Shown piece by piece: positions 1 to 64,000 of a stretch of DNA of 64,000 nucleotides. Every line of letters begins with the position of its first letter. Position 1 is the first letter of the stretch. The notes under the pieces are model-generated. The model was not told the origin of the DNA, did not search any database, and saw nothing but the letters and a program-made list of their open reading frames with translations. The translations under genes and the position numbers were made by a program. Source of the stretch: Dokdonella immobilis. GTDB taxonomy: Bacteria > Pseudomonadota > Gammaproteobacteria > Xanthomonadales > Rhodanobacteraceae. The stretch lies in assembly GCF_900115085.1 (NCBI RefSeq), contig NZ_FOVF01000022.1, positions 1 through 64,000 of the forward strand. Direction: 5' to 3'.

Positions 1-112
1 AAGGCGCTCCTACAGTGGAATCGGAGTGACTCGCTCGCCGCAGGCAAGTGAAAGCTCTGCTTCTGCCCCAGGAATACGCCGCGAAGCGATGCACGATCAA
101 GCGCAGAAGAGG
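1..112. repeat. REP-like repeat, copy A
   Basis: This non-coding stretch resembles 184-290 at roughly 70% by eye. Both copies share 'CTCCTAC', then 'GTGACTCGCTCGCCGCAGGC', then 'CGCGAAGCGA'. The complete hairpin CTCGCC-GCA-GGCGAG is present in copy B; copy A has one changed base in the right arm. No ORF here resembles a known protein. It is probably a relative of the palindromic repeats at 38878-39345, because both contain the CTCCTAC half-site. Confidence 0.55.
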
Positions 113-169
113 AGTAACAAGGTCCCTGCCTGCACAGGGACGACGATGTAGAAGTTCGAATCGTGCAGG

Positions 170-290
170 AAAGCATCGCGCCTGAAGGCTCTCCTACGGG
201 AGAAGCGAAGTGACTCGCTCGCCGCAGGCGAGTGAAAGGATTGCCTTGAATCCAGGATTGCGTCGCGAAGCGAGGCAAGAGCAAGAGGAG
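170..290. repeat. REP-like repeat, copy B
   Basis: This copy begins with 'GAAAGCATCGCG', the same opening as each 128-bp unit at 38878-39345, and continues to CTCCTAC and a perfect 6-bp hairpin (CTCGCC-GCA-GGCGAG). A further fragment, 'AAAGCATCGCGTCTGAAG', lies near 352-369. These pieces fill 1-446, where I see no gene. They look like degenerating intergenic palindromes located downstream of the pseudouridine synthase gene. Confidence 0.55.
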
Positions 291-446
291 CAGCCAGGGC
301 ACTGGGCCCCGACGCGCGCTGAGACGACGGTTCTGGATTTCGGGCATTGCGGAAAAGCATCGCGTCTGAAGCCTGCACCGGCCAGTCGAAGGGGAACGGG
401 TCGATGGCGAGCGGGAGCCCATATCCGCCCAGGACCAACACCGGAA

Positions 447-1253
447 CTACCGCCGAACCTGTTCCGTCGGTCGCGCCAACGCGCGAACCTCATCCTCATC
501 GAGCACCCGCCACTCGCCCTTGCCCAAGGCACCCAGGCGCAACGATCCAATCGCGACGCGCACGAGGCGCAGCACCGAGACATCCAGCGCGGCGAGCAGG
601 CGCCGGATCTGCCGGTTGCGGCCTTCATCGAGGACGATTTCCAGCCATGCATTCTTCTCGCCACGACGCAGTTCCGTTGCCGATTTCGCTGCCAGCAGTT
701 CACCACCATCGCGAACGCCGACCTGGATGCGCGCGAGCAGATCGGGGTCGGGAAGCCGGTCGATCTGCACGTGATAGGTCTTGTCGAGCTGCGATTCCGG
801 AGCGCTGATCGCGGCCGCCCATTCGCTGTCGTTGCTGAACAGGAGCAGGCCTTCACTGGCCTTGTCCAGGCGTCCCACCGGAGCGATCCATGGCAAGCCC
901 GCGTCCGCGAACAGTGCGTACACCGTCTCGCGACCGCGTTCGTCGTTCGCCGTGGTCACCAGGCCGCGCGGCTTGTTGAGCATCAGATAGCGTCGCGCGA
1001 CTTCGCCGGCAGCGGTGTCGTCGATGGCAATCCGCGCAGCCGGATGCGTGCGCGATTCAGGATCGCGGATCAGCTTGCCATCCACGCGCACGCGTCCGTC
1101 GCGCACCAGGGTCTCGGCCTGGCTGCGTGAACACAGCCCCCGCTTGGAGAGGACACGCGCCAGCCCGTGCGTTCGCTGTGTCGACGCTTCGGCCTTTCGT
1201 GCGGGTCGGCGAGGTGGGATGGTCAACAGCAGGTCTCCGGCGGACTGCTGCAT
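447..1253 (-). CDS. RsuA/RluB/RluF-family rRNA pseudouridine synthase
   Basis: The protein isomerises a specific uridine of ribosomal RNA to pseudouridine in the cytoplasm. An N-terminal S4 RNA-binding domain (LARVLSKRGLCSRSQAE, about residues 28-75) precedes the catalytic domain. The catalytic aspartate lies in VGRLDKASEGLLL, and the C-terminal EGRNRQIRRLL motif is typical of the family. The lysine after the catalytic Asp resembles RluF, but the rest does not decide between RluB, RluE and RluF, so no symbol is given. The start chosen is the ATG at 1253 (268 aa); a GTG at 1286 would add 11 residues. Neither start has a clear ribosome binding site. Confidence 0.88.
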   Translation of the reverse strand: MQQSAGDLLLTIPPRRPARKAEASTQRTHGLARVLSKRGLCSRSQAETLVRDGRVRVDGKLIRDPESRTHPAARIAIDDTAAGEVARRYLMLNKPRGLVTTANDERGRETVYALFADAGLPWIAPVGRLDKASEGLLLFSNDSEWAAAISAPESQLDKTYHVQIDRLPDPDLLARIQVGVRDGGELLAAKSATELRRGEKNAWLEIVLDEGRNRQIRRLLAALDVSVLRLVRVAIGSLRLGALGKGEWRVLDEDEVRALARPTEQVRR

Positions 1254-1308
1254 TCTAATCAGGCAGCGGGCATCGGAACCGCCCACCCGTGCATGCCGTC
1301 AGGCCGGG

Positions 1309-1863
1309 CTAGCGATTTCCGTCGCGCTTGCCCGATTCCCTGGCGATGGACTCGGCAAGCCGGCGTTCGCGAATGGAATAGGCCCGGGTCAGGTCCGAAG
1401 CGTAGTAGGCGGATGTCGTGCACTGCGCATTGAACTGCCCGGCCAGGGCATCCTGTTTGGACAGCGCCCCATTCAGCTGGACAACCAGGTCGTTGTAGGC
1501 ATCCACAGCCTCGCCCTGTTCGCGGACCTTGGCGTTGAAGTCGTCGATGGCGTGCTGGTCGGTCGCGTCCAGCGTGCGGCGTTCGGCGTCGATGATCTGT
1601 GCCAGTCCGCGATAACGGGACTCTGCAAGGTCTGCGCTGAGTTCAAGGCTGTCGGCCTTGCTCTCCTGACCGTGCAGGTCGCGCTGAAGATCGATGCAGG
1701 CGATCAGTTCGTCGACGGTCAACACCTTGCCGTCGTGCTTCTCACCCGGCTTGAGCGCCTGGCCGCCAAACGGATCCGTCTCGTCCGCGTGCGCGGAGAC
1801 CGACACCATCAGAACCAGGGTCGCCATCAATCCGCCGAAGCGATCAAAGCAGCGGGAAGTCAT
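1309..1863 (-). CDS. Secreted helical protein of unknown function
   Basis: This 184-aa protein is not recognised. The start is the ATG at 1863, preceded by a GAGGA ribosome binding site; a longer frame exists but lacks such a site. A hydrophobic segment (LMATLVLMVSVSAHA) looks like a signal peptide, cleaved after about residue 26. The mature part is rich in Glu, Asp, Leu and Ala with heptad-like spacing and is probably helical or coiled-coil. It has only two mature cysteines, in 'IACIDL' and 'AQCTT'. It sits alone between the pseudouridine synthase and the secF terminator on the same strand. A periplasmic location is inferred. Confidence 0.65.
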   Translation of the reverse strand: MTSRCFDRFGGLMATLVLMVSVSAHADETDPFGGQALKPGEKHDGKVLTVDELIACIDLQRDLHGQESKADSLELSADLAESRYRGLAQIIDAERRTLDATDQHAIDDFNAKVREQGEAVDAYNDLVVQLNGALSKQDALAGQFNAQCTTSAYYASDLTRAYSIRERRLAESIARESGKRDGNR

Positions 1864-2022
1864 GGTCGTATCCTCACGTCGGGAATGTCCACAGGTTCCA
1901 CGGAAGTCTGCGCCCAAAGGGGACACCACCTGCTCTTTCGCGACCCTCGGGAACCGCGAAAAGCCCCAGTGCGCTGCGCCTGCCTGGGCAACGGGGGAAT
2001 CCAGGAATACGGGAAAGCAGAC

Positions 2023-2040
2023 GGGGCGCCGAAGCGCCCC
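2023..2040 (-). terminator. Terminator hairpin after yajC-secD-secF
   Basis: On the minus strand the sequence is GGGGCGC-TTCG-GCGCCCC, a perfect 7-bp GC stem closed by an extra-stable UUCG tetraloop. It lies 25 nt past the secF stop. The tail, GTCTGCTTTCC, is only moderately U-rich, so termination may be incomplete. Confidence 0.75.
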
Positions 2041-2064
2041 GTCGAGTCCAGCCAGTGAGGGCGC

Positions 2065-3027
2065 TTACGGGCGCCGTTCGAGTTCGGGGTCGTTCTTCGA
2101 AACCGGCATCAGGTCCTGCTTCGACACGCCGAGCAGCAACAGCACCGGGTTGGCGAAGAAGATCGAGGAAGCGATGCCGATGAAGATGCCGATCAGCATG
2201 ATCAGGCCGAAGTTCTCGAGGGCCGGGCCGCCGAGGAAGTACAGGGTGCCGACCGCCAGGGCCGTGGTCACGCCGGTCATGATCGTGCGCGACAGGGTCG
2301 AGTTGACCGAGCGGTTGAGGATCTCGGCCGGATCGCCCTTGCGCGAGGAGCGGAAGATTTCACGGACCCGGTCGAAGACGACGATCTTGTCGTTGATCGA
2401 GTAACCGACCACCGAGAGCACGGCAGCCAGGGCCGGCAGGTCGAATTCGCGGCCGGTCAGGGCGAACGCAGCGACGGTGAGCAGGGTGTCGTGGATTTCC
2501 GACGCCACCGCGGACACGGCGAAGCGCCATTCGAAGCGGATCCACAGGTAGATCGAGATGCCGGCGATGACGAAGATGACCGCGACCAGGCCGTCGTTGC
2601 GCAGTTCGTCGCCGATCTGCGGGCCGACGAATTCGCTGCTCTTGACCTTGGCGTCGGCGCGCGCCGCGCGCAGGGCCTTGAGCACGTTGTTGCCGATCTT
2701 GTCGTTGGCCGCCGAGGTCGCCTCTTCGGTCGCCTCGGCCGATTCGTCGGCAACGATGCGGATGGCGAAATCGTTGGTGCCGCCATAGGTCTGCACGACC
2801 GCCTTGTCGAAGCCGCCGGCGGTCAGCGCCGCTCGCACGTCGGCGACATCGATCGCGCTGTCGTAGCTGACTTCGATGTTGGCGCCGCCGGTGAAGTCGA
2901 GGCCGTAGTCGAGGCCGCGCACGAAGATGATCGCGGCGGAGATGACCATGAGGATCGCCGAGATGCCCAGCGCAACCTTGCGCCAGCGCATGAAGTCGAT
3001 CTTGCTGTTCGGATTGAAGAGTTCCAT
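2065..3027 (-). CDS. secF: Protein translocase subunit SecF
   Basis: SecF, with SecD and YajC, forms the accessory complex of SecYEG that uses the proton-motive force to pull exported proteins into the periplasm. The 320-aa protein has the family pattern: an N-terminal membrane helix (about residues 17-36), a periplasmic segment with the GLDFTGGANIEVSY motif, then five C-terminal helices. It contains the 'VVGYSINDKIVVFDRVRE' signature and 'TGVTTALAVGTLYFLGGPAL'. It begins 16 nt after secD and is clearly co-transcribed. The C-terminus is short and charged, as in other gammaproteobacteria. Confidence 0.97.
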   Translation of the reverse strand: MELFNPNSKIDFMRWRKVALGISAILMVISAAIIFVRGLDYGLDFTGGANIEVSYDSAIDVADVRAALTAGGFDKAVVQTYGGTNDFAIRIVADESAEATEEATSAANDKIGNNVLKALRAARADAKVKSSEFVGPQIGDELRNDGLVAVIFVIAGISIYLWIRFEWRFAVSAVASEIHDTLLTVAAFALTGREFDLPALAAVLSVVGYSINDKIVVFDRVREIFRSSRKGDPAEILNRSVNSTLSRTIMTGVTTALAVGTLYFLGGPALENFGLIMLIGIFIGIASSIFFANPVLLLLGVSKQDLMPVSKNDPELERRP

Positions 3028-3043
3028 GGATGAATCCCTGAGG

Positions 3044-4906
3044 TCAGACCGGCAGCGCCTTGAGCTTGGCCGCGCGGCCGAAGATCAATGCGACGAGCGA
3101 ATGGGTGCCGGTCACCGAAGTGAACATCGACGTGAGGATGCCGATCGTCAGCGTGATCGCGAAGCCGCGGATCGGACCGGAACCGAAGGTCATCAGGCCG
3201 AAGGCGGCGATCAGGTGGGTGACGTTGGCGTCGAGAATGGTCGCCCAGGCCTTTTCGTAGCCGCCGCGGATCGCGGCGAATGGTGTCATGCCGTTGCGCT
3301 GTTCTTCGCGGATGCGTTCGCAGATCAGCACGTTGGCGTCGATCGCCATGCCCAGCGTGAGCACGATACCGGCGATGCCGGGCAGGGTCAGGGTGGCCTG
3401 GAAGATGCTGAGGATGGCGACCAGCAGGACCAGGTTCATCATCAGGGCGAGGTCGGCGATGAGGCCGAAGATCTTGTAGTAGACGGCGACGAAACCAACC
3501 ACGAGCAGCAGGCCGACGATCACCGCGGTGACGCCCTTGCGGATGTTGTCGGCGCCGAGGGTCGAGCCGATCACGCGCTCCTCGACGATGTCGACCGGCG
3601 CGGCCAGCGAGCCCGAGCGCAGCATCAGGGCGAGGTCCGAGGCGGTCTTCATGCTCTCAAGGCCGGTGGTCTGGAACTTGTTCGAGAACACGCCGCGGAT
3701 GGTTGCCAGGCTGATGATGTTCTCTTCGATCTTGGCGCTGCGCACTTCCTTGCCATCGACGATGCGGACTTCGGGAATGCGTTCGACCAGCACGACGGCC
3801 ATGCCCTTGCCGACGTTCTGCGAAGTGAAGTCGAGCATCTTGCGCGCACCGGCGGAGTTCAGCGCGACCGACACGGCGGGCTCGCCGCTCTGCGGATCGG
3901 CGGCGCTGGAAGCATCGACCAGTTCGTCGCCGGTGACGATGACCTTCTTCTTGAGCACGGCCGGACGGCCGTCCTTGAAGTAGTAGATGCGCGAATCCGG
4001 CGGCACCGAGCCGGTACGGACCGCTTCGGCAACGTTGACGCTCTCGTCGACCGCGCGGTATTCGAGGGTGGCGGTCGCGCCGAGCAAGCGCTTGGCTTCG
4101 GCCGTGTCCTGCAAGCCGGGCAATTCCACCACGATGCGGCTGTCGCCCTGCTGCACGATCAGCGGCTCGGCCACGCCGAGCGAGTTGATGCGGTTGCGCA
4201 GGGTGCTGACGTTCTGCTTGATCGTGTTGTCGGCGATCTGCTTGATGCGCTCCGGCTTGACCTTGGCGATCAGGGTCGGTGAATCGCCGATGGACGGTCC
4301 GTCGGTGACGTTGAGATCGATCAGTTCGCTACCGATGGCGGCGGCGATCTTGTCGCGGTCGGCCGTATTGCTGGCCTGGACGACGATGCCCTGGGCACCG
4401 CGGTCGACCTTGGCGTTGCGGATTTCCTTGTCACGCAGCAGTGAGCGGATGTCGTCGACATAGCGCTGCTCCTGGCCCTGCAGCACGCTCTTCTGGTCGA
4501 CCTGCATGAGGAAGTGCACGCCACCCTGGAGGTCGAGGCCGAGCGGCATCGAGTTGGCGCCGATCATGCGCATCCACTGCGGCACGGTCGAAGCGAGGTT
4601 CAGAGCCACCGTGTAGTTGTCGCCGAGATCGGTGCGCAATGCGCTGGCCGCGGCCAGCTGCGAGTCGGTATTGCCGAACAGAGCGAGCAGGCGGTCGTCC
4701 TTGATCTCTACTTCCTGGAACTCGATCTTGCGCTGCTGCAGGGCCTGCAGGGCGCGCTCCTTGAGCGCTTCATCGACGATGCCACTCTTGTTCGCCAGGA
4801 CCTGCACGGCAGGCTGCTTCTGGTACAGCGAGGGCACTGCAAACAACACGCCGAGCACCGCCACCAGGGCGACCAGGGTGTGTTTCCATCGGGGGAAATC
4901 GTTCAT
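3044..4906 (-). CDS. secD: Protein translocase subunit SecD
   Basis: At 620 aa this matches E. coli SecD (615 aa). It has an N-terminal membrane helix (LVALVAVLGVLFAVPSLY), a large periplasmic domain with the GLDLQGGVHFLMQVD motif, and a C-terminal block of five helices carrying 'GMAIDANVLICERIREE'. Working with SecF, it couples proton flow to late steps of protein export. The gene follows yajC by 152 nt and precedes secF by 16 nt in the usual yajC-secD-secF order. The tgt and queA genes that often precede yajC are not upstream here. Confidence 0.97.
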   Translation of the reverse strand: MNDFPRWKHTLVALVAVLGVLFAVPSLYQKQPAVQVLANKSGIVDEALKERALQALQQRKIEFQEVEIKDDRLLALFGNTDSQLAAASALRTDLGDNYTVALNLASTVPQWMRMIGANSMPLGLDLQGGVHFLMQVDQKSVLQGQEQRYVDDIRSLLRDKEIRNAKVDRGAQGIVVQASNTADRDKIAAAIGSELIDLNVTDGPSIGDSPTLIAKVKPERIKQIADNTIKQNVSTLRNRINSLGVAEPLIVQQGDSRIVVELPGLQDTAEAKRLLGATATLEYRAVDESVNVAEAVRTGSVPPDSRIYYFKDGRPAVLKKKVIVTGDELVDASSAADPQSGEPAVSVALNSAGARKMLDFTSQNVGKGMAVVLVERIPEVRIVDGKEVRSAKIEENIISLATIRGVFSNKFQTTGLESMKTASDLALMLRSGSLAAPVDIVEERVIGSTLGADNIRKGVTAVIVGLLLVVGFVAVYYKIFGLIADLALMMNLVLLVAILSIFQATLTLPGIAGIVLTLGMAIDANVLICERIREEQRNGMTPFAAIRGGYEKAWATILDANVTHLIAAFGLMTFGSGPIRGFAITLTIGILTSMFTSVTGTHSLVALIFGRAAKLKALPV

Positions 4907-5058
4907 TGCGGTTCAATCCGGTTTTACGCTGTTGCCGGGAATCCGGGTATTGCCTCTTGCCTGCAGGACCCGGCGGCCGGTCTCGCGACTGCCGGGCGAT
5001 GGGCACGCGGACGCTGTCCGCCCTGCCCCTGCACCCAGTGGGGATACCCGAGTTGTTC

Positions 5059-5391
5059 TCAAGCCTGCTTGATGGTGCCCTTGGGCAGGACCGCGGTGAT
5101 CGCACTCTTCTGCAGCTTGACGCTGACCTTGTCGGCGATCTCGAGGGTGACGAAGGTCTCGGCAATGTCCTCGATGCGGCCGAGCAGGCCACCGTTGGTC
5201 AGCACCTCGTCACCCTTGGCCAGGGCCGCGATCATCGCGCGCTGTTCCTTGGCGCGCTTCATCTGCGGCCGGATCAACATGAAGTAGAAGATGCCGAAGA
5301 TGATGATCAGGGGCAGAAACGACATCAGGGGATTCGGCGCGGCGGCGCCCGGTGCGGCCTGCGCATACGCGGAACTGATCAGAAAATCCAT
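5059..5391 (-). CDS. yajC: Preprotein translocase subunit YajC
   Basis: This is the small inner-membrane partner of SecDF, 110 aa here. One membrane helix (about residues 22-43, LMSFLPLIIIFGIFYFMLIRP) is followed by the conserved cytoplasmic part, 'KGDEVLTNGGLLGRI'. The start is the ATG at 5391, behind a GGAG site; upstream in-frame codons would extend it only into non-conserved sequence. It is the first gene of the yajC-secD-secF operon, and the 180-nt gap to alkB probably holds the operon promoter. Confidence 0.95.
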   Translation of the reverse strand: MDFLISSAYAQAAPGAAAPNPLMSFLPLIIIFGIFYFMLIRPQMKRAKEQRAMIAALAKGDEVLTNGGLLGRIEDIAETFVTLEIADKVSVKLQKSAITAVLPKGTIKQA

Positions 5392-5571
5392 TGTGTCTCC
5401 AAGGAGTTGCGGTAGGCCCGGTCGATTCCGGGTCGCCAAAAAGGTCGCGGATTATGCCATGGCAGCCGCTCCAGCGCACGGCGAAAGCCCCTCCCCGCGC
5501 GGTTTTCGCCCGCGCAGGCGCCGCCCGCAGGTTGCCGCCGGCCCGACAGCGCGACCCGGGGCCGATGCCGA

Positions 5572-6216
5572 CTAGCCCGCCTTCCTCAAGGTCAGGTTGT
5601 AGCGAAAGTGACCCGTCAGCGGGTGCTCGCCATCCTGCAACGGTCGCACGCCGTGGAAGTGGAGCCGGGCAGGCCCGCCCCAGACGATGACGTCGCCATG
5701 CCGGAGCGGAATGGCCAGGGGCTTGTCCTTGCGCACAGGGCCCCCGAACAGGAAGACGGCCGGCAGGCCGAGCGATACGGAAACGATCGGCGCACCGAAA
5801 TCGCGCTCGTCGCGGTCCTGGTGCAGGGACATCCGGGCCCCGGGTTCATAGCAGTTGATCAGGCAGGCATCGGCCTCGAAGCCCGGGAAGCCGGCGCGCG
5901 CGGCAGCGTCGCGGCCGATTTCGCGCACGAGGTCGGGCATCGGCGGCCATGCGCGCCCATCGAGCGGATCGCGCTCCACATAGCGGTAGCCGCGGCGATC
6001 GCTGGTCCAGCCGAGCGCGCCGCAATTGCTCATGCGCACCGACATCGGCGAGCCGCCCGGCGTGATCATCCGGCGCAGCGGCGCTGCCGCCAGCACCGGG
6101 TCGATGGCGGCCAGAATGGCAGCCGCACGATCACGCGCCAGATTGCGCAGCACGACGGCGCCGGGACCCAAGCGCTCCTCGCGCGGTTCGACGTCGAGGG
6201 AATCGAAGAGGTCCAT
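5572..6216 (-). CDS. alkB: AlkB-type oxidative DNA demethylase
   Basis: This Fe(II)/2-oxoglutarate dioxygenase reverses 1-methyladenine and 3-methylcytosine damage in DNA and RNA. At 214 aa it is close to E. coli AlkB (216 aa), and the iron ligands appear at nearly the same positions: His132 and Asp134 in SLHQDRDE, and His188 in FHGVRP. Arg205 and Arg211 (HFRYNLTLR) are the 2-oxoglutarate-binding arginines. The start is the ATG at 6216 (MDLFDSLD). The open frame runs on to 7110, but that part is antisense to the racemase gene. It stands alone, with no adjacent ada or aidB. Confidence 0.95.
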   Translation of the reverse strand: MDLFDSLDVEPREERLGPGAVVLRNLARDRAAAILAAIDPVLAAAPLRRMITPGGSPMSVRMSNCGALGWTSDRRGYRYVERDPLDGRAWPPMPDLVREIGRDAAARAGFPGFEADACLINCYEPGARMSLHQDRDERDFGAPIVSVSLGLPAVFLFGGPVRKDKPLAIPLRHGDVIVWGGPARLHFHGVRPLQDGEHPLTGHFRYNLTLRKAG

Positions 6217-6369
6217 GTTCAGCACCGGGTCCGGCGCGGTGGCGGGGCTTGGCCAACGGTCGGCTGGACGGAACCGGTCGTGGGAAGGTGGTGGCGGGCC
6301 ATCGGGAGGTTTTACTTGTTGCGACAAACGATGACAATCGACCGGGTCCGCTTTCGACGTGAGGCATGA

Positions 6370-7068
6370 ATGAAGACGATCGGCCTGATCGGCGGCATGA
6401 GCTGGGAGTCCACGCTGACCTACTATTCGCTGATAAACGAAGAGGTCAGGAAGCGTCTCGGCGGCCTGCACTCGGCACGACTCGTTCTCTACAGCGTCGA
6501 CTTCCACGATATCGAGCGCCTGCAGATGGCTGGCGACTGGGATGCAGCGGGCGTGATGCTCGCACAGGCCGGGGCCGCGCTCGAGGCTGCCGGCGCTGAT
6601 TGCCTGGTCATCTGCACGAATACGATGCACAAGGTGTCGGCCGCGATCGAGGAGACCGTGACGATTCCACTCGTGCATGTCGCCGATGCCACCGCCGCCG
6701 CGATCCATGCGGCTGGCCTCACCCGGGTCGGGCTGCTCGGCACGCGCTTCACGATGGAACAGGACTTCTATCGAAACCGGATTTCCTACCCGCACGGCGT
6801 GGAGGTGCTGATTCCCGAAGCCGAGGACCGCGAACGGGTGCATCGTGTCATCTACGAGGAACTCTGCCTCGGCAGGATACTGGACGACTCGCGCGAGCAG
6901 TACCGTCGCATCATGGCCTCGCTGGTCGAGCGCGGTGCGCAGGGTGTCGTGCTCGGCTGCACGGAGATATCGCTGCTGGTCGGCGCTTCGGATGCCAGCG
7001 TTCCGCTGTTCGACACCACCGCGATCCACGCGCTCGGCGCGGTGGATTTCGCGCTTGCATCGGGCTGA
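6370..7068 (+). CDS. Aspartate/glutamate racemase family protein
   Basis: The 232-aa protein belongs to the cofactor-independent two-cysteine racemases, close to the YgeA and aspartate racemase branch. It opens with the hallmark 'KTIGLIGGMSWEST'. The catalytic pair is Cys82 (ICTNTMHK) and Cys197 (LGCTEISLL). The substrate cannot be read from sequence; broad-specificity amino-acid racemases of this type act on Asp, Glu, homoserine or other residues. The gene is divergent from alkB, with 153 nt between them, and convergent with the cstA operon. Confidence 0.9.
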   Translation: MKTIGLIGGMSWESTLTYYSLINEEVRKRLGGLHSARLVLYSVDFHDIERLQMAGDWDAAGVMLAQAGAALEAAGADCLVICTNTMHKVSAAIEETVTIPLVHVADATAAAIHAAGLTRVGLLGTRFTMEQDFYRNRISYPHGVEVLIPEAEDRERVHRVIYEELCLGRILDDSREQYRRIMASLVERGAQGVVLGCTEISLLVGASDASVPLFDTTAIHALGAVDFALASG

Positions 7069-7173
7069 CGGATGGCCGGCCCGGCCGCGGACCTGGCCGA
7101 GGCACGGCAAGGCGTCACGGCAAGATCGACCGGCTGCCCGGCGCGCAGCCGAAGCAGTGACGGCCCGGCACGC

Positions 7174-7428
7174 TCAGCAGCAGCGACCACCACCGCCCCG
7201 ATAGCGCGCGGCCTGACGTTCGGCGAAGAAGGCTTCGTAGCTCATCGGCGTGCGCTCCGGATGATGGCGCCGCTGGTGGGCCAGATAGGTCGGGTAGTCG
7301 GGGACGCCGATCGCAGCGCGCGCGATGCGGACCGCCACCTGCCAGCCGGCGAGAACCGCCGCGCGCATGGGGCCCAGTCCCGTCGACGCCCTGCCCCGGT
7401 TCGCGGCACGCTTCTGCGCTGTTTCCAT
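7174..7428 (-). CDS. YbdD/YjiX-family protein (CstA partner)
   Basis: This 84-aa protein has the full signature of the YbdD/YjiX family (DUF466): 'GVPDYPTYLAHQRRHHPERT', 'PMSYEAFFAERQAARY' and a GRCC terminus. Members are small soluble proteins encoded beside CstA-type pyruvate or peptide transporters and needed for their activity in E. coli. It begins 14 nt after cstA and must be co-transcribed with it. The start used is the ATG at 7428; a later ATG (MRAAVLAGW) would remove 20 non-conserved residues. Confidence 0.9.
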   Translation of the reverse strand: METAQKRAANRGRASTGLGPMRAAVLAGWQVAVRIARAAIGVPDYPTYLAHQRRHHPERTPMSYEAFFAERQAARYRGGGGRCC

Positions 7429-7442
7429 GCCAGAGACCGCGC

Positions 7443-9506
7443 TCACGAGCGCACCGACGCCAGCGCCACGTAAGGCGTCTCGATTGCGGTCGGCGCGGCG
7501 ATCCGGCGCGCCTTGAGCGCCGCACGCAGGCCGAACAGCACGACGCAGACCACGATCGCCATGAACAGTGCGGCGAGGCCGGCATTGACGTGGTCGTTGA
7601 CGATAATGCGCTGCATCTCGGCCATATTCTTCGCTGGCGCGAGCACTTCGCCCCGGGCCAGCGCGTCGCTGTATTTCGCCGCGTGCGAGAGGAAGCCGAT
7701 GCGCAGGTTGTCGTCGAACACCTTCTGCCAGCCCGCGGTCAGGGTGCAGATGACGAGCCAGATCGTCGGCACCAGCGGCACCCAGACGTAGCGATCGCGC
7801 TTCATGCGGATCAGGATCACGCAGCAGACGGTCAGGGCGATCGCCGCGAGCATCTGGTTGGCGATTCCGAACAGCGGCCACAGCGTATTGATGCCGCCGA
7901 GCGGATCGACCACGCCCTGGTAGAGGAAATAGCCCCAGCAGCCGACGCAGAGCGCGGTCGCGATCGTGTTCGCGGTCCACGATTCGGTCTTTTTGAGGTG
8001 AGGCACGACGAGGCCGGCCAGTTCCTGGATCATGAAACGGCCCACGCGCGTCCCGGCATCGACCGTGGTCAGGATGAACAGCGCCTCGAACAGGATCGCG
8101 TAGTGGTACCAGAACGCCATCATGCCCTCGCCCGGAATGATGGCGTGGATGATCTGGGCCATTCCCACGGCCAGGGTCGGCGCGCCGCCGGTGCGTGACA
8201 GGATCGTCGTCTCGCCGATCTGGCTGGCGGTCTGGCTCAGCACATCCGGCGTAATCACGAAGCCGAGTTGGCTGATCGCCTGTGCGGCCGTATCAACCGA
8301 GGTCCCGAGCAGGGCGGTCGGCGCATTCATCGCGAAATAGACACCCGGATCGAGCACGCAGGCGGCGATCAGGGCCATGACTGCGACGAAAGCTTCCATC
8401 AGCATCGAGCCGTAACCGACCGCGCGCGCCTCGGCCTCGTTGGCGAGCAATTTCGGCGTCGTGCCCGAGGAGATCAGCGAATGCCAGCCCGACACGGCGC
8501 CGCAGGCGATCGTGATGAACAGGAACGGGAACAGGCTGCCACCGAAAACCGGCCCGCTGCCATCGATGAAGCGCGTCATTGCCGGCATGCGCATCTCGGG
8601 CGCGGCAATCAGGATGGCGATGGCGAGCAGGACGATCGTGCCGATCTTGAGGAAGGTCGACAGGTAGTCGCGCGGGGCGAGCAGGATCCAGACCGGCAGC
8701 ACCGAAGCGAAAAAACCGTAGCCGATCAGCATCCAGGCCAGTTCGCGGCCTTCGAAATGGAAGCGCCCGGCCCAGACCGGATCGTGCGCGACCACGCCGC
8801 CGAGCCAGATCGAGACGAGCAGCAGGACCAGGCCGATGATCGAGACCTCGAGCACGCGTCCGGGCCGCAGCCAGCGCAGATAGACGCCCATGAAAATGGC
8901 GATCGGCATCGTCATGGCGACCGTGAAAGTGCCCCATGGACTCGCCGCGAGGGCCTTGACCACGACCAGGGCGAGCACGGCGAGGATGATGAACATGATC
9001 ATCAGCACGCCGATCATGGCGACGATTCCGGCGGCCGGTCCGAGTTCGGACCGCGCCATGTCGCCGAGCGACTTGCCGTCGCGGCGGGTCGAGAAGAACA
9101 GCACCATGAAGTCCTGCACGGCCCCGGCGAAGATCACGCCGATGAGGATCCAGAGGGTTCCGGGCACGTAGCCCATCTGCGCGGCGAGCACCGGGCCGAC
9201 CAGCGGACCCGCACCGGCGATCGCCGCGAAGTGATGGCCGAAAACGACGCTCTTGTCGGTCGGCACGAAATCGAGGCCATCGTTCTTGCGCACGGCCGGC
9301 GTCGCCCGCGTCGCATCGAGTTGCAGCACGCGCTCGGCAATGAAGCGGCTGTAGAACCGATACGCGATCAACAGGATCGACACCGTCGCCGTGACCAGCC
9401 AGACCGCGTTGATCGTCTCGCCGCGATCGAGCGCGACGACCCCGAGGCTGAATGCTCCGAGCACTCCGAGAACGAGCCAGATGAACTTTCCTGCAAGCGA
9501 CTTCAT
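7443..9506 (-). CDS. cstA: Carbon starvation protein A (CstA-type transporter)
   Basis: The protein is a polytopic inner-membrane transporter of 687 aa (E. coli CstA is 701). Enterobacterial relatives import peptides or pyruvate on entry into starvation. Conserved landmarks include 'VPTDKSVVFGHHFAAIAGAGPLVGP' near residue 80, 'AGAVQDFMVLF', 'SGWHSLISSGTTPK' and 'VDAGTRVGRF'. The start is the ATG at 9506. It leads a two-gene operon with the YbdD-family gene and is divergent from the sigma-factor gene across 144 nt. Confidence 0.95.
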   Translation of the reverse strand: MKSLAGKFIWLVLGVLGAFSLGVVALDRGETINAVWLVTATVSILLIAYRFYSRFIAERVLQLDATRATPAVRKNDGLDFVPTDKSVVFGHHFAAIAGAGPLVGPVLAAQMGYVPGTLWILIGVIFAGAVQDFMVLFFSTRRDGKSLGDMARSELGPAAGIVAMIGVLMIMFIILAVLALVVVKALAASPWGTFTVAMTMPIAIFMGVYLRWLRPGRVLEVSIIGLVLLLVSIWLGGVVAHDPVWAGRFHFEGRELAWMLIGYGFFASVLPVWILLAPRDYLSTFLKIGTIVLLAIAILIAAPEMRMPAMTRFIDGSGPVFGGSLFPFLFITIACGAVSGWHSLISSGTTPKLLANEAEARAVGYGSMLMEAFVAVMALIAACVLDPGVYFAMNAPTALLGTSVDTAAQAISQLGFVITPDVLSQTASQIGETTILSRTGGAPTLAVGMAQIIHAIIPGEGMMAFWYHYAILFEALFILTTVDAGTRVGRFMIQELAGLVVPHLKKTESWTANTIATALCVGCWGYFLYQGVVDPLGGINTLWPLFGIANQMLAAIALTVCCVILIRMKRDRYVWVPLVPTIWLVICTLTAGWQKVFDDNLRIGFLSHAAKYSDALARGEVLAPAKNMAEMQRIIVNDHVNAGLAALFMAIVVCVVLFGLRAALKARRIAAPTAIETPYVALASVRS

Positions 9507-9650
9507 CGCGTATTCCCGGGGCAAGGGATATCGAGCCCGCAGGGTGTGCGTGGACCCTCGGACCGTCAAGCTGCGCCGCACTATGCGGCCTGGCGTGCGC
9601 CGCCTCGCCCGGCCTGCCTGGAGTAGACTGGGCGGGCGGAGGAACCGGCA

Positions 9651-10196
9651 ATGGATGACGAAGCGAAGCCGTCTGGTCCGGCATCGGCCCCCCTGCGGAC
9701 CGACGCCCTTTTCGCCCAGGTCTACGACCGCCTCAAGGCGATGGCAGGCCGGCGCCTGGCCCAGGGCGGCCGCGGCACCATGGACACGACCGCGCTGGTG
9801 CATGATCTGTACCTGCGCATCGGCAACAACCGCGAGCTGTCCTTCGCCCATCCAAACCAGTTCTTCACCTACGCGGCACGCGCGATGCGGCATCTGCTCG
9901 CCGATCGGGCGCGCGATCGCCTGCGCCTGCGCGCCGGCGGCGACTGGATGCGCACGACCCTCACCGGCAGCGACTACCGGCTTGCCATCGACAGCGCCGA
10001 AGAAGCGATGGCCGTGGAAGAGGCCCTGCAACGATTGTCCGAGCTCGACGCCCGGGCCGCCCAGGTCGTCGAACTGACCTGGTTCGGCGGGCTCAGCCAG
10101 GACCAGATCACCGAAACGCTCGGCGTGGCCCGCAGCACGGTCGCACGCGACTGGCGCTTCGCCCGGGCGTTCCTGAAGAGCGAGCTCGGCGGATGA
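9651..10196 (+). CDS. ECF-like RNA polymerase sigma factor (Sig-70_X6 type)
   Basis: The 181-aa protein fits the ECF-like sigma family often paired with Ser/Thr kinases in Xanthomonadales and Planctomycetes. Region 2 includes 'TALVHDLYLRIG' and 'FFTYAARAMRHLLADRARDR'; region 4 includes 'LDARAAQVVELTWFGGLSQDQ' followed by a helix-turn-helix (TLGVARSTVARDWRFAR). A GGAGGAA site sits just before the ATG. No anti-sigma gene is adjacent. The kinase gene begins 34 nt downstream on the same strand, so the two probably form one signalling operon. The target promoters are unknown. Confidence 0.92.
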   Translation: MDDEAKPSGPASAPLRTDALFAQVYDRLKAMAGRRLAQGGRGTMDTTALVHDLYLRIGNNRELSFAHPNQFFTYAARAMRHLLADRARDRLRLRAGGDWMRTTLTGSDYRLAIDSAEEAMAVEEALQRLSELDARAAQVVELTWFGGLSQDQITETLGVARSTVARDWRFARAFLKSELGG

Positions 10197-10230
10197 CACG
10201 CAGCAGCGGCAAACGGCGTTCCCTGCACGC

Positions 10231-13023
10231 ATGATGAGCCGGTCCTACCCGTCCCTGCGTGAAGTCTTCGAAGCCGCGATTGCGCTCGGGGCGTCCGATC
10301 GCGGGGATTTTCTCGACCGTCATTGCCCCGATCCCGTGCAACGGGCACGGGTGGAAGCGCTCATCGCGGCGGACGCGGACGCCGGGGAACCGCTGCTGCC
10401 CGATGCCCTCGACCGGCTGTCGGTGGCGATCGGTCCGGCACGCGCCGCCGAGTTGCTGCCGCCGGGCAGTCGGGTCGGACCATTCGAGCTTCTCGAAATT
10501 CTCGGCGAGGGCGGCTCGTCGACGGTGTTCCGCGCCGTCCGCAACATCGAAGGGGCCGTCCAGCATGTCGCCCTCAAGCTGATGCGGCGCGGCCTTTACA
10601 GCCCGGAAGCGCAACGGCTGTTCAGTCGCGAGCAGCGTGCGCTGATCCAGCTGCGGCATCCGAACATCGCGCGCATGATCGAGGGTGGCGTCCACGAATC
10701 CGGCCTGCCCTACATCGCCCTGGAGCTGGTCGAGGGCAGCACGATTACCGACTTCGCCCGCGCGCGGGGCCTGGAACTGGACGAACGCCTGCGCCTGTTC
10801 GGCGTGGTCTGTGCCGCTGTCGAGGCTGCGCACCGCGCCCTGATCGTGCATCGCGACCTGAAGCCTTCGAACGTTCTGGTCACGGAGGACGGCGAGGTCA
10901 AGCTGCTCGATTTCGGCATCGCCAAGCTGCTGGCCGAAGAGGATGAGTCGGCGCGCACGCAGATGCCCGCCTTCACCCCGGCATACGCCGCTCCGGAACA
11001 GCGCGACGATGGTCCGATCACCACGGCTACGGATGTCTACGCGCTGGGCGTCCTGCTCGGTGAACTGGTGACGGGGGAACTCGTCAACGATGGCAGCGAC
11101 CGCACGCCTTCGAGCCGGATCACCAACGAAAGTCCCGCGGGCGGGGCCGCTGCGACGCCGATCACCCGCCGCCAGGTCCGCGGCGACCTGGATGCCATCA
11201 TCCTCAAGGCGCTGGATGCCGACCCGGCACGTCGCTATGCCTCGGCCGGACGACTCGCCGACGACATCGAACGCCTGCTCGCCAGGCAGCCGGTCTCCGC
11301 ACAGATCCCCTCGCGCTGGTATCGCACGCGCAAGTTCATGCTGCGCCACAAGGGCGGCGTCGCCAGTACGGTGGCCTTTCTGCTGGCCATCCTGGCCGCA
11401 TTGGGCATGGCGCTGTGGCAGGCGCGGCTGGCCCGCGAACAGGCCGCCCTGGCCGAACGCGCGACCGTGCGCGCGAACACCACGCTCGATTTCATCGTCG
11501 ACTTGCTGGCGACCGCCAGCGCCGACCTGCCCAAGGCGGACAGGCCCACGCCCGAAGCCCTGGTGGCGCAAGCGGCGAAGAACGCACGCGAGGACTCCGA
11601 TCTCGATCCCCTCGTGCGCGCGCAGCTGTTTACCACCTTGGCCGAAGTCGCGCGCAGCAACGGCGACAACCGCCAGGCCGAACGGTTGATCAACGAAGCC
11701 ATCGTGCACCTGCACGAGCAGGGCAGCAGCGCGGCGTCGCCCGAATGGATCGCCGCGATGGTCAGCAAGGGCAATCTCCTGCACGACACCGACCGAACGG
11801 CCGAAGCCGACAGCCTGATGAAGGGTCTGCTGCCCGTGCTGGATGGCGTGGATACCGAGGGCGCGGTCTCGGCCTTGCTCCTGTACGCGGCAACGCGCGC
11901 CTATGCCGACGATGCGGACGGCGCCGTCGAAATCGGCCATCGCGCATTGAAGAAGGCACAACGGGTGTTCGGTGCCGACTCGATCGACAGCGTCTCCACC
12001 GCAGCGTTTCTCGGTCAGGTCTTCAGCAAGCTCAACCGCTACGCCGACAGCGAAGTCCTGCTCACCGAAGCCATCACGCGCTGGCGGCGGCTGGGCCTGC
12101 CTCGCAATGAAACCCTGGCCCGCAACCTCTATCACCTGGCCCGGTCCAAGTACCGGCTCGGCAAATTCAATGAAGTCGAGGCCTTGTACACGGAGGGCAA
12201 CGCGCTGATGCGCAGCGTCGGCGCCGCGCCCTACTTCCGTTTGTCGCAGGGCTTGCGCGGCTACGCCGAATTCCTCATCGACATGGAGCGGTTCGACCAG
12301 GCCAAGGCGGCACTCGACGAGTCACGGCAGATCGACATCGAGACCCGCGGCGCGCAGAGCGCGGATGCCGGACTGACCTTGCAGCTGCTGGCACGCTGGC
12401 ATCGGGAACGGCATGAACTCATAGCGGCGGAGCGCCTTTATCAGTCGACGCATGCGGTGTTCGCTGCGCATGTCGAACAGGTCGGACTGCAATGGGAGCT
12501 GGAACGCACCCGTCTGCACTGGTCGCAGACCTTGATCGAACTCGGACGCCACGACCAGGCCGCGGCCTTGTTGGACGAGGCGAAGGCAGGGCTGGCCAGG
12601 ATCAACTCGCCCGCCGACGTTGGCAACGCGGATGCGCACTGCATCGCCGGACAACTGGCCATTGCGCGGGGCCAGCCTGAACTTGCCCTCGGCGAGATCG
12701 ACAACGGCCTTGCCATCGTCCAGGCACTCGATATTCCGGACACGACCAGCGAAATCGATTGTCGTGTGCAACGAACGAATGCCCTCATTGCCCTCCGACG
12801 CAGCCGCGAGGCACGCGCGGAGGCGGACTTGGCGTTGACGCGACAGCAAGCGACCAATCCCGTCGCGAGCTTGAAACTCACCGCATTGCTGGCCTTGCGT
12901 GCCCGCGCCGAACAGGCCGACAACGATGCTGCCGCCGCCGCACGGTCCATCGCCCAGGCGCGCGCCCTCGCTGCGCCGACAATCCTGCTCGCGGAGCAGG
13001 ATCGCGCCGTGCTCGGGCTATAG
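10231..13023 (+). CDS. Membrane Ser/Thr protein kinase with TPR-like sensor region
   Basis: A Hanks-type kinase occupies about residues 85-350 of this 930-aa protein: glycine loop GEGGSSTVF, VALKLM lysine, catalytic HRDLKPSN, metal-binding LLDFGIAK, and AAPEQ. One membrane helix (about 375-395, STVAFLLAILAALGMALWQ) precedes a long helical region of about 500 residues with TPR-like repeats. The topology suggests a cytoplasmic kinase with a periplasmic protein-binding domain. The preceding sigma-factor gene suggests that it controls, or is controlled by, that factor. Its signal is unknown; the three exported proteins downstream could be functionally linked, but the spacing (149 nt) does not prove co-transcription. 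Confidence 0.93.
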   Translation: MMSRSYPSLREVFEAAIALGASDRGDFLDRHCPDPVQRARVEALIAADADAGEPLLPDALDRLSVAIGPARAAELLPPGSRVGPFELLEILGEGGSSTVFRAVRNIEGAVQHVALKLMRRGLYSPEAQRLFSREQRALIQLRHPNIARMIEGGVHESGLPYIALELVEGSTITDFARARGLELDERLRLFGVVCAAVEAAHRALIVHRDLKPSNVLVTEDGEVKLLDFGIAKLLAEEDESARTQMPAFTPAYAAPEQRDDGPITTATDVYALGVLLGELVTGELVNDGSDRTPSSRITNESPAGGAAATPITRRQVRGDLDAIILKALDADPARRYASAGRLADDIERLLARQPVSAQIPSRWYRTRKFMLRHKGGVASTVAFLLAILAALGMALWQARLAREQAALAERATVRANTTLDFIVDLLATASADLPKADRPTPEALVAQAAKNAREDSDLDPLVRAQLFTTLAEVARSNGDNRQAERLINEAIVHLHEQGSSAASPEWIAAMVSKGNLLHDTDRTAEADSLMKGLLPVLDGVDTEGAVSALLLYAATRAYADDADGAVEIGHRALKKAQRVFGADSIDSVSTAAFLGQVFSKLNRYADSEVLLTEAITRWRRLGLPRNETLARNLYHLARSKYRLGKFNEVEALYTEGNALMRSVGAAPYFRLSQGLRGYAEFLIDMERFDQAKAALDESRQIDIETRGAQSADAGLTLQLLARWHRERHELIAAERLYQSTHAVFAAHVEQVGLQWELERTRLHWSQTLIELGRHDQAAALLDEAKAGLARINSPADVGNADAHCIAGQLAIARGQPELALGEIDNGLAIVQALDIPDTTSEIDCRVQRTNALIALRRSREARAEADLALTRQQATNPVASLKLTALLALRARAEQADNDAAAAARSIAQARALAAPTILLAEQDRAVLGL

Positions 13024-13172
13024 GACGCCGCAAAGCGCATTGCGGCACCACGTGGACCCGTGGCGCAGCGTGCGGATCGCCGCCGGGTCATTCGCCGAAA
13101 TGACACAATGCCTCGTTGCACAGCGTTCCTCGAATGCACCGGAACACGCCGGGATTTCGAGAGAGACGCGTC

Positions 13173-15491
13173 ATGTCACGATCCAGCATCCGATCCTCTT
13201 TGGCAGCGATCATGCTTGCCTCGTTGGCGTGCCACCCTGCCGCTCGCGCAGCAACATTCACCGTGGGTTCCGATGCAGGATGCACGCATCAAACGCTCGA
13301 TGCGGCCATTGCCGCACTGCCGGCCAGCGGCCAGCACGAGGTGCGTATCGCGATCCCGTCGCTGAGCGCTCAGGCCGTGCACATCACCAGCCGGGACGTC
13401 ACGATCCGCGGCGGTTACAGCAGTTGCTCCGCAAGCGAAAGCATCGGCTTCACCACCTTGAGTGGTCAGGGAGGCGGCCAGGACAGCGTGATCACGATCC
13501 GTGGCAGCGGCAACGATGTGATTCTCGAACGCGTCAACCTGATCCGCGGCGATGAGGTGAACGACGGATATGGGGGTGGCCTGGATTTCAAGGGCACAGG
13601 ACTCATCACCCTGCGCGATATGGGCATCTCACAGAACTTTGCCGGATATGGTGGCGGCATCAGCTTCATTTCCGATGGTGGGCTGGCCGACCTTCGAATC
13701 GAGTCCGGCACCGTCATCCAGCTCAACACGGCCCAGTATTCCGGCGGTGGCATCCGCCTCGAAGGCAATGTCTACATGACCATGTTCGGCGCCGGTTCCA
13801 CCATTCTGGGCAATGAGGCACGCGGGCTGAACCCCAATACCAACCAGCCGCAATATGGCTACGGAGGGGGCATCCAGGTGCTCGCCCCGGCCATTGCCGA
13901 CATTGGGTCGCCGGGCATCGGCAACGGCACCATTGTCGCCAACACCGCACGCTACGGCGGCGGCATCGCACTCAATGTGGGGGACAGCGATGGCTACGTC
14001 CAGGTCAATGTGTTCAGCACCGATCGCGCGCAGCCGACCCGCCTCTACGGCAATCGTGCCACCAACACGGGCGGCGCGGTCTACGCCGATGCCCGCGCCG
14101 ACTTTGCAACCGGGAACGAGGCCCGCTTTTGTGCCTTCGACACACGCTTCGACGGCAATATTGCGCAGGAGGGCAGCGTCATCTACCTGGATACGGACAA
14201 CTTCCTGACCGACTACTTCGGGGCCAGGGCGCACCTCAACAACGACAACCTGTGCGACTCGCACCCATTGCGTGTCCGCTGTGGTCCGAATGACCAGTGC
14301 AACACGATCGAGGGCAACCGGGCCGAAGATGCGAATGGCCAGGCAACATCGGGTGCGGCCATCACGGTGCAAAACGACGCATTCCTGACACTCGGGCAGC
14401 TCATCATTCGCAACAACAACGGCGGCCATGTCATCCATGGATTCGATGATGCCTATACGTTCATGAACAGCTTGCTCGTTGTCGGAAACTCGACAACTTC
14501 AGACCTCGTCAGGATCCAGGATGACGGCGGGTCGACAGACTTGAGCGACAGCACCTTGGCGGGCAACTCAATTGGCAGTGGAAACGTGCTCTCGATCAAC
14601 GGATACCTGGACATCTCGCGCTCCATCATCTGGCAACCTGGCCTGACCACCCTTGCGCACAATTCCGAACCGTTGCTCGTGGAAAACATCATTGCCAGCG
14701 AAAGCGATAGCCTTGGGGGACTACCCGGTGCACGGGTTGCTTTTCCACGCTTTGTTGATCCCGATCACGGCGATTTCCAACTGCGTGCGGCATCACCTGC
14801 CATCGACTACGTTGATCCCGTGAACCAGAATCCATGGGATGTGATCGGCGTGCCGCGCAACCATCGGCTCGGCGTCGTGCCTCGTGAAGTGGGTCTAGTC
14901 CGCGACATCGGTGCCTACGAACGCACCAGCCTGTTGCCGCTCGTGCTCAATGGTGATTTCGATGCCGACAGCAATCTCTGGCCGGCAACGACTGCTGGCG
15001 TGTCGAGTTGGGACAGCACGCAAAACGCCAGCGGTCCATCCGGTTCCGGTTCGATCAAGGTGACCCAGGCCGGCACGCCCAACCAGCAGCGCGTCTATGG
15101 CCTGAACCAGTGCATCCACTTGCCGGGTCCCGGCATCTACGCCTTGAACGGCTGGGGCCGTGCCGGCAGCGGCGGTGTCGGCAACCGGGACTACCTCTAC
15201 CTGAACTGGGAATTGCGCCACGACGGCGGCGAAGGGTGCAGCTCGGGCCCGGCCGATGCGTCGGGTGACCACTTCCTCTCCAACTCGTCGAACTGGCAGC
15301 ATCCGGTCAATCCCAAGTTGATCGCGATATCGGACGCCGACTGGACCTCGAACAGTTCCCTGTCCATTACCCAGGTGGTCACCGAGTTCGGCATCACCAA
15401 TCCGCCGACGACGATCGGCTGGTTCGATGGAATCACCCTCGAGCTGGAAGTGGATGACACCATCTTCAAGGATGGATTCGAGGCGCTGTGA
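13173..15491 (+). CDS. Secreted beta-helix protein with IFxxGFE tail, paralogue 1
   Basis: This 772-aa exported protein starts at the ATG at 13173 behind GAGAGA. Its signal peptide ends near 'HPAARA'. The mature start TFTVGSDAGCTHQTLDAAI is the entry cap of a right-handed parallel beta-helix, followed by many short repeats of the GGGI/NxA type ('YGGGISF', 'YSGGGIRLEG', 'RYGGGIAL'). From about residue 590 a compact domain with paired cysteines (NQCIHLPGPGIYALNGWGRA, then GCSSG) resembles a carbohydrate-binding fold. The protein ends DDTIFKDGFEAL. Two paralogues follow directly. The function is unknown; surface display or adhesion is inferred. Confidence 0.85.
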   Translation: MSRSSIRSSLAAIMLASLACHPAARAATFTVGSDAGCTHQTLDAAIAALPASGQHEVRIAIPSLSAQAVHITSRDVTIRGGYSSCSASESIGFTTLSGQGGGQDSVITIRGSGNDVILERVNLIRGDEVNDGYGGGLDFKGTGLITLRDMGISQNFAGYGGGISFISDGGLADLRIESGTVIQLNTAQYSGGGIRLEGNVYMTMFGAGSTILGNEARGLNPNTNQPQYGYGGGIQVLAPAIADIGSPGIGNGTIVANTARYGGGIALNVGDSDGYVQVNVFSTDRAQPTRLYGNRATNTGGAVYADARADFATGNEARFCAFDTRFDGNIAQEGSVIYLDTDNFLTDYFGARAHLNNDNLCDSHPLRVRCGPNDQCNTIEGNRAEDANGQATSGAAITVQNDAFLTLGQLIIRNNNGGHVIHGFDDAYTFMNSLLVVGNSTTSDLVRIQDDGGSTDLSDSTLAGNSIGSGNVLSINGYLDISRSIIWQPGLTTLAHNSEPLLVENIIASESDSLGGLPGARVAFPRFVDPDHGDFQLRAASPAIDYVDPVNQNPWDVIGVPRNHRLGVVPREVGLVRDIGAYERTSLLPLVLNGDFDADSNLWPATTAGVSSWDSTQNASGPSGSGSIKVTQAGTPNQQRVYGLNQCIHLPGPGIYALNGWGRAGSGGVGNRDYLYLNWELRHDGGEGCSSGPADASGDHFLSNSSNWQHPVNPKLIAISDADWTSNSSLSITQVVTEFGITNPPTTIGWFDGITLELEVDDTIFKDGFEAL

Positions 15492-15705
15492 GCGCGCCCC
15501 AAGCGAAGCGAAGCAGGCCGAAACGACGCTCGCCGAGGCGCGAAACCTGGCGCCGAATCCTGAATTCCTCGCGCCCGAGGAGCGTACCGCGCTCGGCCTC
15601 CCGGCATCCGCCGCGGCGAATTAAATCGGCCCGGGCTGACACGTACGGGCCCAAATCGGCGTTGTTCGGAAGATCGCGGTCGTCGACCGCCTGCCGGGGA
15701 ACGCC

Positions 15706-18084
15706 ATGCTTCGTTCGCAGCGACTCGCCTCACGTATCCAACGGGATGCACGGATCCTCGCTGGGGCACTCATCGCGTGCCATGCCGACATTGGCCGAGC
15801 CGATACCTATTCGGTCGGCGCCGGAACAGGCTGCACGCACGCCAGCGTCTCGGCCGCGATCGTGGCCGCCGAGGGCCATCCCGGCGACGACACGATCCGG
15901 CTGACGCGAAGCCTTGGCTACTCCCAGCAGGCGCTCGTCGTCAGCACGGCCCAGAACCTGGAGATCACCGGCGGCTTCGCCAGTTGCACGCAGGCGAGCG
16001 GCGATGGAATCGCCACGACCCTCGATGGCGCTGGCGGTGCAAGCGAGCCCGTCCTGCGCCTGACCGCGAATGGAAACGCACGCTTGACCCTGCGCCACCT
16101 GACCATTCGCGGCGGCGACGAGGACGGCGAGGGCGAAGGCGGCGGAATCCTGTTTCGCGGCAGCGGGGCACTCGACATCGCCGACAGTACACTCACCGCG
16201 AACCTGGCCGGCTACGGCGGCGGCCTCTACGCCGAAGGAACCGGGCCCGATGCGAGCCTGGTCCTCGGCGCCAATGTCCTCGTTACGTCGAACATCGCCC
16301 GCTACAGCGGCGGCGGCGTCTACATCGAGAACATCGCCATGGTCATGACCGACGCTGAAAGCACGCTCGCGTTCAATCGGGCGCTCGGCAGCGACGGTCA
16401 GGGCGGCTTCGGCGGCGGGCTCATGATCCTGTGTGGAAGCCGCCCGGCCTGGGCCAGCATCGGCAGCGGCGGTCCCGGCGGCATCGGCGCGATCTATTCG
16501 AACGAGGCGGTCTACGGCGGTGGCGTTGCGATCGTCGTGGCGGATGGTTCCGACGAGGACGCCGCACTGTTCATGGCCTCGGCCGAATCCCAATTCCCGA
16601 CATCCATTCGCGGCAACTTCGCCTCGTCGGCCGGCGGCGGCATCTACGCACGCCCCGATCGGGACACCTTTGCCAACGGCGTTTCCGGCGCCACTGCCTA
16701 CCTCTGGAACGCGTCGATCGTCGACAACGCGGCACCGGACGGCGCTGCGGTCTATCTCGACCAGCAGGATGCATTCCTCGCCAGTCCGACTGCCGGCGGG
16801 TTCTGGTTCAACGTCGACACGCCACCGGGCACCGCGGTTCCGTGCAGCCCCGATGCCCCCTGCGGCGCGATCGTCGGCAATGACGCGAGCGACGGTACCC
16901 AACTGACGGGTGGCGCCACGATTCGCCTCCGCTCGGGAGCCCACCTGCATCTCAACGGCTACTGGAACGACGCCTACGGGCCGAGCACGCGCGGCATCGT
17001 CCTGCGCGGGAATCGAGGCGGGCGCCTCATCTATGCCAATGCGGACGCCATCGTCGATCTTTCCAACCTGCTCGTCGTCGACAATGTCGCGAGCGCGGAG
17101 CTGCTGCGCTTCGCCGGCGAGTCCTTCGCGCGCACCGCGATCGACGGCACGACGATCGCGAACAACGCGATCGGCGCCGGCCACGTCATCGCGAAGTCCA
17201 TGCCGACGACGCTGAGGAATTCGATCGTCTGGCAACCCGGCAAGACCACCCTGCAGGACAACGGCGGTCCGCTCGATGTTGAAACCGTGGTCGCGAGCGA
17301 AGTGGCCAGCCTGCACGCCGGTCCGGAAGCGGTCGTCGCCGAACCGCGCTTCATCGATCCGGCGCGAGGTGACCTCGGCCTGCGCGCGGCGTCACCGGCG
17401 GTCGATGCGGCCGTGGACCGAGACGCCAACGATGCAGACGCCTTGGCGCGACCGCGCGAGGTCGATCTGCCGATCGTCGAAAATTCACGCGGCTCGCGCG
17501 ACATCGGCGCACTCGAGCGGCAGTTGCTCGATCCACTCGTCCTCAACGGCGATCTCGACGCCGATGCCAATCTGTGGACGCAGAGCGTGCCGGGTCTCGG
17601 CAACTGGGACGGCAGCCAGAACGCTGCCGGCACCACCGGTTCCGGGTCGCTCAAGCTCGAGCAGGCCGGCACACCGAACCTGCAGCGGGTGTACGGAATG
17701 AGCCAGTGCATCCATCTGCCGGGTCCCGGCATCTACGCCTTGAACGGCTGGGGCCGTGCCGGCAGCGGCGGGGTCGGCAACCGCGACTACGTCTACCTGC
17801 ATTGGGAACTGCGCCGCTTCGGCGGCGAAGCATGCAACCAGGGGCCCGCCGACGCCACCGGTGACCACTTCCTCTCGAACTCGTCGAACTGGCAGCACCC
17901 GGCCAATCCCAGCCTGATCGCCATTCCGGCCGCCGACTGGACGTACACGAGCTCGATCGTCGTCACCCATGTCGTCAACGAATTTGGAACGACCTCGCCG
18001 TCGAACACGATCGGTTGGGCCGACGGCATCACGCTGACCGTGTCCGAAGACGACATGCTGTTCCGCACGGGCTTCGATCCGTGA
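15706..18084 (+). CDS. Secreted beta-helix protein with IFxxGFE-like tail, paralogue 2
   Basis: At 792 aa, this paralogue has the same plan: a signal-type N-terminus of moderate hydrophobicity (ILAGALIACHADIGRA), the cap TYSVGAGTGCTHASVSAAI, a beta-helix rich in 'YGGGLYA', 'YSGGGVYI' and 'YGGGVAIV', and the shared C-terminal domain from about residue 610. It ends DDMLFRTGFDP, so Asp replaces Glu in the tail. A 55-bp stretch (17717-17771) is identical to 15121-15175 of paralogue 1, more than the surrounding divergence would predict. A GGGGAA site precedes the ATG. Confidence 0.84.
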   Translation: MLRSQRLASRIQRDARILAGALIACHADIGRADTYSVGAGTGCTHASVSAAIVAAEGHPGDDTIRLTRSLGYSQQALVVSTAQNLEITGGFASCTQASGDGIATTLDGAGGASEPVLRLTANGNARLTLRHLTIRGGDEDGEGEGGGILFRGSGALDIADSTLTANLAGYGGGLYAEGTGPDASLVLGANVLVTSNIARYSGGGVYIENIAMVMTDAESTLAFNRALGSDGQGGFGGGLMILCGSRPAWASIGSGGPGGIGAIYSNEAVYGGGVAIVVADGSDEDAALFMASAESQFPTSIRGNFASSAGGGIYARPDRDTFANGVSGATAYLWNASIVDNAAPDGAAVYLDQQDAFLASPTAGGFWFNVDTPPGTAVPCSPDAPCGAIVGNDASDGTQLTGGATIRLRSGAHLHLNGYWNDAYGPSTRGIVLRGNRGGRLIYANADAIVDLSNLLVVDNVASAELLRFAGESFARTAIDGTTIANNAIGAGHVIAKSMPTTLRNSIVWQPGKTTLQDNGGPLDVETVVASEVASLHAGPEAVVAEPRFIDPARGDLGLRAASPAVDAAVDRDANDADALARPREVDLPIVENSRGSRDIGALERQLLDPLVLNGDLDADANLWTQSVPGLGNWDGSQNAAGTTGSGSLKLEQAGTPNLQRVYGMSQCIHLPGPGIYALNGWGRAGSGGVGNRDYVYLHWELRRFGGEACNQGPADATGDHFLSNSSNWQHPANPSLIAIPAADWTYTSSIVVTHVVNEFGTTSPSNTIGWADGITLTVSEDDMLFRTGFDP

Positions 18085-18179
18085 CCGTGTGCAGCGCGTG
18101 AGAACGAGGTGGCTGACACAACGACCCGCCATCCGGCGTTACCCCGCAACAGACGGGTCATCCAGCCAGGAGAATCGCG

Positions 18180-20519
18180 ATGTCGAGCCCCATTCCCAGC
18201 CGCCTATCCGCGATCGCCGCCGCGCTGCTGTCGACCGTTTACGCCTTCGTACCCGCACCCGCCCTGGCCGTGACCTATTCCGTCGGCTCCGGCGCCGGTT
18301 GCACGCATGCCACGATCCAGGCTGCCATTGACACTGCCGCGAGCAGCGCCGGCACCGACACGATCCACCTGACCAACGGCAGCTTCGCGCAGCAGGCACT
18401 GGGCATCAGTTCGCAAGGCGTTTCGATCGTCGGAGGGTTCGACACCTGCACGACGCCGGTTGCAACCGGCGTGACCGAAATCAATGGCGCCGGCGGCGCC
18501 GCCAACAGCGTCATCACGATCACCGGCAATTCCAGCCCGGTCACCCTGGCACGCCTGAAGATCACCGGCGGCGACGAAACCACGGATGGTGACGGCGGCG
18601 GCATCGACGTGTCGGGGCCGAGTGTCGTGACCCTGACCGACGTCGAGATCAGCGGCAACACGGCCCAGGACGGCGGCGGCATCGCGATCCGCAACGCGGC
18701 CTCGGTCACGCTGGGGCCGAACGTCACCATCGTCAACAACACCGCGACCGGTTCCGGCGGTGGCATCAGCGTCGACTTTGCGACCCTGAAGGCCGAGGCC
18801 GACGGCATCCTGATCGCCTTCAACCATGCACCGAACGGCTACGGCGGTGGCCTCTACGTTTCCTATTCGCGCAATGTCGACATCGGCTCACCGGGCGGAC
18901 TCGGGCTACCGGTGATCTATTTCAACGATGCCGAATACGGTGGCGGGATCGCCGTCCGCGCGGGTACGCTTTCGGCGCTTCCCGCACTCGTGCGGCTGTA
19001 TTCGACCGATCCGACCCGTCCGGTCAGGATCAGTGCCAACAGTGCGAGCAAGACCGGCGGTGGCGTCTACCTGCGGCCGTACTTCAATGTCGACCTGAAC
19101 AACGCGACATCAACCTTGTGCGCGTCCGATTTCCGCATCGACGACAACGACGCCGTGCAGGGTTCGGCAATCTATGCCGACAGCGATTACAGCCTCGCCA
19201 ACGACCTGCGATCGACCGAGGTCTTCCTGAACGCACCGACGAGCTGCGCCGGCATCGCCGCGCGGCCGCCATCGGCCCGCAGCTGCGTCGGCCAACCCGA
19301 CTGCAACCTGATCGACAACAACTATGCGAGCGGCGATGCGACGCCGGCCAATGGCGCCACGATCCTGCTGCAGAACGCCGGCTACCTCGACGCCCGCAAC
19401 CTGACCCTGCGCGACAACGTCGGCGGCCACGCCTTTCGCGCCTTCGGCGATGCCGATGACGGCACCGGGCGGCGCGCCGCCGTCCTGCTGCGCGGATGCG
19501 CGATCTTCGACAATATGTATTCGCTCGAAGCCCTGCGTTTCGAAGGTGATCGGGTCAGCAGCCTGCTCGAGCAGTGCACGGTGGCCGGCAATACGGTTGG
19601 AGGCGCCGCACTGATCCGCTTCGGCGGCGCGTCGGAAACGGCGCTGACGCTGTCGCGCTCGATCCTCTGGCAGCCGGGCACGCCCTTGCGCGGCGGTACG
19701 ATGCCAGGAGCGCTCTCGGTCAACGGCATCGTCGCCTCCGCCCTCACGACCCTTCCGGGCGCGACCGATGCGATCGTCGCCGACCCGCGTTTCGTCGGCA
19801 ATGGCGACTATCGCCTGCGCGCGGCCTCGCCCGCGGTCGACTTCGCGACCGGGCCAGCAGGTACCGACCTGGACGGCCGCCCCCGCAACCGCGACCTCGA
19901 TCCGAAACCGAATTTCCTCGGCACCACCGATCTCGGTGCCTGGGAGCGACAGACGCTGCTGCCCCTGCTCTTCAATACCGAATTCGACTCGAATGCCGAC
20001 GCATGGACGGCGATCACGCCCGGCGTCGCCAGCTGGGATCCGACCCAGAATGTCGTCGGCGCGACCAGTTCGGGCGCGGCCAAGGTCACGCAAGCCGGAA
20101 CACCAAACCTGCAACGGGTCTACGGCTACTCGCAGTGCATTCACGTGCCCGGTCCAGGACTCTACGCCCTGAACGGCTGGGGCCGGGCCGGCGCCGGCGG
20201 TATCGGCAATCGCGACTACGTGTACCTGAACTGGGAATTCCGCAGCAACGGCGGGGAGTCGTGCACGTCGGGCATCGTCGATGCCGGTGGCGATCATTTC
20301 CTGTCCAATTCGTCGAACTGGACCCGTCCCGCGAATCCGGGGCTGATCGACGTGCCGCAATCGACCTGGACCGTCGACAGCTCGATCACGGTGACCATGG
20401 TCGTCGTCGAATTCGGCGTGACATCGCCGCCGACCACGATCGGCTGGGTCGATGGCGTGACCCTGGAGCCTGTCGTCGACGATACGATCTTCCGAAACGG
20501 CTTCGATCCCGCCTTGTGA
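18180..20519 (+). CDS. Secreted beta-helix protein with IFxxGFE-like tail, paralogue 3
   Basis: This third paralogue is 779 aa and has the clearest signal peptide of the three (LSAIAAALLSTVYAFVPAPALA). The cap TYSVGSGAGCTHATIQAAI opens the mature protein. Helix repeats such as 'DGDGGGIDV', 'QDGGGIAI' and 'GSGGGISV' follow, then the shared C-terminal domain (SQCIHVPGPGLYALNGWGRA). The last residues are DDTIFRNGFDPAL. An AGGAGA site lies 9 nt before the ATG. The 95-nt gap after paralogue 2 shows no clear terminator, so the two may be co-transcribed. Confidence 0.85.
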   Translation: MSSPIPSRLSAIAAALLSTVYAFVPAPALAVTYSVGSGAGCTHATIQAAIDTAASSAGTDTIHLTNGSFAQQALGISSQGVSIVGGFDTCTTPVATGVTEINGAGGAANSVITITGNSSPVTLARLKITGGDETTDGDGGGIDVSGPSVVTLTDVEISGNTAQDGGGIAIRNAASVTLGPNVTIVNNTATGSGGGISVDFATLKAEADGILIAFNHAPNGYGGGLYVSYSRNVDIGSPGGLGLPVIYFNDAEYGGGIAVRAGTLSALPALVRLYSTDPTRPVRISANSASKTGGGVYLRPYFNVDLNNATSTLCASDFRIDDNDAVQGSAIYADSDYSLANDLRSTEVFLNAPTSCAGIAARPPSARSCVGQPDCNLIDNNYASGDATPANGATILLQNAGYLDARNLTLRDNVGGHAFRAFGDADDGTGRRAAVLLRGCAIFDNMYSLEALRFEGDRVSSLLEQCTVAGNTVGGAALIRFGGASETALTLSRSILWQPGTPLRGGTMPGALSVNGIVASALTTLPGATDAIVADPRFVGNGDYRLRAASPAVDFATGPAGTDLDGRPRNRDLDPKPNFLGTTDLGAWERQTLLPLLFNTEFDSNADAWTAITPGVASWDPTQNVVGATSSGAAKVTQAGTPNLQRVYGYSQCIHVPGPGLYALNGWGRAGAGGIGNRDYVYLNWEFRSNGGESCTSGIVDAGGDHFLSNSSNWTRPANPGLIDVPQSTWTVDSSITVTMVVVEFGVTSPPTTIGWVDGVTLEPVVDDTIFRNGFDPAL

Positions 20520-20704
20520 CGCGTCACGCCGTCCACAGGGAAGTGGGCGGCACCCCATCGGTCAGGCGGCGGATCTTTCGGGCGAAGTCTGGCACCCTGC
20601 ATCGGCTTTCAGCGGCCGGACGACGGGCCATCCCGGCCCTCAATTACCGGATGGCCGGTCACCTCCAGTCTCGGCGTTCGAATCCCGAATCCCGATTCCC
20701 GGTC

Positions 20705-21673
20705 TCAAAGCCACTTGGCCCGGCGCAGCAGCCAGAACAGGCCGCCGCAGATGGCGAGCGTGAAGGCGATCATGGCCGCGTAGCCCCAGGGCTTGTCGAG
20801 CTCGGGCATGTGATGGAAGTTCATGCCATACCAGCTCGTCAGCAGGGTCGGCGCGGCCAGCAGCGCGGCCCAGCCGGCGAGGCGCTTGACCACTTCGCCC
20901 TGGGCCACGGTCACCAGCGAAAGATTGACGCTGAGCGCGGCGGTCAGCATCTCGCGCATCGTGTCGGTCGACTCGTTGATGCGCGCGGCGTGGTCGTAGA
21001 CGTCGCGGAAATACGGTCGCACCGCGTCGCGCAGCAGGCCCGGGTACATGCGCGTGAGCTGGTTGAGGATGTCCTGCAGCGGGCCGATCGCCAGGCGCAG
21101 GGTGACCAGTTCCTTCTTCAAGGTGTACAGGCGGCGGATCGTCTCGCGCTTGAAGGTGTCCTCGAAGATGTCCTCCTCGAGCTCCTGCAGGTCCTCCCGG
21201 AAGCTGCGCACGATCGGCATGAAGTTGTCGACGATGAAATCGAGCACCGAATACAGCGCATAGCTCGGCCCATAGGTGAGCATGTCCGGCGATTGCTCGC
21301 AGCTGCGCCGGGCCGGTGCGTACGACAGCGAGGCGCCGTGGCGGACGGTGACCAGGTAACGCTTGCCGACGAAAATGTGCGTTTCGCCGAACTGGATGCT
21401 GCCGCCGACGACCTGGGCGGTCTGCGCGACGATGAACAGCGAATCGCCATAGGCCTCGATCTTGGGTCGCTGGTGGGCGTTGTGGGCATCCTCGATGGCG
21501 AGGTCGTGCAGGCCGAACTCTTCCTGCAGCTTTTCGAGCAGGGCCTCGTCAGGCTCGATCAGACCGACCCAGACGAAGGTATCCGGCCGCTCGAGCACGT
21601 CGCTGATTTCATCCAGCGTGATGTCGCCGATGCGTTTGCCGTCAGCGTGATAGGCCACGCAGTTGGCGACCAT
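20705..21673 (-). CDS. corA: CorA-family magnesium/cobalt transporter
   Basis: CorA forms a pentameric inner-membrane channel for Mg2+ and other divalent cations. The signature GMN motif is present (SWYGMNFHHMPEL) between the two C-terminal helices ('LAGWAALLAAPTLLTSW' and 'AAMIAFTLAICGGLFWLL'). The long N-terminal cytoplasmic part and 'GDSLFIVAQTA' fit the family. The start is uncertain: the ATG at 21673 gives 322 aa, the usual length, while in-frame ATGs at 21736 and 21745 would give 343-346 aa. None has a strong ribosome binding site. It lies 57-120 nt after the peptide transporter on the same strand. Confidence 0.92.
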   Translation of the reverse strand: MVANCVAYHADGKRIGDITLDEISDVLERPDTFVWVGLIEPDEALLEKLQEEFGLHDLAIEDAHNAHQRPKIEAYGDSLFIVAQTAQVVGGSIQFGETHIFVGKRYLVTVRHGASLSYAPARRSCEQSPDMLTYGPSYALYSVLDFIVDNFMPIVRSFREDLQELEEDIFEDTFKRETIRRLYTLKKELVTLRLAIGPLQDILNQLTRMYPGLLRDAVRPYFRDVYDHAARINESTDTMREMLTAALSVNLSLVTVAQGEVVKRLAGWAALLAAPTLLTSWYGMNFHHMPELDKPWGYAAMIAFTLAICGGLFWLLRRAKWL

Positions 21674-21793
21674 GGCCGCGGCGTCGACGGGCGACGTGCA
21701 AGCCGGGGCAAGTATGGCGCTGGCGGATTTGTCCATGCCGTGCATGATGCTCGCCACCCGCCATGGCGGCAATACACCGCCTCGATCCGGGCC

Positions 21794-23389
21794 TCAGCGC
21801 ACGCCGTGCATCCAGCGCCTGATCAGCGGTGTCATGAGCAGCACGAAAACGCCGCTGCCGATGCCGATCCAGGCCGAGAACACGAACAGGTCGTCGTATT
21901 TCGAAAGCGCCTCGGCGACGTCCAGCACCGCGCCTTCGGGGATCTCGATCGAGGACAGCTTGCCGAGTTCGGCGGCGAGGATTTCCGAGTACGAAGTACC
22001 GAGGAACCAGCCGCCCATCATCAGCCCGACCACGCGCGGCACCGACAACTGGGTCACCGCCGAAAGACCGATCGGCGACAGCAGCATCTCGCCGATCTCG
22101 AGCACGAAATAGGCCAGCACGAACCACCAGATGTTGGTCAGCCCATTGGCCTGCGGATTGCGCGCGCTCCAGACCAGGACCAGGAACGAAAGACCGGCGA
22201 AGATCAATCCATAGGCCGACTTGGCCGGCTTGCTCGGGTTCCAGCCGCGCTCCTCGAGGCGCGGCCACAGCCAGGCGAAGATCGGCGCGAGCACGAGGAT
22301 GAAGAAGGCGCCGAGGAAGGTCAGCTGGCTGGCCGTCCATTCGAGGCCGAAGGCCTGATGGTTCATCGCGCGGTCCGAAAACAGCACCCAGGATCCGTAG
22401 GTCTGCTCGTACAGGGTGAAGAAGACCAGGCAGAACGCGATGAAGCAGAGCACGGCGAACATCTGGTCGCGCTCGACCTTGCTGCAGTGCTTGAACATGA
22501 ACCAGAGGATGCCGCCGAACAGGCAGACCGAAACGAGGTGCATGGCCAGCACGACCGGGGTCGGTTCGAAAAAGCCCGGCACGACATGGAGGATCAGCGA
22601 ATGCGCCTGGATCAGCAGCCAGACCACGAACAAGCCGGCCAGCGCGCCAAGGTAGATCAGGTGCTCGCGCGAGAGCGGGCCGAACAGGCGCTGGCGCAAC
22701 TTTTCCGGATCGCGCGGCTCGGCATGTCCCATCAGATGCTTCTGGCCGTACAGGAAGTTGGCCAGGCCGGCGATCATGCCGATGCCGGCGGCACCGAAGC
22801 CCCAACCCCAGCCGTAGGTCTCGCCGAGCCAGCCGCAGAACAGCGAGGAGACGGTCGCGCCGATGTTGATGCCGGCATAGAAGATGCTGAAACCCGAGTC
22901 GCGGCGCGGGTCGTTCTCGGGATAGAGCTTGCCGACGATGGTCGAGATGTTCGGCTTGAGGAAGCCGACGCCCATGATGATCAGCGACAGCGAGAAATAG
23001 AACACCTGCAGCGCCGCGGTATCGCGCACGACGACGCCGTCGACGAGCGTCGCCTGGTTGCCCTCGATGGCCATGCCGAGATGGCCGAGCACGAGCAGGA
23101 TGCCGCCGAACACGACCGCCTTGCGCATGCCGAGCCAACGGTCGGCGATCAGGCCTCCGATCACCGGCATCGCATAGACGAGGCCGCCGTAGGCGCCGAT
23201 CAGGTTGTAGCCGTAGTCGTCGCTGAACAGGTGGTACTTGACCAGGTACAGCAGCAGCAACGCCTTCATGCCGTAGAACGAGAAGCGCTCCCACATCTCG
23301 GTGAAGAAGCAGATGTAGAGACCCTTGGGGTGGCCAAGGAACTGTTCGGGCCGCAGCGCGGCGGGGTCGGCAGGCATTTCAGGCGACAT
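21794..23389 (-). CDS. POT-family proton-coupled oligopeptide transporter
   Basis: The 531-aa membrane protein belongs to the PTR2/POT branch of the major facilitator superfamily and imports di- and tripeptides with protons. The ExxERFxFYG proton-site motif is intact (EMWERFSFYGMKALL, about residues 31-45). The second PTR2 signature region reads 'FSIFYAGINIGATVSSLFCG'. About 14 membrane segments are visible, as in DtpA-type transporters. The gene follows olsF by 60 nt on the same strand and precedes corA. A role in nutrient scavenging is inferred. Confidence 0.92.
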   Translation of the reverse strand: MSPEMPADPAALRPEQFLGHPKGLYICFFTEMWERFSFYGMKALLLLYLVKYHLFSDDYGYNLIGAYGGLVYAMPVIGGLIADRWLGMRKAVVFGGILLVLGHLGMAIEGNQATLVDGVVVRDTAALQVFYFSLSLIIMGVGFLKPNISTIVGKLYPENDPRRDSGFSIFYAGINIGATVSSLFCGWLGETYGWGWGFGAAGIGMIAGLANFLYGQKHLMGHAEPRDPEKLRQRLFGPLSREHLIYLGALAGLFVVWLLIQAHSLILHVVPGFFEPTPVVLAMHLVSVCLFGGILWFMFKHCSKVERDQMFAVLCFIAFCLVFFTLYEQTYGSWVLFSDRAMNHQAFGLEWTASQLTFLGAFFILVLAPIFAWLWPRLEERGWNPSKPAKSAYGLIFAGLSFLVLVWSARNPQANGLTNIWWFVLAYFVLEIGEMLLSPIGLSAVTQLSVPRVVGLMMGGWFLGTSYSEILAAELGKLSSIEIPEGAVLDVAEALSKYDDLFVFSAWIGIGSGVFVLLMTPLIRRWMHGVR

Positions 23390-23449
23390 GCGCTTTCCAT
23401 CGGTGAGGATTCACCGAGTATAGCGAGGGCGCCGCCGCGGGGCCGGACT

Positions 23450-25219
23450 TCAGCCGGCGCGCCGTTCCGGCAGGGCCGCGCCTTTCGCCGCGCGGTCGGC
23501 GCCCGGCGCGTCCGTGCCGAGGAACCTGCCGAGGTAACGCGCGCGCTTCTTTGCCTTGAGCATGGCCAGGTCGACCAGGATCAGGCCGTCGATCGAATTC
23601 GCGAAGGCCGGATCCACACCGAAGCTCAGGAAGTGTGTGCCGCCGGGCTCGCACAGGTCGGTGTACTGCTTGTACAGGGTCGGAATGCGCGCACCGAGGG
23701 CGTCGAGCCGGTTGCGCAGCAACGGCATGGCCGCGTCGGCATCGAGACTGCCGAAATCGGGTGCGGTGGCACCCGGATGGAACGGGTGCGGTGATCGGGC
23801 GAGCCGTTCGGCATGCCCGTAATAGCGGGTGTAGTAGGCGACCAGCCATTCGCGCGCTTCGAGTGGCAGGTTGGCACTGATCGAGACCGGGCCGAACAGG
23901 TAGCGGATCCCGGGGTATTGGCCGAGCCAGGCGCCGATGCCATACCAGAGATAGTCGAGGCTGCGCGAACCCCAGTACTTCGGCGGCACGAAGCTGCGGC
24001 CGAGTTCCATGCCGCGCTCGATCGTTGGCAGCAGGCGTCCGTCGAGTTCGAACAGGCTGGCCGTGTACAGGCCCTTCTGACCCATGCTGTCGAGGACGCG
24101 CGCGCAGGGCACCGCACGATAGGCACCGGCAATCTCGTTCTCGTCGGCATCCCAGAGCACGATATGGTCGTACCAGCTGTCATAGACGTCGGTATCCATG
24201 CGCTTTCCGGTCCCCTCGCCGACGCGACGGAAGCTCAGCTCGCGCAGGCGTGCGATCTCGCGCAGAAGCGGCGAATCGCTGGCCAGGCGGCCGCCGTGGA
24301 TGCGCTTGCCGTCGGCGGTTTCGCCGAGCAGTTCGAGGCGATCGAGATCGGCGCGGATCGCGGCGATCGGCGGGCGATGGACGAGCGGCGCCATCGACGA
24401 GGTCCAGCGGTCGTTGCGCCGTCCGATCGCATAGACCGCGCTGCGCACGTCGCGACTGATCCGGCGCCGATCCGCCGTGCCTCCCATGACCTCGCCGACG
24501 TCGCGCGGGCTGCCGACGCGGATCACCAGGCGCTTCTCGCCAGAGAACATCTCGCGCGCCAGCAGGGTCGTGCCTAGCGGTCGGAACAGGGCCGAGACGC
24601 CGTAGAACAGCGCCGAGTTGCGGCCTTCGATGCGCACCGGCACGACCGGCGCCCCGGCCTGGTCGGCGAAGCGCAGGAAACCGTGCCGCCACGGTGCATC
24701 GCGGATGCCGAGCGGCGTCATGCGCGAAACCTCGCCGGCAGGAAATACGATGACCGCCTCTTCGCGCTCGAGCGCGGCGTCGATCTGGCGCAGGCTTTCG
24801 GCACCGGGCTTGGCGCCGAGCATGCGCAGCGGGATGAACAGGTCCGAGAGACCTTCGAAAGCGGACAGGAAATCGTTGGCGACGATGCGCACGTCGCGGC
24901 GCACGCTGCCGACCAGGGCAAGCAGGACCAGGGCATCGAGCCCGCCGAGCGGATGGTTGGCGACGATCACGACCCGTCCCGTTTCGGGAATTCGCTCGCG
25001 CTCGACCTGGTCGACCAGGAAGCGGCAGTTGAGCCATTCCAGTGCGGCCTCGACCAGGGCCAGTCCGCGCAGGTGGGCGTTGTCGCGCAGGAAACCTTCG
25101 ATCGCATCGATGCGTGAGAGCCGGGCCAGCGAACGCACCAGCGGCCGCGCGATGTCGCCACGACGGCCGGCGAACCAGTGCGGAAAGCGCGCTTCGATTC
25201 TCGATTCGAGATTGAGCAT
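23450..25219 (-). CDS. olsF: Bifunctional ornithine-lipid synthase (OlsF type: PlsC + GNAT)
   Basis: The protein would make phosphorus-free ornithine lipids by N-acylating ornithine and then O-acylating the product. The N-terminal half (about residues 60-270) is a PlsC/OlsA-like acyltransferase with His89 and Asp95 (NHPLGGLD, spaced HX5D rather than the usual HX4D) and FPAGEVSR at 159-166. The C-terminal half (about 300-570) is an OlsB-like acyl-ACP GNAT domain with 'YDSWYDHIVLWD' and 'SLDYLWYGIGAWL'. This OlsA-OlsB fusion order is that of OlsF proteins from Serratia and Flavobacteria. It is divergent from btaA across 139 nt. The exact amine acceptor is inferred. Confidence 0.82.
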   Translation of the reverse strand: MLNLESRIEARFPHWFAGRRGDIARPLVRSLARLSRIDAIEGFLRDNAHLRGLALVEAALEWLNCRFLVDQVERERIPETGRVVIVANHPLGGLDALVLLALVGSVRRDVRIVANDFLSAFEGLSDLFIPLRMLGAKPGAESLRQIDAALEREEAVIVFPAGEVSRMTPLGIRDAPWRHGFLRFADQAGAPVVPVRIEGRNSALFYGVSALFRPLGTTLLAREMFSGEKRLVIRVGSPRDVGEVMGGTADRRRISRDVRSAVYAIGRRNDRWTSSMAPLVHRPPIAAIRADLDRLELLGETADGKRIHGGRLASDSPLLREIARLRELSFRRVGEGTGKRMDTDVYDSWYDHIVLWDADENEIAGAYRAVPCARVLDSMGQKGLYTASLFELDGRLLPTIERGMELGRSFVPPKYWGSRSLDYLWYGIGAWLGQYPGIRYLFGPVSISANLPLEAREWLVAYYTRYYGHAERLARSPHPFHPGATAPDFGSLDADAAMPLLRNRLDALGARIPTLYKQYTDLCEPGGTHFLSFGVDPAFANSIDGLILVDLAMLKAKKRARYLGRFLGTDAPGADRAAKGAALPERRAG

Positions 25220-25271
25220 GCTAGGTATTTCCCGTCGGTCGGTTCGGTGCGTGCCATGCTGTCGAGGCCAG

Positions 25272-25312
25272 GTTTCAGGGCGATGACGAGCGCCATCACA
25301 TCGTTGTCACAG
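25272..25312 (-). promoter_or_regulatory. Possible degenerate Pho box between olsF and btaA
   Basis: Read on the minus strand, this stretch has CTGTGAC-aacg-ATGTGAT (25312 to 25295), then TCGTCAT-cgcc-CTGAAAC (25289 to 25272). Each pair matches 10 of 14 positions of the CTGTCAT-N4-CTGTCAT PhoB repeat, with the correct 11-bp period. It lies 53-93 nt upstream of olsF and 47-87 nt upstream of btaA. The match is imperfect and could be chance. It is flagged because both flanking operons belong to a pathway known in other bacteria to be PhoB-controlled. Confidence 0.3.
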
Positions 25313-25358
25313 TGCCACCGCAGGATGACGTCCCGAACGAAGATTTCGGACACGACGC

Positions 25359-26603
25359 ATGGCCGCACGCCTCTCCCCTGCTCCACCGATAGCGACCATC
25401 GAACCGCGGGCGACCCGCCACAGCCTTCGCGATCATCTCGATCGCCGCCTGTTCAATGCGATCTGGTCGCGCAACCTGGTCTACAACACCTGCTGGGAAG
25501 ATCCGGCAGTCGATCGGCAGGCGCTTGAACTCGGCGCCGACGATGTCGTGCTGGTCATCACCAGCGCCGGCTGCAATGCCCTCGACTACGCGCTGCACGG
25601 ACCGAAGCGGATTCACTGCGTCGATGCGAATCCCCGCCAGAATGCGTTGCTCGAGCTGAAACTCGCGGCGATCCGCACGCTCGCCTTCGATGACTTCTTC
25701 CGCATCTTCGGCGAGGGCTACCACGCGCGCTTCGAATGCCTGTACCTGCAGCACCTGCGCGCCGAGCTGTCCCCGTTCGCGCGTGACTGGTGGGACCGCC
25801 ATCGGCACTGGTTCACGAGCCGGCGCGGCAGCTTCTACTTCCACGGCCTGTCCGGCGTCGTCGCGCGCTGCGTGCGCGGCTGGTTCCGTTCGCAGCCAAA
25901 GTTGCACGCCGCGACCATCGAGCTGCTCGATGCGCGCAGCGTCGAGGAACAGCGACGCATCTACGACGAGCGCGTCTCGCCGAGACTGTGGAACCGCGTG
26001 GTCAACTGGACCATCTCGCGCCAGTTCGTCATGACCCTGCTCGGCGTGCCGCATCCGCAGCGCCGCCTGGTCGAGGCCCAGCATGCCGGTGGCGTGGCCG
26101 GCTTCATCCGCGAGTCGGTCCAGTACGTGTTCCGCCAGTTGCCGCTCAGCGACAACTACTTCTGGCGGCTCTACCTGACCGGTCGCTATGACCGCGACTG
26201 CTGCCCCGAGTACCTGAAGGCGGAAAACTTCGAGCGTCTCAAGGGCGGCCTGGCCGATCGCATCCGCCTGCACACGACGACCGTAACCGGTTTCCTCAAG
26301 GACAGCGACGAAGGCATCAGCCGCTTCGTCCTGCTCGACCACATGGACTGGATGAGTTCGTATTACCCGGGCGCCCTGCGCGAGGAGTGGGAGGCCATCC
26401 TCGAGCGCGCGACCCCAGGCGCGCGCATCCTGCTGCGCAGCGCGCAGATGCGTCCGGGCTGGCTCGATGCCATCGAGGTCGGCTGCGACAACCGACCGCT
26501 GCGCGAAGTCCTGCGCTTCCACGACGCCATGGCCGATGCCCTGCAGAGCGGCGATCGCGTGCACACCTACGCCGGATTCGTGATCGCCGATGCGCCGGCT
26601 TGA
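25359..26603 (+). CDS. btaA: S-adenosylmethionine:diacylglycerol 3-amino-3-carboxypropyl transferase
   Basis: BtaA moves the aminocarboxypropyl group of SAM to diacylglycerol, the first step of the betaine lipid DGTS. The 414-aa sequence fits the DUF3419/BtaA family: 'LVYNTCWEDPAVDRQAL' near residue 45, an SAM-binding core 'VLVITSAGCNALDYAL' followed by 'IHCVDANPRQNALLELK', and 'VLLDHMDWMSSYYPGAL' in the C-terminal part. It overlaps btaB by 14 nt, so the two are translationally coupled. No good ribosome binding site precedes the ATG at 25359. Confidence 0.92.
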   Translation: MAARLSPAPPIATIEPRATRHSLRDHLDRRLFNAIWSRNLVYNTCWEDPAVDRQALELGADDVVLVITSAGCNALDYALHGPKRIHCVDANPRQNALLELKLAAIRTLAFDDFFRIFGEGYHARFECLYLQHLRAELSPFARDWWDRHRHWFTSRRGSFYFHGLSGVVARCVRGWFRSQPKLHAATIELLDARSVEEQRRIYDERVSPRLWNRVVNWTISRQFVMTLLGVPHPQRRLVEAQHAGGVAGFIRESVQYVFRQLPLSDNYFWRLYLTGRYDRDCCPEYLKAENFERLKGGLADRIRLHTTTVTGFLKDSDEGISRFVLLDHMDWMSSYYPGALREEWEAILERATPGARILLRSAQMRPGWLDAIEVGCDNRPLREVLRFHDAMADALQSGDRVHTYAGFVIADAPA

Positions 26604-27321
26604 GGCCATCCGGGCCGATTTCTCGGTGCTGCGCGCGATGGCCCGCGGCATGCCGAAGGCGAACAGCCATGCCGAGCGGCTGGCCGCCTTCTATGCACCG
26701 CAGATCGATCACTACGACCGCTTCCGCGAACGCCTGCTGCAGGGACGCGAGCAGCTGGTCGCGAAACTGGACCTGCCGCAGCGCGCGCATGTCGTCGACC
26801 TCGGCGGCGGCACCGGTCGCAACATCGAATTCTTCGGCGAACGCGTCGCGCGCATCGCCCGCTACGAGGTGGTCGACCTGTGCCTGCCAATGCTCGAGCG
26901 CGCGCGCGAACGCGGCCGTCGATTTCCGCAGCTGCACGCCGAACAGGGCGACGCGACAAACTGGCAGCCGGGCGAGAAAGTCGATGTGGTCATCCTCTCC
27001 TACGCCCTGACCATGATTCCGAACTGGCGCGCGGCGATCGTCAATGCGATCGCCATGCTCAAGCCCGGCGGCGTGCTCGGCGTGGTCGACTTCTATGTCG
27101 CCGCCGAACAGCCGCTGGCTGGCCTTGGACGACATTCCTGGCTGACCCGGCGGTTCTGGCCGGCCTGGTTCGGGCACGATGGCGTCCACCTCGACAGCGC
27201 GCAATTGCCGACCCTGTGCAGCGTGCTGCCGACCTGCGAGCTGACCGAGGCTCGCGCACCGGTCCCCTACCTGCCATTGTTGCGCGTGCCCTGGTACGCC
27301 TTCATCGGACGCAAGCCATGA
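26590..27321 (+). CDS. btaB: DGTS N-methyltransferase BtaB
   Basis: BtaB methylates diacylglyceryl-homoserine three times to give the betaine lipid DGTS. This 243-aa class I methyltransferase has the SAM-binding motif VVDLGGGTGRN at 68-78, the acidic 'YEVVDLCLPMLERAR', and 'ALTMIPNWRAAI' plus 'KPGGVLGVVDFY' as later motifs. It overlaps btaA by 14 nt and plcP by the 4-nt ATGA. The family alone would not fix the substrate; the tight btaA-btaB-plcP order does. Confidence 0.88.
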   Translation: MRRLEAIRADFSVLRAMARGMPKANSHAERLAAFYAPQIDHYDRFRERLLQGREQLVAKLDLPQRAHVVDLGGGTGRNIEFFGERVARIARYEVVDLCLPMLERARERGRRFPQLHAEQGDATNWQPGEKVDVVILSYALTMIPNWRAAIVNAIAMLKPGGVLGVVDFYVAAEQPLAGLGRHSWLTRRFWPAWFGHDGVHLDSAQLPTLCSVLPTCELTEARAPVPYLPLLRVPWYAFIGRKP

Positions 27322-28148
27322 GCCTGCCACGCGTCCGCTCGGTGTTCATCTCCGACGTGCACCTCGGCACCCGCGCCTGCCAGGCCGAGCGCCTGCTCGA
27401 CTTCCTGCGCGCCTATCCGGCCGAGAATCTGCTGCTGGTCGGCGACATCGTCGATTTCTGGGCGATGAAGCGCGATGTGCGCTGGACCCCGGCGCAGAAC
27501 ACGGTGGTGCAGAAGATCCTGCGCCGCGCCCGGCATGGCGAAAACGTGCTGTTCATTCCCGGCAACCACGACGAGGCCCTGCGCGAGCATGTCGGCATCC
27601 GCCTCGGCGACATCGCCCTGGTCCGCGAGTACGTGCATACGATGGCCGACGGCAAGCGCTACCTGGTCATCCACGGCGACGAATTCGACCAGGTCACCCG
27701 CTACCACCGCTGGGTCGCCGTGCTCGGCGACGTCGCCTACGAATGGCTGGTGCGGATCAACGTCTGGCTGTCCTGGCTGCGGCGCCGGCTTGGCGTGTCG
27801 GGCTACTGGTCGCTGGCCGGCTACGCCAAGCGCAAGGTCAAGCTCGCGGTCAGCTTCGTCGGCGACTTCGAGAGCTCGGTCGCCCGCGCCGTGCGCGAGC
27901 GCGGCCTCGACGGGGTCATCTGCGGGCACATCCATGTCGCCGCGATGCGCGAGGTCGACGGCATCGACTACGTCAACTGTGGCGACTGGGTCGACAGCTG
28001 CACGGCCATCGTCGAACACCACGACGGACGACTCGAGCTGATCGAATGGCGCGAGGATACGGGCACGCCGATCGCCCTCGGCGAAGTCGCGGTGCTGGCC
28101 GGGCGCGCCGCGGCGGCGGTGCGCGAGGCCGAAGCGCTCGATGCCTGA
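27318..28148 (+). CDS. plcP: PlcP-type intracellular phospholipase C (metallophosphoesterase)
   Basis: PlcP cleaves phospholipids to diacylglycerol, freeing phosphate and feeding BtaA. Metal ligands are visible: Asp13 and His15 (ISDVHLGTR), Asp43 (VGDIVDFW), Asn-His-Asp in PGNHDE (81-86), then 'YLVIHGDEFD' and 'VICGHIH'. The 276-aa sequence resembles Sinorhizobium PlcP much more than LpxH, for example 'VNCGDWVDSCTAIVEH' and a long insert 'GYWSLAGYAKRKVK'. Databases often label this group UDP-2,3-diacylglucosamine hydrolase. Its position in the bta operon supports the lipid-remodelling role. Confidence 0.85.
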   Translation: MSLPRVRSVFISDVHLGTRACQAERLLDFLRAYPAENLLLVGDIVDFWAMKRDVRWTPAQNTVVQKILRRARHGENVLFIPGNHDEALREHVGIRLGDIALVREYVHTMADGKRYLVIHGDEFDQVTRYHRWVAVLGDVAYEWLVRINVWLSWLRRRLGVSGYWSLAGYAKRKVKLAVSFVGDFESSVARAVRERGLDGVICGHIHVAAMREVDGIDYVNCGDWVDSCTAIVEHHDGRLELIEWREDTGTPIALGEVAVLAGRAAAAVREAEALDA

Positions 28149-28157
28149 CGAATCCGC

Positions 28158-29972
<1,815 letters not shown>

Positions 29973-30342
29973 GCGGTCCATGCTATCAGTTGTCGGCAAG
30001 CGTCCTGGACCCGATATTCGGCTGTGAGGGTCGATTGCGCAAGCGGCCTGCGGGCGATCCTCATATCCCTCGCAACCGTTTGCCTGCCGATCAGGTCCGG
30101 GGCAGGCTCTGCGCTTACCGAGGGGCGCTTCGGTTTGCCGCTGAGCTATCGGCGCGCCAAACGACCTTTCTCCTGAATGTCCGCCCGTCCTTCGACGGGC
30201 CCCGGAGGAACGGACATGAGGTTGTCAGCTCCGGCTCGCGCAGACCGCAACTGCGGCGCATAATCGAAACAGACAACTCGTCCGCATCTGTCGACACAGA
30301 ATCGGTCCAGAATCGAGCTTTGGACGACCGCGGGGCGCCCGC
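29973..30342. other. 370-nt spacer between recQ and an exported-protein gene
   Basis: This divergent spacer shows no convincing gene. It has one perfect 6-bp hairpin, CCCGTC-CTTC-GACGGG (30184-30199), without a T-run. A CATAAT hexamer near 30258 has no matching -35 element. It presumably holds the recQ promoter and that of the 30343 gene, but I cannot place either. Confidence 0.5.
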
Positions 30343-31443
30343 ATGAACACAACACATCGACTCCTGCTGGCCGCCTGTTGCCTGGCTTGCCTTCCGGCCA
30401 GCGCCAATCCGCCGCCACGCTTCCCGGCCGGCTCGGTCTGGCACCAGAATATCGCCTCGGCTCCCCTGCACCCGAATTCGACCTCGATGATCAACACCCT
30501 GGTCGGCCTCGGCGGCTGGGGCAATGGCAACAAGTTCCAGATCGATTTTTCGCTGCAGACCTATCCGGAGGCGGCGCCCGGAACGCCGATGCGGACGATC
30601 GTTCCGCATCTCGGGTCCGGCGAATACTACTCGCCGGATTGCGAACCGCTGCCGGCTTCCATGCCGGTGCCTGCCGATGCCGCGTTCGAAGGCCAGGGCG
30701 GGCTCAGCTGCGACAACGACAACGAGGATTGCCACCTGCTGGTGAAACAGGGGAATCTGCTCTACGAGCTCTATTCGGGCAACTATTCGGGCGGCGTGCT
30801 CAATGCGCGCTGCCTGGCCATCTGGAAACTCAATGCGGTCTATCCACCCGAAGGACGAGGCGAGCACTGCACGAGCGCGGATGCGGCCGGCTTTCCGATT
30901 GCGCCGTTGCTGGTCAACGCCGATGAGATCGCCGCCAACGTCGGCGTTGCCAATTCCGATCTCGGTCACGCCATCCGCTTCGTCCTGCCCAACGCGAGGA
31001 TGGCCAGGGACACTTCGCTCGGCGGTGTAGGCGGTCGTCTGTATGTGCGACCCGCCTCGCACGCCGGCAATCCCACCGGGCCAACCGGAACCGTCCCCTA
31101 TGGCGTGCGCATGCGCCTGAAATCGAACTTCAACATGGCCGGCTACAGCGCCGCGGCCCAGGTCATCCTGCGCACCATGCAACGCTATGGCATCGTCCTC
31201 TCCGATGGCGGCAATATTGCGCTGACCTTCGAGACCGACCGCTACACGACGGCGAAGTGGAACACGCTCGGCATCACCGCACAGACCTTCTTCAACGGCG
31301 CCAATGGCTCGACGCCGGTCCTGGTCAGCCACTTCGAGGTCATCGACACCGGCGCGCGCATCGGCGAAACCTGGGACTGCGTGCCGAGCAACGTCACGGT
31401 CACGGACCTGATTTTCGCCCACGGCTTCGAGAACGCGCCGTAA
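30343..31443 (+). CDS. Exported protein of unknown function with IFxxGFE tail
   Basis: I do not recognise the family of this 366-aa protein. The signal peptide is clear (RLLLAACCLACLPASA, cleaved near residue 21). The mature chain begins with 'PPRFPAGSVWHQNI' and has several cysteines (PDCEPL, LSCDNDNEDCH, ARCLA, EHCTSAD), so disulfides and a periplasmic or extracellular site are likely. The C-terminus TDLIFAHGFENAP matches the tail of the three beta-helix paralogues at 13173-20519, although the rest is unrelated. It is monocistronic by spacing. Confidence 0.72.
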   Translation: MNTTHRLLLAACCLACLPASANPPPRFPAGSVWHQNIASAPLHPNSTSMINTLVGLGGWGNGNKFQIDFSLQTYPEAAPGTPMRTIVPHLGSGEYYSPDCEPLPASMPVPADAAFEGQGGLSCDNDNEDCHLLVKQGNLLYELYSGNYSGGVLNARCLAIWKLNAVYPPEGRGEHCTSADAAGFPIAPLLVNADEIAANVGVANSDLGHAIRFVLPNARMARDTSLGGVGGRLYVRPASHAGNPTGPTGTVPYGVRMRLKSNFNMAGYSAAAQVILRTMQRYGIVLSDGGNIALTFETDRYTTAKWNTLGITAQTFFNGANGSTPVLVSHFEVIDTGARIGETWDCVPSNVTVTDLIFAHGFENAP

Positions 31444-31561
31444 TCGAGATCCTTCGATCGCCGTGTCGCGGGATCTGTCCGCGCGGATCGAAATGCGCGT
31501 TTCGCCAGTCCCGGCGGCCGCCTATACTCGGGAATTCCTCCGGCTCGAAGGAAATCCCCTG

Positions 31562-32452
31562 ATGCGCATCATGCCGTTCCTGCTCATGGCCCTCGCCTGC
31601 GCCAGCACTCCTGCATCGGCTTCGGACGACTACCGGCAATCGATCGAGGCGTGGCAGGCCAAGCGCGAGGCCTCTCTGCGAAAGCCGGACGGCTGGTTCA
31701 GCTATGCCGGATCCGGCATCGTCAATCTCGGCCGCAGCACGATTGGCTCGGCCAGTAACAACACGATCGTGCTGCCCAAGGGGCCGGCGCGACTCGGCAC
31801 GCTGACCGTCAACAAGGCCGGCGTGGCGAAGTTCCGCGCCGAGCGCGGCAGCGGCGCAACCATCGACGGCAAGCCGGTCAAGGGCAAGGTCATCCTGAGG
31901 GACAATGTCGACGGCGCCATGCCGACCCGGGTCTACGCGGGCGATGCCTGGTTTTACCTCGTGCGCATGGGCGACGTGATCGGCTGGCGCTTCCGCGATC
32001 CTGATTCCCCGGCTCTGAAGGCATTCAACGGCATCGAGCGATTCCCGATCGATCCGTCATGGCGCATCGAGGCGGACTGGCAGCCCTACGATCCGCCGCA
32101 TGAAATCGAACTGGTCACCATCATCAATACCCTCGAGAAGGCGCCAGTGCCGGGCAAGGCCGTGTTCGAGCGCGACGGCCGACGTTTCGAACTCGAGCCC
32201 GTGCTCGAGGACGATGGCACCCTGTTCTTCATCTTCGCCGACCAGACCAGCGGCAAGGAGACCTATGGCGCGGCGCGCTTCATCTATTCGCAACCGGCTG
32301 AGGACGGCAAGGTGGTGATCGATTTCAACAAGGCCTTCAACCCCCCCTGCGCGCTGTCGCCGCACGTGGTCTGCCCGACCGCTCCGCCGGGCAACCGCCT
32401 GGCGCTGCGCATCACCGCAGGCGAGAAGCGTTACCACAGCCCGGTCGACTGA
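31562..32452 (+). CDS. Exported DUF1684-family protein
   Basis: The 296-aa protein carries the DUF1684 pattern: 'DDYRQSIEAWQAKREASLRKPDGW' after the signal peptide, 'RVYAGDAWFYLVRMGDVIGWRFRDP' midway, 'GIERFPIDPSWRIEADWQPY', and the conserved end 'VVIDFNKAFNPPCALSP' followed by CPTAPPGNRL. The family is widespread and of unknown biochemical function. A signal peptide (MPFLLMALACASTPASA) implies export. The start is the ATG at 31562; an in-frame frame from 31463 lacks a ribosome binding site, whereas GAAGGA precedes 31562. Confidence 0.88.
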   Translation: MRIMPFLLMALACASTPASASDDYRQSIEAWQAKREASLRKPDGWFSYAGSGIVNLGRSTIGSASNNTIVLPKGPARLGTLTVNKAGVAKFRAERGSGATIDGKPVKGKVILRDNVDGAMPTRVYAGDAWFYLVRMGDVIGWRFRDPDSPALKAFNGIERFPIDPSWRIEADWQPYDPPHEIELVTIINTLEKAPVPGKAVFERDGRRFELEPVLEDDGTLFFIFADQTSGKETYGAARFIYSQPAEDGKVVIDFNKAFNPPCALSPHVVCPTAPPGNRLALRITAGEKRYHSPVD

Positions 32453-32550
32453 GGCCTGAGACGCTCCCGCACCGAAAGCGCTTGAACATCGCCGCGGCCA
32501 CCGCCATCGTATGAGCCGCGGCGCCCGCCGCTCGTGAGGGAGATCCAGGC

Positions 32551-32646
32551 ATGGGAGTATTGATCGAAGTCGTTGGCGGCCTCGTCATCGTCGCCCTGAT
32601 CGTGCGTGGCCTGATCGCGTTCTACCAGGACTTCACGCGCAAGTGA
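32551..32646 (+). CDS. 31-aa single-span membrane peptide
   Basis: This small gene lies just before the prohibitin-like gene. A strong GAGGGAGA site precedes the ATG. The product begins MGVLIEVVGGLVIVALIVRG and has one predicted membrane span (about residues 4-24), followed by a charged tail (FYQDFTRK). The stop is 46 nt before the next ATG, so the pair is probably co-transcribed. I know no family for it. Small membrane peptides often modulate a larger neighbour, here an SPFH protein, but that is only inference. The site, spacing and hydrophobic pattern support a real gene. Confidence 0.6.
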   Translation: MGVLIEVVGGLVIVALIVRGLIAFYQDFTRK

Positions 32647-32692
32647 GCCGGGCGCGACCCGCCCGCCAGATACGTTACCGAGGGGAACCCGC

Positions 32693-33595
32693 ATGAACCG
32701 TCCTGCCGCCTTCATGGGCAAGTCCAACCGCTTCCTTTCCGCCGGCATCGTCGGCGTCGTCATCGCCCTGCTCCTGCTGTCGATCGTGTTCGGCAGCTGG
32801 TACACGGTCGACCAGGGCGAGCGTGGCGTGAAACTGCGCTATGGCGCGATCGTCGGCATTGCCGAGCCCGGCCTCAACTTCAAGGTGCCCTTCGTCGATA
32901 CGGTCGAACACGTTTCGGTGCAGAACCAGACCATCCTCTACGACCGGCTCGAGTCCTACAGCAAGGACCAGCAACCGGCGACCCTGCGCATTTCGGTCAG
33001 CTACCGGGTGCCGGAAGCCCGCGTCGAGGAGCTTTATTCGCAGTACGGGACGATCGAGAAGATGGTCGACCGCCTGATCAGCCGGAAGGTACCGGACGAA
33101 GTCAAGAACGTATTTGGCAGGTACACCGCGATTTCCGCGATCCAGGACCGCACCAAGCTCGGTATCGATGTCAACGAGGGCCTGAAGAAATCGGTGCTCG
33201 GCCCGGTTGCCATCGACAGCGTGCAGGTCGAGGACGTGACCTTCTCCGATGCCTACGAGCAATCGATCGAGAAGCGCATGATGGCCGAGGTCGAAATCCA
33301 GACCAAGCGCCAGAATCTCGAAACCGAGCGCATCAATGCCGAGATCACGGTGACCCAAGCCAAGGCCCAGGCCGACTCGGCCCTGGCCAAGGCGCAGGCC
33401 GAAGCCGAGGCGATCCGCGTTCGCGGCGTCGCCGAGGCCGATGCGATCAAGGCGCGTGGCGAGGCACTGAAGCAGAATGCCCAACTGATCGCCCTGACCC
33501 AGGCCGAGAAATGGAACGGCGTGCTGCCGGCAACGATGGTGCCCGGTGGCGCGGTGCCGTTCCTCAACCTCAAGGCCAATACCGGCAACGAGTAG
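32693..33595 (+). CDS. Prohibitin/SPFH-family membrane protein
   Basis: The 300-aa protein has one N-terminal membrane anchor (about residues 15-38, 'IVGVVIALLLLSIVFGSWYTV') followed by an SPFH/Band 7 domain that opens with 'VDQGERGVKLRYGAI' and 'EPGLNFKVPFVDTVE'. A long Ala/Glu/Lys-rich coiled coil ('AEITVTQAKAQADSALAKAQ') ends near residue 265. Bacterial prohibitins of this kind form large membrane-associated oligomers, and HflKC relatives restrain the FtsH protease. A GAGGGGA site precedes the ATG. The small membrane-peptide gene lies directly upstream. No ftsH gene is nearby. Confidence 0.9.
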   Translation: MNRPAAFMGKSNRFLSAGIVGVVIALLLLSIVFGSWYTVDQGERGVKLRYGAIVGIAEPGLNFKVPFVDTVEHVSVQNQTILYDRLESYSKDQQPATLRISVSYRVPEARVEELYSQYGTIEKMVDRLISRKVPDEVKNVFGRYTAISAIQDRTKLGIDVNEGLKKSVLGPVAIDSVQVEDVTFSDAYEQSIEKRMMAEVEIQTKRQNLETERINAEITVTQAKAQADSALAKAQAEAEAIRVRGVAEADAIKARGEALKQNAQLIALTQAEKWNGVLPATMVPGGAVPFLNLKANTGNE

Positions 33596-33665
33596 GCCGA
33601 CCCGTGCGCGTGCCTGACGACCTCGAAACGACGGGCCGTGCTGCGCTGGCGCGAGCGATGCTTCG

Positions 33666-34454
33666 TTGAACCGAAACCGCCACCGCGGCGCGCGCGGGCT
33701 GCGCATCCTGCTCGCCCTGACGCTGGCATTGGCCAGCGTCCAGGCCGGGGCGAGCGCGACCCTGGTGTTTGCGGCGGCCAGCCTGAAACCTGCGCTCGAC
33801 ACGATTCTTGCGTCGGCGCCGGCGCGCGCGATCGGCGAGTTCTCGGTCAGCTACGCCGCGTCCTCGCAACTGGCGCGGCAGATCGAGCATGACGCGCCGG
33901 CCGCGCTGTTCATTTCGGCCGACCAGGACTGGATGGACGCGGTCGAGAGCAGCGGCCGCCTGGTCGCCGGTTCGCGCAGCAACCTGCTCGGCAATGCCCT
34001 GGTCCTGATCGCGCCGGCGGATTCAGCGCAGCAGATCAGGATCGGACCGGGCTTCGACCTCGCCGGCGCCCTCGGCACGGACGGTCGGCTTGCGATCGCC
34101 GAACCTCTCAGCGTGCCGGCAGGAAAATACGCCAAGGCCGCGTTGGTCTCGCTTGGCGCCTGGTCCGGGGTCGAATCACGTCTGGTCCCGGCCGCGCATG
34201 TGCGCGCCGCGCTCAATTTCGTCGCCCGTCACGAGGCGCCGCTCGGCATCGTCTACCGCTCCGACGCCCGGTCCGAAGACTCGGTCCGCGTGGTCGACAC
34301 GTTTCCAGCCTCGTCGCATCCACCGATCGTCTATCCGGTGGCCCTGCTGCGCGCCGGCGACAATGAGGCCGCACGGCGCCTTCTGGCCTTGCTGCGGGAC
34401 GACGATGCGGCTCGCATCTTCGCCCGCTTCGGATTCGATCCGCTCGGACCATGA
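33666..34454 (+). CDS. modA: Molybdate ABC transporter, periplasmic binding protein
   Basis: ModA captures molybdate in the periplasm. The 262-aa precursor has a signal peptide (ILLALTLALASVQAGASA). The mature part begins with the classic ModA pattern 'LVFAAASLKPALDTI', with 'YAASSQLARQIEHDAPAALFISADQDWMD' and 'AEPLSVPAGKYAKAAL' later. The best start is the TTG at 33666: an ATG at 33659 is out of frame and hits a stop after three codons, and no in-frame ATG precedes the signal peptide. Its stop overlaps the modB start (ATGA). Confidence 0.93.
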   Translation: MNRNRHRGARGLRILLALTLALASVQAGASATLVFAAASLKPALDTILASAPARAIGEFSVSYAASSQLARQIEHDAPAALFISADQDWMDAVESSGRLVAGSRSNLLGNALVLIAPADSAQQIRIGPGFDLAGALGTDGRLAIAEPLSVPAGKYAKAALVSLGAWSGVESRLVPAAHVRAALNFVARHEAPLGIVYRSDARSEDSVRVVDTFPASSHPPIVYPVALLRAGDNEAARRLLALLRDDDAARIFARFGFDPLGP

Positions 34455-35143
34455 GCCCGATCAGTCCGGACGAGTGGCAGGCCCTGGCCCTGAGCCTGCG
34501 CATCGGCCTGCTCAGCGTCCTTGTTTCGCTGCCGTTCGCGCTCGGCCTGGCCTGGCTGCTGTCGCGGTCACGCTTTCCGGGCCGGCTGCTGGTCGAGGCC
34601 CTGTTGTTCCTGCCGCTGACCTTGCCGCCGGTGGTAACCGGCTACGCCCTCCTCGTCCTGTTCGGCCGGCACGGCTGGATCGGCGAATGGCTGGCCGAGA
34701 TCGGCGTCGTTTTCGCCTTTCGCTGGACCGGTGCCGTGCTGGCCGCCTGCGTGATGGGCTTTCCGCTGCTCGTGCTGTCGATCCGGGTCGCCTTCGACGG
34801 CGTCGACCGGCGCCTCGAACAGGCCGCGCAGACGCTCGGCGCTTCGGCGTGGCGACGCTTCGTCACGATCGTCGTGCCGCTCTCCGTACGCGGCATCGTG
34901 GCCGGCAGCGTACTCGCGTTTGCCCGCGCCTTCGGCGAATTCGGCGCCACGATCACGTTCGTTTCGAGTATCCCGGGCGAGACGCGCACGCTGCCGATCG
35001 CCATCTACGAACTGATGAGCCTGCCCGGCGGCGAAGGTGGCGTGCAGCGCCTGACCCTGGTCGCGCTGGCGGTGGCGTTTGCCGCGACGCTCGTCGCCGC
35101 CCTCCTCGGCGGGGCCATGTGGGGACGGGGCCGCCATGATTGA
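34451..35143 (+). CDS. modB: Molybdate ABC transporter permease
   Basis: The 230-aa inner-membrane permease has about five membrane spans. The EAA loop that docks the ATPase is visible ('QAAQTLGASAWRRFVTIVVPLS', about residues 124-145), followed by 'RAFGEFGATITFVSSIPGETRTLPIAIY', a ModB signature. It overlaps modA by 4 nt and modC by 8 nt, so modABC are translationally coupled. Confidence 0.95.
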   Translation: MSPISPDEWQALALSLRIGLLSVLVSLPFALGLAWLLSRSRFPGRLLVEALLFLPLTLPPVVTGYALLVLFGRHGWIGEWLAEIGVVFAFRWTGAVLAACVMGFPLLVLSIRVAFDGVDRRLEQAAQTLGASAWRRFVTIVVPLSVRGIVAGSVLAFARAFGEFGATITFVSSIPGETRTLPIAIYELMSLPGGEGGVQRLTLVALAVAFAATLVAALLGGAMWGRGRHD

Positions 35144-35807
35144 GGTCGCCGTCAGGCACGCCTTCGATGATCTGGCCATCGACGTCGAATTCGTCGCCGA
35201 TTCACGCTGCGTCGCCCTGTTCGGCGATTCGGGCGCCGGCAAGACCACCTTGCTCAACGCGATCGCAGGCCTGCTCTCGCCGCAGCAGGGCCGTATCGTG
35301 CTCGATGGCCAGGTCCTGTTCGATCGCGCCGGCCAGATCGACACGCCGGTGGCCATTCGCGAAGTCGGTTACGTGTTCCAGGAGGCCCGTCTGTTCCCGC
35401 ACCTCAACGTACGCGCCAACCTGCTCTATGGCGCGCGCGCACGCGGTCGTCCGGTCGACCGCTTCGAGGCCGTGGTCGAGCTGCTCGAACTCGGCGCCCT
35501 GCTCGGCCGGCGCACGCCGAGCCTGTCCGGCGGCGAGCGCCAGCGGGTGGCGATCGGCCGCGCGCTGCTGTCCTCGCCGCGCATCCTGCTGCTCGACGAA
35601 CCGCTGACCGGCCTGCACCGCGAAGCGCGCGTGCAGGTGCTCGAGCATCTGCGCCGGCTCAAGCAGGCGCTGCAGATCGCCACCCTGATCGTTTCACACC
35701 AGCCCGATGAAGTGGTCGCCCTGGCCGACGAGGTGATCCTGCTCAAGGCCGGCCAGATGGCCGGAAGGCTCGATGTCGCGGCGTTTGGACGCAGCCAGGG
35801 GCTCTGA
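35136..35807 (+). CDS. modC: Molybdate ABC transporter ATPase lacking the MOP domain
   Basis: This subunit powers molybdate import. It has Walker A GDSGAGKTT (30-38), a Q-loop (YVFQEARLFPHL), signature LSGGERQRVAIGRALL, Walker B ILLLDEPL and the switch His (IVSHQPDE). At 223 aa it is about 130 residues shorter than E. coli ModC (352 aa): the C-terminal MOP/TOBE oxyanion-binding regulatory domain is absent. The frame ends cleanly after 'FGRSQGL', and a MITE-like element begins 8 nt downstream. The start is the ATG at 35136, overlapping modB. Confidence 0.94.
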   Translation: MIEVAVRHAFDDLAIDVEFVADSRCVALFGDSGAGKTTLLNAIAGLLSPQQGRIVLDGQVLFDRAGQIDTPVAIREVGYVFQEARLFPHLNVRANLLYGARARGRPVDRFEAVVELLELGALLGRRTPSLSGGERQRVAIGRALLSSPRILLLDEPLTGLHREARVQVLEHLRRLKQALQIATLIVSHQPDEVVALADEVILLKAGQMAGRLDVAAFGRSQGL

Positions 35808-35815
35808 TTTGCCAG

Positions 35816-36001
35816 GGAGGGTATGAACAAGTGGCACAACCGTCACGACGCCTGCCTGCGTGCAGATCGCGGCGCGCCGGCGCAGACAGACTGGCCGTCT
35901 TTCAAGGCGGCGCAACAAGGAGCTGCGCGCAGGCAGGTGTCGCCCAAGCGATTGATTCAATGCCACAAGGGTGACGATTGCGCCACTTGTTCAGACCCTC
36001 C
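35816..36001. mobile_element. MITE-like non-autonomous element, 186 bp
   Basis: The ends form a 31-bp inverted repeat: left 35816-35846 starts GGAGGGTATGAACAAGTGGC, and the right (35971-36001, read inverted) starts GGAGGGTCTGAACAAGTGGC, with 28 of 31 positions equal. A direct repeat CCAG flanks it (35812-35815 and 36002-36005), as a 4-bp target duplication would. Inside, CCTGCCTGCGTGCAG (35851-35865) pairs with 35923-35937 at 14 of 15 positions. There is no transposase. The 73-codon frame inside (35823-36044) runs through the repeats and is not a credible gene. The 4-bp duplication suggests an IS5-type transposase in trans, which is only a guess. Confidence 0.75.
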
Positions 36002-36074
36002 CCAGCGTCCGGCTTTTCTGCCCGGCTGCGACACGCTACGCTAGGCCTGTTGAAACGATCGTTTGAGGATGCCC

Positions 36075-36518
36075 ATGTCATTGCGCAATCTCGTTTTCGG
36101 CTCGCTGGCCGCCCTCCTGCTGGTCGCCTGCGGCGGCGGCCCGGTCAAGCGCATCAGCCCGCCCACCGCCAGCATCCAGGAACTTAAAGTCGGCAGTGAT
36201 GGCCGCTGGCATCTGCTGGTCCGCGTGCAGAACTTCAGTAACGTCGAGATGACCTTCAGCGCGATCGATGCCGGATTGGAAATCGCCGGCAGCGAGGCCG
36301 GACGCATCGCTGTACCGATCAAGCTCGACATACCGGGCGCCAGCGCCGACATCTTCGAGACGAGCCTGGCGCCGGCGCCGGGCATGCGACCCGGCACGAC
36401 CGATTTCGCCTATCGCCTGCATGGCAGCATCGAAAGTAGCGAGCCGAGCGGCAAATTCGATTTCGAACGCAAGAGCCGGCTCTCACCGGTCCCGGGTTTG
36501 CCCGACACCTGGCGCTGA
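36075..36518 (+). CDS. Lipoprotein with LEA14-like domain
   Basis: The 147-aa product has a lipoprotein signal: hydrophobic FGSLAALLLVAC with the lipobox cysteine at about residue 16, followed by GGG. The mature part ('WHLLVRVQNFSNVEMTFSAID', 'AGRIAVPIKLDIPG') resembles LEA14/WHy-type beta-sandwich proteins found as bacterial outer-membrane lipoproteins. The start chosen is the ATG at 36075, which is 6 nt after GAGG; an ATG at 36069 would lie too close to that site. It is 49 nt before the acyl-CoA dehydrogenase gene. Confidence 0.75.
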   Translation: MSLRNLVFGSLAALLLVACGGGPVKRISPPTASIQELKVGSDGRWHLLVRVQNFSNVEMTFSAIDAGLEIAGSEAGRIAVPIKLDIPGASADIFETSLAPAPGMRPGTTDFAYRLHGSIESSEPSGKFDFERKSRLSPVPGLPDTWR

Positions 36519-36567
36519 GCGCCCACTGCGCGCCCGATCGCGCGCTTCCCACTTCCGAGGAAACTCC

Positions 36568-38358
36568 ATGACCCAGTACAACGCCCCGCTCAAGGACATC
36601 CGCTTCGCGCTGCAGGACGTGCTTGGCGCCAGTGCCCTGTTCGAGCGCCTGCCGGGCTTCGAATCGGCGACGCCGGACCTCCTCGACGCCGTCCTCGAAG
36701 AAGCAGCCAGGTTCGCCGAACAGGTGCTCGCCCCGATCAATTTCAGCGGCGACCAGGAGGGCTGTGAACTCGACAAGGCCAGCGCCAGCGTGCGCACCCC
36801 GAGCGGATTCAAGGAGGCCTATGCGCAATATGTCGAGGGCGGCTGGCCGACCCTGACGACGCCGGAATCGTTCGGCGGCCAGGGCCTGCCCGAAACGGTT
36901 GGCGCGATCGTCAAGGAGATGATCGACTCGGCCAATGTCTCCTGGGGCAACTTCCCGATGCTCTCGCACGGCTCGGTCGAGGCGCTCAAGGCGCACGGCG
37001 AAGCCTGGCAGCAGGAAGCCTTCCTCAAACCGATCACCGAAGGCCGCTGGACCGGCACCATGTGCCTGACCGAACCGCATTGCGGCACCGATCTCGGCCT
37101 GCTCAAGACCCGCGCAGAACCGGCGGCCGACGGCAGCTACCGGCTCAGCGGCACCAAGATCTTCATCACCGCCGGCGAGCACGACCTGACCGAGAACATC
37201 GTCCACCTCGTCCTCGCCCGGCTGCCCGATGCGCCGCCGGGGGTCAAGGGCATCTCGCTGTTCATCGTGCCGAAGTTCAAGGTCGGCAAGGACGGCCAGC
37301 TCGGCGAGCGCAATTCGCTTGCGGTCGGCTCGATCGAGCACAAGATGGGCATCAAGGCCTCGGTCACCTGCGTCATGAACTTCGACCAGGCCGAAGCCTG
37401 GCTGATCGGCGCACCGAACAAGGGCCTGATGGCCATGTTCACGATGATGAACACGGCCCGCCTGGCGGTTGGCGTACAGGGCCTCGGCCTGATCGAGCGC
37501 GGCTACCAGAATTCGCGCAACTACGCGCTGGACCGCCTGCAGATGCGCTCGTTGAGCGGGCCCAAGTATCCCGACAAGCCGGCCGATCCGTTGATCGTGC
37601 ATCCCGACGTGCGGCGCATGCTGCTGACCCAGAAGGCATTTGCCGAGGGCTGCCGCGTGCTCGCCCTGTACGCCTACATGCAGCACGACATCTCGACCCA
37701 TTCGCCGGACGAGGGCGAACGCAAGCGCGGCGAGGAACTGGTCTCGTTCCTGACCCCGATCGTCAAGGGCCTGCTCACCGAGCTGGCCCAGGAAGCGACC
37801 TACGACGCGGTGCAGATCTTCGGCGGCCACGGTTACATCGCCGAGACCGGGATCGAGCAGTTCGCCCGCGATGCCCGCATCACTACCCTCTACGAAGGCA
37901 CCACCCAGATCCAGGCCAACGACCTGCTCGGGCGCAAGATCCTGCAGCTTAATGGCGCTGGCCTCAAGCACTTCCTCGGCGAGATCTCGACCTTCTGCCA
38001 GGAAGGTGCGAGCAATACCGCGCTCGGCGAGTTCATCGCGCCGCTGGCCATCGTGACCAAGGAATGGAGCGAACTGACCCAGGAAATCGCCAAGCGTGCC
38101 CAGGCCAATCCGGAGGAAATCGGCGCGGCCGCGGTCGACTACCTGTTCTATTCGGGCTATGTCGCGCTGGCCTACTGCTGGGCGCGCAGCGTGGCGGCGC
38201 TGGCCGATTCCTCGGCCACCGAGGACTTCAAGGACGCCAAGCGGCATACGGCACGCTTCTATTTCACGCGGATTCTGCCGAGAATCCATGCCCACGGCGC
38301 CGCGATTCGCGCCGGTGCGGATACACTGATGGCCATGCCGGAATCGCAGTTCGCTTGA
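36568..38358 (+). CDS. Acyl-CoA dehydrogenase with C-terminal extension domain
   Basis: The 596-aa FAD enzyme oxidises an acyl-CoA to the enoyl-CoA. It follows the long-type family with an extra C-terminal domain (related to DmdC and PA0506-like proteins). 'TGTMCLTEPHCGTDLGLLKTRA' is the FAD/substrate signature near residue 160. 'EQFARDARITTLYEGTTQIQAND' holds the catalytic-Glu region. A CGAGGAAA site precedes the ATG at 36568. The natural substrate is not visible from sequence. A GNAT gene follows 16 nt downstream and may share the transcript. Confidence 0.92.
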   Translation: MTQYNAPLKDIRFALQDVLGASALFERLPGFESATPDLLDAVLEEAARFAEQVLAPINFSGDQEGCELDKASASVRTPSGFKEAYAQYVEGGWPTLTTPESFGGQGLPETVGAIVKEMIDSANVSWGNFPMLSHGSVEALKAHGEAWQQEAFLKPITEGRWTGTMCLTEPHCGTDLGLLKTRAEPAADGSYRLSGTKIFITAGEHDLTENIVHLVLARLPDAPPGVKGISLFIVPKFKVGKDGQLGERNSLAVGSIEHKMGIKASVTCVMNFDQAEAWLIGAPNKGLMAMFTMMNTARLAVGVQGLGLIERGYQNSRNYALDRLQMRSLSGPKYPDKPADPLIVHPDVRRMLLTQKAFAEGCRVLALYAYMQHDISTHSPDEGERKRGEELVSFLTPIVKGLLTELAQEATYDAVQIFGGHGYIAETGIEQFARDARITTLYEGTTQIQANDLLGRKILQLNGAGLKHFLGEISTFCQEGASNTALGEFIAPLAIVTKEWSELTQEIAKRAQANPEEIGAAAVDYLFYSGYVALAYCWARSVAALADSSATEDFKDAKRHTARFYFTRILPRIHAHGAAIRAGADTLMAMPESQFA

Positions 38359-38374
38359 AACCCAGGTAGACACC

Positions 38375-38857
38375 ATGGATTCGGAAGCCAATATCCACAT
38401 CCGCCTCGCCGATGCCGACGATGACGACTTCATCCTCGGCCTGGTCAACCGCTTCGTCGAAGGTTTCGAACTGCCGGCCTGGCGACGGCGGGGCGAATGC
38501 GCCGACAACATCCGGCTCGACCTGGCCAGGAACCTGTCGGTGCAGCCACCCGGATCGCATGTCTTCGTCGCCGAGAATGATGATGGCGAGCGGGTCGGCT
38601 TCATCCATCTGCAGACGGTCAAGGATTTCTTCAGCGGCGCGCAGAACTGCCACATCTCGGACCTCGCCGTGGACAAGGAGCACGATGGCGAAGGCGTCGG
38701 CCGGGCCCTGCTCGCCTACGCCGAACGCTGGGCCCGCGAGCACCGTCTGCGCCATCTGCAACTCACGGTCTTCCCGGGCAATCAACGGGCCATCGACATG
38801 TATGAAGGCCATGGCTTCGGCGTCGAGACACTGCGCATGGTCAAGCCGCTGCCTTGA
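38375..38857 (+). CDS. GNAT-family N-acetyltransferase
   Basis: The 160-aa protein is a single GNAT domain. Motif A, which binds acetyl-CoA, is visible as 'ISDLAVDKEHDGEGVGRALLAYAERWA' (about residues 98-124), and motif B ends with 'NQRAIDMYEGHGFGVETLRMVK'. The substrate is unknown. It lies 16 nt after the acyl-CoA dehydrogenase, and the repeat array begins 20 nt after its stop. Confidence 0.88.
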   Translation: MDSEANIHIRLADADDDDFILGLVNRFVEGFELPAWRRRGECADNIRLDLARNLSVQPPGSHVFVAENDDGERVGFIHLQTVKDFFSGAQNCHISDLAVDKEHDGEGVGRALLAYAERWAREHRLRHLQLTVFPGNQRAIDMYEGHGFGVETLRMVKPLP

Positions 38858-38877
38858 GGCTTTGCCGTACGGTGCTG

Positions 38878-39345
38878 GAGAGCATCGCGCGTGAACGCGC
38901 TCCTACGGGAGCCCGAATGAGTGGCGCGGGGTTCGACGGCGGGCGGCGCGTCACCGGTTCGTTGTAGGAGCGGCTTCAGCCGCGATGCCCTTTTCGACAA
39001 GGCCGGAAAGCATCGCGCGTGAACGCGCTCCTACAGTGGCGGCGAGCGGGTGGGCCGGCTTCGATGGCGAGCGGCGCGTCACCGGTTCGTTGTAGGAGCG
39101 GCTTCAGCCGCGATGCCCTTTTCGACAAGGCCGGAAAGCATCGCGCGTGAACGCGCTCCTACAGTGGCGGCGAGCGGGTGGGCCGGCTTCGATGGCGGGC
39201 GGCGCGTCACCGCTTCGTTGTAGGAGCGGCTTCAGCCGCGATGCCCTTTTCGACAAGGCCGGAAGGCATCGCGCGTGAACGCGCTCCTACAGTGGTGGCG
39301 AGCGGGTCGGCGGGCTTCGATGGCGGACGGCGCATGAAACCGCCT
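38878..39345. repeat. Tandem array of 128-bp REP-containing units
   Basis: Three full units (38878-39005, 39006-39133, 39134-39261) and a partial fourth (39262 to about 39345) repeat with an exact 128-bp period. Each full unit carries two facing REP-like palindromic sequences: GCATCGCG...GCTCCTAC and, about 80 nt later, GTAGGAGC...CGCGATGC. Units 2 and 3 differ at only about two positions, so the expansion is recent. The second arm is the xanthomonad/pseudomonad REP core 'GTAGGAGCGGCTTCAGCCGC'. There is no coding content. It fills the 603-nt gap between the GNAT gene and the HNH gene. Confidence 0.92.
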
Positions 39346-39460
39346 CGGGAAATCGCCGCTGTTGCACAAATGCCATGCACATGGACTATGCTGCGGCTCG
39401 CGCAATGCATGACGGCGGCCCGATCGGCCGCTGGCCGTTCTCCCTGATAAGGAGCCATGA

Positions 39461-40057
39461 ATGCTGGCGGAAGTTCGTACGATTGGATCGATCCATGGCA
39501 CGCGCGTGCTTTCCCTCGACGCGAGCGGTCGCATCATGGACTGGATTTCCTGGCAGGACGCGACCTGCCTGTATGTCCGCGGCGCGGTCTCCTGGACGCT
39601 TGGCGACCCCTGCCTGACCATCCATGGCGGCACCAGCCGGCATACCGGCGAACAGAGCATCCTGCTCCTGCATCCGATCGTGGCCACGACCGGACACGCA
39701 CGAGGCGGCGCCATCGATCCGGCTCCGGCCCTGACCAATGCCGCCCTGTTCGCCCGCGATCGTTCCCTGTGCATGTACTGCGGCAACCACTACTCGCGCG
39801 GCGAACTGACCCGCGACCACGTCGTGCCGATCTCCAAGGGCGGTCGCGACATCTGGCAGAACGTGGTCACGGCCTGCCTGCACTGCAATGTCAGGAAGGG
39901 TTCGCGCACACCGCAGCAGGCGCACATGCCGCTGCTCGCCGTGCCCTACCGCCCGAGCTGGGTCGAGCACCTGATCCTCTCCAACCGCAATATCCTCGCC
40001 GACCAGATGGAATTCCTCGTCAACCATCTGCCGAAGAAACGGCGGCCGAACGCCTGA
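39461..40057 (+). CDS. HNH endonuclease family protein
   Basis: The 198-aa protein has a zinc-ribbon HNH fold in its middle: CMYCG (about residues 104-108), 'LTRDHVVPISKGGRDIWQNVV' with the catalytic His, and a second pair, CLHCN, near 144. The N-terminal 90 residues are not recognised. This arrangement is common in stand-alone HNH proteins of Proteobacteria whose role is unknown. AAGGAG lies 6 nt before the ATG at 39461. An overlapping ATG at 39457 opens another frame with no recognisable domain. Confidence 0.85.
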   Translation: MLAEVRTIGSIHGTRVLSLDASGRIMDWISWQDATCLYVRGAVSWTLGDPCLTIHGGTSRHTGEQSILLLHPIVATTGHARGGAIDPAPALTNAALFARDRSLCMYCGNHYSRGELTRDHVVPISKGGRDIWQNVVTACLHCNVRKGSRTPQQAHMPLLAVPYRPSWVEHLILSNRNILADQMEFLVNHLPKKRRPNA

Positions 40058-40109
40058 ATCGCTGCAGCGGCGAACGACTCGCGTCATCGACGCCCCCTGG
40101 GCGCACCAT

Positions 40110-41663
40110 TCAATCGCGCTTGGTCCAGCGCTGCAGGTAAAGGTCGTGGCGGCGGTCCTTGAGGTTCTGCACGGTGCCATTGTTGCGCGCGCGGGCGAGG
40201 TCCTGCAGACGCAGGTCGGCCCATAGCACCATCTCGGTATTCGGGGTGGAGTCGGCGGCAATGCCATCGCGGGCGAACGGGAAGTCGCATGGGGTCAGGA
40301 TGCAGCTTTGCGCATACTGGATGTCGAAATTGTTGACGCCGGGCAAGTTGCCGACATTGCCGGACATGACCACGAAGCACTGGTTCTCGACCGCCCTGGC
40401 CTGCGAGCAATAGCGCACGCGCAGGTAGCTCTGGCGCTCATCGGTGCAGAACGGCACGAACAGGATCAGGGCGCCCTGGTCGACCAGGTGCCGGGCCAGT
40501 TCCGGGAATTCGGAGTCGTAGCAGATCATCACGCCGATCGGCCCGCAGTCGGTCTGGATCGCGGCCGCGCGATGGCCGCCCTTGATCCCCCACCAGGTGC
40601 GCTCGTTCGGCGTCGGGTGGATCTTCTCCTGCTCGTGGATCGAGCCGTCGCGCAGGCAGACATGGCAGATGTTGCGCATCGCGCCGCTCTCGGTCAGGGT
40701 CGGGTGCGAGCCGCCGATGATGTTGATGTTGTAGCGGACGGCGAGTCTGCTGAACAGGTCCTTGACCTTGGCCGTGTAGTCGGTGAGGCGACGGATCACT
40801 TCCACCGAGGGTAGCGGCGAATTCTCGATCGAGAGCAGCTGCAGGGTCATCAACTCAGGAAAGACGGCGAAATCGGATTCGTAGCTGGCCGCGACGTCGA
40901 CGAAGTACTCGACCTGGCCGGCGAACTCCTCGAAGCTGTGGATGCGGCGCTGCTGATACTGGATGGTGGCGACGCGGACACGTTCCGGCAGCCCGCTCGA
41001 GCCGTGTGGCGTCGGCGTGCGTGGCTGGTCATGGCGGTCCGGATTGCGCCAGACCAGATGGGCGGCATAACCCATCGACTCGGTGTCGCTCGGCACGTAG
41101 CGCGGCAGCAGGCCGATGAACTCGAAGCCGTTGCGCAGTTGGAAGCTCATGGTCGGATCGCGGTAGCGCCCTTCCTGGACGGCCTCGACATAGGCGTCGA
41201 CCGAACCCATCGCCTTGATCCGTTTCTCGAGGCCGGGCAGGCGGCCACCGAACACGATGCCGTACAGGCCGAGCTTGCGACACAGCTTCTTGCGCGCCGC
41301 GTACAGGCGTCGGCCGATGCGCAGGCCGCGGAACTCCGGGTCGACGCAGGATTCCATGCCGTACAGCCAGTCGCCTTCGGGATCGTGCCGGGACGCGTAG
41401 CCGCCTCCGGTGATCTCGGCCCAGCTATGCGGGCCCATCGCGGTCGCCTCGTCGATGCGGAAGGTGGCGCAGAAACCGACGATGCGCCCGCCGTATTCGG
41501 CCACGAACTGCCCCTCAGGAAACTGCGCCTGCTGACCACGCAGCATGTCTGCCGAATGGCCGAGATCGACACCATAGACCTTCCCGGTCAGTGCCACGAG
41601 ACTGTCGATATCGGCGGGATTCGCGTTGCGGACGCTCAATACGGCCTTCTTTTCGGATGCCAT
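40110..41663 (-). CDS. GNAT-nitrilase fusion (bifunctional acetyltransferase/carbon-nitrogen hydrolase)
   Basis: This 517-aa protein joins a GNAT domain (about residues 8-205; 'GMESCVDPEFRGLRIGRRLYAARKKLCRK' is the acetyl-CoA motif) to a nitrilase-fold hydrolase (about 230-510). The hydrolase triad is complete: Glu in FPELMTLQLL, Lys in EKIHPTPNE, Cys in GVMICYDSEFPE. The same fusion is widespread in bacteria, but its substrate is not known to me. The start is the ATG at 41663 behind GGGAGGG; upstream in-frame sequence is not conserved. It is convergent with the HNH gene and divergent from dxs. Confidence 0.92.
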   Translation of the reverse strand: MASEKKAVLSVRNANPADIDSLVALTGKVYGVDLGHSADMLRGQQAQFPEGQFVAEYGGRIVGFCATFRIDEATAMGPHSWAEITGGGYASRHDPEGDWLYGMESCVDPEFRGLRIGRRLYAARKKLCRKLGLYGIVFGGRLPGLEKRIKAMGSVDAYVEAVQEGRYRDPTMSFQLRNGFEFIGLLPRYVPSDTESMGYAAHLVWRNPDRHDQPRTPTPHGSSGLPERVRVATIQYQQRRIHSFEEFAGQVEYFVDVAASYESDFAVFPELMTLQLLSIENSPLPSVEVIRRLTDYTAKVKDLFSRLAVRYNINIIGGSHPTLTESGAMRNICHVCLRDGSIHEQEKIHPTPNERTWWGIKGGHRAAAIQTDCGPIGVMICYDSEFPELARHLVDQGALILFVPFCTDERQSYLRVRYCSQARAVENQCFVVMSGNVGNLPGVNNFDIQYAQSCILTPCDFPFARDGIAADSTPNTEMVLWADLRLQDLARARNNGTVQNLKDRRHDLYLQRWTKRD

Positions 41664-41966
41664 GGCGGCCCTCCCTTGCGTGAGACTGGATGCCACCAGT
41701 TTGACAAGATTCGCGCGCGAGCACAGGCACCCACCTGCGGCGCCACGAAATTCCGGGGAAATGGCGACACGCCGTACGCGTCGAATTGACGCAATCCAGG
41801 GCGGGGTCGAACCCCGAAACAGACCACGATCCGACAGCCGGCCATCTCCGGGTCGAATTTTCACGGGCAACCCGTCATGAATGCGCCACAACCCGCCAGA
41901 AACGGTTCCTTGCCCCGCCCACCCGGGTAGCCGAAAATAGCCCCCTGTCTGGTGTCCTGGCTTCCG
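41664..41966. other. 303-nt divergent promoter region of the GNAT-nitrilase gene and dxs
   Basis: No gene is supported here. A possible dxs promoter is TTGCCC (41910-41915), 18 nt, then AAAATA (41934-41939), 28 nt before the dxs ATG; the match is weak. The palindrome GGGGTTCGACCCC near 41800 (minus strand) resembles a tRNA T-arm, but no tRNA body surrounds it. Confidence 0.4.
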
Positions 41967-43859
41967 ATGATCGATTCCGCCCGCTATCCGCGCCTGTCGC
42001 GTATCGACAACCCTGCCCGGTTGCGCGAATTCCCCGAGAGCGAACTCGGAGAAATCGCCCGCGAAGTGCGCGACTACCTGGTCCAGTCAGTGGCCAGTTC
42101 CGGCGGCCATTTCGGCGCCGGCCTCGGCGTGGTCGAACTGACCGTCGCCCTGCACTATCTCTACGACACGCCTGCCGACCGAATCGTCTGGGATGTCGGC
42201 CATCAGTGCTATCCGCACAAGATCCTGACCGGCCGTCGCGACCGCATCACCACGGTCAAGAAGAAGGATGGCCTGGCTCCGTTTCCGCGTCGCGAGGAGA
42301 GCGAATACGACACCTTCGGCGTCGGCCATTCCTCGACCTCGATCAGTGCCGCCCTCGGCATGGCCATTGCCGCCCAGCGCAAGGGCGACGAGCGCAAGAT
42401 CGTCGCGGTGATCGGCGACGGCGCGATGACCGCCGGCATGGCCTACGAGGCGCTCAACCATGGTGGCGACGTCAAGCCTGACATGCTGGTCATCCTCAAC
42501 GACAACCAGATGTCGATCAGCGAGAACGTCGGCGCGCTGACCCAGATGCTGGCCCGCCTGATGTCGAGCCGCACCCTCAATCGCATGCGCGAAAGCGGCA
42601 AGAAGATGATGAAGCGCGAGGGCTTCCTCTGGCGCTTCGCCAAGCGTTGGGAAGAACACGCCAAGGGCATGTTCATGCCGAGCACGCTGTTCGAGGAACT
42701 CGGCTTCCACTACACCGGACCGATCGACGGCCACGATATCCCGCAGCTGGTCGGCGCCCTGCGTACCCTGAAGGAACTGAAGGGGCCGCAACTGCTGCAC
42801 GTGATCACGACCAAGGGCAAGGGCTATGCCCGCGCCGAGCGCGAGCAGATCGATTACCACGCGGTCGGTCCGTTCGATCCGGACAAGGGCCTGGCCAAGA
42901 AGGGTGCGTCCAAGCCCACCTACACCGAAATCTTCGGCGACTGGCTGTGCGACCAGGCCGCCGCCGACCCGCGCCTCCATGCGATAACCCCGGCCATGCG
43001 CGAAGGCTCCGGCCTCGTGCGTTTCTCCAAGGCCTGGCCGTCGCGCTACTTCGATGTCGGCATCGCCGAGCAGCATGCCGTCACGCTCGGCGCCGGCATG
43101 GCCTGCGAGGGCGCCAAGCCGGTCGTGGCGATCTACTCGACCTTCCTGCAGCGCGCCTACGACCAGCTGATCCACGACGTCGCCCTGCAGAATCTCGACG
43201 TGCTGTTCGCGATCGATCGCGGGGGTCTGGTCGGACCGGATGGAGCCACCCACTCGGGCAGCTTCGATCTTTCCTACCTGCGCTGCATCCCGAACATGGT
43301 CGTGATGGCGCCGGCCGACGAACGCGAATGCCGGCAGATGCTCAGCACCGGCTTCCGGTACCAGGGCCCGGCCGCGGTCCGCTACCCGCGCGGCAGCGGC
43401 CCCGGGGTTGCCGTCGACGACGACCTCGCCACCCTGCCGATCGGCAAGGCCGAGGTGCGACGCGAGGGCCAGGGCATCGCCCTGATCGCCTTCGGTGCGC
43501 TGGTCGCCCCGGCCGCCAAGGTCGCCGAGACGCTCGGCGCGACCCTGGTCAACATGCGCTTCGTCAAACCCCTGGATGAGGCCCTGGTCCTTGAACTCGC
43601 AGGCAGTCACGCCGCCTTTGTCACCCTCGAGGACAATGCGATCGCCGGGGGTGCCGGCGCCGGCGTCGGCGAGCTGCTGGCCGCCCGCGGTATCGTCCTG
43701 CCGATCCTGCATCTCGGTCTAGCCGACAGCTACCTCGAGCACGCCAGCCGCGAGGAGCTGCTCGCCGAATCCGGACTCGACGTGGCCGGCATCGAGGCAG
43801 CGATCCGCGCGCGCTTTGGCGAGTTCATTCCGGTTTCGGCGATTCGCAGCACCGGTTGA
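41967..43859 (+). CDS. dxs: 1-deoxy-D-xylulose-5-phosphate synthase
   Basis: DXS condenses pyruvate and glyceraldehyde-3-phosphate with thiamine diphosphate to start the MEP isoprenoid pathway and to supply thiamine and pyridoxal precursors. The 630-aa protein has '[23 protein letters not shown]' near the N-terminus, the ThDP motif [15 protein letters not shown], and '[19 protein letters not shown]' with the catalytic Glu. The C-terminal transketolase-like domain is intact ('[11 protein letters not shown]', '[16 protein letters not shown]'). The start is the ATG at 41967; a GTG at 41952 is possible. It is not linked to ispA or xseB here. Confidence 0.97.
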
Positions 43860-44211
43860 GCGGGCATGAGTGGCGGCGCGGGTTTCGACGTCCTTCCCTG
43901 CGTTTCCGCTTCGTTGCTGCAGGCGCGATCAGTCGCGATGTCTTTTCCCATCTGATGCCGAAGCATTGGACCTGAGGGCTCTCCAGCAAAGGGCGTGCGC
44001 GGAAAATTTGCAGGCTTCGATGGCCGGCCTCGCGTTTCCGCCTCGTTGTTGGTGGCGCTGGCGCTTACCCCAATCCACAGGTTGATGCGACGCACGATTC
44101 CCCATCTGCAGATCTACGAAAAGCCGGATTGAAAGGTTGTAGCCTGGCCGCCGCATGACGTAGGCTTGCGCTGAGCCATGGAAGGCATGGCGATACCAGG
44201 GGACGACCAAC
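43860..44211. repeat. Decayed copies of the 128-bp repeat family
   Basis: This 352-nt spacer contains two eroded relatives of the 128-bp unit. One reads 'ATGAGTGGCGGCGCGGGTTTCGACG' and continues to 'GCGATCAGTCGCGATG' (43866-43941). The other, near 44010-44065, reads 'GGCTTCGATGGCCGGCCTCG' and matches 'GGCTTCGATGGCGGGCGGCG' of the array. I see no gene. The last 50 nt before 44212 should hold the promoter and ribosome binding site of the lipoprotein gene. Confidence 0.55.
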
Positions 44212-44958
44212 GTGAATCATCCGATCTTGCGGAAGATTGCCTGCGCGCTGCTACTGTGTGCGCTTGTTTCCGGTTGCGTGACGGGACCCCAGCGGCGCGC
44301 ATTCGACCGGACAGGCAGCGATACGATCAACTCTATCGAAGTGCTGCCCATGCGGCATAGCGAAATCGATCTGTTCATCTTCAACAATCCCGGATACAGC
44401 TTTGGCCTGATCGGCGTGGCGATCGCCGAAGCCAACCGGGCACCGAAGTCGAACTGGTTGCAATCCGAAGTCGGCAAGGCCGGCTTCGACCACGTTGCCA
44501 CATTCGATTCAGCGCTCACGGAGGCGCTGCACGCCGCCGGCTACGAGTTGAACTGGAGTCCGAGTCCGATGGAATCGGCCAATTCGGATACGCGTCGCGA
44601 TAGAAGCGGATTGCGCAAGAGTTACGAGCCCAGCAGCAGCGACGCCCAGCTCGATGTCGGTTTCGGCTTTGTCGGCTATGCCTCGGCGGGCTCCGGCGAC
44701 AGCGCACCGTACCGGCCCACGGTCGTGCTGAACGCAAGATTGGTCGATTCGACTGGCAAACGGGTGCTTTTCGAAGACCAGATCGTCTACAACGCGGTCG
44801 TGCCCGGGACCTCGGCGGCCATCACCATCAACCCCGACGAGCGCTACCGATATCCTGATTTCGACGATCTGCAGGCGGCCGGTCCGGTCGCGATCGAAGG
44901 TTTGGCACCCGCCTTCGTGGCAACCGCAAAGGAACTCGCAAGGCAGTTGCAGCGGTGA
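44212..44958 (+). CDS. Lipoprotein of unknown function
   Basis: The 248-aa product starts with GTG (44212), with CAGGGGA upstream. The signal LRKIACALLLCALVSGC ends in a typical lipobox (LVSGC, cysteine at about residue 22). Mature features include 'SIEVLPMRHSEIDLFIFNNPGYSFGLIGVAIAE' and 'TVVLNARLVDSTGKRVLFEDQIVYN', the latter resembling the conserved core of small outer-membrane lipoproteins that respond to stress. No firm family is recognised. Its stop overlaps the GTG of the next gene by 4 nt, so the two form an operon. Confidence 0.75.
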   Translation: MNHPILRKIACALLLCALVSGCVTGPQRRAFDRTGSDTINSIEVLPMRHSEIDLFIFNNPGYSFGLIGVAIAEANRAPKSNWLQSEVGKAGFDHVATFDSALTEALHAAGYELNWSPSPMESANSDTRRDRSGLRKSYEPSSSDAQLDVGFGFVGYASAGSGDSAPYRPTVVLNARLVDSTGKRVLFEDQIVYNAVVPGTSAAITINPDERYRYPDFDDLQAAGPVAIEGLAPAFVATAKELARQLQR

Positions 44959-45611
44959 AAGCTGCGCACGCCCTGGCGCTGCTCGCCGGCATCCTCGGGC
45001 TTGTGCCGCTCCGGTTGGCACATGCGCAACCGGACTGCCTGCCGATGCGCCAGGCCACCGCGGTCGAGTTGCCCGAGTTGGGCGTTCGCAAGGCGAAGAC
45101 GGTCCATCGCGTCGTCCACTTCCCGCTCGATGCCGAATGCCTGGAGGGCGCGAACGGATCGCGGCAGGCCATCATCGTCGCGCTGGCCGCGCCGCCGACC
45201 CAGGTAACGATCAGTTCGATTTCCAAAAGAAAGGTCGGCATGGTTCCGGTACAGGTCACTCTGCTCGATTCGGCCTGGAATCCGCTTCGCCATTTCATGT
45301 TTTCGGAATTCACGCAGCGCGGTTTGCGCCGCAGCCTGGCCTTCCACCTGGATCCGGCACTCGATCCGCGCTTCCTGCTGGTGGAGCTGGATACCGGCGC
45401 GTTGGGCCGGTCGGATTCCCTGGTTTCGGGAGAGTCGACGACCGTGGTGTGGGCAGCGGGAGGCGTCATGGGCACGATCACCAACGGAAGCGAACGAACC
45501 CTGGAAATGCCTTACGTCGACGTTGGAGACGTGGATATCGAATTCACCCGATTCGAACAGGACATCTCGTTGCTCAGCCAGGGCGCAATGGCGCCCAGCA
45601 GGCACCGCTGA
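44955..45611 (+). CDS. Exported protein, possibly MalM-like
   Basis: The 218-aa product has a signal peptide ([19 protein letters not shown]) and starts with the GTG at 44955, inside the stop region of the preceding lipoprotein gene (GTGA overlap). The mature part has a beta-rich pattern ('[20 protein letters not shown]', '[22 protein letters not shown]') reminiscent of MalM-type periplasmic proteins, but the likeness is weak. Two cysteines (PDCLP, AECLE) could form a disulfide. Its 3' end overlaps the 3' end of prmC by 38 nt on the opposite strand. Confidence 0.7.
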
Positions 45612-46419
45612 TACGGTCGCGTCCGGCGAGATCGGGCCAGCAGCGCACATGCATGAAACCAGCCTCCTCCAGAATGGAGGCGACCGCGCTGGCCTGCGCG
45701 TAGCCGTGTTCGACCAGTAGCCAGCCTCCGGGCGAAAGATGGGCCGGCGCATCAGCGATGATGGCACGGATGGCATCAAGGCCGTCAGCGCCCGATGCCA
45801 AGGCCGAGGCCGGCTCGAAGCGCAGGTCGCCCAGGGAAAGGTGCACGTCATCGGCGGCAATGTAGGGCGGATTGGAAACGATCAGGTCGAATACCCGGCC
45901 ACCCAGCGCGGCGCACCAGTCGCCCTGTGCGAATTCGACGTTGTCGATACCGAGATCGGCGGCGTTCGATCGCGCGACCTCGAGCGCGGCAAGCGAGCGG
46001 TCGGTGGCGAGGACGCGGGTGGCGGGGCGCTCGCTGGCGATGGCCAGGGCGACCGCACCGGATCCGGTGCCGAGATCGGCCACCGAGAACGAGGCATCGA
46101 GCGGAATGCGTTCGAGCGCGAGTTCGACCAGCAACTCGGTCTCGGCACGCGGGATCAGCACATCGCGGCTGACCTTCAGATCGAGCGTCCAGAAGCCACG
46201 CTGGCCGAGCAGGTAGGCAATCGGCTCACCGCGCCGGCGCGCTTCCATCAGCGCACGGAATCGCGTCTCGGCCTGCGCATCGGGTACGTGGTCGGCGTGC
46301 GCGAACAGCCAGGCGCGCTCCGTGTCGAGAGCCCGGGCGAGGAGGATCTCGGCCTCGTGCCGTGACTCGATGTCGCCGGGCGTGGTCCATTCCGACAACA
46401 GTTCGCGAATCTCGGGCAT
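45574..46419 (-). CDS. prmC: Release-factor glutamine N5-methyltransferase PrmC
   Basis: PrmC (HemK) methylates the Gln of the GGQ motif in release factors RF1 and RF2 and so speeds translation termination. The 281-aa protein has the N-terminal helical domain ('[11 protein letters not shown]', '[14 protein letters not shown]') and the SAM motif '[16 protein letters not shown]'. The diagnostic NPPY motif is in [12 protein letters not shown], and '[12 protein letters not shown]' is near the end. It is usually next to prfA; here it follows the 1368-aa membrane protein gene by 7 nt. Its last 38 nt overlap the convergent exported-protein gene. Confidence 0.95.
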
Positions 46420-46426
46420 CGTTCGC

Positions 46427-49400
46427 TCAGGCCGGTGGTGGAGGTGTCTGCGGCAGGTCGATCGCGGACTCTGGGCGGGCGACCCGCCACGGCCGCCAGT
46501 AGCCGCCGCTCATCCATGCCGTGAAGCCCTGGCGCAGCCAGCCGACCACGGCCCAGGCCAGCCACAGCGCCCAGACCAGCATGACGCCGTTGTAGACCCA
46601 TAGCGGCAGCGAGATCACGCTGGCCGTCGGCAACGCATCCGTACTGCGATCGGCAAACCACTGCAGCTGGTTTGCGTACGAACCATTGCCGCGCACGACC
46701 ATGTCCGGCGAGCCAAGCAGGCCGTTGCGAATGCTCTCGAACAGACAGACCAGGGCGACCAGGCTGAGCACGGCGATGCCGAGCTGGACCAGATTGAAGC
46801 GCCAGTTCGTCTCGGGCGCATTGCGCCCGCGCCAGTCGAGCGCGAACAGCCAGGCCACGACGACGACCAGGGCCAGCCACGAGAAGGTCGAAAAACCGAG
46901 CACGAGCAACAGCCAGTGATGGAAGCGCAGGCGGCCCTTGCGCCAGCGCGCCAGCAGCCAGGCGAGGATGATCGCGACGACGAGTTCGCCCCAGAACAAC
47001 ACGGCCGGGCCCACTGCGGGACCGAACGCGGCGAGCAGCCAGCGATCGCCGGGAAGGGTCGCGACGAGGTTGATGTTGGCGGCGGGCAGGCCGAGCGCGA
47101 TCGGCGGCGTCGCCACGATCGTCGCCATCAGCGCATTTTCGCGCAGTCGCACCTGGAACTTCTGCAGGCCGGGATTGATCGGCAGGCTGAGCTTGCCATC
47201 GAGGATACGCGCGCCGATGGTCGCGCCGTCACGACTGACGTCGAGCAATTCGACGTCGGCGGGCAATCCGATCACCTGGTCGCCGCCCTGGCTCGCACGC
47301 AGGTCGAACTGCAGGGTATGGGTGCGCGCGCGCAGGCCGAACTCGCTGGCCAGGCTCAAGCGGTCAATCGCACGGGTCGCCCCTTCGACCGCTGCCGGCT
47401 TGCTGACTTGCACGGTCAGCGTCTCGCCGGGCAGCGGATGGAATTCGAACTCGTGGAAGCCGTCTCCATCCGCCGAGGTCGTGGCCGTTTCCGGTACGCC
47501 GCTGAACTCGACGTGCCAGGTCGGACCGGCGAGGATGCGCCAGACCTCGGCATGGCTGCCGAGATCGGGAGCGGTCAACTCGAGCGTCGAGGCTTGTTCA
47601 AGCGTGCTGCTCCAGCCGGCCTGACCTTCGCGATCGGCCATGGCCAGGGTCAGCTTGCCGTCGCGCAGCTTGAGGCCCGGGGTCGAGACGTGTTCGCCGT
47701 TGAGGATCGGTACGCTGATCGTGAAACCGCCTTCGCGCGGCGCGAGGCGTTCGACGACGTTTTCGACGCTCCACTCGAGGTCGAGGTTGATCGTCCGGTA
47801 GAGGCGCACGTAGGGCGGGAAGCGTTGTTCCGCCGCGGCGGTCGGTTCGCTCGAGCCGGCCCGGGCACGCGCGAGGGTCAGGGTTTCGGTCAGCAGGCGC
47901 TCGTCGGCGATGCCGCTGGCCTGCCAGTCGGCGGCACTGACCCGGACGCGTGCAGGCATCATCGGAAACGCGAGTGCGATGCGATCGCCGAGTGTGGCGA
48001 AGTCGAACTCGACGCGATGCACACCGCGCTCGACCGCGATCCAGGATTTGCCGGCAATGCCGGCCAAGGCATCACGGGCGACACCGTCGATGCGGATCGA
48101 CTCGAGCCGCAGCGAGGCCTCGTCACCCGGCACCGGCACCGCGCTGCGATCGAGCGCATGTACCTCGAGGGCGACGCGCAGGCGGTCACCGGCCGCATCG
48201 ACTTCGGCGTTGGCGAGCCTGGCGCAGCTCGGAGCACAGGGCGGCGCCTCGAGCAGGCGCGCCTGCAGCTGCTGCAGCAGGCTGTCCGGCGGGAATTCCT
48301 GGGCGCGCGCCTGCGGCATCGAGAGTCCGGCCAGCCCCAGCACGAGCAGTGCGACGCCGGCACTCGATTTCAGCCCAGGGAGGCGGACGCGGGCGTCACC
48401 GAACAAGCGCCAGAGCAACAGTCCGAGCAGGCCGACGAGGATCACGCGCAGCGGGCGCACGAGCCAGGGCGGAGCGATCAGCAAGCGGACTTGCTGATCG
48501 GCCAGGACCGGACCGCTCCAGTTCAGCTGGTAGCGATTGCCGAGTTGCCAGCCCGGCTCGCCGGCGCCGGTCTGGACCACGGTCGACTGGCTGTACCGGT
48601 TGTTCAATTTTGCACGCTTTGCAGGCGCCGCCCGGCTCGCATAGGAAATGACATCCTGTGCCAAATCGAGCCTGCCCTGCTCTTCGCTCTGCACGGGTGG
48701 GGGTGGTGGCGCTGCGGCCGGCATCGGCGCGCTGCGGACTGCTTCACCAACCGCGTTGGCTGCATAGTCTTCTGCAGGTCGCTCGAATTCGACGGTCGCG
48801 CTCTCGACCGCGGGAGTGCCCGACTCGAGTTGCGGATACAAGGCCTCGCGCAACTGGGTGGCGGCGAACGGCAGCGCAATCAGCGCGAGCAGGACCAAAG
48901 CGGCAACGCGCAAGCCGCGCGCGACGTTCGCCAGGCGCCCGGCCGGCAAGGTGCGCACGATCAGGGCCAGCACGATCACCGCCAGCAAGGTCCACAACGG
49001 CGAACCACCTTCCTGGTAGGCGAGCAGCAGGTACAAGCCGGCGAGGACGGCACCACTCCAGCCGAGCAGGCGCCCGGCGACGAGAACAATGATCGCGACG
49101 AGGAAAACGTCGAGCAAGGTCCAGCGCGAAAGCCAGCTGCCGCTGGCCTGGTCGGTACCGGGCGCGGCGATCAGGCGATAGCCATAGGGCAGATGAAGGG
49201 TCGTGGTGACCTGATCGAAGACCGCGCGCCAGCCGGAAACCGGCATCGATGCACTGGCCGACTCGATGCGAACGCCGGCGCTGAGGTCGACATCCGGTTT
49301 GCGCCACTCGACACCGCTGAGATCGGGGGAGGCGCCACGCGTGACCAGCAAGGCATCGTCGTTGTTCGAGGAAGCTTGCGCACGCTGCAGGCGGAACGGC

Positions 49401-50533
49401 GCGGCGACATCGAAGCGCCAACCGTTGCGCATCTGTCCGCTGATGCGATCGCGGGCAAACCAGCCGTCGCCGGAGAAATCGAGCCAGGCCTCGCGTTGCA
49501 GGCTGAGGCGATTGGCCACCTGGTCGTCGAGCCCGCGCGAACGCTGCTCGATGGTGAGCGTCTCGCCATTGTTCATCGCATACGCCGGCAGGGCACTCCA
49601 TGCCGGCGGCACGTCGGCCTGACGCGGATCGACCTGGATCGTGCCGCTGATGCTGGTCACGCGCAGGCTCGGCACCGATTCATAGCTCCAGATCTCCTGC
49701 TCGACCCAGCCGTCGGGAAACCGTACTACCAGCGTGTCGATTGGCGTCGCGGCGCGCGCGCTCAAGCTGACGGTGCTGCTGCCGGGCTGCACCTGTACGT
49801 GCAGGCGACCCTCGTCATCCAGCCGCGCCGACCATTGCGGGCTGCCCAGGACCAGCGGGATGAAGCCCTCCGGCAGGACCGGACCGAGCACCTCCTCGCG
49901 CGCCTGCCCGGAGACGTAGAGGCGTATCTGGGTGGTCAGTTCGCCCGGAATGCCGTCCGTGTATTTGCGAAACACACGCAGATCGAGACTGTCGGCTTCG
50001 ACCGTCGTGGTCTTGCCGCGACCGAGCGTGAGCTGATCGCCGGTGCGCTGCAGCGGCGCGACGCGCTTGCCGTCGACTTCGAGCGCGACGAGCGCGATCG
50101 CGGCCGGCACCTCGAGCGCCTGCGGCCGCTCCGACCAGACCATGCGTGCGCGCAATTCGTGGTCACCGGTGGTCATCCACAGCCGCGGACCGCCACGGTC
50201 GACCACGGCGACAGGCTTGCCATCGAGGGTGACCTGCTGTGGCCAGTGCGCGTCGCTGCCGGGCAGCGGTACCCAGCCGTCGATTTCGAGGTGCCAGCGC
50301 TGCTGCAGCGTGGCGCCTTGCGCGTCGGCGGCGATTTCGAGGGTACCGGGCCAAAGGCAGGCGAAATCACCCGGCTTCGTCGCCGATGCTCCCGCGAGCA
50401 ACGGACATTCGCGGTATTGGCGATCCTTCATGACCCAGCCACGCCAGGCCTCGAGACTGGCCGGTATGGCGTTGGCCGCGGCTTGCGCGCTCGCGCAGCA
50501 AAGCAGGCCCAGCAACACGATCAATGGACGCAT
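46427..50533 (-). CDS. Very large membrane protein of unknown function
   Basis: This 1368-aa protein starts at the ATG at 50533 behind GGAG and has a signal peptide ([15 protein letters not shown]). Long beta-rich regions alternate with membrane segments: a cluster near residues 470-560, another near 690-745, and several in the last 200 residues ('[19 protein letters not shown]'). Near 720-745 the sequence '[20 protein letters not shown]' looks like a second signal peptide, as if two exported proteins had fused. It is encoded with a PycTM-like protein and a VIT/vWA protein upstream and prmC downstream on the same strand. I do not recognise the family. Confidence 0.78.
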
Positions 50534-50628
50534 GAGCGACTCCTTGCGATTCGGATCGGCAGTGCCGTGCAACGCCCGTGGCGGGTGCCCGGGGTTTGTA
50601 CGGCGTCGCCGGCAGCGGCGAAACCGCT

Positions 50629-51180
50629 TCAATGCGTGAGCAGGCGCCAGCCTTGTTCGAGACAGGCGAGGATGAAGCCGGTCAGGAAGAACAGGTAGCT
50701 GTAGCGCAGGTAGCGATACTTGTGGTGGGACAGGTAGGTACCCAGCGAATACAGATCCAGTGCCCAGGTCTTGTAGGGGGTGCCATCGGGCATCAGCACC
50801 TTGTTCATCTCGGCCAGGTAGCGTTCGCGCGACAGTTCGGCGAAGTGACCGAAGAACAGCAGGTTGAAATGCGGCGGCAGCGCTTCGTCCTTGAGCCGGA
50901 TCGGCCGGTACTTGGGCAGCACGGCGAGGATGGCCAGCAGCAGCGCCACCAGGGTGAAACCGGCCAGGGTCAGGACCGAGACGCGCAGTTCGGGATCGGT
51001 CAGCCGGCCCAGCGAGAGGGTCAGCACGATCGAGGACACGGTGATGATGATGTTGGCCTTGGTATCGGCCATCGCCGACAGTTGCACGTGATGCTGCTGC
51101 GCAGTGCGCATCACGTTGTCCGCGGTATTGCGCTCCGGAATCTGGTCATAGGACAGCGGGGGCCGCGGGGTTTCGCTCAT
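50629..51180 (-). CDS. PycTM-like (DUF5706) membrane protein
   Basis: The 183-aa protein shows the pattern of Pycsar-effector-type membrane proteins: 'HVQLSAMADTKANIIITVSSIVLTLSLG' (about residues 30-57) with the ADTKAN motif at the start of the first span, a second span 'VSVLTLAGFTLVALLLAILAVLP', a soluble middle with 'HFNLLFFGHFAELSRERYLAEM', and a last span 'YLFFLTGFILACLEQ'. No nucleotide cyclase gene is adjacent, so a complete Pycsar defence pair is not supported. It sits between the VIT/vWA gene and the 1368-aa protein gene on the same strand and may work with them. Confidence 0.7.
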   Translation of the reverse strand: MSETPRPPLSYDQIPERNTADNVMRTAQQHHVQLSAMADTKANIIITVSSIVLTLSLGRLTDPELRVSVLTLAGFTLVALLLAILAVLPKYRPIRLKDEALPPHFNLLFFGHFAELSRERYLAEMNKVLMPDGTPYKTWALDLYSLGTYLSHHKYRYLRYSYLFFLTGFILACLEQGWRLLTH

Positions 51181-51309
51181 TCGGGCAATCCGGGTCGGTG
51201 GCTGACCGGCATCTTACTGCTTTGTGCGCCGATTTTTTGGTCAACCACCCTCCCCGGCCGGGCCGGCGAGGGTGGCTGATCGATCGACCCGGGCCCACGA
51301 CGCGATGGC

Positions 51310-54300
51310 TCAGGGTTGGCTTGCACCCGCCGCGCCGACCTCGAACTCACCGACCAGCACGGTCTCCTGGCGATCCTCCAGACGCAGGATCGTCGACTGC
51401 TCGCGCGCCCGCGGCGTTCCGAACGCCGTGATCAGGGCCAGGCGCAGGGTCACCGTGCCCGAGATGAGCTGCTGGCGATTGCCGTAATAGTTCGCCTCGA
51501 CCTTGTAGCGGCCCGGCAGCGCCGCCTTGAGCATGAATTCCTCCGGGCCGTAACCCGAGGTCAGGTCGGCCGACATGCGCCCGCCCTGGCGGGTCAGGCG
51601 ATTGCCGTAGTAGGCGCGCTCGCCGTTCGGATCGGTCACCCACAGGTCCATGTCGGAGTTGTCGGCATCCCAGTTCAGCACCACGCGCAGGTCGACCGGC
51701 AGGTTGCGCAGCAGGCGCTTGTCGAAGCGCGAGGTGTCGATGGCGCCCGGGTGCGTGGCGATCAGTGCGTTCATTTCGGTCAGCGCGATCAGGCCGACCT
51801 CGGCGAAGCGTCCATCCCACTCGCGTTTGGCCACCTCGTAGAGCGCATCCGCCGCATCCTGCAGCGCACCGAAGTCGGCATAGGCAAGGCCGAGGTCGCG
51901 GAACGACTGCGGTTCGAACGGGGCGAGCTCGCGGACCTGCTCGAACAGCGGCACCGCAAACTGCGGCTTGCCGGCCTGCAGCAGGCGATAGCCGAGGATG
52001 CGCAGGATCGCGCGATTCTCGAGATCCATCTCGGCCAGATTGGACAGCACGCGCAGGCCGAGTGCGTCCTGCTTTCGTTCGAACAGCAGATCGGCAGCAT
52101 CGAGATAAAAGGCGCTGCTGTTGAGCCAGTCCGCACGCGCATCGAGATAGGTCACGTAGAGATCGCTGTCGCTGGCGGCACGCAGGCGGGCCAGATAAGG
52201 CGCATCGGGCGTCCATTTCTTCAGGCCGATGCTGATCGGCGGTGCCGCAAACTGATTGCCGGCATCATTGTTGCGCGCGTCGGCATCCTGCTTGCTCTCG
52301 GCCGCCGAAGCAATCGCGCTGTCGGCGACCCCGCCAGCCAGCATCGGCGCCGGTTCGGCCATGGGCGCGGGAGGTGGTGCCGCCGGCTGCTCGCGAGAGG
52401 CCGGCGCCTGCCGCGTGCTGCCGACTGCGCGTTCGGCTCGGGCGAGTTCCTTCGCCAGTACATGGACTTCCGGGGTTTTCGGGAAATCGCGCTTCCACCA
52501 GGCGATCTTCTCGGCGTACTGCTGGGCGATCTGCTGGAGGTGCGCCTTGAGTCGGACGTCTTCGTCATGCGCATGGTCCGCCTTCAGCATGTCGTAGCGC
52601 GAGCGTAGCGATGCTGGCGGCTCGATGCCATGGCGCACATAGTCAGCGACGTCATCGAGCACGATCAGCGAGGTCTCGGCCGTGAGCAGGCCGAACTTGA
52701 GGCCGAGGCGACGGATCTGTTCGCGGTTCGCGGGGTTGTCGCCATCGAGCCGGTCGATCTCGAGTCGGGCCCATTGACGCGCGAGCAGCGGCGCCTCGTT
52801 GCCTGCGCCAGCGGCCGAGCCTTCGTCGCGGATTGGCACGCGAATGCGCCGCTGCCTTCCGTCCGGGTCGCGCAGCTGGACCTCGATCGCCGCCGGCAGG
52901 CTGCCACGGAACCTTCCGCTGATGCGCAGGCGGCCATTGCCGACGATGCGACGGTCGATGAGCAGTTCGCCATCGCCGGAATCCACACTCGCGGTGACCT
53001 CGGTTTGCGCCTGCAGCAGGGTGTCGATGGCTGCCTGGCGACCGCCGGCGAGATCGATCAATGCCCCGCTTCTGGTCGCTGACCGGTTCAGAACCAGGTG
53101 GCGCATCCAGGCACGGTTGGCCGAGGCCGAGGCGACCACGGGATAGATGCGCAGATCCGGATTCGCCGGGCGTTCGCGCGCGATGTCCGCACCGAAGTTG
53201 TCGAGACCATCGCTGAAGAACAGCACTTCGTCGATGCCGTTCGCTAGCGGCCAGTCGTGCAGGTTCGAGGCGCCATCGTAGACGGTGTCCTGCAAGGCGC
53301 GCCGCAGCGCCGTCCAGTCGCCTCCGCGAATCGTGAAGGAGGCGGCGGGCTCGGCCACGTCGCGCAGGCGGACAAGATCGACCGTGCCATTGCGCATGGC
53401 CTTGAAATAGGCGTCGAGCAGTGCGAATTCCGCGGCGTGATCGCGCAGGCGTCCGGACATCGAGCTGTCCCAGAAGATCGCGATGCGCGAAGGCAGGGCG
53501 CGCGCGGCGCGGCGCCAGGCGATGGGTGCGTCGAGCTGCACGTAGGTCTCGCCGCCCCAGCCCTGTGCGACCGCGGCGATGGCGGCGGCTTTCGCGCTGC
53601 CATCCGGAAGCGAAATTTCAAGCCAGCCACGCGCGGCGAAATCCTTGCGCTGGATCGTGCCGCGGTACCAGCTTCCACTTTGGGCCAGTTCGATCGGCCT
53701 GCCGTCGATGGCGAGGCCGCTGGGCGTACCAGCCGGCGAAGCGACCCGCACCTCGAGCGTGAAGGAGGCCAGTGGCTCGGCCTGGGCCAGGGCGAATCGA
53801 TAGTGATAGCGACCCTGGGCTGATGCCAACGGCTCGCTGTAGTGGACGACGACGCGGCGCGTGCCGCGCGCCGGCAACGGGTAGACGCGAAGACGGAAGT
53901 TTTCGCCGGCGGTCGTTTCAAGCAGGGCCGGATCGACCCGACGCCGGATCACTTCTTCGAAGACCTGCTTGCCTCGGGCTTTTTCGACCGGTACCGCGTC
54001 GCGCAGTTCGCCATCGATGTCGAGGGCGAAGCCGTCGATCTCCTGGCCGGCCAGTAATGGAAACCTGAGCTCGCCTTCGAGCACGCGGTCGTTCGGGTTG
54101 AAGAACCGCATCTCGACCCGGGTACGCGCAAGACCGCCGGCGATCTCGCTGCGTACGTCCAGGGATTGCAGCTCGATGGGCTGTCCGCGCTTGCCGATAT
54201 CGAGGCTGACCGGCGGCGGCAGCGGCGCCGTGTCGATGGAAATGCGCGGGGTCTGCGCACTGGAAATGGCCGAGCCGGCCAGCAGAGCCGAAAACAGGCA

Positions 54301-54321
54301 GGTCGCGATCGTTCGGTTCAT
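51310..54321 (-). CDS. Exported VIT, von Willebrand A and DUF2135 domain protein
   Basis: The 1003-aa protein has a signal peptide (ATCLFSALLAGSAISSAQ). A VIT domain spans about residues 40-165 ('SLDVRSEIAGGLARTRVEMRFFN', 'EVIRRRVDPALLE'). A vWA-like domain follows (about 270-430; 'IAIFWDSSMSGRLRD' with 'EVLFFSDGLDNFG'), in which the usual DxSxS metal site reads DSSMS. A helical TPR-like stretch (about 720-870) and a DUF2135 beta-sandwich ('VVLNWDADNSDMDLWVTDPNGE') end it. An Ala/Pro-rich linker lies near 640-665. It leads the minus-strand group of membrane proteins. Binding of cell-surface or matrix proteins is inferred. Confidence 0.85.
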   Translation of the reverse strand: MNRTIATCLFSALLAGSAISSAQTPRISIDTAPLPPPVSLDIGKRGQPIELQSLDVRSEIAGGLARTRVEMRFFNPNDRVLEGELRFPLLAGQEIDGFALDIDGELRDAVPVEKARGKQVFEEVIRRRVDPALLETTAGENFRLRVYPLPARGTRRVVVHYSEPLASAQGRYHYRFALAQAEPLASFTLEVRVASPAGTPSGLAIDGRPIELAQSGSWYRGTIQRKDFAARGWLEISLPDGSAKAAAIAAVAQGWGGETYVQLDAPIAWRRAARALPSRIAIFWDSSMSGRLRDHAAEFALLDAYFKAMRNGTVDLVRLRDVAEPAASFTIRGGDWTALRRALQDTVYDGASNLHDWPLANGIDEVLFFSDGLDNFGADIARERPANPDLRIYPVVASASANRAWMRHLVLNRSATRSGALIDLAGGRQAAIDTLLQAQTEVTASVDSGDGELLIDRRIVGNGRLRISGRFRGSLPAAIEVQLRDPDGRQRRIRVPIRDEGSAAGAGNEAPLLARQWARLEIDRLDGDNPANREQIRRLGLKFGLLTAETSLIVLDDVADYVRHGIEPPASLRSRYDMLKADHAHDEDVRLKAHLQQIAQQYAEKIAWWKRDFPKTPEVHVLAKELARAERAVGSTRQAPASREQPAAPPPAPMAEPAPMLAGGVADSAIASAAESKQDADARNNDAGNQFAAPPISIGLKKWTPDAPYLARLRAASDSDLYVTYLDARADWLNSSAFYLDAADLLFERKQDALGLRVLSNLAEMDLENRAILRILGYRLLQAGKPQFAVPLFEQVRELAPFEPQSFRDLGLAYADFGALQDAADALYEVAKREWDGRFAEVGLIALTEMNALIATHPGAIDTSRFDKRLLRNLPVDLRVVLNWDADNSDMDLWVTDPNGERAYYGNRLTRQGGRMSADLTSGYGPEEFMLKAALPGRYKVEANYYGNRQQLISGTVTLRLALITAFGTPRAREQSTILRLEDRQETVLVGEFEVGAAGASQP

Positions 54322-54346
54322 CGGATTCGGTCCGTTGGAGACAGGA

Positions 54347-54365
54347 TGCAACAGCAGCTGTTGCA
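54347..54365. promoter_or_regulatory. Perfect palindrome upstream of the VIT/vWA gene
   Basis: TGCAACAG-CAG-CTGTTGCA is a perfect 8-bp inverted repeat centred 35 nt upstream of the ATG at 54321. It could be an operator or a 5' leader hairpin; nothing identifies a regulator. Confidence 0.35.
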
Positions 54366-54415
54366 GGATCGTCCAACGCGAGCGAATCCGGAACGGGGTC
54401 AGAGACCGTTAAACC

Positions 54416-54475
54416 GGACCCGCACTCCGTCATGGAATGCGGGTCCTCCCCCGAACGGGCCTCAGCCGAGGCCCG
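54416..54475 (-). terminator. Two hairpins downstream of ahpC-ahpD
   Basis: Just past the ahpD stop, two stems follow on the minus strand: CGGGCCTC-GGCT-GAGGCCCG (54475 to 54468 pairs with 54463 to 54456), then a 13-bp stem with one mismatch around GGACCCGCA...TGCGGGTCC (54446 to 54416). Neither has a strong U-tract, so they may mark Rho-dependent 3' ends or block decay. Confidence 0.5.
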
Positions 54476-54481
54476 GCGAAA

Positions 54482-55021
54482 TCAGGCAGCGGCCTGGGCC
54501 TGTTCACTGGCCACGGCGACCGCGTGGATGACCGCGGCGATGCGGGCCGCGCTCTGGATCGCCACCGGCGCCACGTCGTGCTTGCGCAGGGTCTTCTCGT
54601 GCGACTCCAGGCACATGCCGCAGCCCTTGATCGCCGAGACCGCCAGCGAGGCGAGCTCGAAATCGACCTTCTCGCAGCCCGGATTGGCCATCACGTTCAT
54701 GCGAAGTCCGGCGCGCAGCTTGGCGTACTCGTCATCGCCGACCAGGTGAACGAAGCGGTAGTAGATGTTGTTCATGCCCATGATCGCCGCCGCCGCACGC
54801 GCGGCGTTCAGTTCGGCGTCGCTGAGCTGGCCGTCGAAATGCGACCTGACCGCGGTGGTCAGCGGCGCGTGGCGCGAAGCGATCGCGCTGGCGATGGCGA
54901 TGATCGCGACCTGCTTCGGGTTGAGCCCGGGCGCGCCCGATTCACTGAGTACCGAATCGAGGTTGAGACGCAGGTCCTTGGCGTAATCGGGCAACTGGGC
55001 CTTGATGTCGTTGAGGTTCAT
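54482..55021 (-). CDS. ahpD: Alkylhydroperoxidase AhpD
   Basis: AhpD is the helical thiol reductant that recycles AhpC, replacing AhpF in many bacteria. The 179-aa protein (the mycobacterial one has 177) has the CxxC site at Cys134 and Cys137 followed by the catalytic His141 ([13 protein letters not shown]), and '[20 protein letters not shown]' earlier. AGGAG precedes the ATG at 55021. ahpC lies upstream on the same strand with a 269-nt gap, an unusually long space that may hold a separate promoter. Confidence 0.94.
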
Positions 55022-55290
55022 CGGGTTCTCCTGGGGTTCGGGTCGACAGCCGGATTCGTCCTGCCCACGGGCAGGATGCGGATTCGGCATTGGAAAAAGG
55101 GGGCGGCGGGTTCGGGGAGGAACCCGCCGCCCGGGACGGCGCCGTGGGGAGGGGAGGTACGACGCCGTCCTGACAGTCGGGCAATGATTGCGTGAATACA
55201 TCACCCTGGAGAACGCCCCCCTGATCTGGGGTCGGCTTTCGCGGGCACAAGGACCGCGACACTTTGCCGTCAGGCGTCTCCGGTTTTCGT

Positions 55291-55833
55291 TCAGGCAACC
55301 TTTAGCACGTCGTCGCCCTTGTTCCAGTTGCACGGGCAGAGTTCGTCGGTCTGCAGCGCATCGAGCACGCGCAGCACTTCCTGCGGGTTGCGGCCAACGC
55401 TGCCGGCGGTCACGTAGGCGAACTGGATGACGCCATCCGGATCGACCAGGAAGGTCGCGCGCTTGGCCACGCCCTCTTCCTCATCGAGGATGCCGAGTGC
55501 CGTGGTCAGGCGCTTGGCCGTGTCGGCCAGCATCGGGAACGGCAGGTCGTTCAGGTCCTTGTGGTCCTTGCGCCAGGCCAGGTGCACGAACTCGCTGTCG
55601 GTGCTCGCCGCGAGCACCTGGGTGTCGCGATCGGCGAACTGGCTGTTCAGGTCGCCGAAGCCCTTGATTTCGGTCGGGCAGACGAAGGTGAAGTCCTTCG
55701 GGTAGAAGAACACGAGCAGCCACTTGCCGGCGTAGGTCTGGTTGTTGATCGTGGCAAACGCCTTTTCGACGCTTTCGGTGGATACGGTGGCCTTGAGATT
55801 GAATTCGGGGAACTTGTCGCCAACAGTCAGCAT
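55291..55833 (-). CDS. ahpC: Peroxiredoxin AhpC
   Basis: AhpC reduces hydrogen peroxide and organic hydroperoxides in the cytoplasm. The 180-aa protein has the peroxidatic Cys52 in FTFVCPTE and C-terminal cysteines at 166 and 168 ([10 protein letters not shown]), a pattern of the AhpD-dependent type. GGAGCGATCC precedes the ATG at 55833. It is divergent from oxyR with 144 nt between, the classic arrangement for OxyR control, and is followed by ahpD. Confidence 0.96.
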
Positions 55834-55919
55834 GGATCGCTCCTATTTGGAAGTGGGAAGAAAACGGGGTTCTGGTCGGACAGCGCCGACCGATGGGGAC
55901 AGTCTAGTGATCCGGTTTC

Positions 55920-55955
55920 AATCAATCCAATTGATTGATAGTATCCGTTCGATAG
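55920..55955. promoter_or_regulatory. Candidate OxyR operator between ahpC and oxyR
   Basis: A perfect dyad AATCAAT-CCA-ATTGATT (55920-55936) is followed directly by two GATAG repeats 14 bp apart (55937 and 55951). GATAG half-sites recall the ATAG elements of OxyR operators. The location, 23-58 nt before oxyR and 87-122 nt before ahpC, suits dual control. The spacing does not match the textbook E. coli site. Confidence 0.45.
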
Positions 55956-55977
55956 TCACAGACAATGGCCCGGCAGC

Positions 55978-56985
55978 ATGAACCTGCGTGACCTCCGATA
56001 TCTGGTCTCTCTTTCCGAATACAAGCATTTTGGCCGTGCGGCGGAGGCCAGCTTTGTCAGCCAGCCGACCCTGTCGACGCAGATCAAGAAGCTCGAGGAC
56101 GAGCTCGGCGTGGCCCTGGTCGAACGCACGCCGCGCAAGGTCCTGCTGACCGAGGTCGGTCGCGAGATCGCCCTGCGCGCGCGCGACGTGCTGAACGAGG
56201 TCGAGCAGATCAGGGCGATCGCGCGCAGGACCCTCGATCCCGAGTCGGGCACCGTGCGCCTCGGCATTTTCCCGACCCTGGGTCCGTACCTGCTACCGCA
56301 CATGGTGCCGCGGATACGCGCACGCTTTCCGCGCCTCGAGTTGCTGCTGCTCGAGGAGAAAACCGAAAACGTCCTGCGCCAGCTGCGCGAAGGCCGCATC
56401 GACGCAGGCATCCTCGCCCTGCCCGTGCACGATCACCAGTTGCATGTGGAAAAGCTGTTCGAGGAACCGTTCGTGCTGGCCGTGCCCGAGGACAACCCGC
56501 TGGTCGAGCGCAAGACGCTGAAGCTCGAGGACCTGGCCGACCAGAGCATCCTCCTGCTCGAGGACGGCCATTGCCTGCGCGACCAGGCCCTCGAGGTGTG
56601 CCAGCTGGCGGGCGCCGGCGAGAAGACCGGGTTCCGCGCGACCAGCCTCGAAACCCTGCGCCAGATGGTCGCCGCCAATGTCGGCATCACCCTGCTGCCG
56701 ACCCTGGCGGTCAAGCCACCGGTGCCGCAGGCCGACCATGTGCGCCTGATCCGCTTCAGCGGTCGTGCGCCGAGCCGTCACATCGCCATGGTCTGGCGCA
56801 AGAGTTCGGCGCTGAACGGATTCCTCGCCGATTTCGCCCGGCTGTTCCGCGAACTGCCGGCGCAGCTGCTCGATCCGGACGACCTGTTCGACGATGCCCC
56901 GGCGCCTGGACCGGGGGCCAAGGCAGGTGCGCCGAAGGCGGCCGGCGGCAAGCGAGCAAGGAAGGTTGCATCGGGCAGTCATTGA
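55978..56985 (+). CDS. oxyR: Hydrogen peroxide-inducible LysR-type regulator OxyR
   Basis: OxyR senses peroxide through a disulfide and activates ahpC, katG and related genes. The 335-aa protein begins MNLRDLRYLVSLSEYKHFGRAAEASFVSQP, the OxyR-type helix-turn-helix. The redox cysteines fall at residues 199 and 208 (GHCLRDQALEVC), the same numbers as in E. coli. An Ala/Gly/Lys-rich tail of about 30 residues follows the effector domain. It is divergent from ahpC. Confidence 0.96.
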   Translation: MNLRDLRYLVSLSEYKHFGRAAEASFVSQPTLSTQIKKLEDELGVALVERTPRKVLLTEVGREIALRARDVLNEVEQIRAIARRTLDPESGTVRLGIFPTLGPYLLPHMVPRIRARFPRLELLLLEEKTENVLRQLREGRIDAGILALPVHDHQLHVEKLFEEPFVLAVPEDNPLVERKTLKLEDLADQSILLLEDGHCLRDQALEVCQLAGAGEKTGFRATSLETLRQMVAANVGITLLPTLAVKPPVPQADHVRLIRFSGRAPSRHIAMVWRKSSALNGFLADFARLFRELPAQLLDPDDLFDDAPAPGPGAKAGAPKAAGGKRARKVASGSH

Positions 56986-57109
56986 GCCTGCCGATGGACT
57001 CCATCGGCACAGTCTATTTCCACCCTGCCGCGCGTGGTGCTACGTTGCGGCAGGCAGCGCCACCCTCGGTCGATTTCGTCGCAAGTCCCCACTCCAGGAG
57101 GTGAACACC

Positions 57110-57532
57110 ATGAGCACGCTGAAAGGCTCCCGCACTGAAGAAAACCTGAAAGCCGCATTCGCCGGCGAATCGCAGGCCAATCGTCGCTACCTCTACTTCG
57201 CACAGAAGGCCGATGTCGAAGGACACAACGATGTCGCCGCGGTGTTCCGCTCCACCGCCGAGGGCGAGACCGGCCACGCGCACGGCCATCTCGAGTACCT
57301 CGAAGCGGTCGGTGATCCGGCCACCGGCCTGCCCTTCGGCGACACCGTGGCCAACCTGAAGAGCGCCATCGCCGGCGAGACCCACGAGTACACCGACATG
57401 TACCCGGGCATGGCCAAGGCCGCCCGTGAGGAAGGTTTCGACGAGATCGCCGACTGGTTCGAGACCCTGGCCAAGGCCGAGCGCTCGCACGCCAACCGCT
57501 TCACCAAGGCGCTTGGCGAAGTCGCCGCCTGA
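57110..57532 (+). CDS. Rubrerythrin-family diiron protein
   Basis: The 140-aa protein has the four-helix ferritin-like diiron core of rubrerythrins: '[26 protein letters not shown]', then '[17 protein letters not shown]', and '[17 protein letters not shown]' with '[12 protein letters not shown]' as the second half. It lacks the C-terminal rubredoxin domain. Such proteins reduce hydrogen peroxide to water. An ideal AGGAGG lies 8 nt before the ATG at 57110. Its position after oxyR and before the Fe-S oxidoreductase and DUF3501 genes fits a peroxide-stress set. Confidence 0.92.
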
Positions 57533-57546
57533 CCGGTAGACCTGGA

Positions 57547-57570
57547 CGCAACCCGCTGCGGCGGGTTGCG
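57547..57570 (+). terminator. Strong 10-bp hairpin after the rubrerythrin gene
   Basis: CGCAACCCGC-TGCG-GCGGGTTGCG is a perfect 10-bp stem 14 nt past the rubrerythrin stop. No T-run follows, so it may protect the 3' end or reduce read-through into the next gene rather than end transcription. Confidence 0.5.
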
Positions 57571-57637
57571 TACCGACGGAGCCCGCGGCTCCCCTCTGCG
57601 AGTGCGCCGCAGCGCGGCAACGACTGCAAGGACTCCC

Positions 57638-58984
57638 ATGGCCGATCAATCCTCAGGTTCCCGCGAAGGCAGCCTGGACGCGCCGACGCGCCACCCGCTG
57701 GACTGGAAGAATCCCGGGTTCTACGACCAGGCCGCCCTCGACAAGGAGCTCGAGCGGGTCTTCGATATCTGCCATGGCTGCCGGCGCTGCGTCAGTCTCT
57801 GCCATGCCTTCCCGACCCTGTTCGATCTCGTCGACGAGTCGCCGACCATGGAAGTCGATGGCGTGGCCAAGGCCGACTACGCCAAGGTCGTCGACCAGTG
57901 CTATCTGTGCGACCTCTGCTACCAGACCAAATGTCCTTACGTGCCGCCGCATGAATGGAATGTCGATTTCCCGCACCTGATGCTGCGCGCCAAGGCGGTC
58001 AGGCATCGCGACGGTGAAACCACGTTGGCGGCGAGGCTGCTGTCGAGCACGACCGCGGTCGGCAAGCTCGCCTCGATCCCGCTCGTGGTCAAGGCGGTAA
58101 ACGCAGCCAATCGCGCCAGGCCGACACGTGCCCTGCTCGAAAAGACCCTCGGCGTCGATCGCGAGGCGCGCGTCCCCGAATACCATGCCGACACGGCGCG
58201 CCGGCGCATGAAGGGAATGGATGGCGGCGCGGCGCAAATCACGCCGGCCGGCCGCACCCGCGGCAAGGTCGCGCTGTTTGCCACCTGCTACTGCAATTAC
58301 TCCTATCCGCAGGCGGTCGAAGACCTGGCTGCCGTGCTGCGCCACAACGGGGTGGCCGTGAAACTGGTCGAGCGCGAAGTCTGCTGCGGCATGCCCAAGC
58401 TCGAACTCGGCGACCTCGAATCGGTGGCCCGCTACAAGGAAAAGAACATCCCGGTACTCGCCGCGGCCGTACGCGACGGCTGGGACATCACCGCGGCGAT
58501 TCCTTCCTGCGTGCTGATGTTCCGCCAGGAACTGCCGCTCATGTTCCCGGACGACGAGGACGTGCAGCTGGTCAAGCGCCACCTGTTCGATCCGTTCGAA
58601 TACCTCTGGCAGCGCCACCAGGCCGGTCTGCTCAAGCTCGAGTTCGCCAACCCGCTCGGCAAGATTGCCTACCACGCCCCCTGCCACCAGCGCGTGCAGA
58701 ACATCGGGCCGAAGACCCGCGACATCCTCAAGCTGGTCGGCGGAACCGAGATCGAGATGATCGAACGCTGCTCGGGCCATGACGGCACCTACGGCGTCAA
58801 GAAGGCGACCTATGCGATCTCGCGCAAGATCGCCAAACCGGTCGAAAACCGCGTCAGGCAGGCCGGGGCCGCCCACTTCGCCAGCGATTGCCCGATGGCC
58901 GCCTCGCACATCGCCCATGGCCTCGGCGACACGCCAGGCGCCGAAAGTCCGCTCTCGCTGCTGCGCAGGGCCTACGGAATCTAG
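57638..58984 (+). CDS. Fe-S oxidoreductase (GlpC/HdrD-like)
   Basis: The 448-aa protein has two ferredoxin-type cysteine clusters in its N-terminal part ([12 protein letters not shown] and [13 protein letters not shown]), enough for iron-sulfur centres, and a C-terminal part with CCG-like motifs ('[14 protein letters not shown]', 'APCHQRVQN', '[10 protein letters not shown]') as in heterodisulfide-reductase and GlpC families. It probably moves electrons between a donor and the neighbouring rubrerythrin. The start is the ATG at 57638. The DUF3501 gene follows 10 nt downstream. The same trio recurs in other proteobacteria. Confidence 0.88.
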
Positions 58985-58994
58985 AGAAGCTCGC

Positions 58995-59576
58995 ATGCAG
59001 AAGCTGAAGCGCACCGACCTGTTCACCCTCGAGGCCTATGCCGCCGAACGCACCGCCTTCCGCGCCCTCGTGCTCGCCCACAAGCACGACCGCAAGGTCG
59101 CCCTCGGCGAGCATGTCAGCCTGCTGTTCGAGGATCGGCTGACGATCCAGTACCAGATCCAGGAGATGCTGCGCATCGAACGCATCTTCGAAGCCGAGGC
59201 GATCGAGGAGGAACTGGACGCCTACAACCCGCTGATTCCGGATGGCGGCAATCTCAAGGCGACCATGCTGATCGAATACGAGGACGTCGAGCAGCGCAAG
59301 GTCGCACTGGCCCGCCTGGTCGGCATCGAGGACCACATCACGGTCACGGTCGACGGACATCCGCCGGTCCGCGCGATCGCCGACGAGGACATGGAGCGCA
59401 GCAACGAGACCAAGACCTCGGCGGTGCACTTCCTGCGCTTCGAGTTCAGCGAAGCCATGGTCGCCGCGGCCCGGGCCGGCGCACGCGTCGAATTCGCCAG
59501 CAGCCACCCGGCCTACCTGGAACGGACCGAACTGGCTGGCGCCACCCGCACGACCCTGCTCGCCGACTTCGACTGA
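58995..59576 (+). CDS. DUF3501-family protein
   Basis: The 193-aa soluble protein matches the DUF3501 pattern: 'RTDLFTLEAYAAERTAFRA', 'VSLLFEDRLTIQYQIQEMLRIERIFE', and a C-terminal 'VHFLRFEFS' with 'FASSHPAY'. Its function is unknown. It starts 10 nt after the Fe-S oxidoreductase and is surely co-transcribed with it, which suggests a role in that protein's assembly or electron transfer. It converges on metB with an 18-nt gap. Confidence 0.85.
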   Translation: MQKLKRTDLFTLEAYAAERTAFRALVLAHKHDRKVALGEHVSLLFEDRLTIQYQIQEMLRIERIFEAEAIEEELDAYNPLIPDGGNLKATMLIEYEDVEQRKVALARLVGIEDHITVTVDGHPPVRAIADEDMERSNETKTSAVHFLRFEFSEAMVAAARAGARVEFASSHPAYLERTELAGATRTTLLADFD

Positions 59577-59594
59577 AGCGCAAGGCGCAGCCGG

Positions 59595-60782
59595 TCAGGC
59601 CACCGAGCTCGCCGCAAACGCCTGCACGCTTGCAACGCGCTCGAGCCCCGCAGCGACATCAGCCAGAAGATCCGATCCGTCCTCGATGCCGACCGATACG
59701 CGCAGCAGGCCATCCGCGATGCCCGCCCGTTTGCGCGCCTCAGGCGCCATCGCCGCGTGCGTCATGCCGGCCGGATGGCAGATCAGGCTCTCGACGCCGC
59801 CGAGTGATTCGGCCAGGGTGAAACAACGCAGCCCCTCGACGAAGACCCTCGCCGCGGCTTCGCCGCCCTCGAGTTCGAAGCTCAGCATGGCCCCGAAGCC
59901 GGCCTGCTGGCGTTTCGCCAGCGCGTGCCCCGGATGCGTCGCGAGCCCCGGATAGTGGACGATGCCTACCGAGGGATGGCGGTCGAGCAGCTCGGCCAGG
60001 GCGCGCGCATTCGCCTCGTGCACGTTGAAGCGTGCCTTCAGCGTACGCAGCCCGCGCAGGGTCAGGTAGCTGTCGAACGGCGCGCCGGCCAGGCCGAGGC
60101 AGTTGCACCACCAGGCCAGCTTCTCGCCGAGGACCGCCTCGCGCCAAAGCACCGCGCCGCCGACGACATCGGAATGACCGTTGATGTACTTGGTCGTCGA
60201 ATGCACGACGATGTCGGCATTGAAGGCGAACGGCTGTTGCAGGATCGGCGATAGAAACGTGTTGTCGACCGCGGCCAGGGCGCCGATTGCGTGGGCCGAT
60301 TCGACGACATGGCGGATATCGGTGATGCGCAGCAGCGGATTGGACGGCGTCTCTACCCAGACCAGCTTCGGCTTTTCGGCCAGGGCCGCGGCCAGCGCCA
60401 GCGGATCATGGAAATCGACGAAGGCGACGCGGTAGAGACCACGTTGGGACTGCGCATTGAACAGGCGCCAGGTACCGCCGTAGCAATCGTGCGGCGCGAC
60501 CAGCAGGTCACCCGGTTCGAGCAGGGCCGCCACGAGGGTCACGGCGGCCATGCCGGTCGCAGTGACCACGCCGCCCTGGCCGCCCTCGAGCTCGGCGAGG
60601 GCACCCGCGAGCGTGTCGCGGGTCGGATTGCCCGAACGTGAATAGTCATACTGGCGCTTCACACCGAATCCGGCGAAGCTGAAGTTGCTCGACAGGTACA
60701 GGGGCGGCATCACCGCGCCATGGGCCGGATCGCGGTCGACGCCGGCGCGCACGGCCGTGGTGGCGAGGTTGGGAATGCTCAT
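59595..60782 (-). CDS. metB: Cystathionine gamma-synthase / O-succinylhomoserine thiol-lyase
   Basis: The 395-aa PLP enzyme joins O-acylhomoserine to cysteine or another thiol in methionine biosynthesis. It has 'YDYSRSGNPTRDTL' near residue 45, the PLP lysine in HSTTKYINGHSD, and 'CHPAGMTHAAMA' near the end, all of the Cys/Met-metabolism PLP family. MetB, MetZ and MetC share these; the co-transcribed homoserine acyltransferase supports MetB or MetZ. The start at 60782 overlaps the metX stop (ATGA). It lies 3' of the SAM-controlled metX leader. Confidence 0.9.
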   Translation of the reverse strand: MSIPNLATTAVRAGVDRDPAHGAVMPPLYLSSNFSFAGFGVKRQYDYSRSGNPTRDTLAGALAELEGGQGGVVTATGMAAVTLVAALLEPGDLLVAPHDCYGGTWRLFNAQSQRGLYRVAFVDFHDPLALAAALAEKPKLVWVETPSNPLLRITDIRHVVESAHAIGALAAVDNTFLSPILQQPFAFNADIVVHSTTKYINGHSDVVGGAVLWREAVLGEKLAWWCNCLGLAGAPFDSYLTLRGLRTLKARFNVHEANARALAELLDRHPSVGIVHYPGLATHPGHALAKRQQAGFGAMLSFELEGGEAAARVFVEGLRCFTLAESLGGVESLICHPAGMTHAAMAPEARKRAGIADGLLRVSVGIEDGSDLLADVAAGLERVASVQAFAASSVA

Positions 60783-61768
60783 GCCGGGATCTCCGCTGAC
60801 AGACAGGACTGGATGATGGTGGCGATCGCGCCTTCTTCCTTGAGGAATGCGTCGTGCCCGAATGGCGACGTAATGCGGACCAGTTCGGCATGGCTGCCGA
60901 TGCGGCGGACGAATTCCCTGGCCAGCGCAAGCGGAACCAGCAGGTCCTCGTCGATGGCGACGACGGTAGTCGCCGCCGCGATCGTCTCCGGTTCGCACAG
61001 GTGGTGGTCGAGCGAGCGCGACAGACACAGGAAACTCGCGGCGCTGAAGCGCGAAGCGAAGCGCTCGCCGTGCGCGACGAGCCAGCCGAGCACGCCGCTG
61101 GACGGATCGGACTCACCGAATCGATCCTCGAGTTCGCCGGGCGTGCGATAGCCGAGCACGGCGAGCTGGCGGGCACGGACCAAGGCGTCGCGTCGACCGT
61201 GCTTCGTCGTCGCCGACTCGATGCCGGCGCGCTGCAGGGTGCGCAAGGCCAGCGCCCACGGGCTGGCCCGGTGTGCCGCGCCGATCGCGATCAGGCGTCC
61301 CAGACGATGACCGAGAAGACCGGCAAGACACTGCCCGACACAGGCACCATAGGAGGCGCCGACCACGGCGTCGACCCGGCCGATGCCGAGATGGTTGAGC
61401 AGGAGCAGGATCGCGTGGGCCTGGTCGATGCTGTCGACCGGCGGGAATTCACGGTCGTCGCGCGGTCCGCTCGATTCACCGGACCCGCCGAGCCAGTCGA
61501 TCGAGATCAGACGAAATCGTCGCGGATCGAGGGCCCGAGCGGGTCCGCATTGGGCCGTCCACCAGGTGCCGATGTCGCGCCCGGCGGAGATGCCGCCGAG
61601 GACGACGACGACCGGCGCCCGCTGTGGACCCCAGCTCTGCCAGGCCAGCGCACCATCGGCCAGCAGCGAGCCGCAGGCGAGCCTGAAATCGTGCAATGGA
61701 AGGATGCCGCGCCGCGCAGCGGCGCCGTCGGTATCGCCTGGATCAACGTGTTCCTGTAGTGCCGCCAT
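60779..61768 (-). CDS. metX: Homoserine O-acyltransferase (probably succinyl, MetX type)
   Basis: The 329-aa alpha/beta-hydrolase-fold enzyme activates homoserine for methionine synthesis. The nucleophile elbow is VGASYGACVGQ with Ser139; Asp is in VAIDEDLLVP and His in PFGHDAFLKEEG. The family uses either succinyl- or acetyl-CoA; xanthomonad members use succinyl-CoA, which I infer here. The gene starts at the ATG at 61768 and overlaps metB by 4 nt. Its 5' leader holds a SAM-I riboswitch behind a promoter with met boxes. Confidence 0.92.
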   Translation of the reverse strand: MAALQEHVDPGDTDGAAARRGILPLHDFRLACGSLLADGALAWQSWGPQRAPVVVVLGGISAGRDIGTWWTAQCGPARALDPRRFRLISIDWLGGSGESSGPRDDREFPPVDSIDQAHAILLLLNHLGIGRVDAVVGASYGACVGQCLAGLLGHRLGRLIAIGAAHRASPWALALRTLQRAGIESATTKHGRRDALVRARQLAVLGYRTPGELEDRFGESDPSSGVLGWLVAHGERFASRFSAASFLCLSRSLDHHLCEPETIAAATTVVAIDEDLLVPLALAREFVRRIGSHAELVRITSPFGHDAFLKEEGAIATIIQSCLSAEIPA

Positions 61769-61803
61769 GACGCCCTCTGCCGTTGCGTACAGGGAGCGGC
61801 GAC

Positions 61804-61820
61804 ACTCCGCAGCGCGGAAT
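61804..61820 (-). other. Leader hairpin between the riboswitch and metX
   Basis: ATTCCGC-GCT-GCGGAGT forms a 7-bp stem directly after the riboswitch and 36 nt before the metX ATG. No U-tract follows, so a classic intrinsic terminator is not seen. It could be part of a translational or Rho-linked switch. Confidence 0.45.
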
Positions 61821-61824
61821 GCAG

Positions 61825-61923
61825 CTCATCTCCCGGGATCAAGCCCGCTGGAGTTGGCACCGTCAGCGTTCGCTGTGGTTGCCTCGGCATCAAAGGGCCA
61901 GTCCCTCCGCCGATCTCGATGAA
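61825..61923 (-). ncRNA. SAM-I (S-box) riboswitch controlling metX-metB
   Basis: Read on the minus strand, this leader has the SAM-I core: 'GGAGGGACTGGCCC' (J1/2-P2), GAGGCAACC (P2/J2-3), CGGTGCCAACTCC (P3-P4 side) and the closing P1. P1 pairs TTCATC (61923-61918) with GATGAG (61830-61825). The sequence matches the S-box consensus at the SAM-contact and kink-turn positions. It starts right after the predicted promoter and ends 56 nt before metX. High S-adenosylmethionine should lower metXB expression. Confidence 0.93.
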
Positions 61924-61931
61924 CGGGTACG

Positions 61932-61960
61932 ACTGTACTTGCAGAACGCGTGGACGTCAA
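61932..61960 (-). promoter_or_regulatory. Sigma-70-type promoter of metX-metB
   Basis: On the minus strand TTGACG (61960-61955) is followed after exactly 17 nt by TACAGT (61937-61932). Transcription would begin around 61925, at or just before the riboswitch P1 stem. The -35 hexamer overlaps the met boxes. Confidence 0.75.
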
Positions 61961-61975
61961 GACGTCTAGACGTCT
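61952..61975 (-). promoter_or_regulatory. Tandem met boxes (MetJ-type operator) at the metX promoter
   Basis: Two adjacent copies of AGACGTCT (61960-61967 and 61968-61975) equal the E. coli MetJ met-box consensus exactly. A third 8-mer, GGACGTCA (61952-61959), matches 6 of 8. Met boxes are bound as tandem arrays by MetJ with SAM as corepressor. This array covers the -35 hexamer of the metX promoter. No metJ gene is in the window. Confidence 0.82.
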
Positions 61976-61983
61976 ATTTGAAT

Positions 61984-62508
61984 TCAATCCTGACCGTAGA
62001 CGATCAGCGCATGCAGTGGCGCCGGCCACAGCCAGCGCGTCCTGCCCGCAAGCGCGGCGATCTCGATGACGACGGCGGCGCCGACGATTTCCGCCTCGGT
62101 CCGGGCGACCAGCTCACCCGCCGCAGCCAGGGTGCCGCCGGTGGCCAACACGTCATCGACGATCAGGACGCGCGTGCCCGGGCAGACCGCATCGGCGTGC
62201 ATTTCGAGACGATCCGTCCCGTATTCGAGCGCATAGTCGATGCCGATTTTCGCCGCCGGCAGCTTGCCCGGCTTGCGCAATGGCACGAAACCGCAGCCGA
62301 GCGCGGTGGCCACGGCCGCGCCGAAGATAAAGCCGCGCGCCTCGATGCCGCAGACGCAATCGACGCGCTGGTCGCGGAATGGGGCGGCCAGGAGCCGGAT
62401 CGATTCGGCGAATGGTCCGGCATTGGCCAGCAACGGGGTCAGGTCCTTGAAGCCGACGCCGGCTCTTGGAAAGTCTTCGATGTCGCGGACCCAATGGGCG
62501 ATGCTCAT
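61984..62508 (-). CDS. apt: Adenine phosphoribosyltransferase
   Basis: APRT salvages adenine to AMP using PRPP, and also recycles adenine released during SAM metabolism. The 174-aa protein has the PRPP-binding motif VLIVDDVLATGGT near residue 115, and 'GIEARGFIFGAAVA' and 'PLRKPGKLP' before it. It overlaps the DMT transporter gene by the 4-nt ATGA, and its stop is only 8 nt upstream of the met boxes of the metX promoter. Confidence 0.95.
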   Translation of the reverse strand: MSIAHWVRDIEDFPRAGVGFKDLTPLLANAGPFAESIRLLAAPFRDQRVDCVCGIEARGFIFGAAVATALGCGFVPLRKPGKLPAAKIGIDYALEYGTDRLEMHADAVCPGTRVLIVDDVLATGGTLAAAGELVARTEAEIVGAAVVIEIAALAGRTRWLWPAPLHALIVYGQD

Positions 62509-63422
62509 GCAGGCGCCTCCTCGTGCGCTTGAGACCTGCGTTCAGGTCGATGGGAACCGATGAAGATGCCCAGCATGCACAGGCCGACGCCGATCCAGTC
62601 GGGCAGCGCCGTCGGTCGCTGGAACAGCAGTACATCAAGCATGAACGACATCGCCGGCTGCAAAAGCAGCAACAGGCCGATGATCGACGCCGGCAACTGC
62701 GGGATCGCCCTGAGCAGCAGGATCCAGCCGAACACCTGGCCGACCAGAGCAAGACCCAGCAGGGCCGACCAGGTCTGCAGATCCGGCAGGGCCAGGCTGT
62801 CGCCCTCGAACAGGATGGCCAGGCCAAGCAGGCCCGCGCACTGCAGCGACATCACGCACAGCCATTGCGCGGCATGCAGGTGGACTCCGCCACTGCGTTG
62901 CGCCTGGCGCATGCTCAGCATGTAGATGGCATAGGCAATGCCGGTCAGCAGGCCGAGGGCGACGCCGAGCCGATAGCCGCCATCCAGCCGCGGCCAGTCC
63001 AGGCCGACCAGCAGGTAAAGGCCCGAGAAGGCCAGCGCGACGCCAAACAGGAAGGGAGGATGCAGACGTTCGCGGTGGAGCAGCCAGCCGGCCAGGGCCA
63101 TCACGAAGACCTGGAAGTTGGCCAGCAAGGTGGCCAGCCCGGGACCGACCCGCAGAATGCTGCGGTGCCATAGCATCAGGTCCAGGGCAAAGGCCAGTGC
63201 AGGCGCCAGCATCCACAGCAGGTGCACGCCGCGCAGGCGTTGCCAGCGTCTGAATGCAAGCAGCCCGACGAGCAGGAACAGGCCGCCGAAGGCGACGCGG
63301 TAGAACGCCGAGACAGTCGGACCGACATGGGCCAACCTGACGAAGATGCTGCTGGTGCTGATCAATGCGGCGCCCGCGATCATCTGCAGCAGCGCCGGAC
63401 GCGGCAATCGTTCGCTACTCAT
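62505..63422 (-). CDS. EamA/DMT-family membrane transporter
   Basis: The 305-aa inner-membrane protein has ten predicted spans in two EamA repeats ('LLQMIAGAALISTSSIFVRLAHVGP' at the start; 'QVFGWILLLRAIPQLPASIIGL' in the second). Members export metabolites or amino acids; the substrate cannot be assigned. The start chosen is the ATG at 63422, and a longer frame to 63446 begins with a non-conserved stretch. It overlaps apt by 4 nt. Confidence 0.88.
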   Translation of the reverse strand: MSSERLPRPALLQMIAGAALISTSSIFVRLAHVGPTVSAFYRVAFGGLFLLVGLLAFRRWQRLRGVHLLWMLAPALAFALDLMLWHRSILRVGPGLATLLANFQVFVMALAGWLLHRERLHPPFLFGVALAFSGLYLLVGLDWPRLDGGYRLGVALGLLTGIAYAIYMLSMRQAQRSGGVHLHAAQWLCVMSLQCAGLLGLAILFEGDSLALPDLQTWSALLGLALVGQVFGWILLLRAIPQLPASIIGLLLLLQPAMSFMLDVLLFQRPTALPDWIGVGLCMLGIFIGSHRPERRSQAHEEAPA

Positions 63423-63466
63423 TGGATCGGACTGGGTCCGCAACAACCCGAATCCGGCGTTTCCAG

Positions 63467-63739
63467 TCAGCCGCCGGCCAGTAACGGCGAGTCGAAGAAG
63501 CGCCCATCAGCCGGGTCGACCTCGGCGCGCAGCGAGCGGTCGATCTCCTCGACGATGGGCGTCGCCCGTTCGATATCGATGTCGGCGACCATCACGTTGA
63601 CCAGGCCCGAACACGGCAATTCACCGATCCCGCCGGTCAGGTACTCACCGCTGACGAAGGCCATCAGGCCGGCCGATTCGAGCGCCGACTTGACCAGGTT
63701 TGCATCGATGATCGATTCGGCGCGATAGATGATCTTCAT
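63467..63739 (-). CDS. DUF2007-family small protein
   Basis: The 90-aa protein begins MKIIYRAESIIDANLVKSAL, typical of the DUF2007 putative signal-transducing family, and continues 'VSGEYLTGGIGELPCSGLVNVMVAD'. A ferredoxin-like fold of about 65 residues is expected. The start at 63739 was chosen because the frame upstream (to 63955) is Gly/Pro/Arg-rich and not conserved. It lies 44 nt before the DMT transporter gene and may be co-transcribed. Confidence 0.85.
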   Translation of the reverse strand: MKIIYRAESIIDANLVKSALESAGLMAFVSGEYLTGGIGELPCSGLVNVMVADIDIERATPIVEEIDRSLRAEVDPADGRFFDSPLLAGG

Positions 63740-63801
63740 GGCAGGGGCGGCTGGCGAGGATGACCCATGGTACCCGTCGGATGGCCCTCTATGCGACGTC
63801 C

Positions 63802-63832
63802 GGCCGCCCGCAAACCCTGGACCCGGGCGGCC
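63802..63832. other. Strong GC hairpin in the spacer upstream of the DUF2007 gene
   Basis: GGCCGCCCG (63802-63810) pairs perfectly with CGGGCGGCC (63824-63832) across a 13-nt loop. It lies 63-93 nt upstream of the DUF2007 ATG. It could be a leader structure or a terminator of a gene beyond the window. The rest of 63740-64000 shows no gene I can support. Confidence 0.4.
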
Positions 63833-64000
63833 GCGGAGAGCCCCCGGGGCGCCGCCCCCGCGGGTCGGACAGCCCCCCGAAGCGGCCGGGTAATCTTGAA
63901 TCAAATGAAAAAATGCTTGAACGGAGGATGCCGCATTCAGCCAGGACTTGATCAAACCCCGTCAATCCGCGTTATGATCGGCCCGGCCCGTCCACCGCGC

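Follow-up and report, generated by a model that had tools for sequence, protein, structure and literature searches.

In Escherichia coli, the regulator MntR senses the same ion, manganese, as the mntP riboswitch. Transcriptional regulators and a translational riboswitch are combined on mntP (PMC11647493; this and the following papers are cited from excerpts). Among systems sensing S-adenosylmethionine (SAM), the MetJ regulon of Enterobacteriales and allies comprises methionine genes with tandem AGACGTCT boxes at their promoters (PMC4239095; E. coli structures e.g. 1cma). In the excerpt of PMC4239095, MetJ is listed in six gammaproteobacterial groups and not in the four Xanthomonadales covered; for Xanthomonadales the same paper describes the SamR regulon. 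Xanthomonas campestris is without metJ and its met promoter is unresponsive to methionine (PMC6230763), for which reason a promoter layer cannot be taken as given in this order. In contrast to PMC6230763, the introduction of PMC7270179 presents the system of E. coli as one that Xanthomonas has conserved; SamR goes unmentioned in the excerpt of PMC7270179. In the Xanthomonas SAM-I leader, the Shine-Dalgarno (SD) sequence remained paired when SAM was absent and was released by uncharged initiator tRNA (PMC7270179, PMC6230763), binding of this tRNA being placed in the anti-SD (PMC7270179). A pairing of MetJ with a SAM-I riboswitch was not reported in the literature searched, which mostly excluded subscription papers and leaves absence from print unproven. 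The excerpts of PMC3766115 and PMC5343134 hold nothing on such an arrangement.

In this study, we describe the metX leader of Dokdonella immobilis, located in a window of 64,000 nucleotides (contig NZ_FOVF01000022.1, positions 1 to 64,000). Judged from sequence, it is very probable that metX-metB is repressed by SAM at two levels and that MetJ boxes have replaced a SamR-type operator above a constant riboswitch. The genome belongs to the same bacterial order as X. campestris, and the locus shares with the met leader of that species a SAM-I aptamer at the transcript start and before homoserine O-acyltransferase-metB, the lack of an intrinsic terminator and the sequestration of the SD, which is predicted here (PMC7270179, PMC6230763). 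It differs from X. campestris, which is without metJ, by the presence of met boxes and of a metJ gene. Moreover, the X. campestris operon contains hom, whereas here a DUF3501 gene on the opposite strand comes after metB. As compared to mntP, the process is amino-acid synthesis instead of metal export, and both devices are expected to repress.

All elements of the leader lie on the minus strand, between apt and metX. The adenine phosphoribosyltransferase gene apt (61984..62508) has its stop 8 bases ahead of the first box. Three head-to-tail units occupy 61975-61952: box 1 (61968..61975) and box 2 (61960..61967) are perfect copies of AGACGTCT (8/8 each), and box 3 (61952..61959; TGACGTCC, 6/8) covers the -35. 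With two or more tandem 8-bp AGACGTCT-like boxes at a promoter taken as a MetJ operator, the leader presents three, at 8, 8 and 6 of 8. The -35 hexamer TTGACG (61955..61960) starts at the final base of box 2 and is separated by a spacer of 17 from the -10 hexamer TACAGT (61932..61937). The initial annotation had reported these boxes, without a strand, and their position over the -35, and both observations hold. Apart from TTGACG-17-TACAGT, no promoter-like site was called in 61500-62600, for which shuffles give 0.2 sites on average (sd 0.5). Downstream, metX (homoserine O-acyltransferase, 60779..61768) overlaps metB (cystathionine gamma-synthase, 59595..60782) by 4 bases. The best model for MetX is of the succinyl type, at 273 bits below its cut-off of 296, and the closest named MetX is that of a Dokdonella MAG (92% over residues 79-329). 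MetB, scanned with a longer start, scores 583 bits against the cystathionine gamma-synthase model (cut-off 504.55).

One might read the box repeat as the terminator of apt or as a chance palindrome. The end of apt lies 8 bases upstream and a terminator-like pattern was indeed called at the repeat, but on the plus strand only; apt is read from the minus strand, and on that strand the repeat gave no terminator call. Two overlapping matches to the 16-mer with at most three mismatches were found in the window against 0.09 expected from shuffles, a count attained in one of 100 window shuffles. AGACGTCT-type units recur in register with the -35 in 34/34 leaders of the family and are absent from the families without MetJ. 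We give this reading next to no probability and regard it as ruled out by conservation, register, shuffles and the strand of the terminator call. Transcripts reading through from apt would bypass MetJ, yet not the riboswitch.

The repressor itself was sought in the genome. A MetJ homologue was found outside the metX-metB locus, at G000:C20:24832-25080, which scores 130.2 bits against PF01340 (Pfam cut-off 25) and 134.1 bits against the NCBIfam equivalog (cut-off 110). Its residues 5-87 align with residues 6-88 of the E. coli repressor chains. An ordinary E. coli-like C-terminal part (the structures have 104 residues) was not detected, the alignment stopping at residue 87. Instead, residues 78-180 form a histone-H1-like tail (tailed MetJ at L002:1219-1764, G000:C20), which reaches 34.1 bits against the NCBIfam histone-H1-like model, below its cut-off of 80. 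Such a tail, of 48-190 residues and rich in lysine, alanine and proline, is present in all 36 Rhodanobacteraceae genomes (the present one and 35 relatives); it consists of 30-44% K/R, at most 8% D/E and 29-49% A/P. We can only guess that it adds non-specific DNA contact. Compared with the enterobacterial system, the protein is thus a Rhodanobacteraceae MetJ with a tail whose target promoter is shared with a SAM-I riboswitch. Among 274 genomes drawn evenly over the class, three including the present one were found to encode MetJ, and the other two proteins (111 and 105 residues) lack the tail. No description of a tailed MetJ was found in the literature searched.

For comparison we used 60 relatives, 36 of family f1, which we infer to be Rhodanobacteraceae, and 24 of other families. 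MetJ is encoded by 38/60, namely 36/36 Rhodanobacteraceae and 2/24 others, both of family f12. In these two f12 genomes (G046, G055; L097, L098), MetJ has 79 residues and lacks the terminal portion of E. coli MetJ, and neither a SamR-type protein nor a SAM-I match was found. SAM-I riboswitches are present in 48/60 relatives, in 34/36 Rhodanobacteraceae and 14/24 others; the Rhodanobacteraceae genomes G006 and G008, 85 and 90% complete, gave no SAM-I match. All 34 Rhodanobacteraceae SAM-I leaders carry a met-box pair matching at 13-16 of 16 (14 in G001), whereas the 16 leaders from other families reach at most 10 of 16; a best match of at least 13 of 16 occurred in 3/5000 random 90-bp stretches of related DNA. 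In each of the 34, the offset of the end of the best pair from the -35 is -1, +1, +7 or +9 bases, so that every pair falls into either of two registers of the 8-bp repeat, and the TTGAC of the -35 stands at a constant place relative to the boxes. The initial annotation had tied its proposal to a metJ gene in the genome and to conservation of the array in relatives, and both are found.

In the leaders of other families, another operator takes this position. A 24-bp ATC...GAT palindrome lies directly next to the -35 in 11/16 non-Rhodanobacteraceae leaders, with scores of 28.5-36.5 on a matrix trained on nine leaders (G039b and G050 were held out); five of the 16 have neither operator. Two genomes of family f5 (G039, G050) have two SAM-I riboswitches each, with the palindrome at one of each pair. 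The palindrome matches the motif and the targets given for SamR in PMC4239095, and we named it SamR because of this match and of the gene's place before metH. The SamR-type protein, a fusion of ArsR and methyltransferase, is encoded by 56/60 relatives, including 36/36 Rhodanobacteraceae.

It could therefore be SamR instead of MetJ which acts at the metX promoter, the boxes being incidental, since samR occurs in every Rhodanobacteraceae genome and SamR-type sites precede samR, metF and metK in the present genome. This we consider highly improbable, as the D. immobilis metX leader scores -13.4 for the 24-bp operator and none of the 34 Rhodanobacteraceae leaders contains the palindrome (top score 3.8), against the 28.5-36.5 of the site-bearing leaders. 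The genome thus resembles the Xanthomonadales SamR regulon (PMC4239095) in its SamR-type protein and in the palindrome at samR, metF and metK, but differs from it by a met operator without a SamR-type site and with MetJ boxes instead. Among the Rhodanobacteraceae, the palindrome precedes samR in 8/8 genomes tested, metF in 12/15 and metK in 15/15, the metK sites scoring at least 14.6 against a background maximum of 7.5 in 1000 windows. Met boxes at 12 of 16 or better were found before metF in 0/15 and before metK in 5/15 Rhodanobacteraceae (background 9/2000); in some genomes metK may perhaps be under both regulators. From the palindromes at samR, metF and metK and from these met-box counts it follows that MetJ would have replaced SamR at metX-metB, not at those genes.

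Named loci were used as an additional held-out set. From 55 loci, 40 were scanned and 34 carried a SAM-I riboswitch; seven of the latter have met boxes only, 23 the SamR palindrome only, four neither and none both. The seven with met boxes come from Rudaea, other Rhodanobacteraceae or unassigned MAGs, two of them being records of the relatives G004 and G016. Those with the palindrome are mostly from Lysobacter, Arenimonas and Vulcaniibacterium, and those with neither from two Planctomycetota MAGs, an uncultured MAG and Rehaibacterium. On the Planctomycetota MAG contigs (L123, L124), SAM-I lies about 1.1-1.3 kb before a MetX relative. Most neighbouring families appear to have a SAM-I leader whose -35 bears a SamR-type operator. 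Among the Rhodanobacteraceae, MetJ boxes seem to have taken the place of this operator, with SamR retaining samR, metF and metK.

The RNA layer begins with the riboswitch. The SAM-I aptamer (RF00162; 61823..61925, minus strand) scores 83.4 bits, well over the gathering score of 44.4, in the covariance-model search that the initial annotation had proposed as a check. It is full length (model positions 1-108), the sole Rfam match in the window at gathering thresholds and the one SAM-I match in the 4.64-Mb assembly. A complete aptamer almost at the transcription start had been claimed, and the predicted start does coincide with it; only the quoted end at 61825 requires correction, since the aptamer extends 2 bases past it, to 61823. 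With promoters chosen by a simple score, the predicted transcription start deviates from the start of the aptamer by -2 to +3 bases in 34/34 Rhodanobacteraceae leaders. Between aptamer and gene, the predicted fold pairs an anti-SD CTCCC (61792..61796) in the expression platform with the GAGGG (61773..61777) of metX, which was assigned as the SD from the MetX homology start and the fold. Starts of metX were set by homology, a MetX match being available in 46/50 leaders, and that of G020 was set by hand.

How the aptamer might act is suggested by the platforms. A T5 run between aptamer and start codon is absent in 34/34 Rhodanobacteraceae leaders, and intrinsic termination by the riboswitch was ruled out on this ground. 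In the minimum-energy folds of these leaders, the SD is paired at 0.86 as compared to 0.63 with the upstream part shuffled (mononucleotide shuffles, 20 each). When the 5' side of P1 was blocked, the fold was 5.5 kcal/mol weaker and the SD was not plainly freed in the predicted refold. Together with the work on the Xanthomonas leader, the absence of T5 runs and the paired SD suggest that the RNA layer is probably translational. The riboswitch could nevertheless mainly end transcription, e.g. via Rho, and the Xanthomonas leader did weakly affect a transcriptional fusion (PMC7270179). However, that leader is described as primarily translational in the same paper, and the missing T5 runs and the SD pairing above shuffles speak in the same direction, so that we consider a riboswitch acting mainly on transcription rather unlikely. 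Near the SD hairpin, a CGC[AG]...GATG element is found in 14/26 Rhodanobacteraceae leaders outside this genus, in 6/6 leaders of families f2-f3 and in 1/1 of f11 (background 161/5000); it was seen in 0/5 leaders of f4-f6 and in 0/8 leaders of this genus.

It may also be asked whether one layer alone works, be it that the boxes bind MetJ above a relic riboswitch or the reverse. For the Xanthomonas met operon, regulation is reported to lie in the leader, with none at the promoter (PMC6230763). In the Rhodanobacteraceae, however, both elements are kept together at fixed spacing in 34/34 leaders, and the aptamers of these leaders, at 53.8-92.0 bits, are all above the cut-off; we therefore find it unlikely that a single layer operates. 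The layered control at initiation and in the leader RNA proposed by the initial annotation is thus supported at the level of sequence, by metJ, the conserved arrays and the aptamer score. For the metX leader we infer that MetJ binds, that the aptamer responds to its ligand, that expression is repressed and that the RNA layer acts on translation. At high SAM, SAM-bound MetJ would occupy the tandem met boxes, and RNA polymerase would be blocked at the -35. In transcripts escaping MetJ, the SAM-I aptamer would begin at about the first base, and SAM on the aptamer would promote the hairpin in which the metX SD is masked.

In this family, one SAM-sensing layer appears exchanged and the other kept. 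Since the riboswitch is retained while the promoter regulator, MetJ or SamR, differs by family, the contributions of each layer (range, speed, leak, noise) become comparable between sister lineages. This offers a natural experiment on why cells stack switches made of protein and of RNA that respond to one molecule. It also indicates that a regulon is divisible between two regulators, promoter by promoter, and brings to light a tailed form of the textbook repressor MetJ.

Further candidate MetJ sites were sought with a degenerate two-box pattern. With at most one mismatch it gave 171 matches in 17 Rhodanobacteraceae genomes, against 6 for the reversed pattern, and one match each for pattern and reversed pattern in four genomes without MetJ. 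Among the matches listed, 53 further sites in 11 Rhodanobacteraceae genomes were divided by a codon-composition gene call into 30 inside genes, a few of them at over-long gene starts, and 23 between genes; with 30 of the 53 inside genes, many may be due to chance. Boxes at 12 of 16 or better precede metJ itself in 28/36 Rhodanobacteraceae, 136-174 bases from the chosen start, and the remaining eight upstream regions reach 9-11 of 16, near background. Sites beside cysG and/or cysB occur in at least five genomes (G000, G012, G013, G024, G032; met-box-like sites at L036:1357-1599 on G000:C67, L168, L195, L219 and L220), that of the present genome at 14 of 16, and hint that MetJ also reaches sulfur assimilation. 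Protein families were assigned for ten neighbours of candidate sites. Aspartokinase genes lie beside sites in G005 (three boxes) and G031, among the matches listed. We give an even chance to a fuller account, in which two independent sensors of one ligand control, in series, the homocysteine-forming operon metX-metB of this family. On this account, a tailed MetJ would have ousted SamR from some of the methionine promoters (metX-metB and, as candidates, cysG/cysB and aspartokinase), SamR would have kept samR, metF and metK, and the riboswitch would have remained in place. This MetJ would be a ribbon-helix-helix repressor of new architecture, its hold on DNA altered by the histone-H1-like tail. 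Also among the matches listed, sites lie beside TonB-dependent receptors in G026 and G029 and about 330 bases from leuA in G013 and G029.
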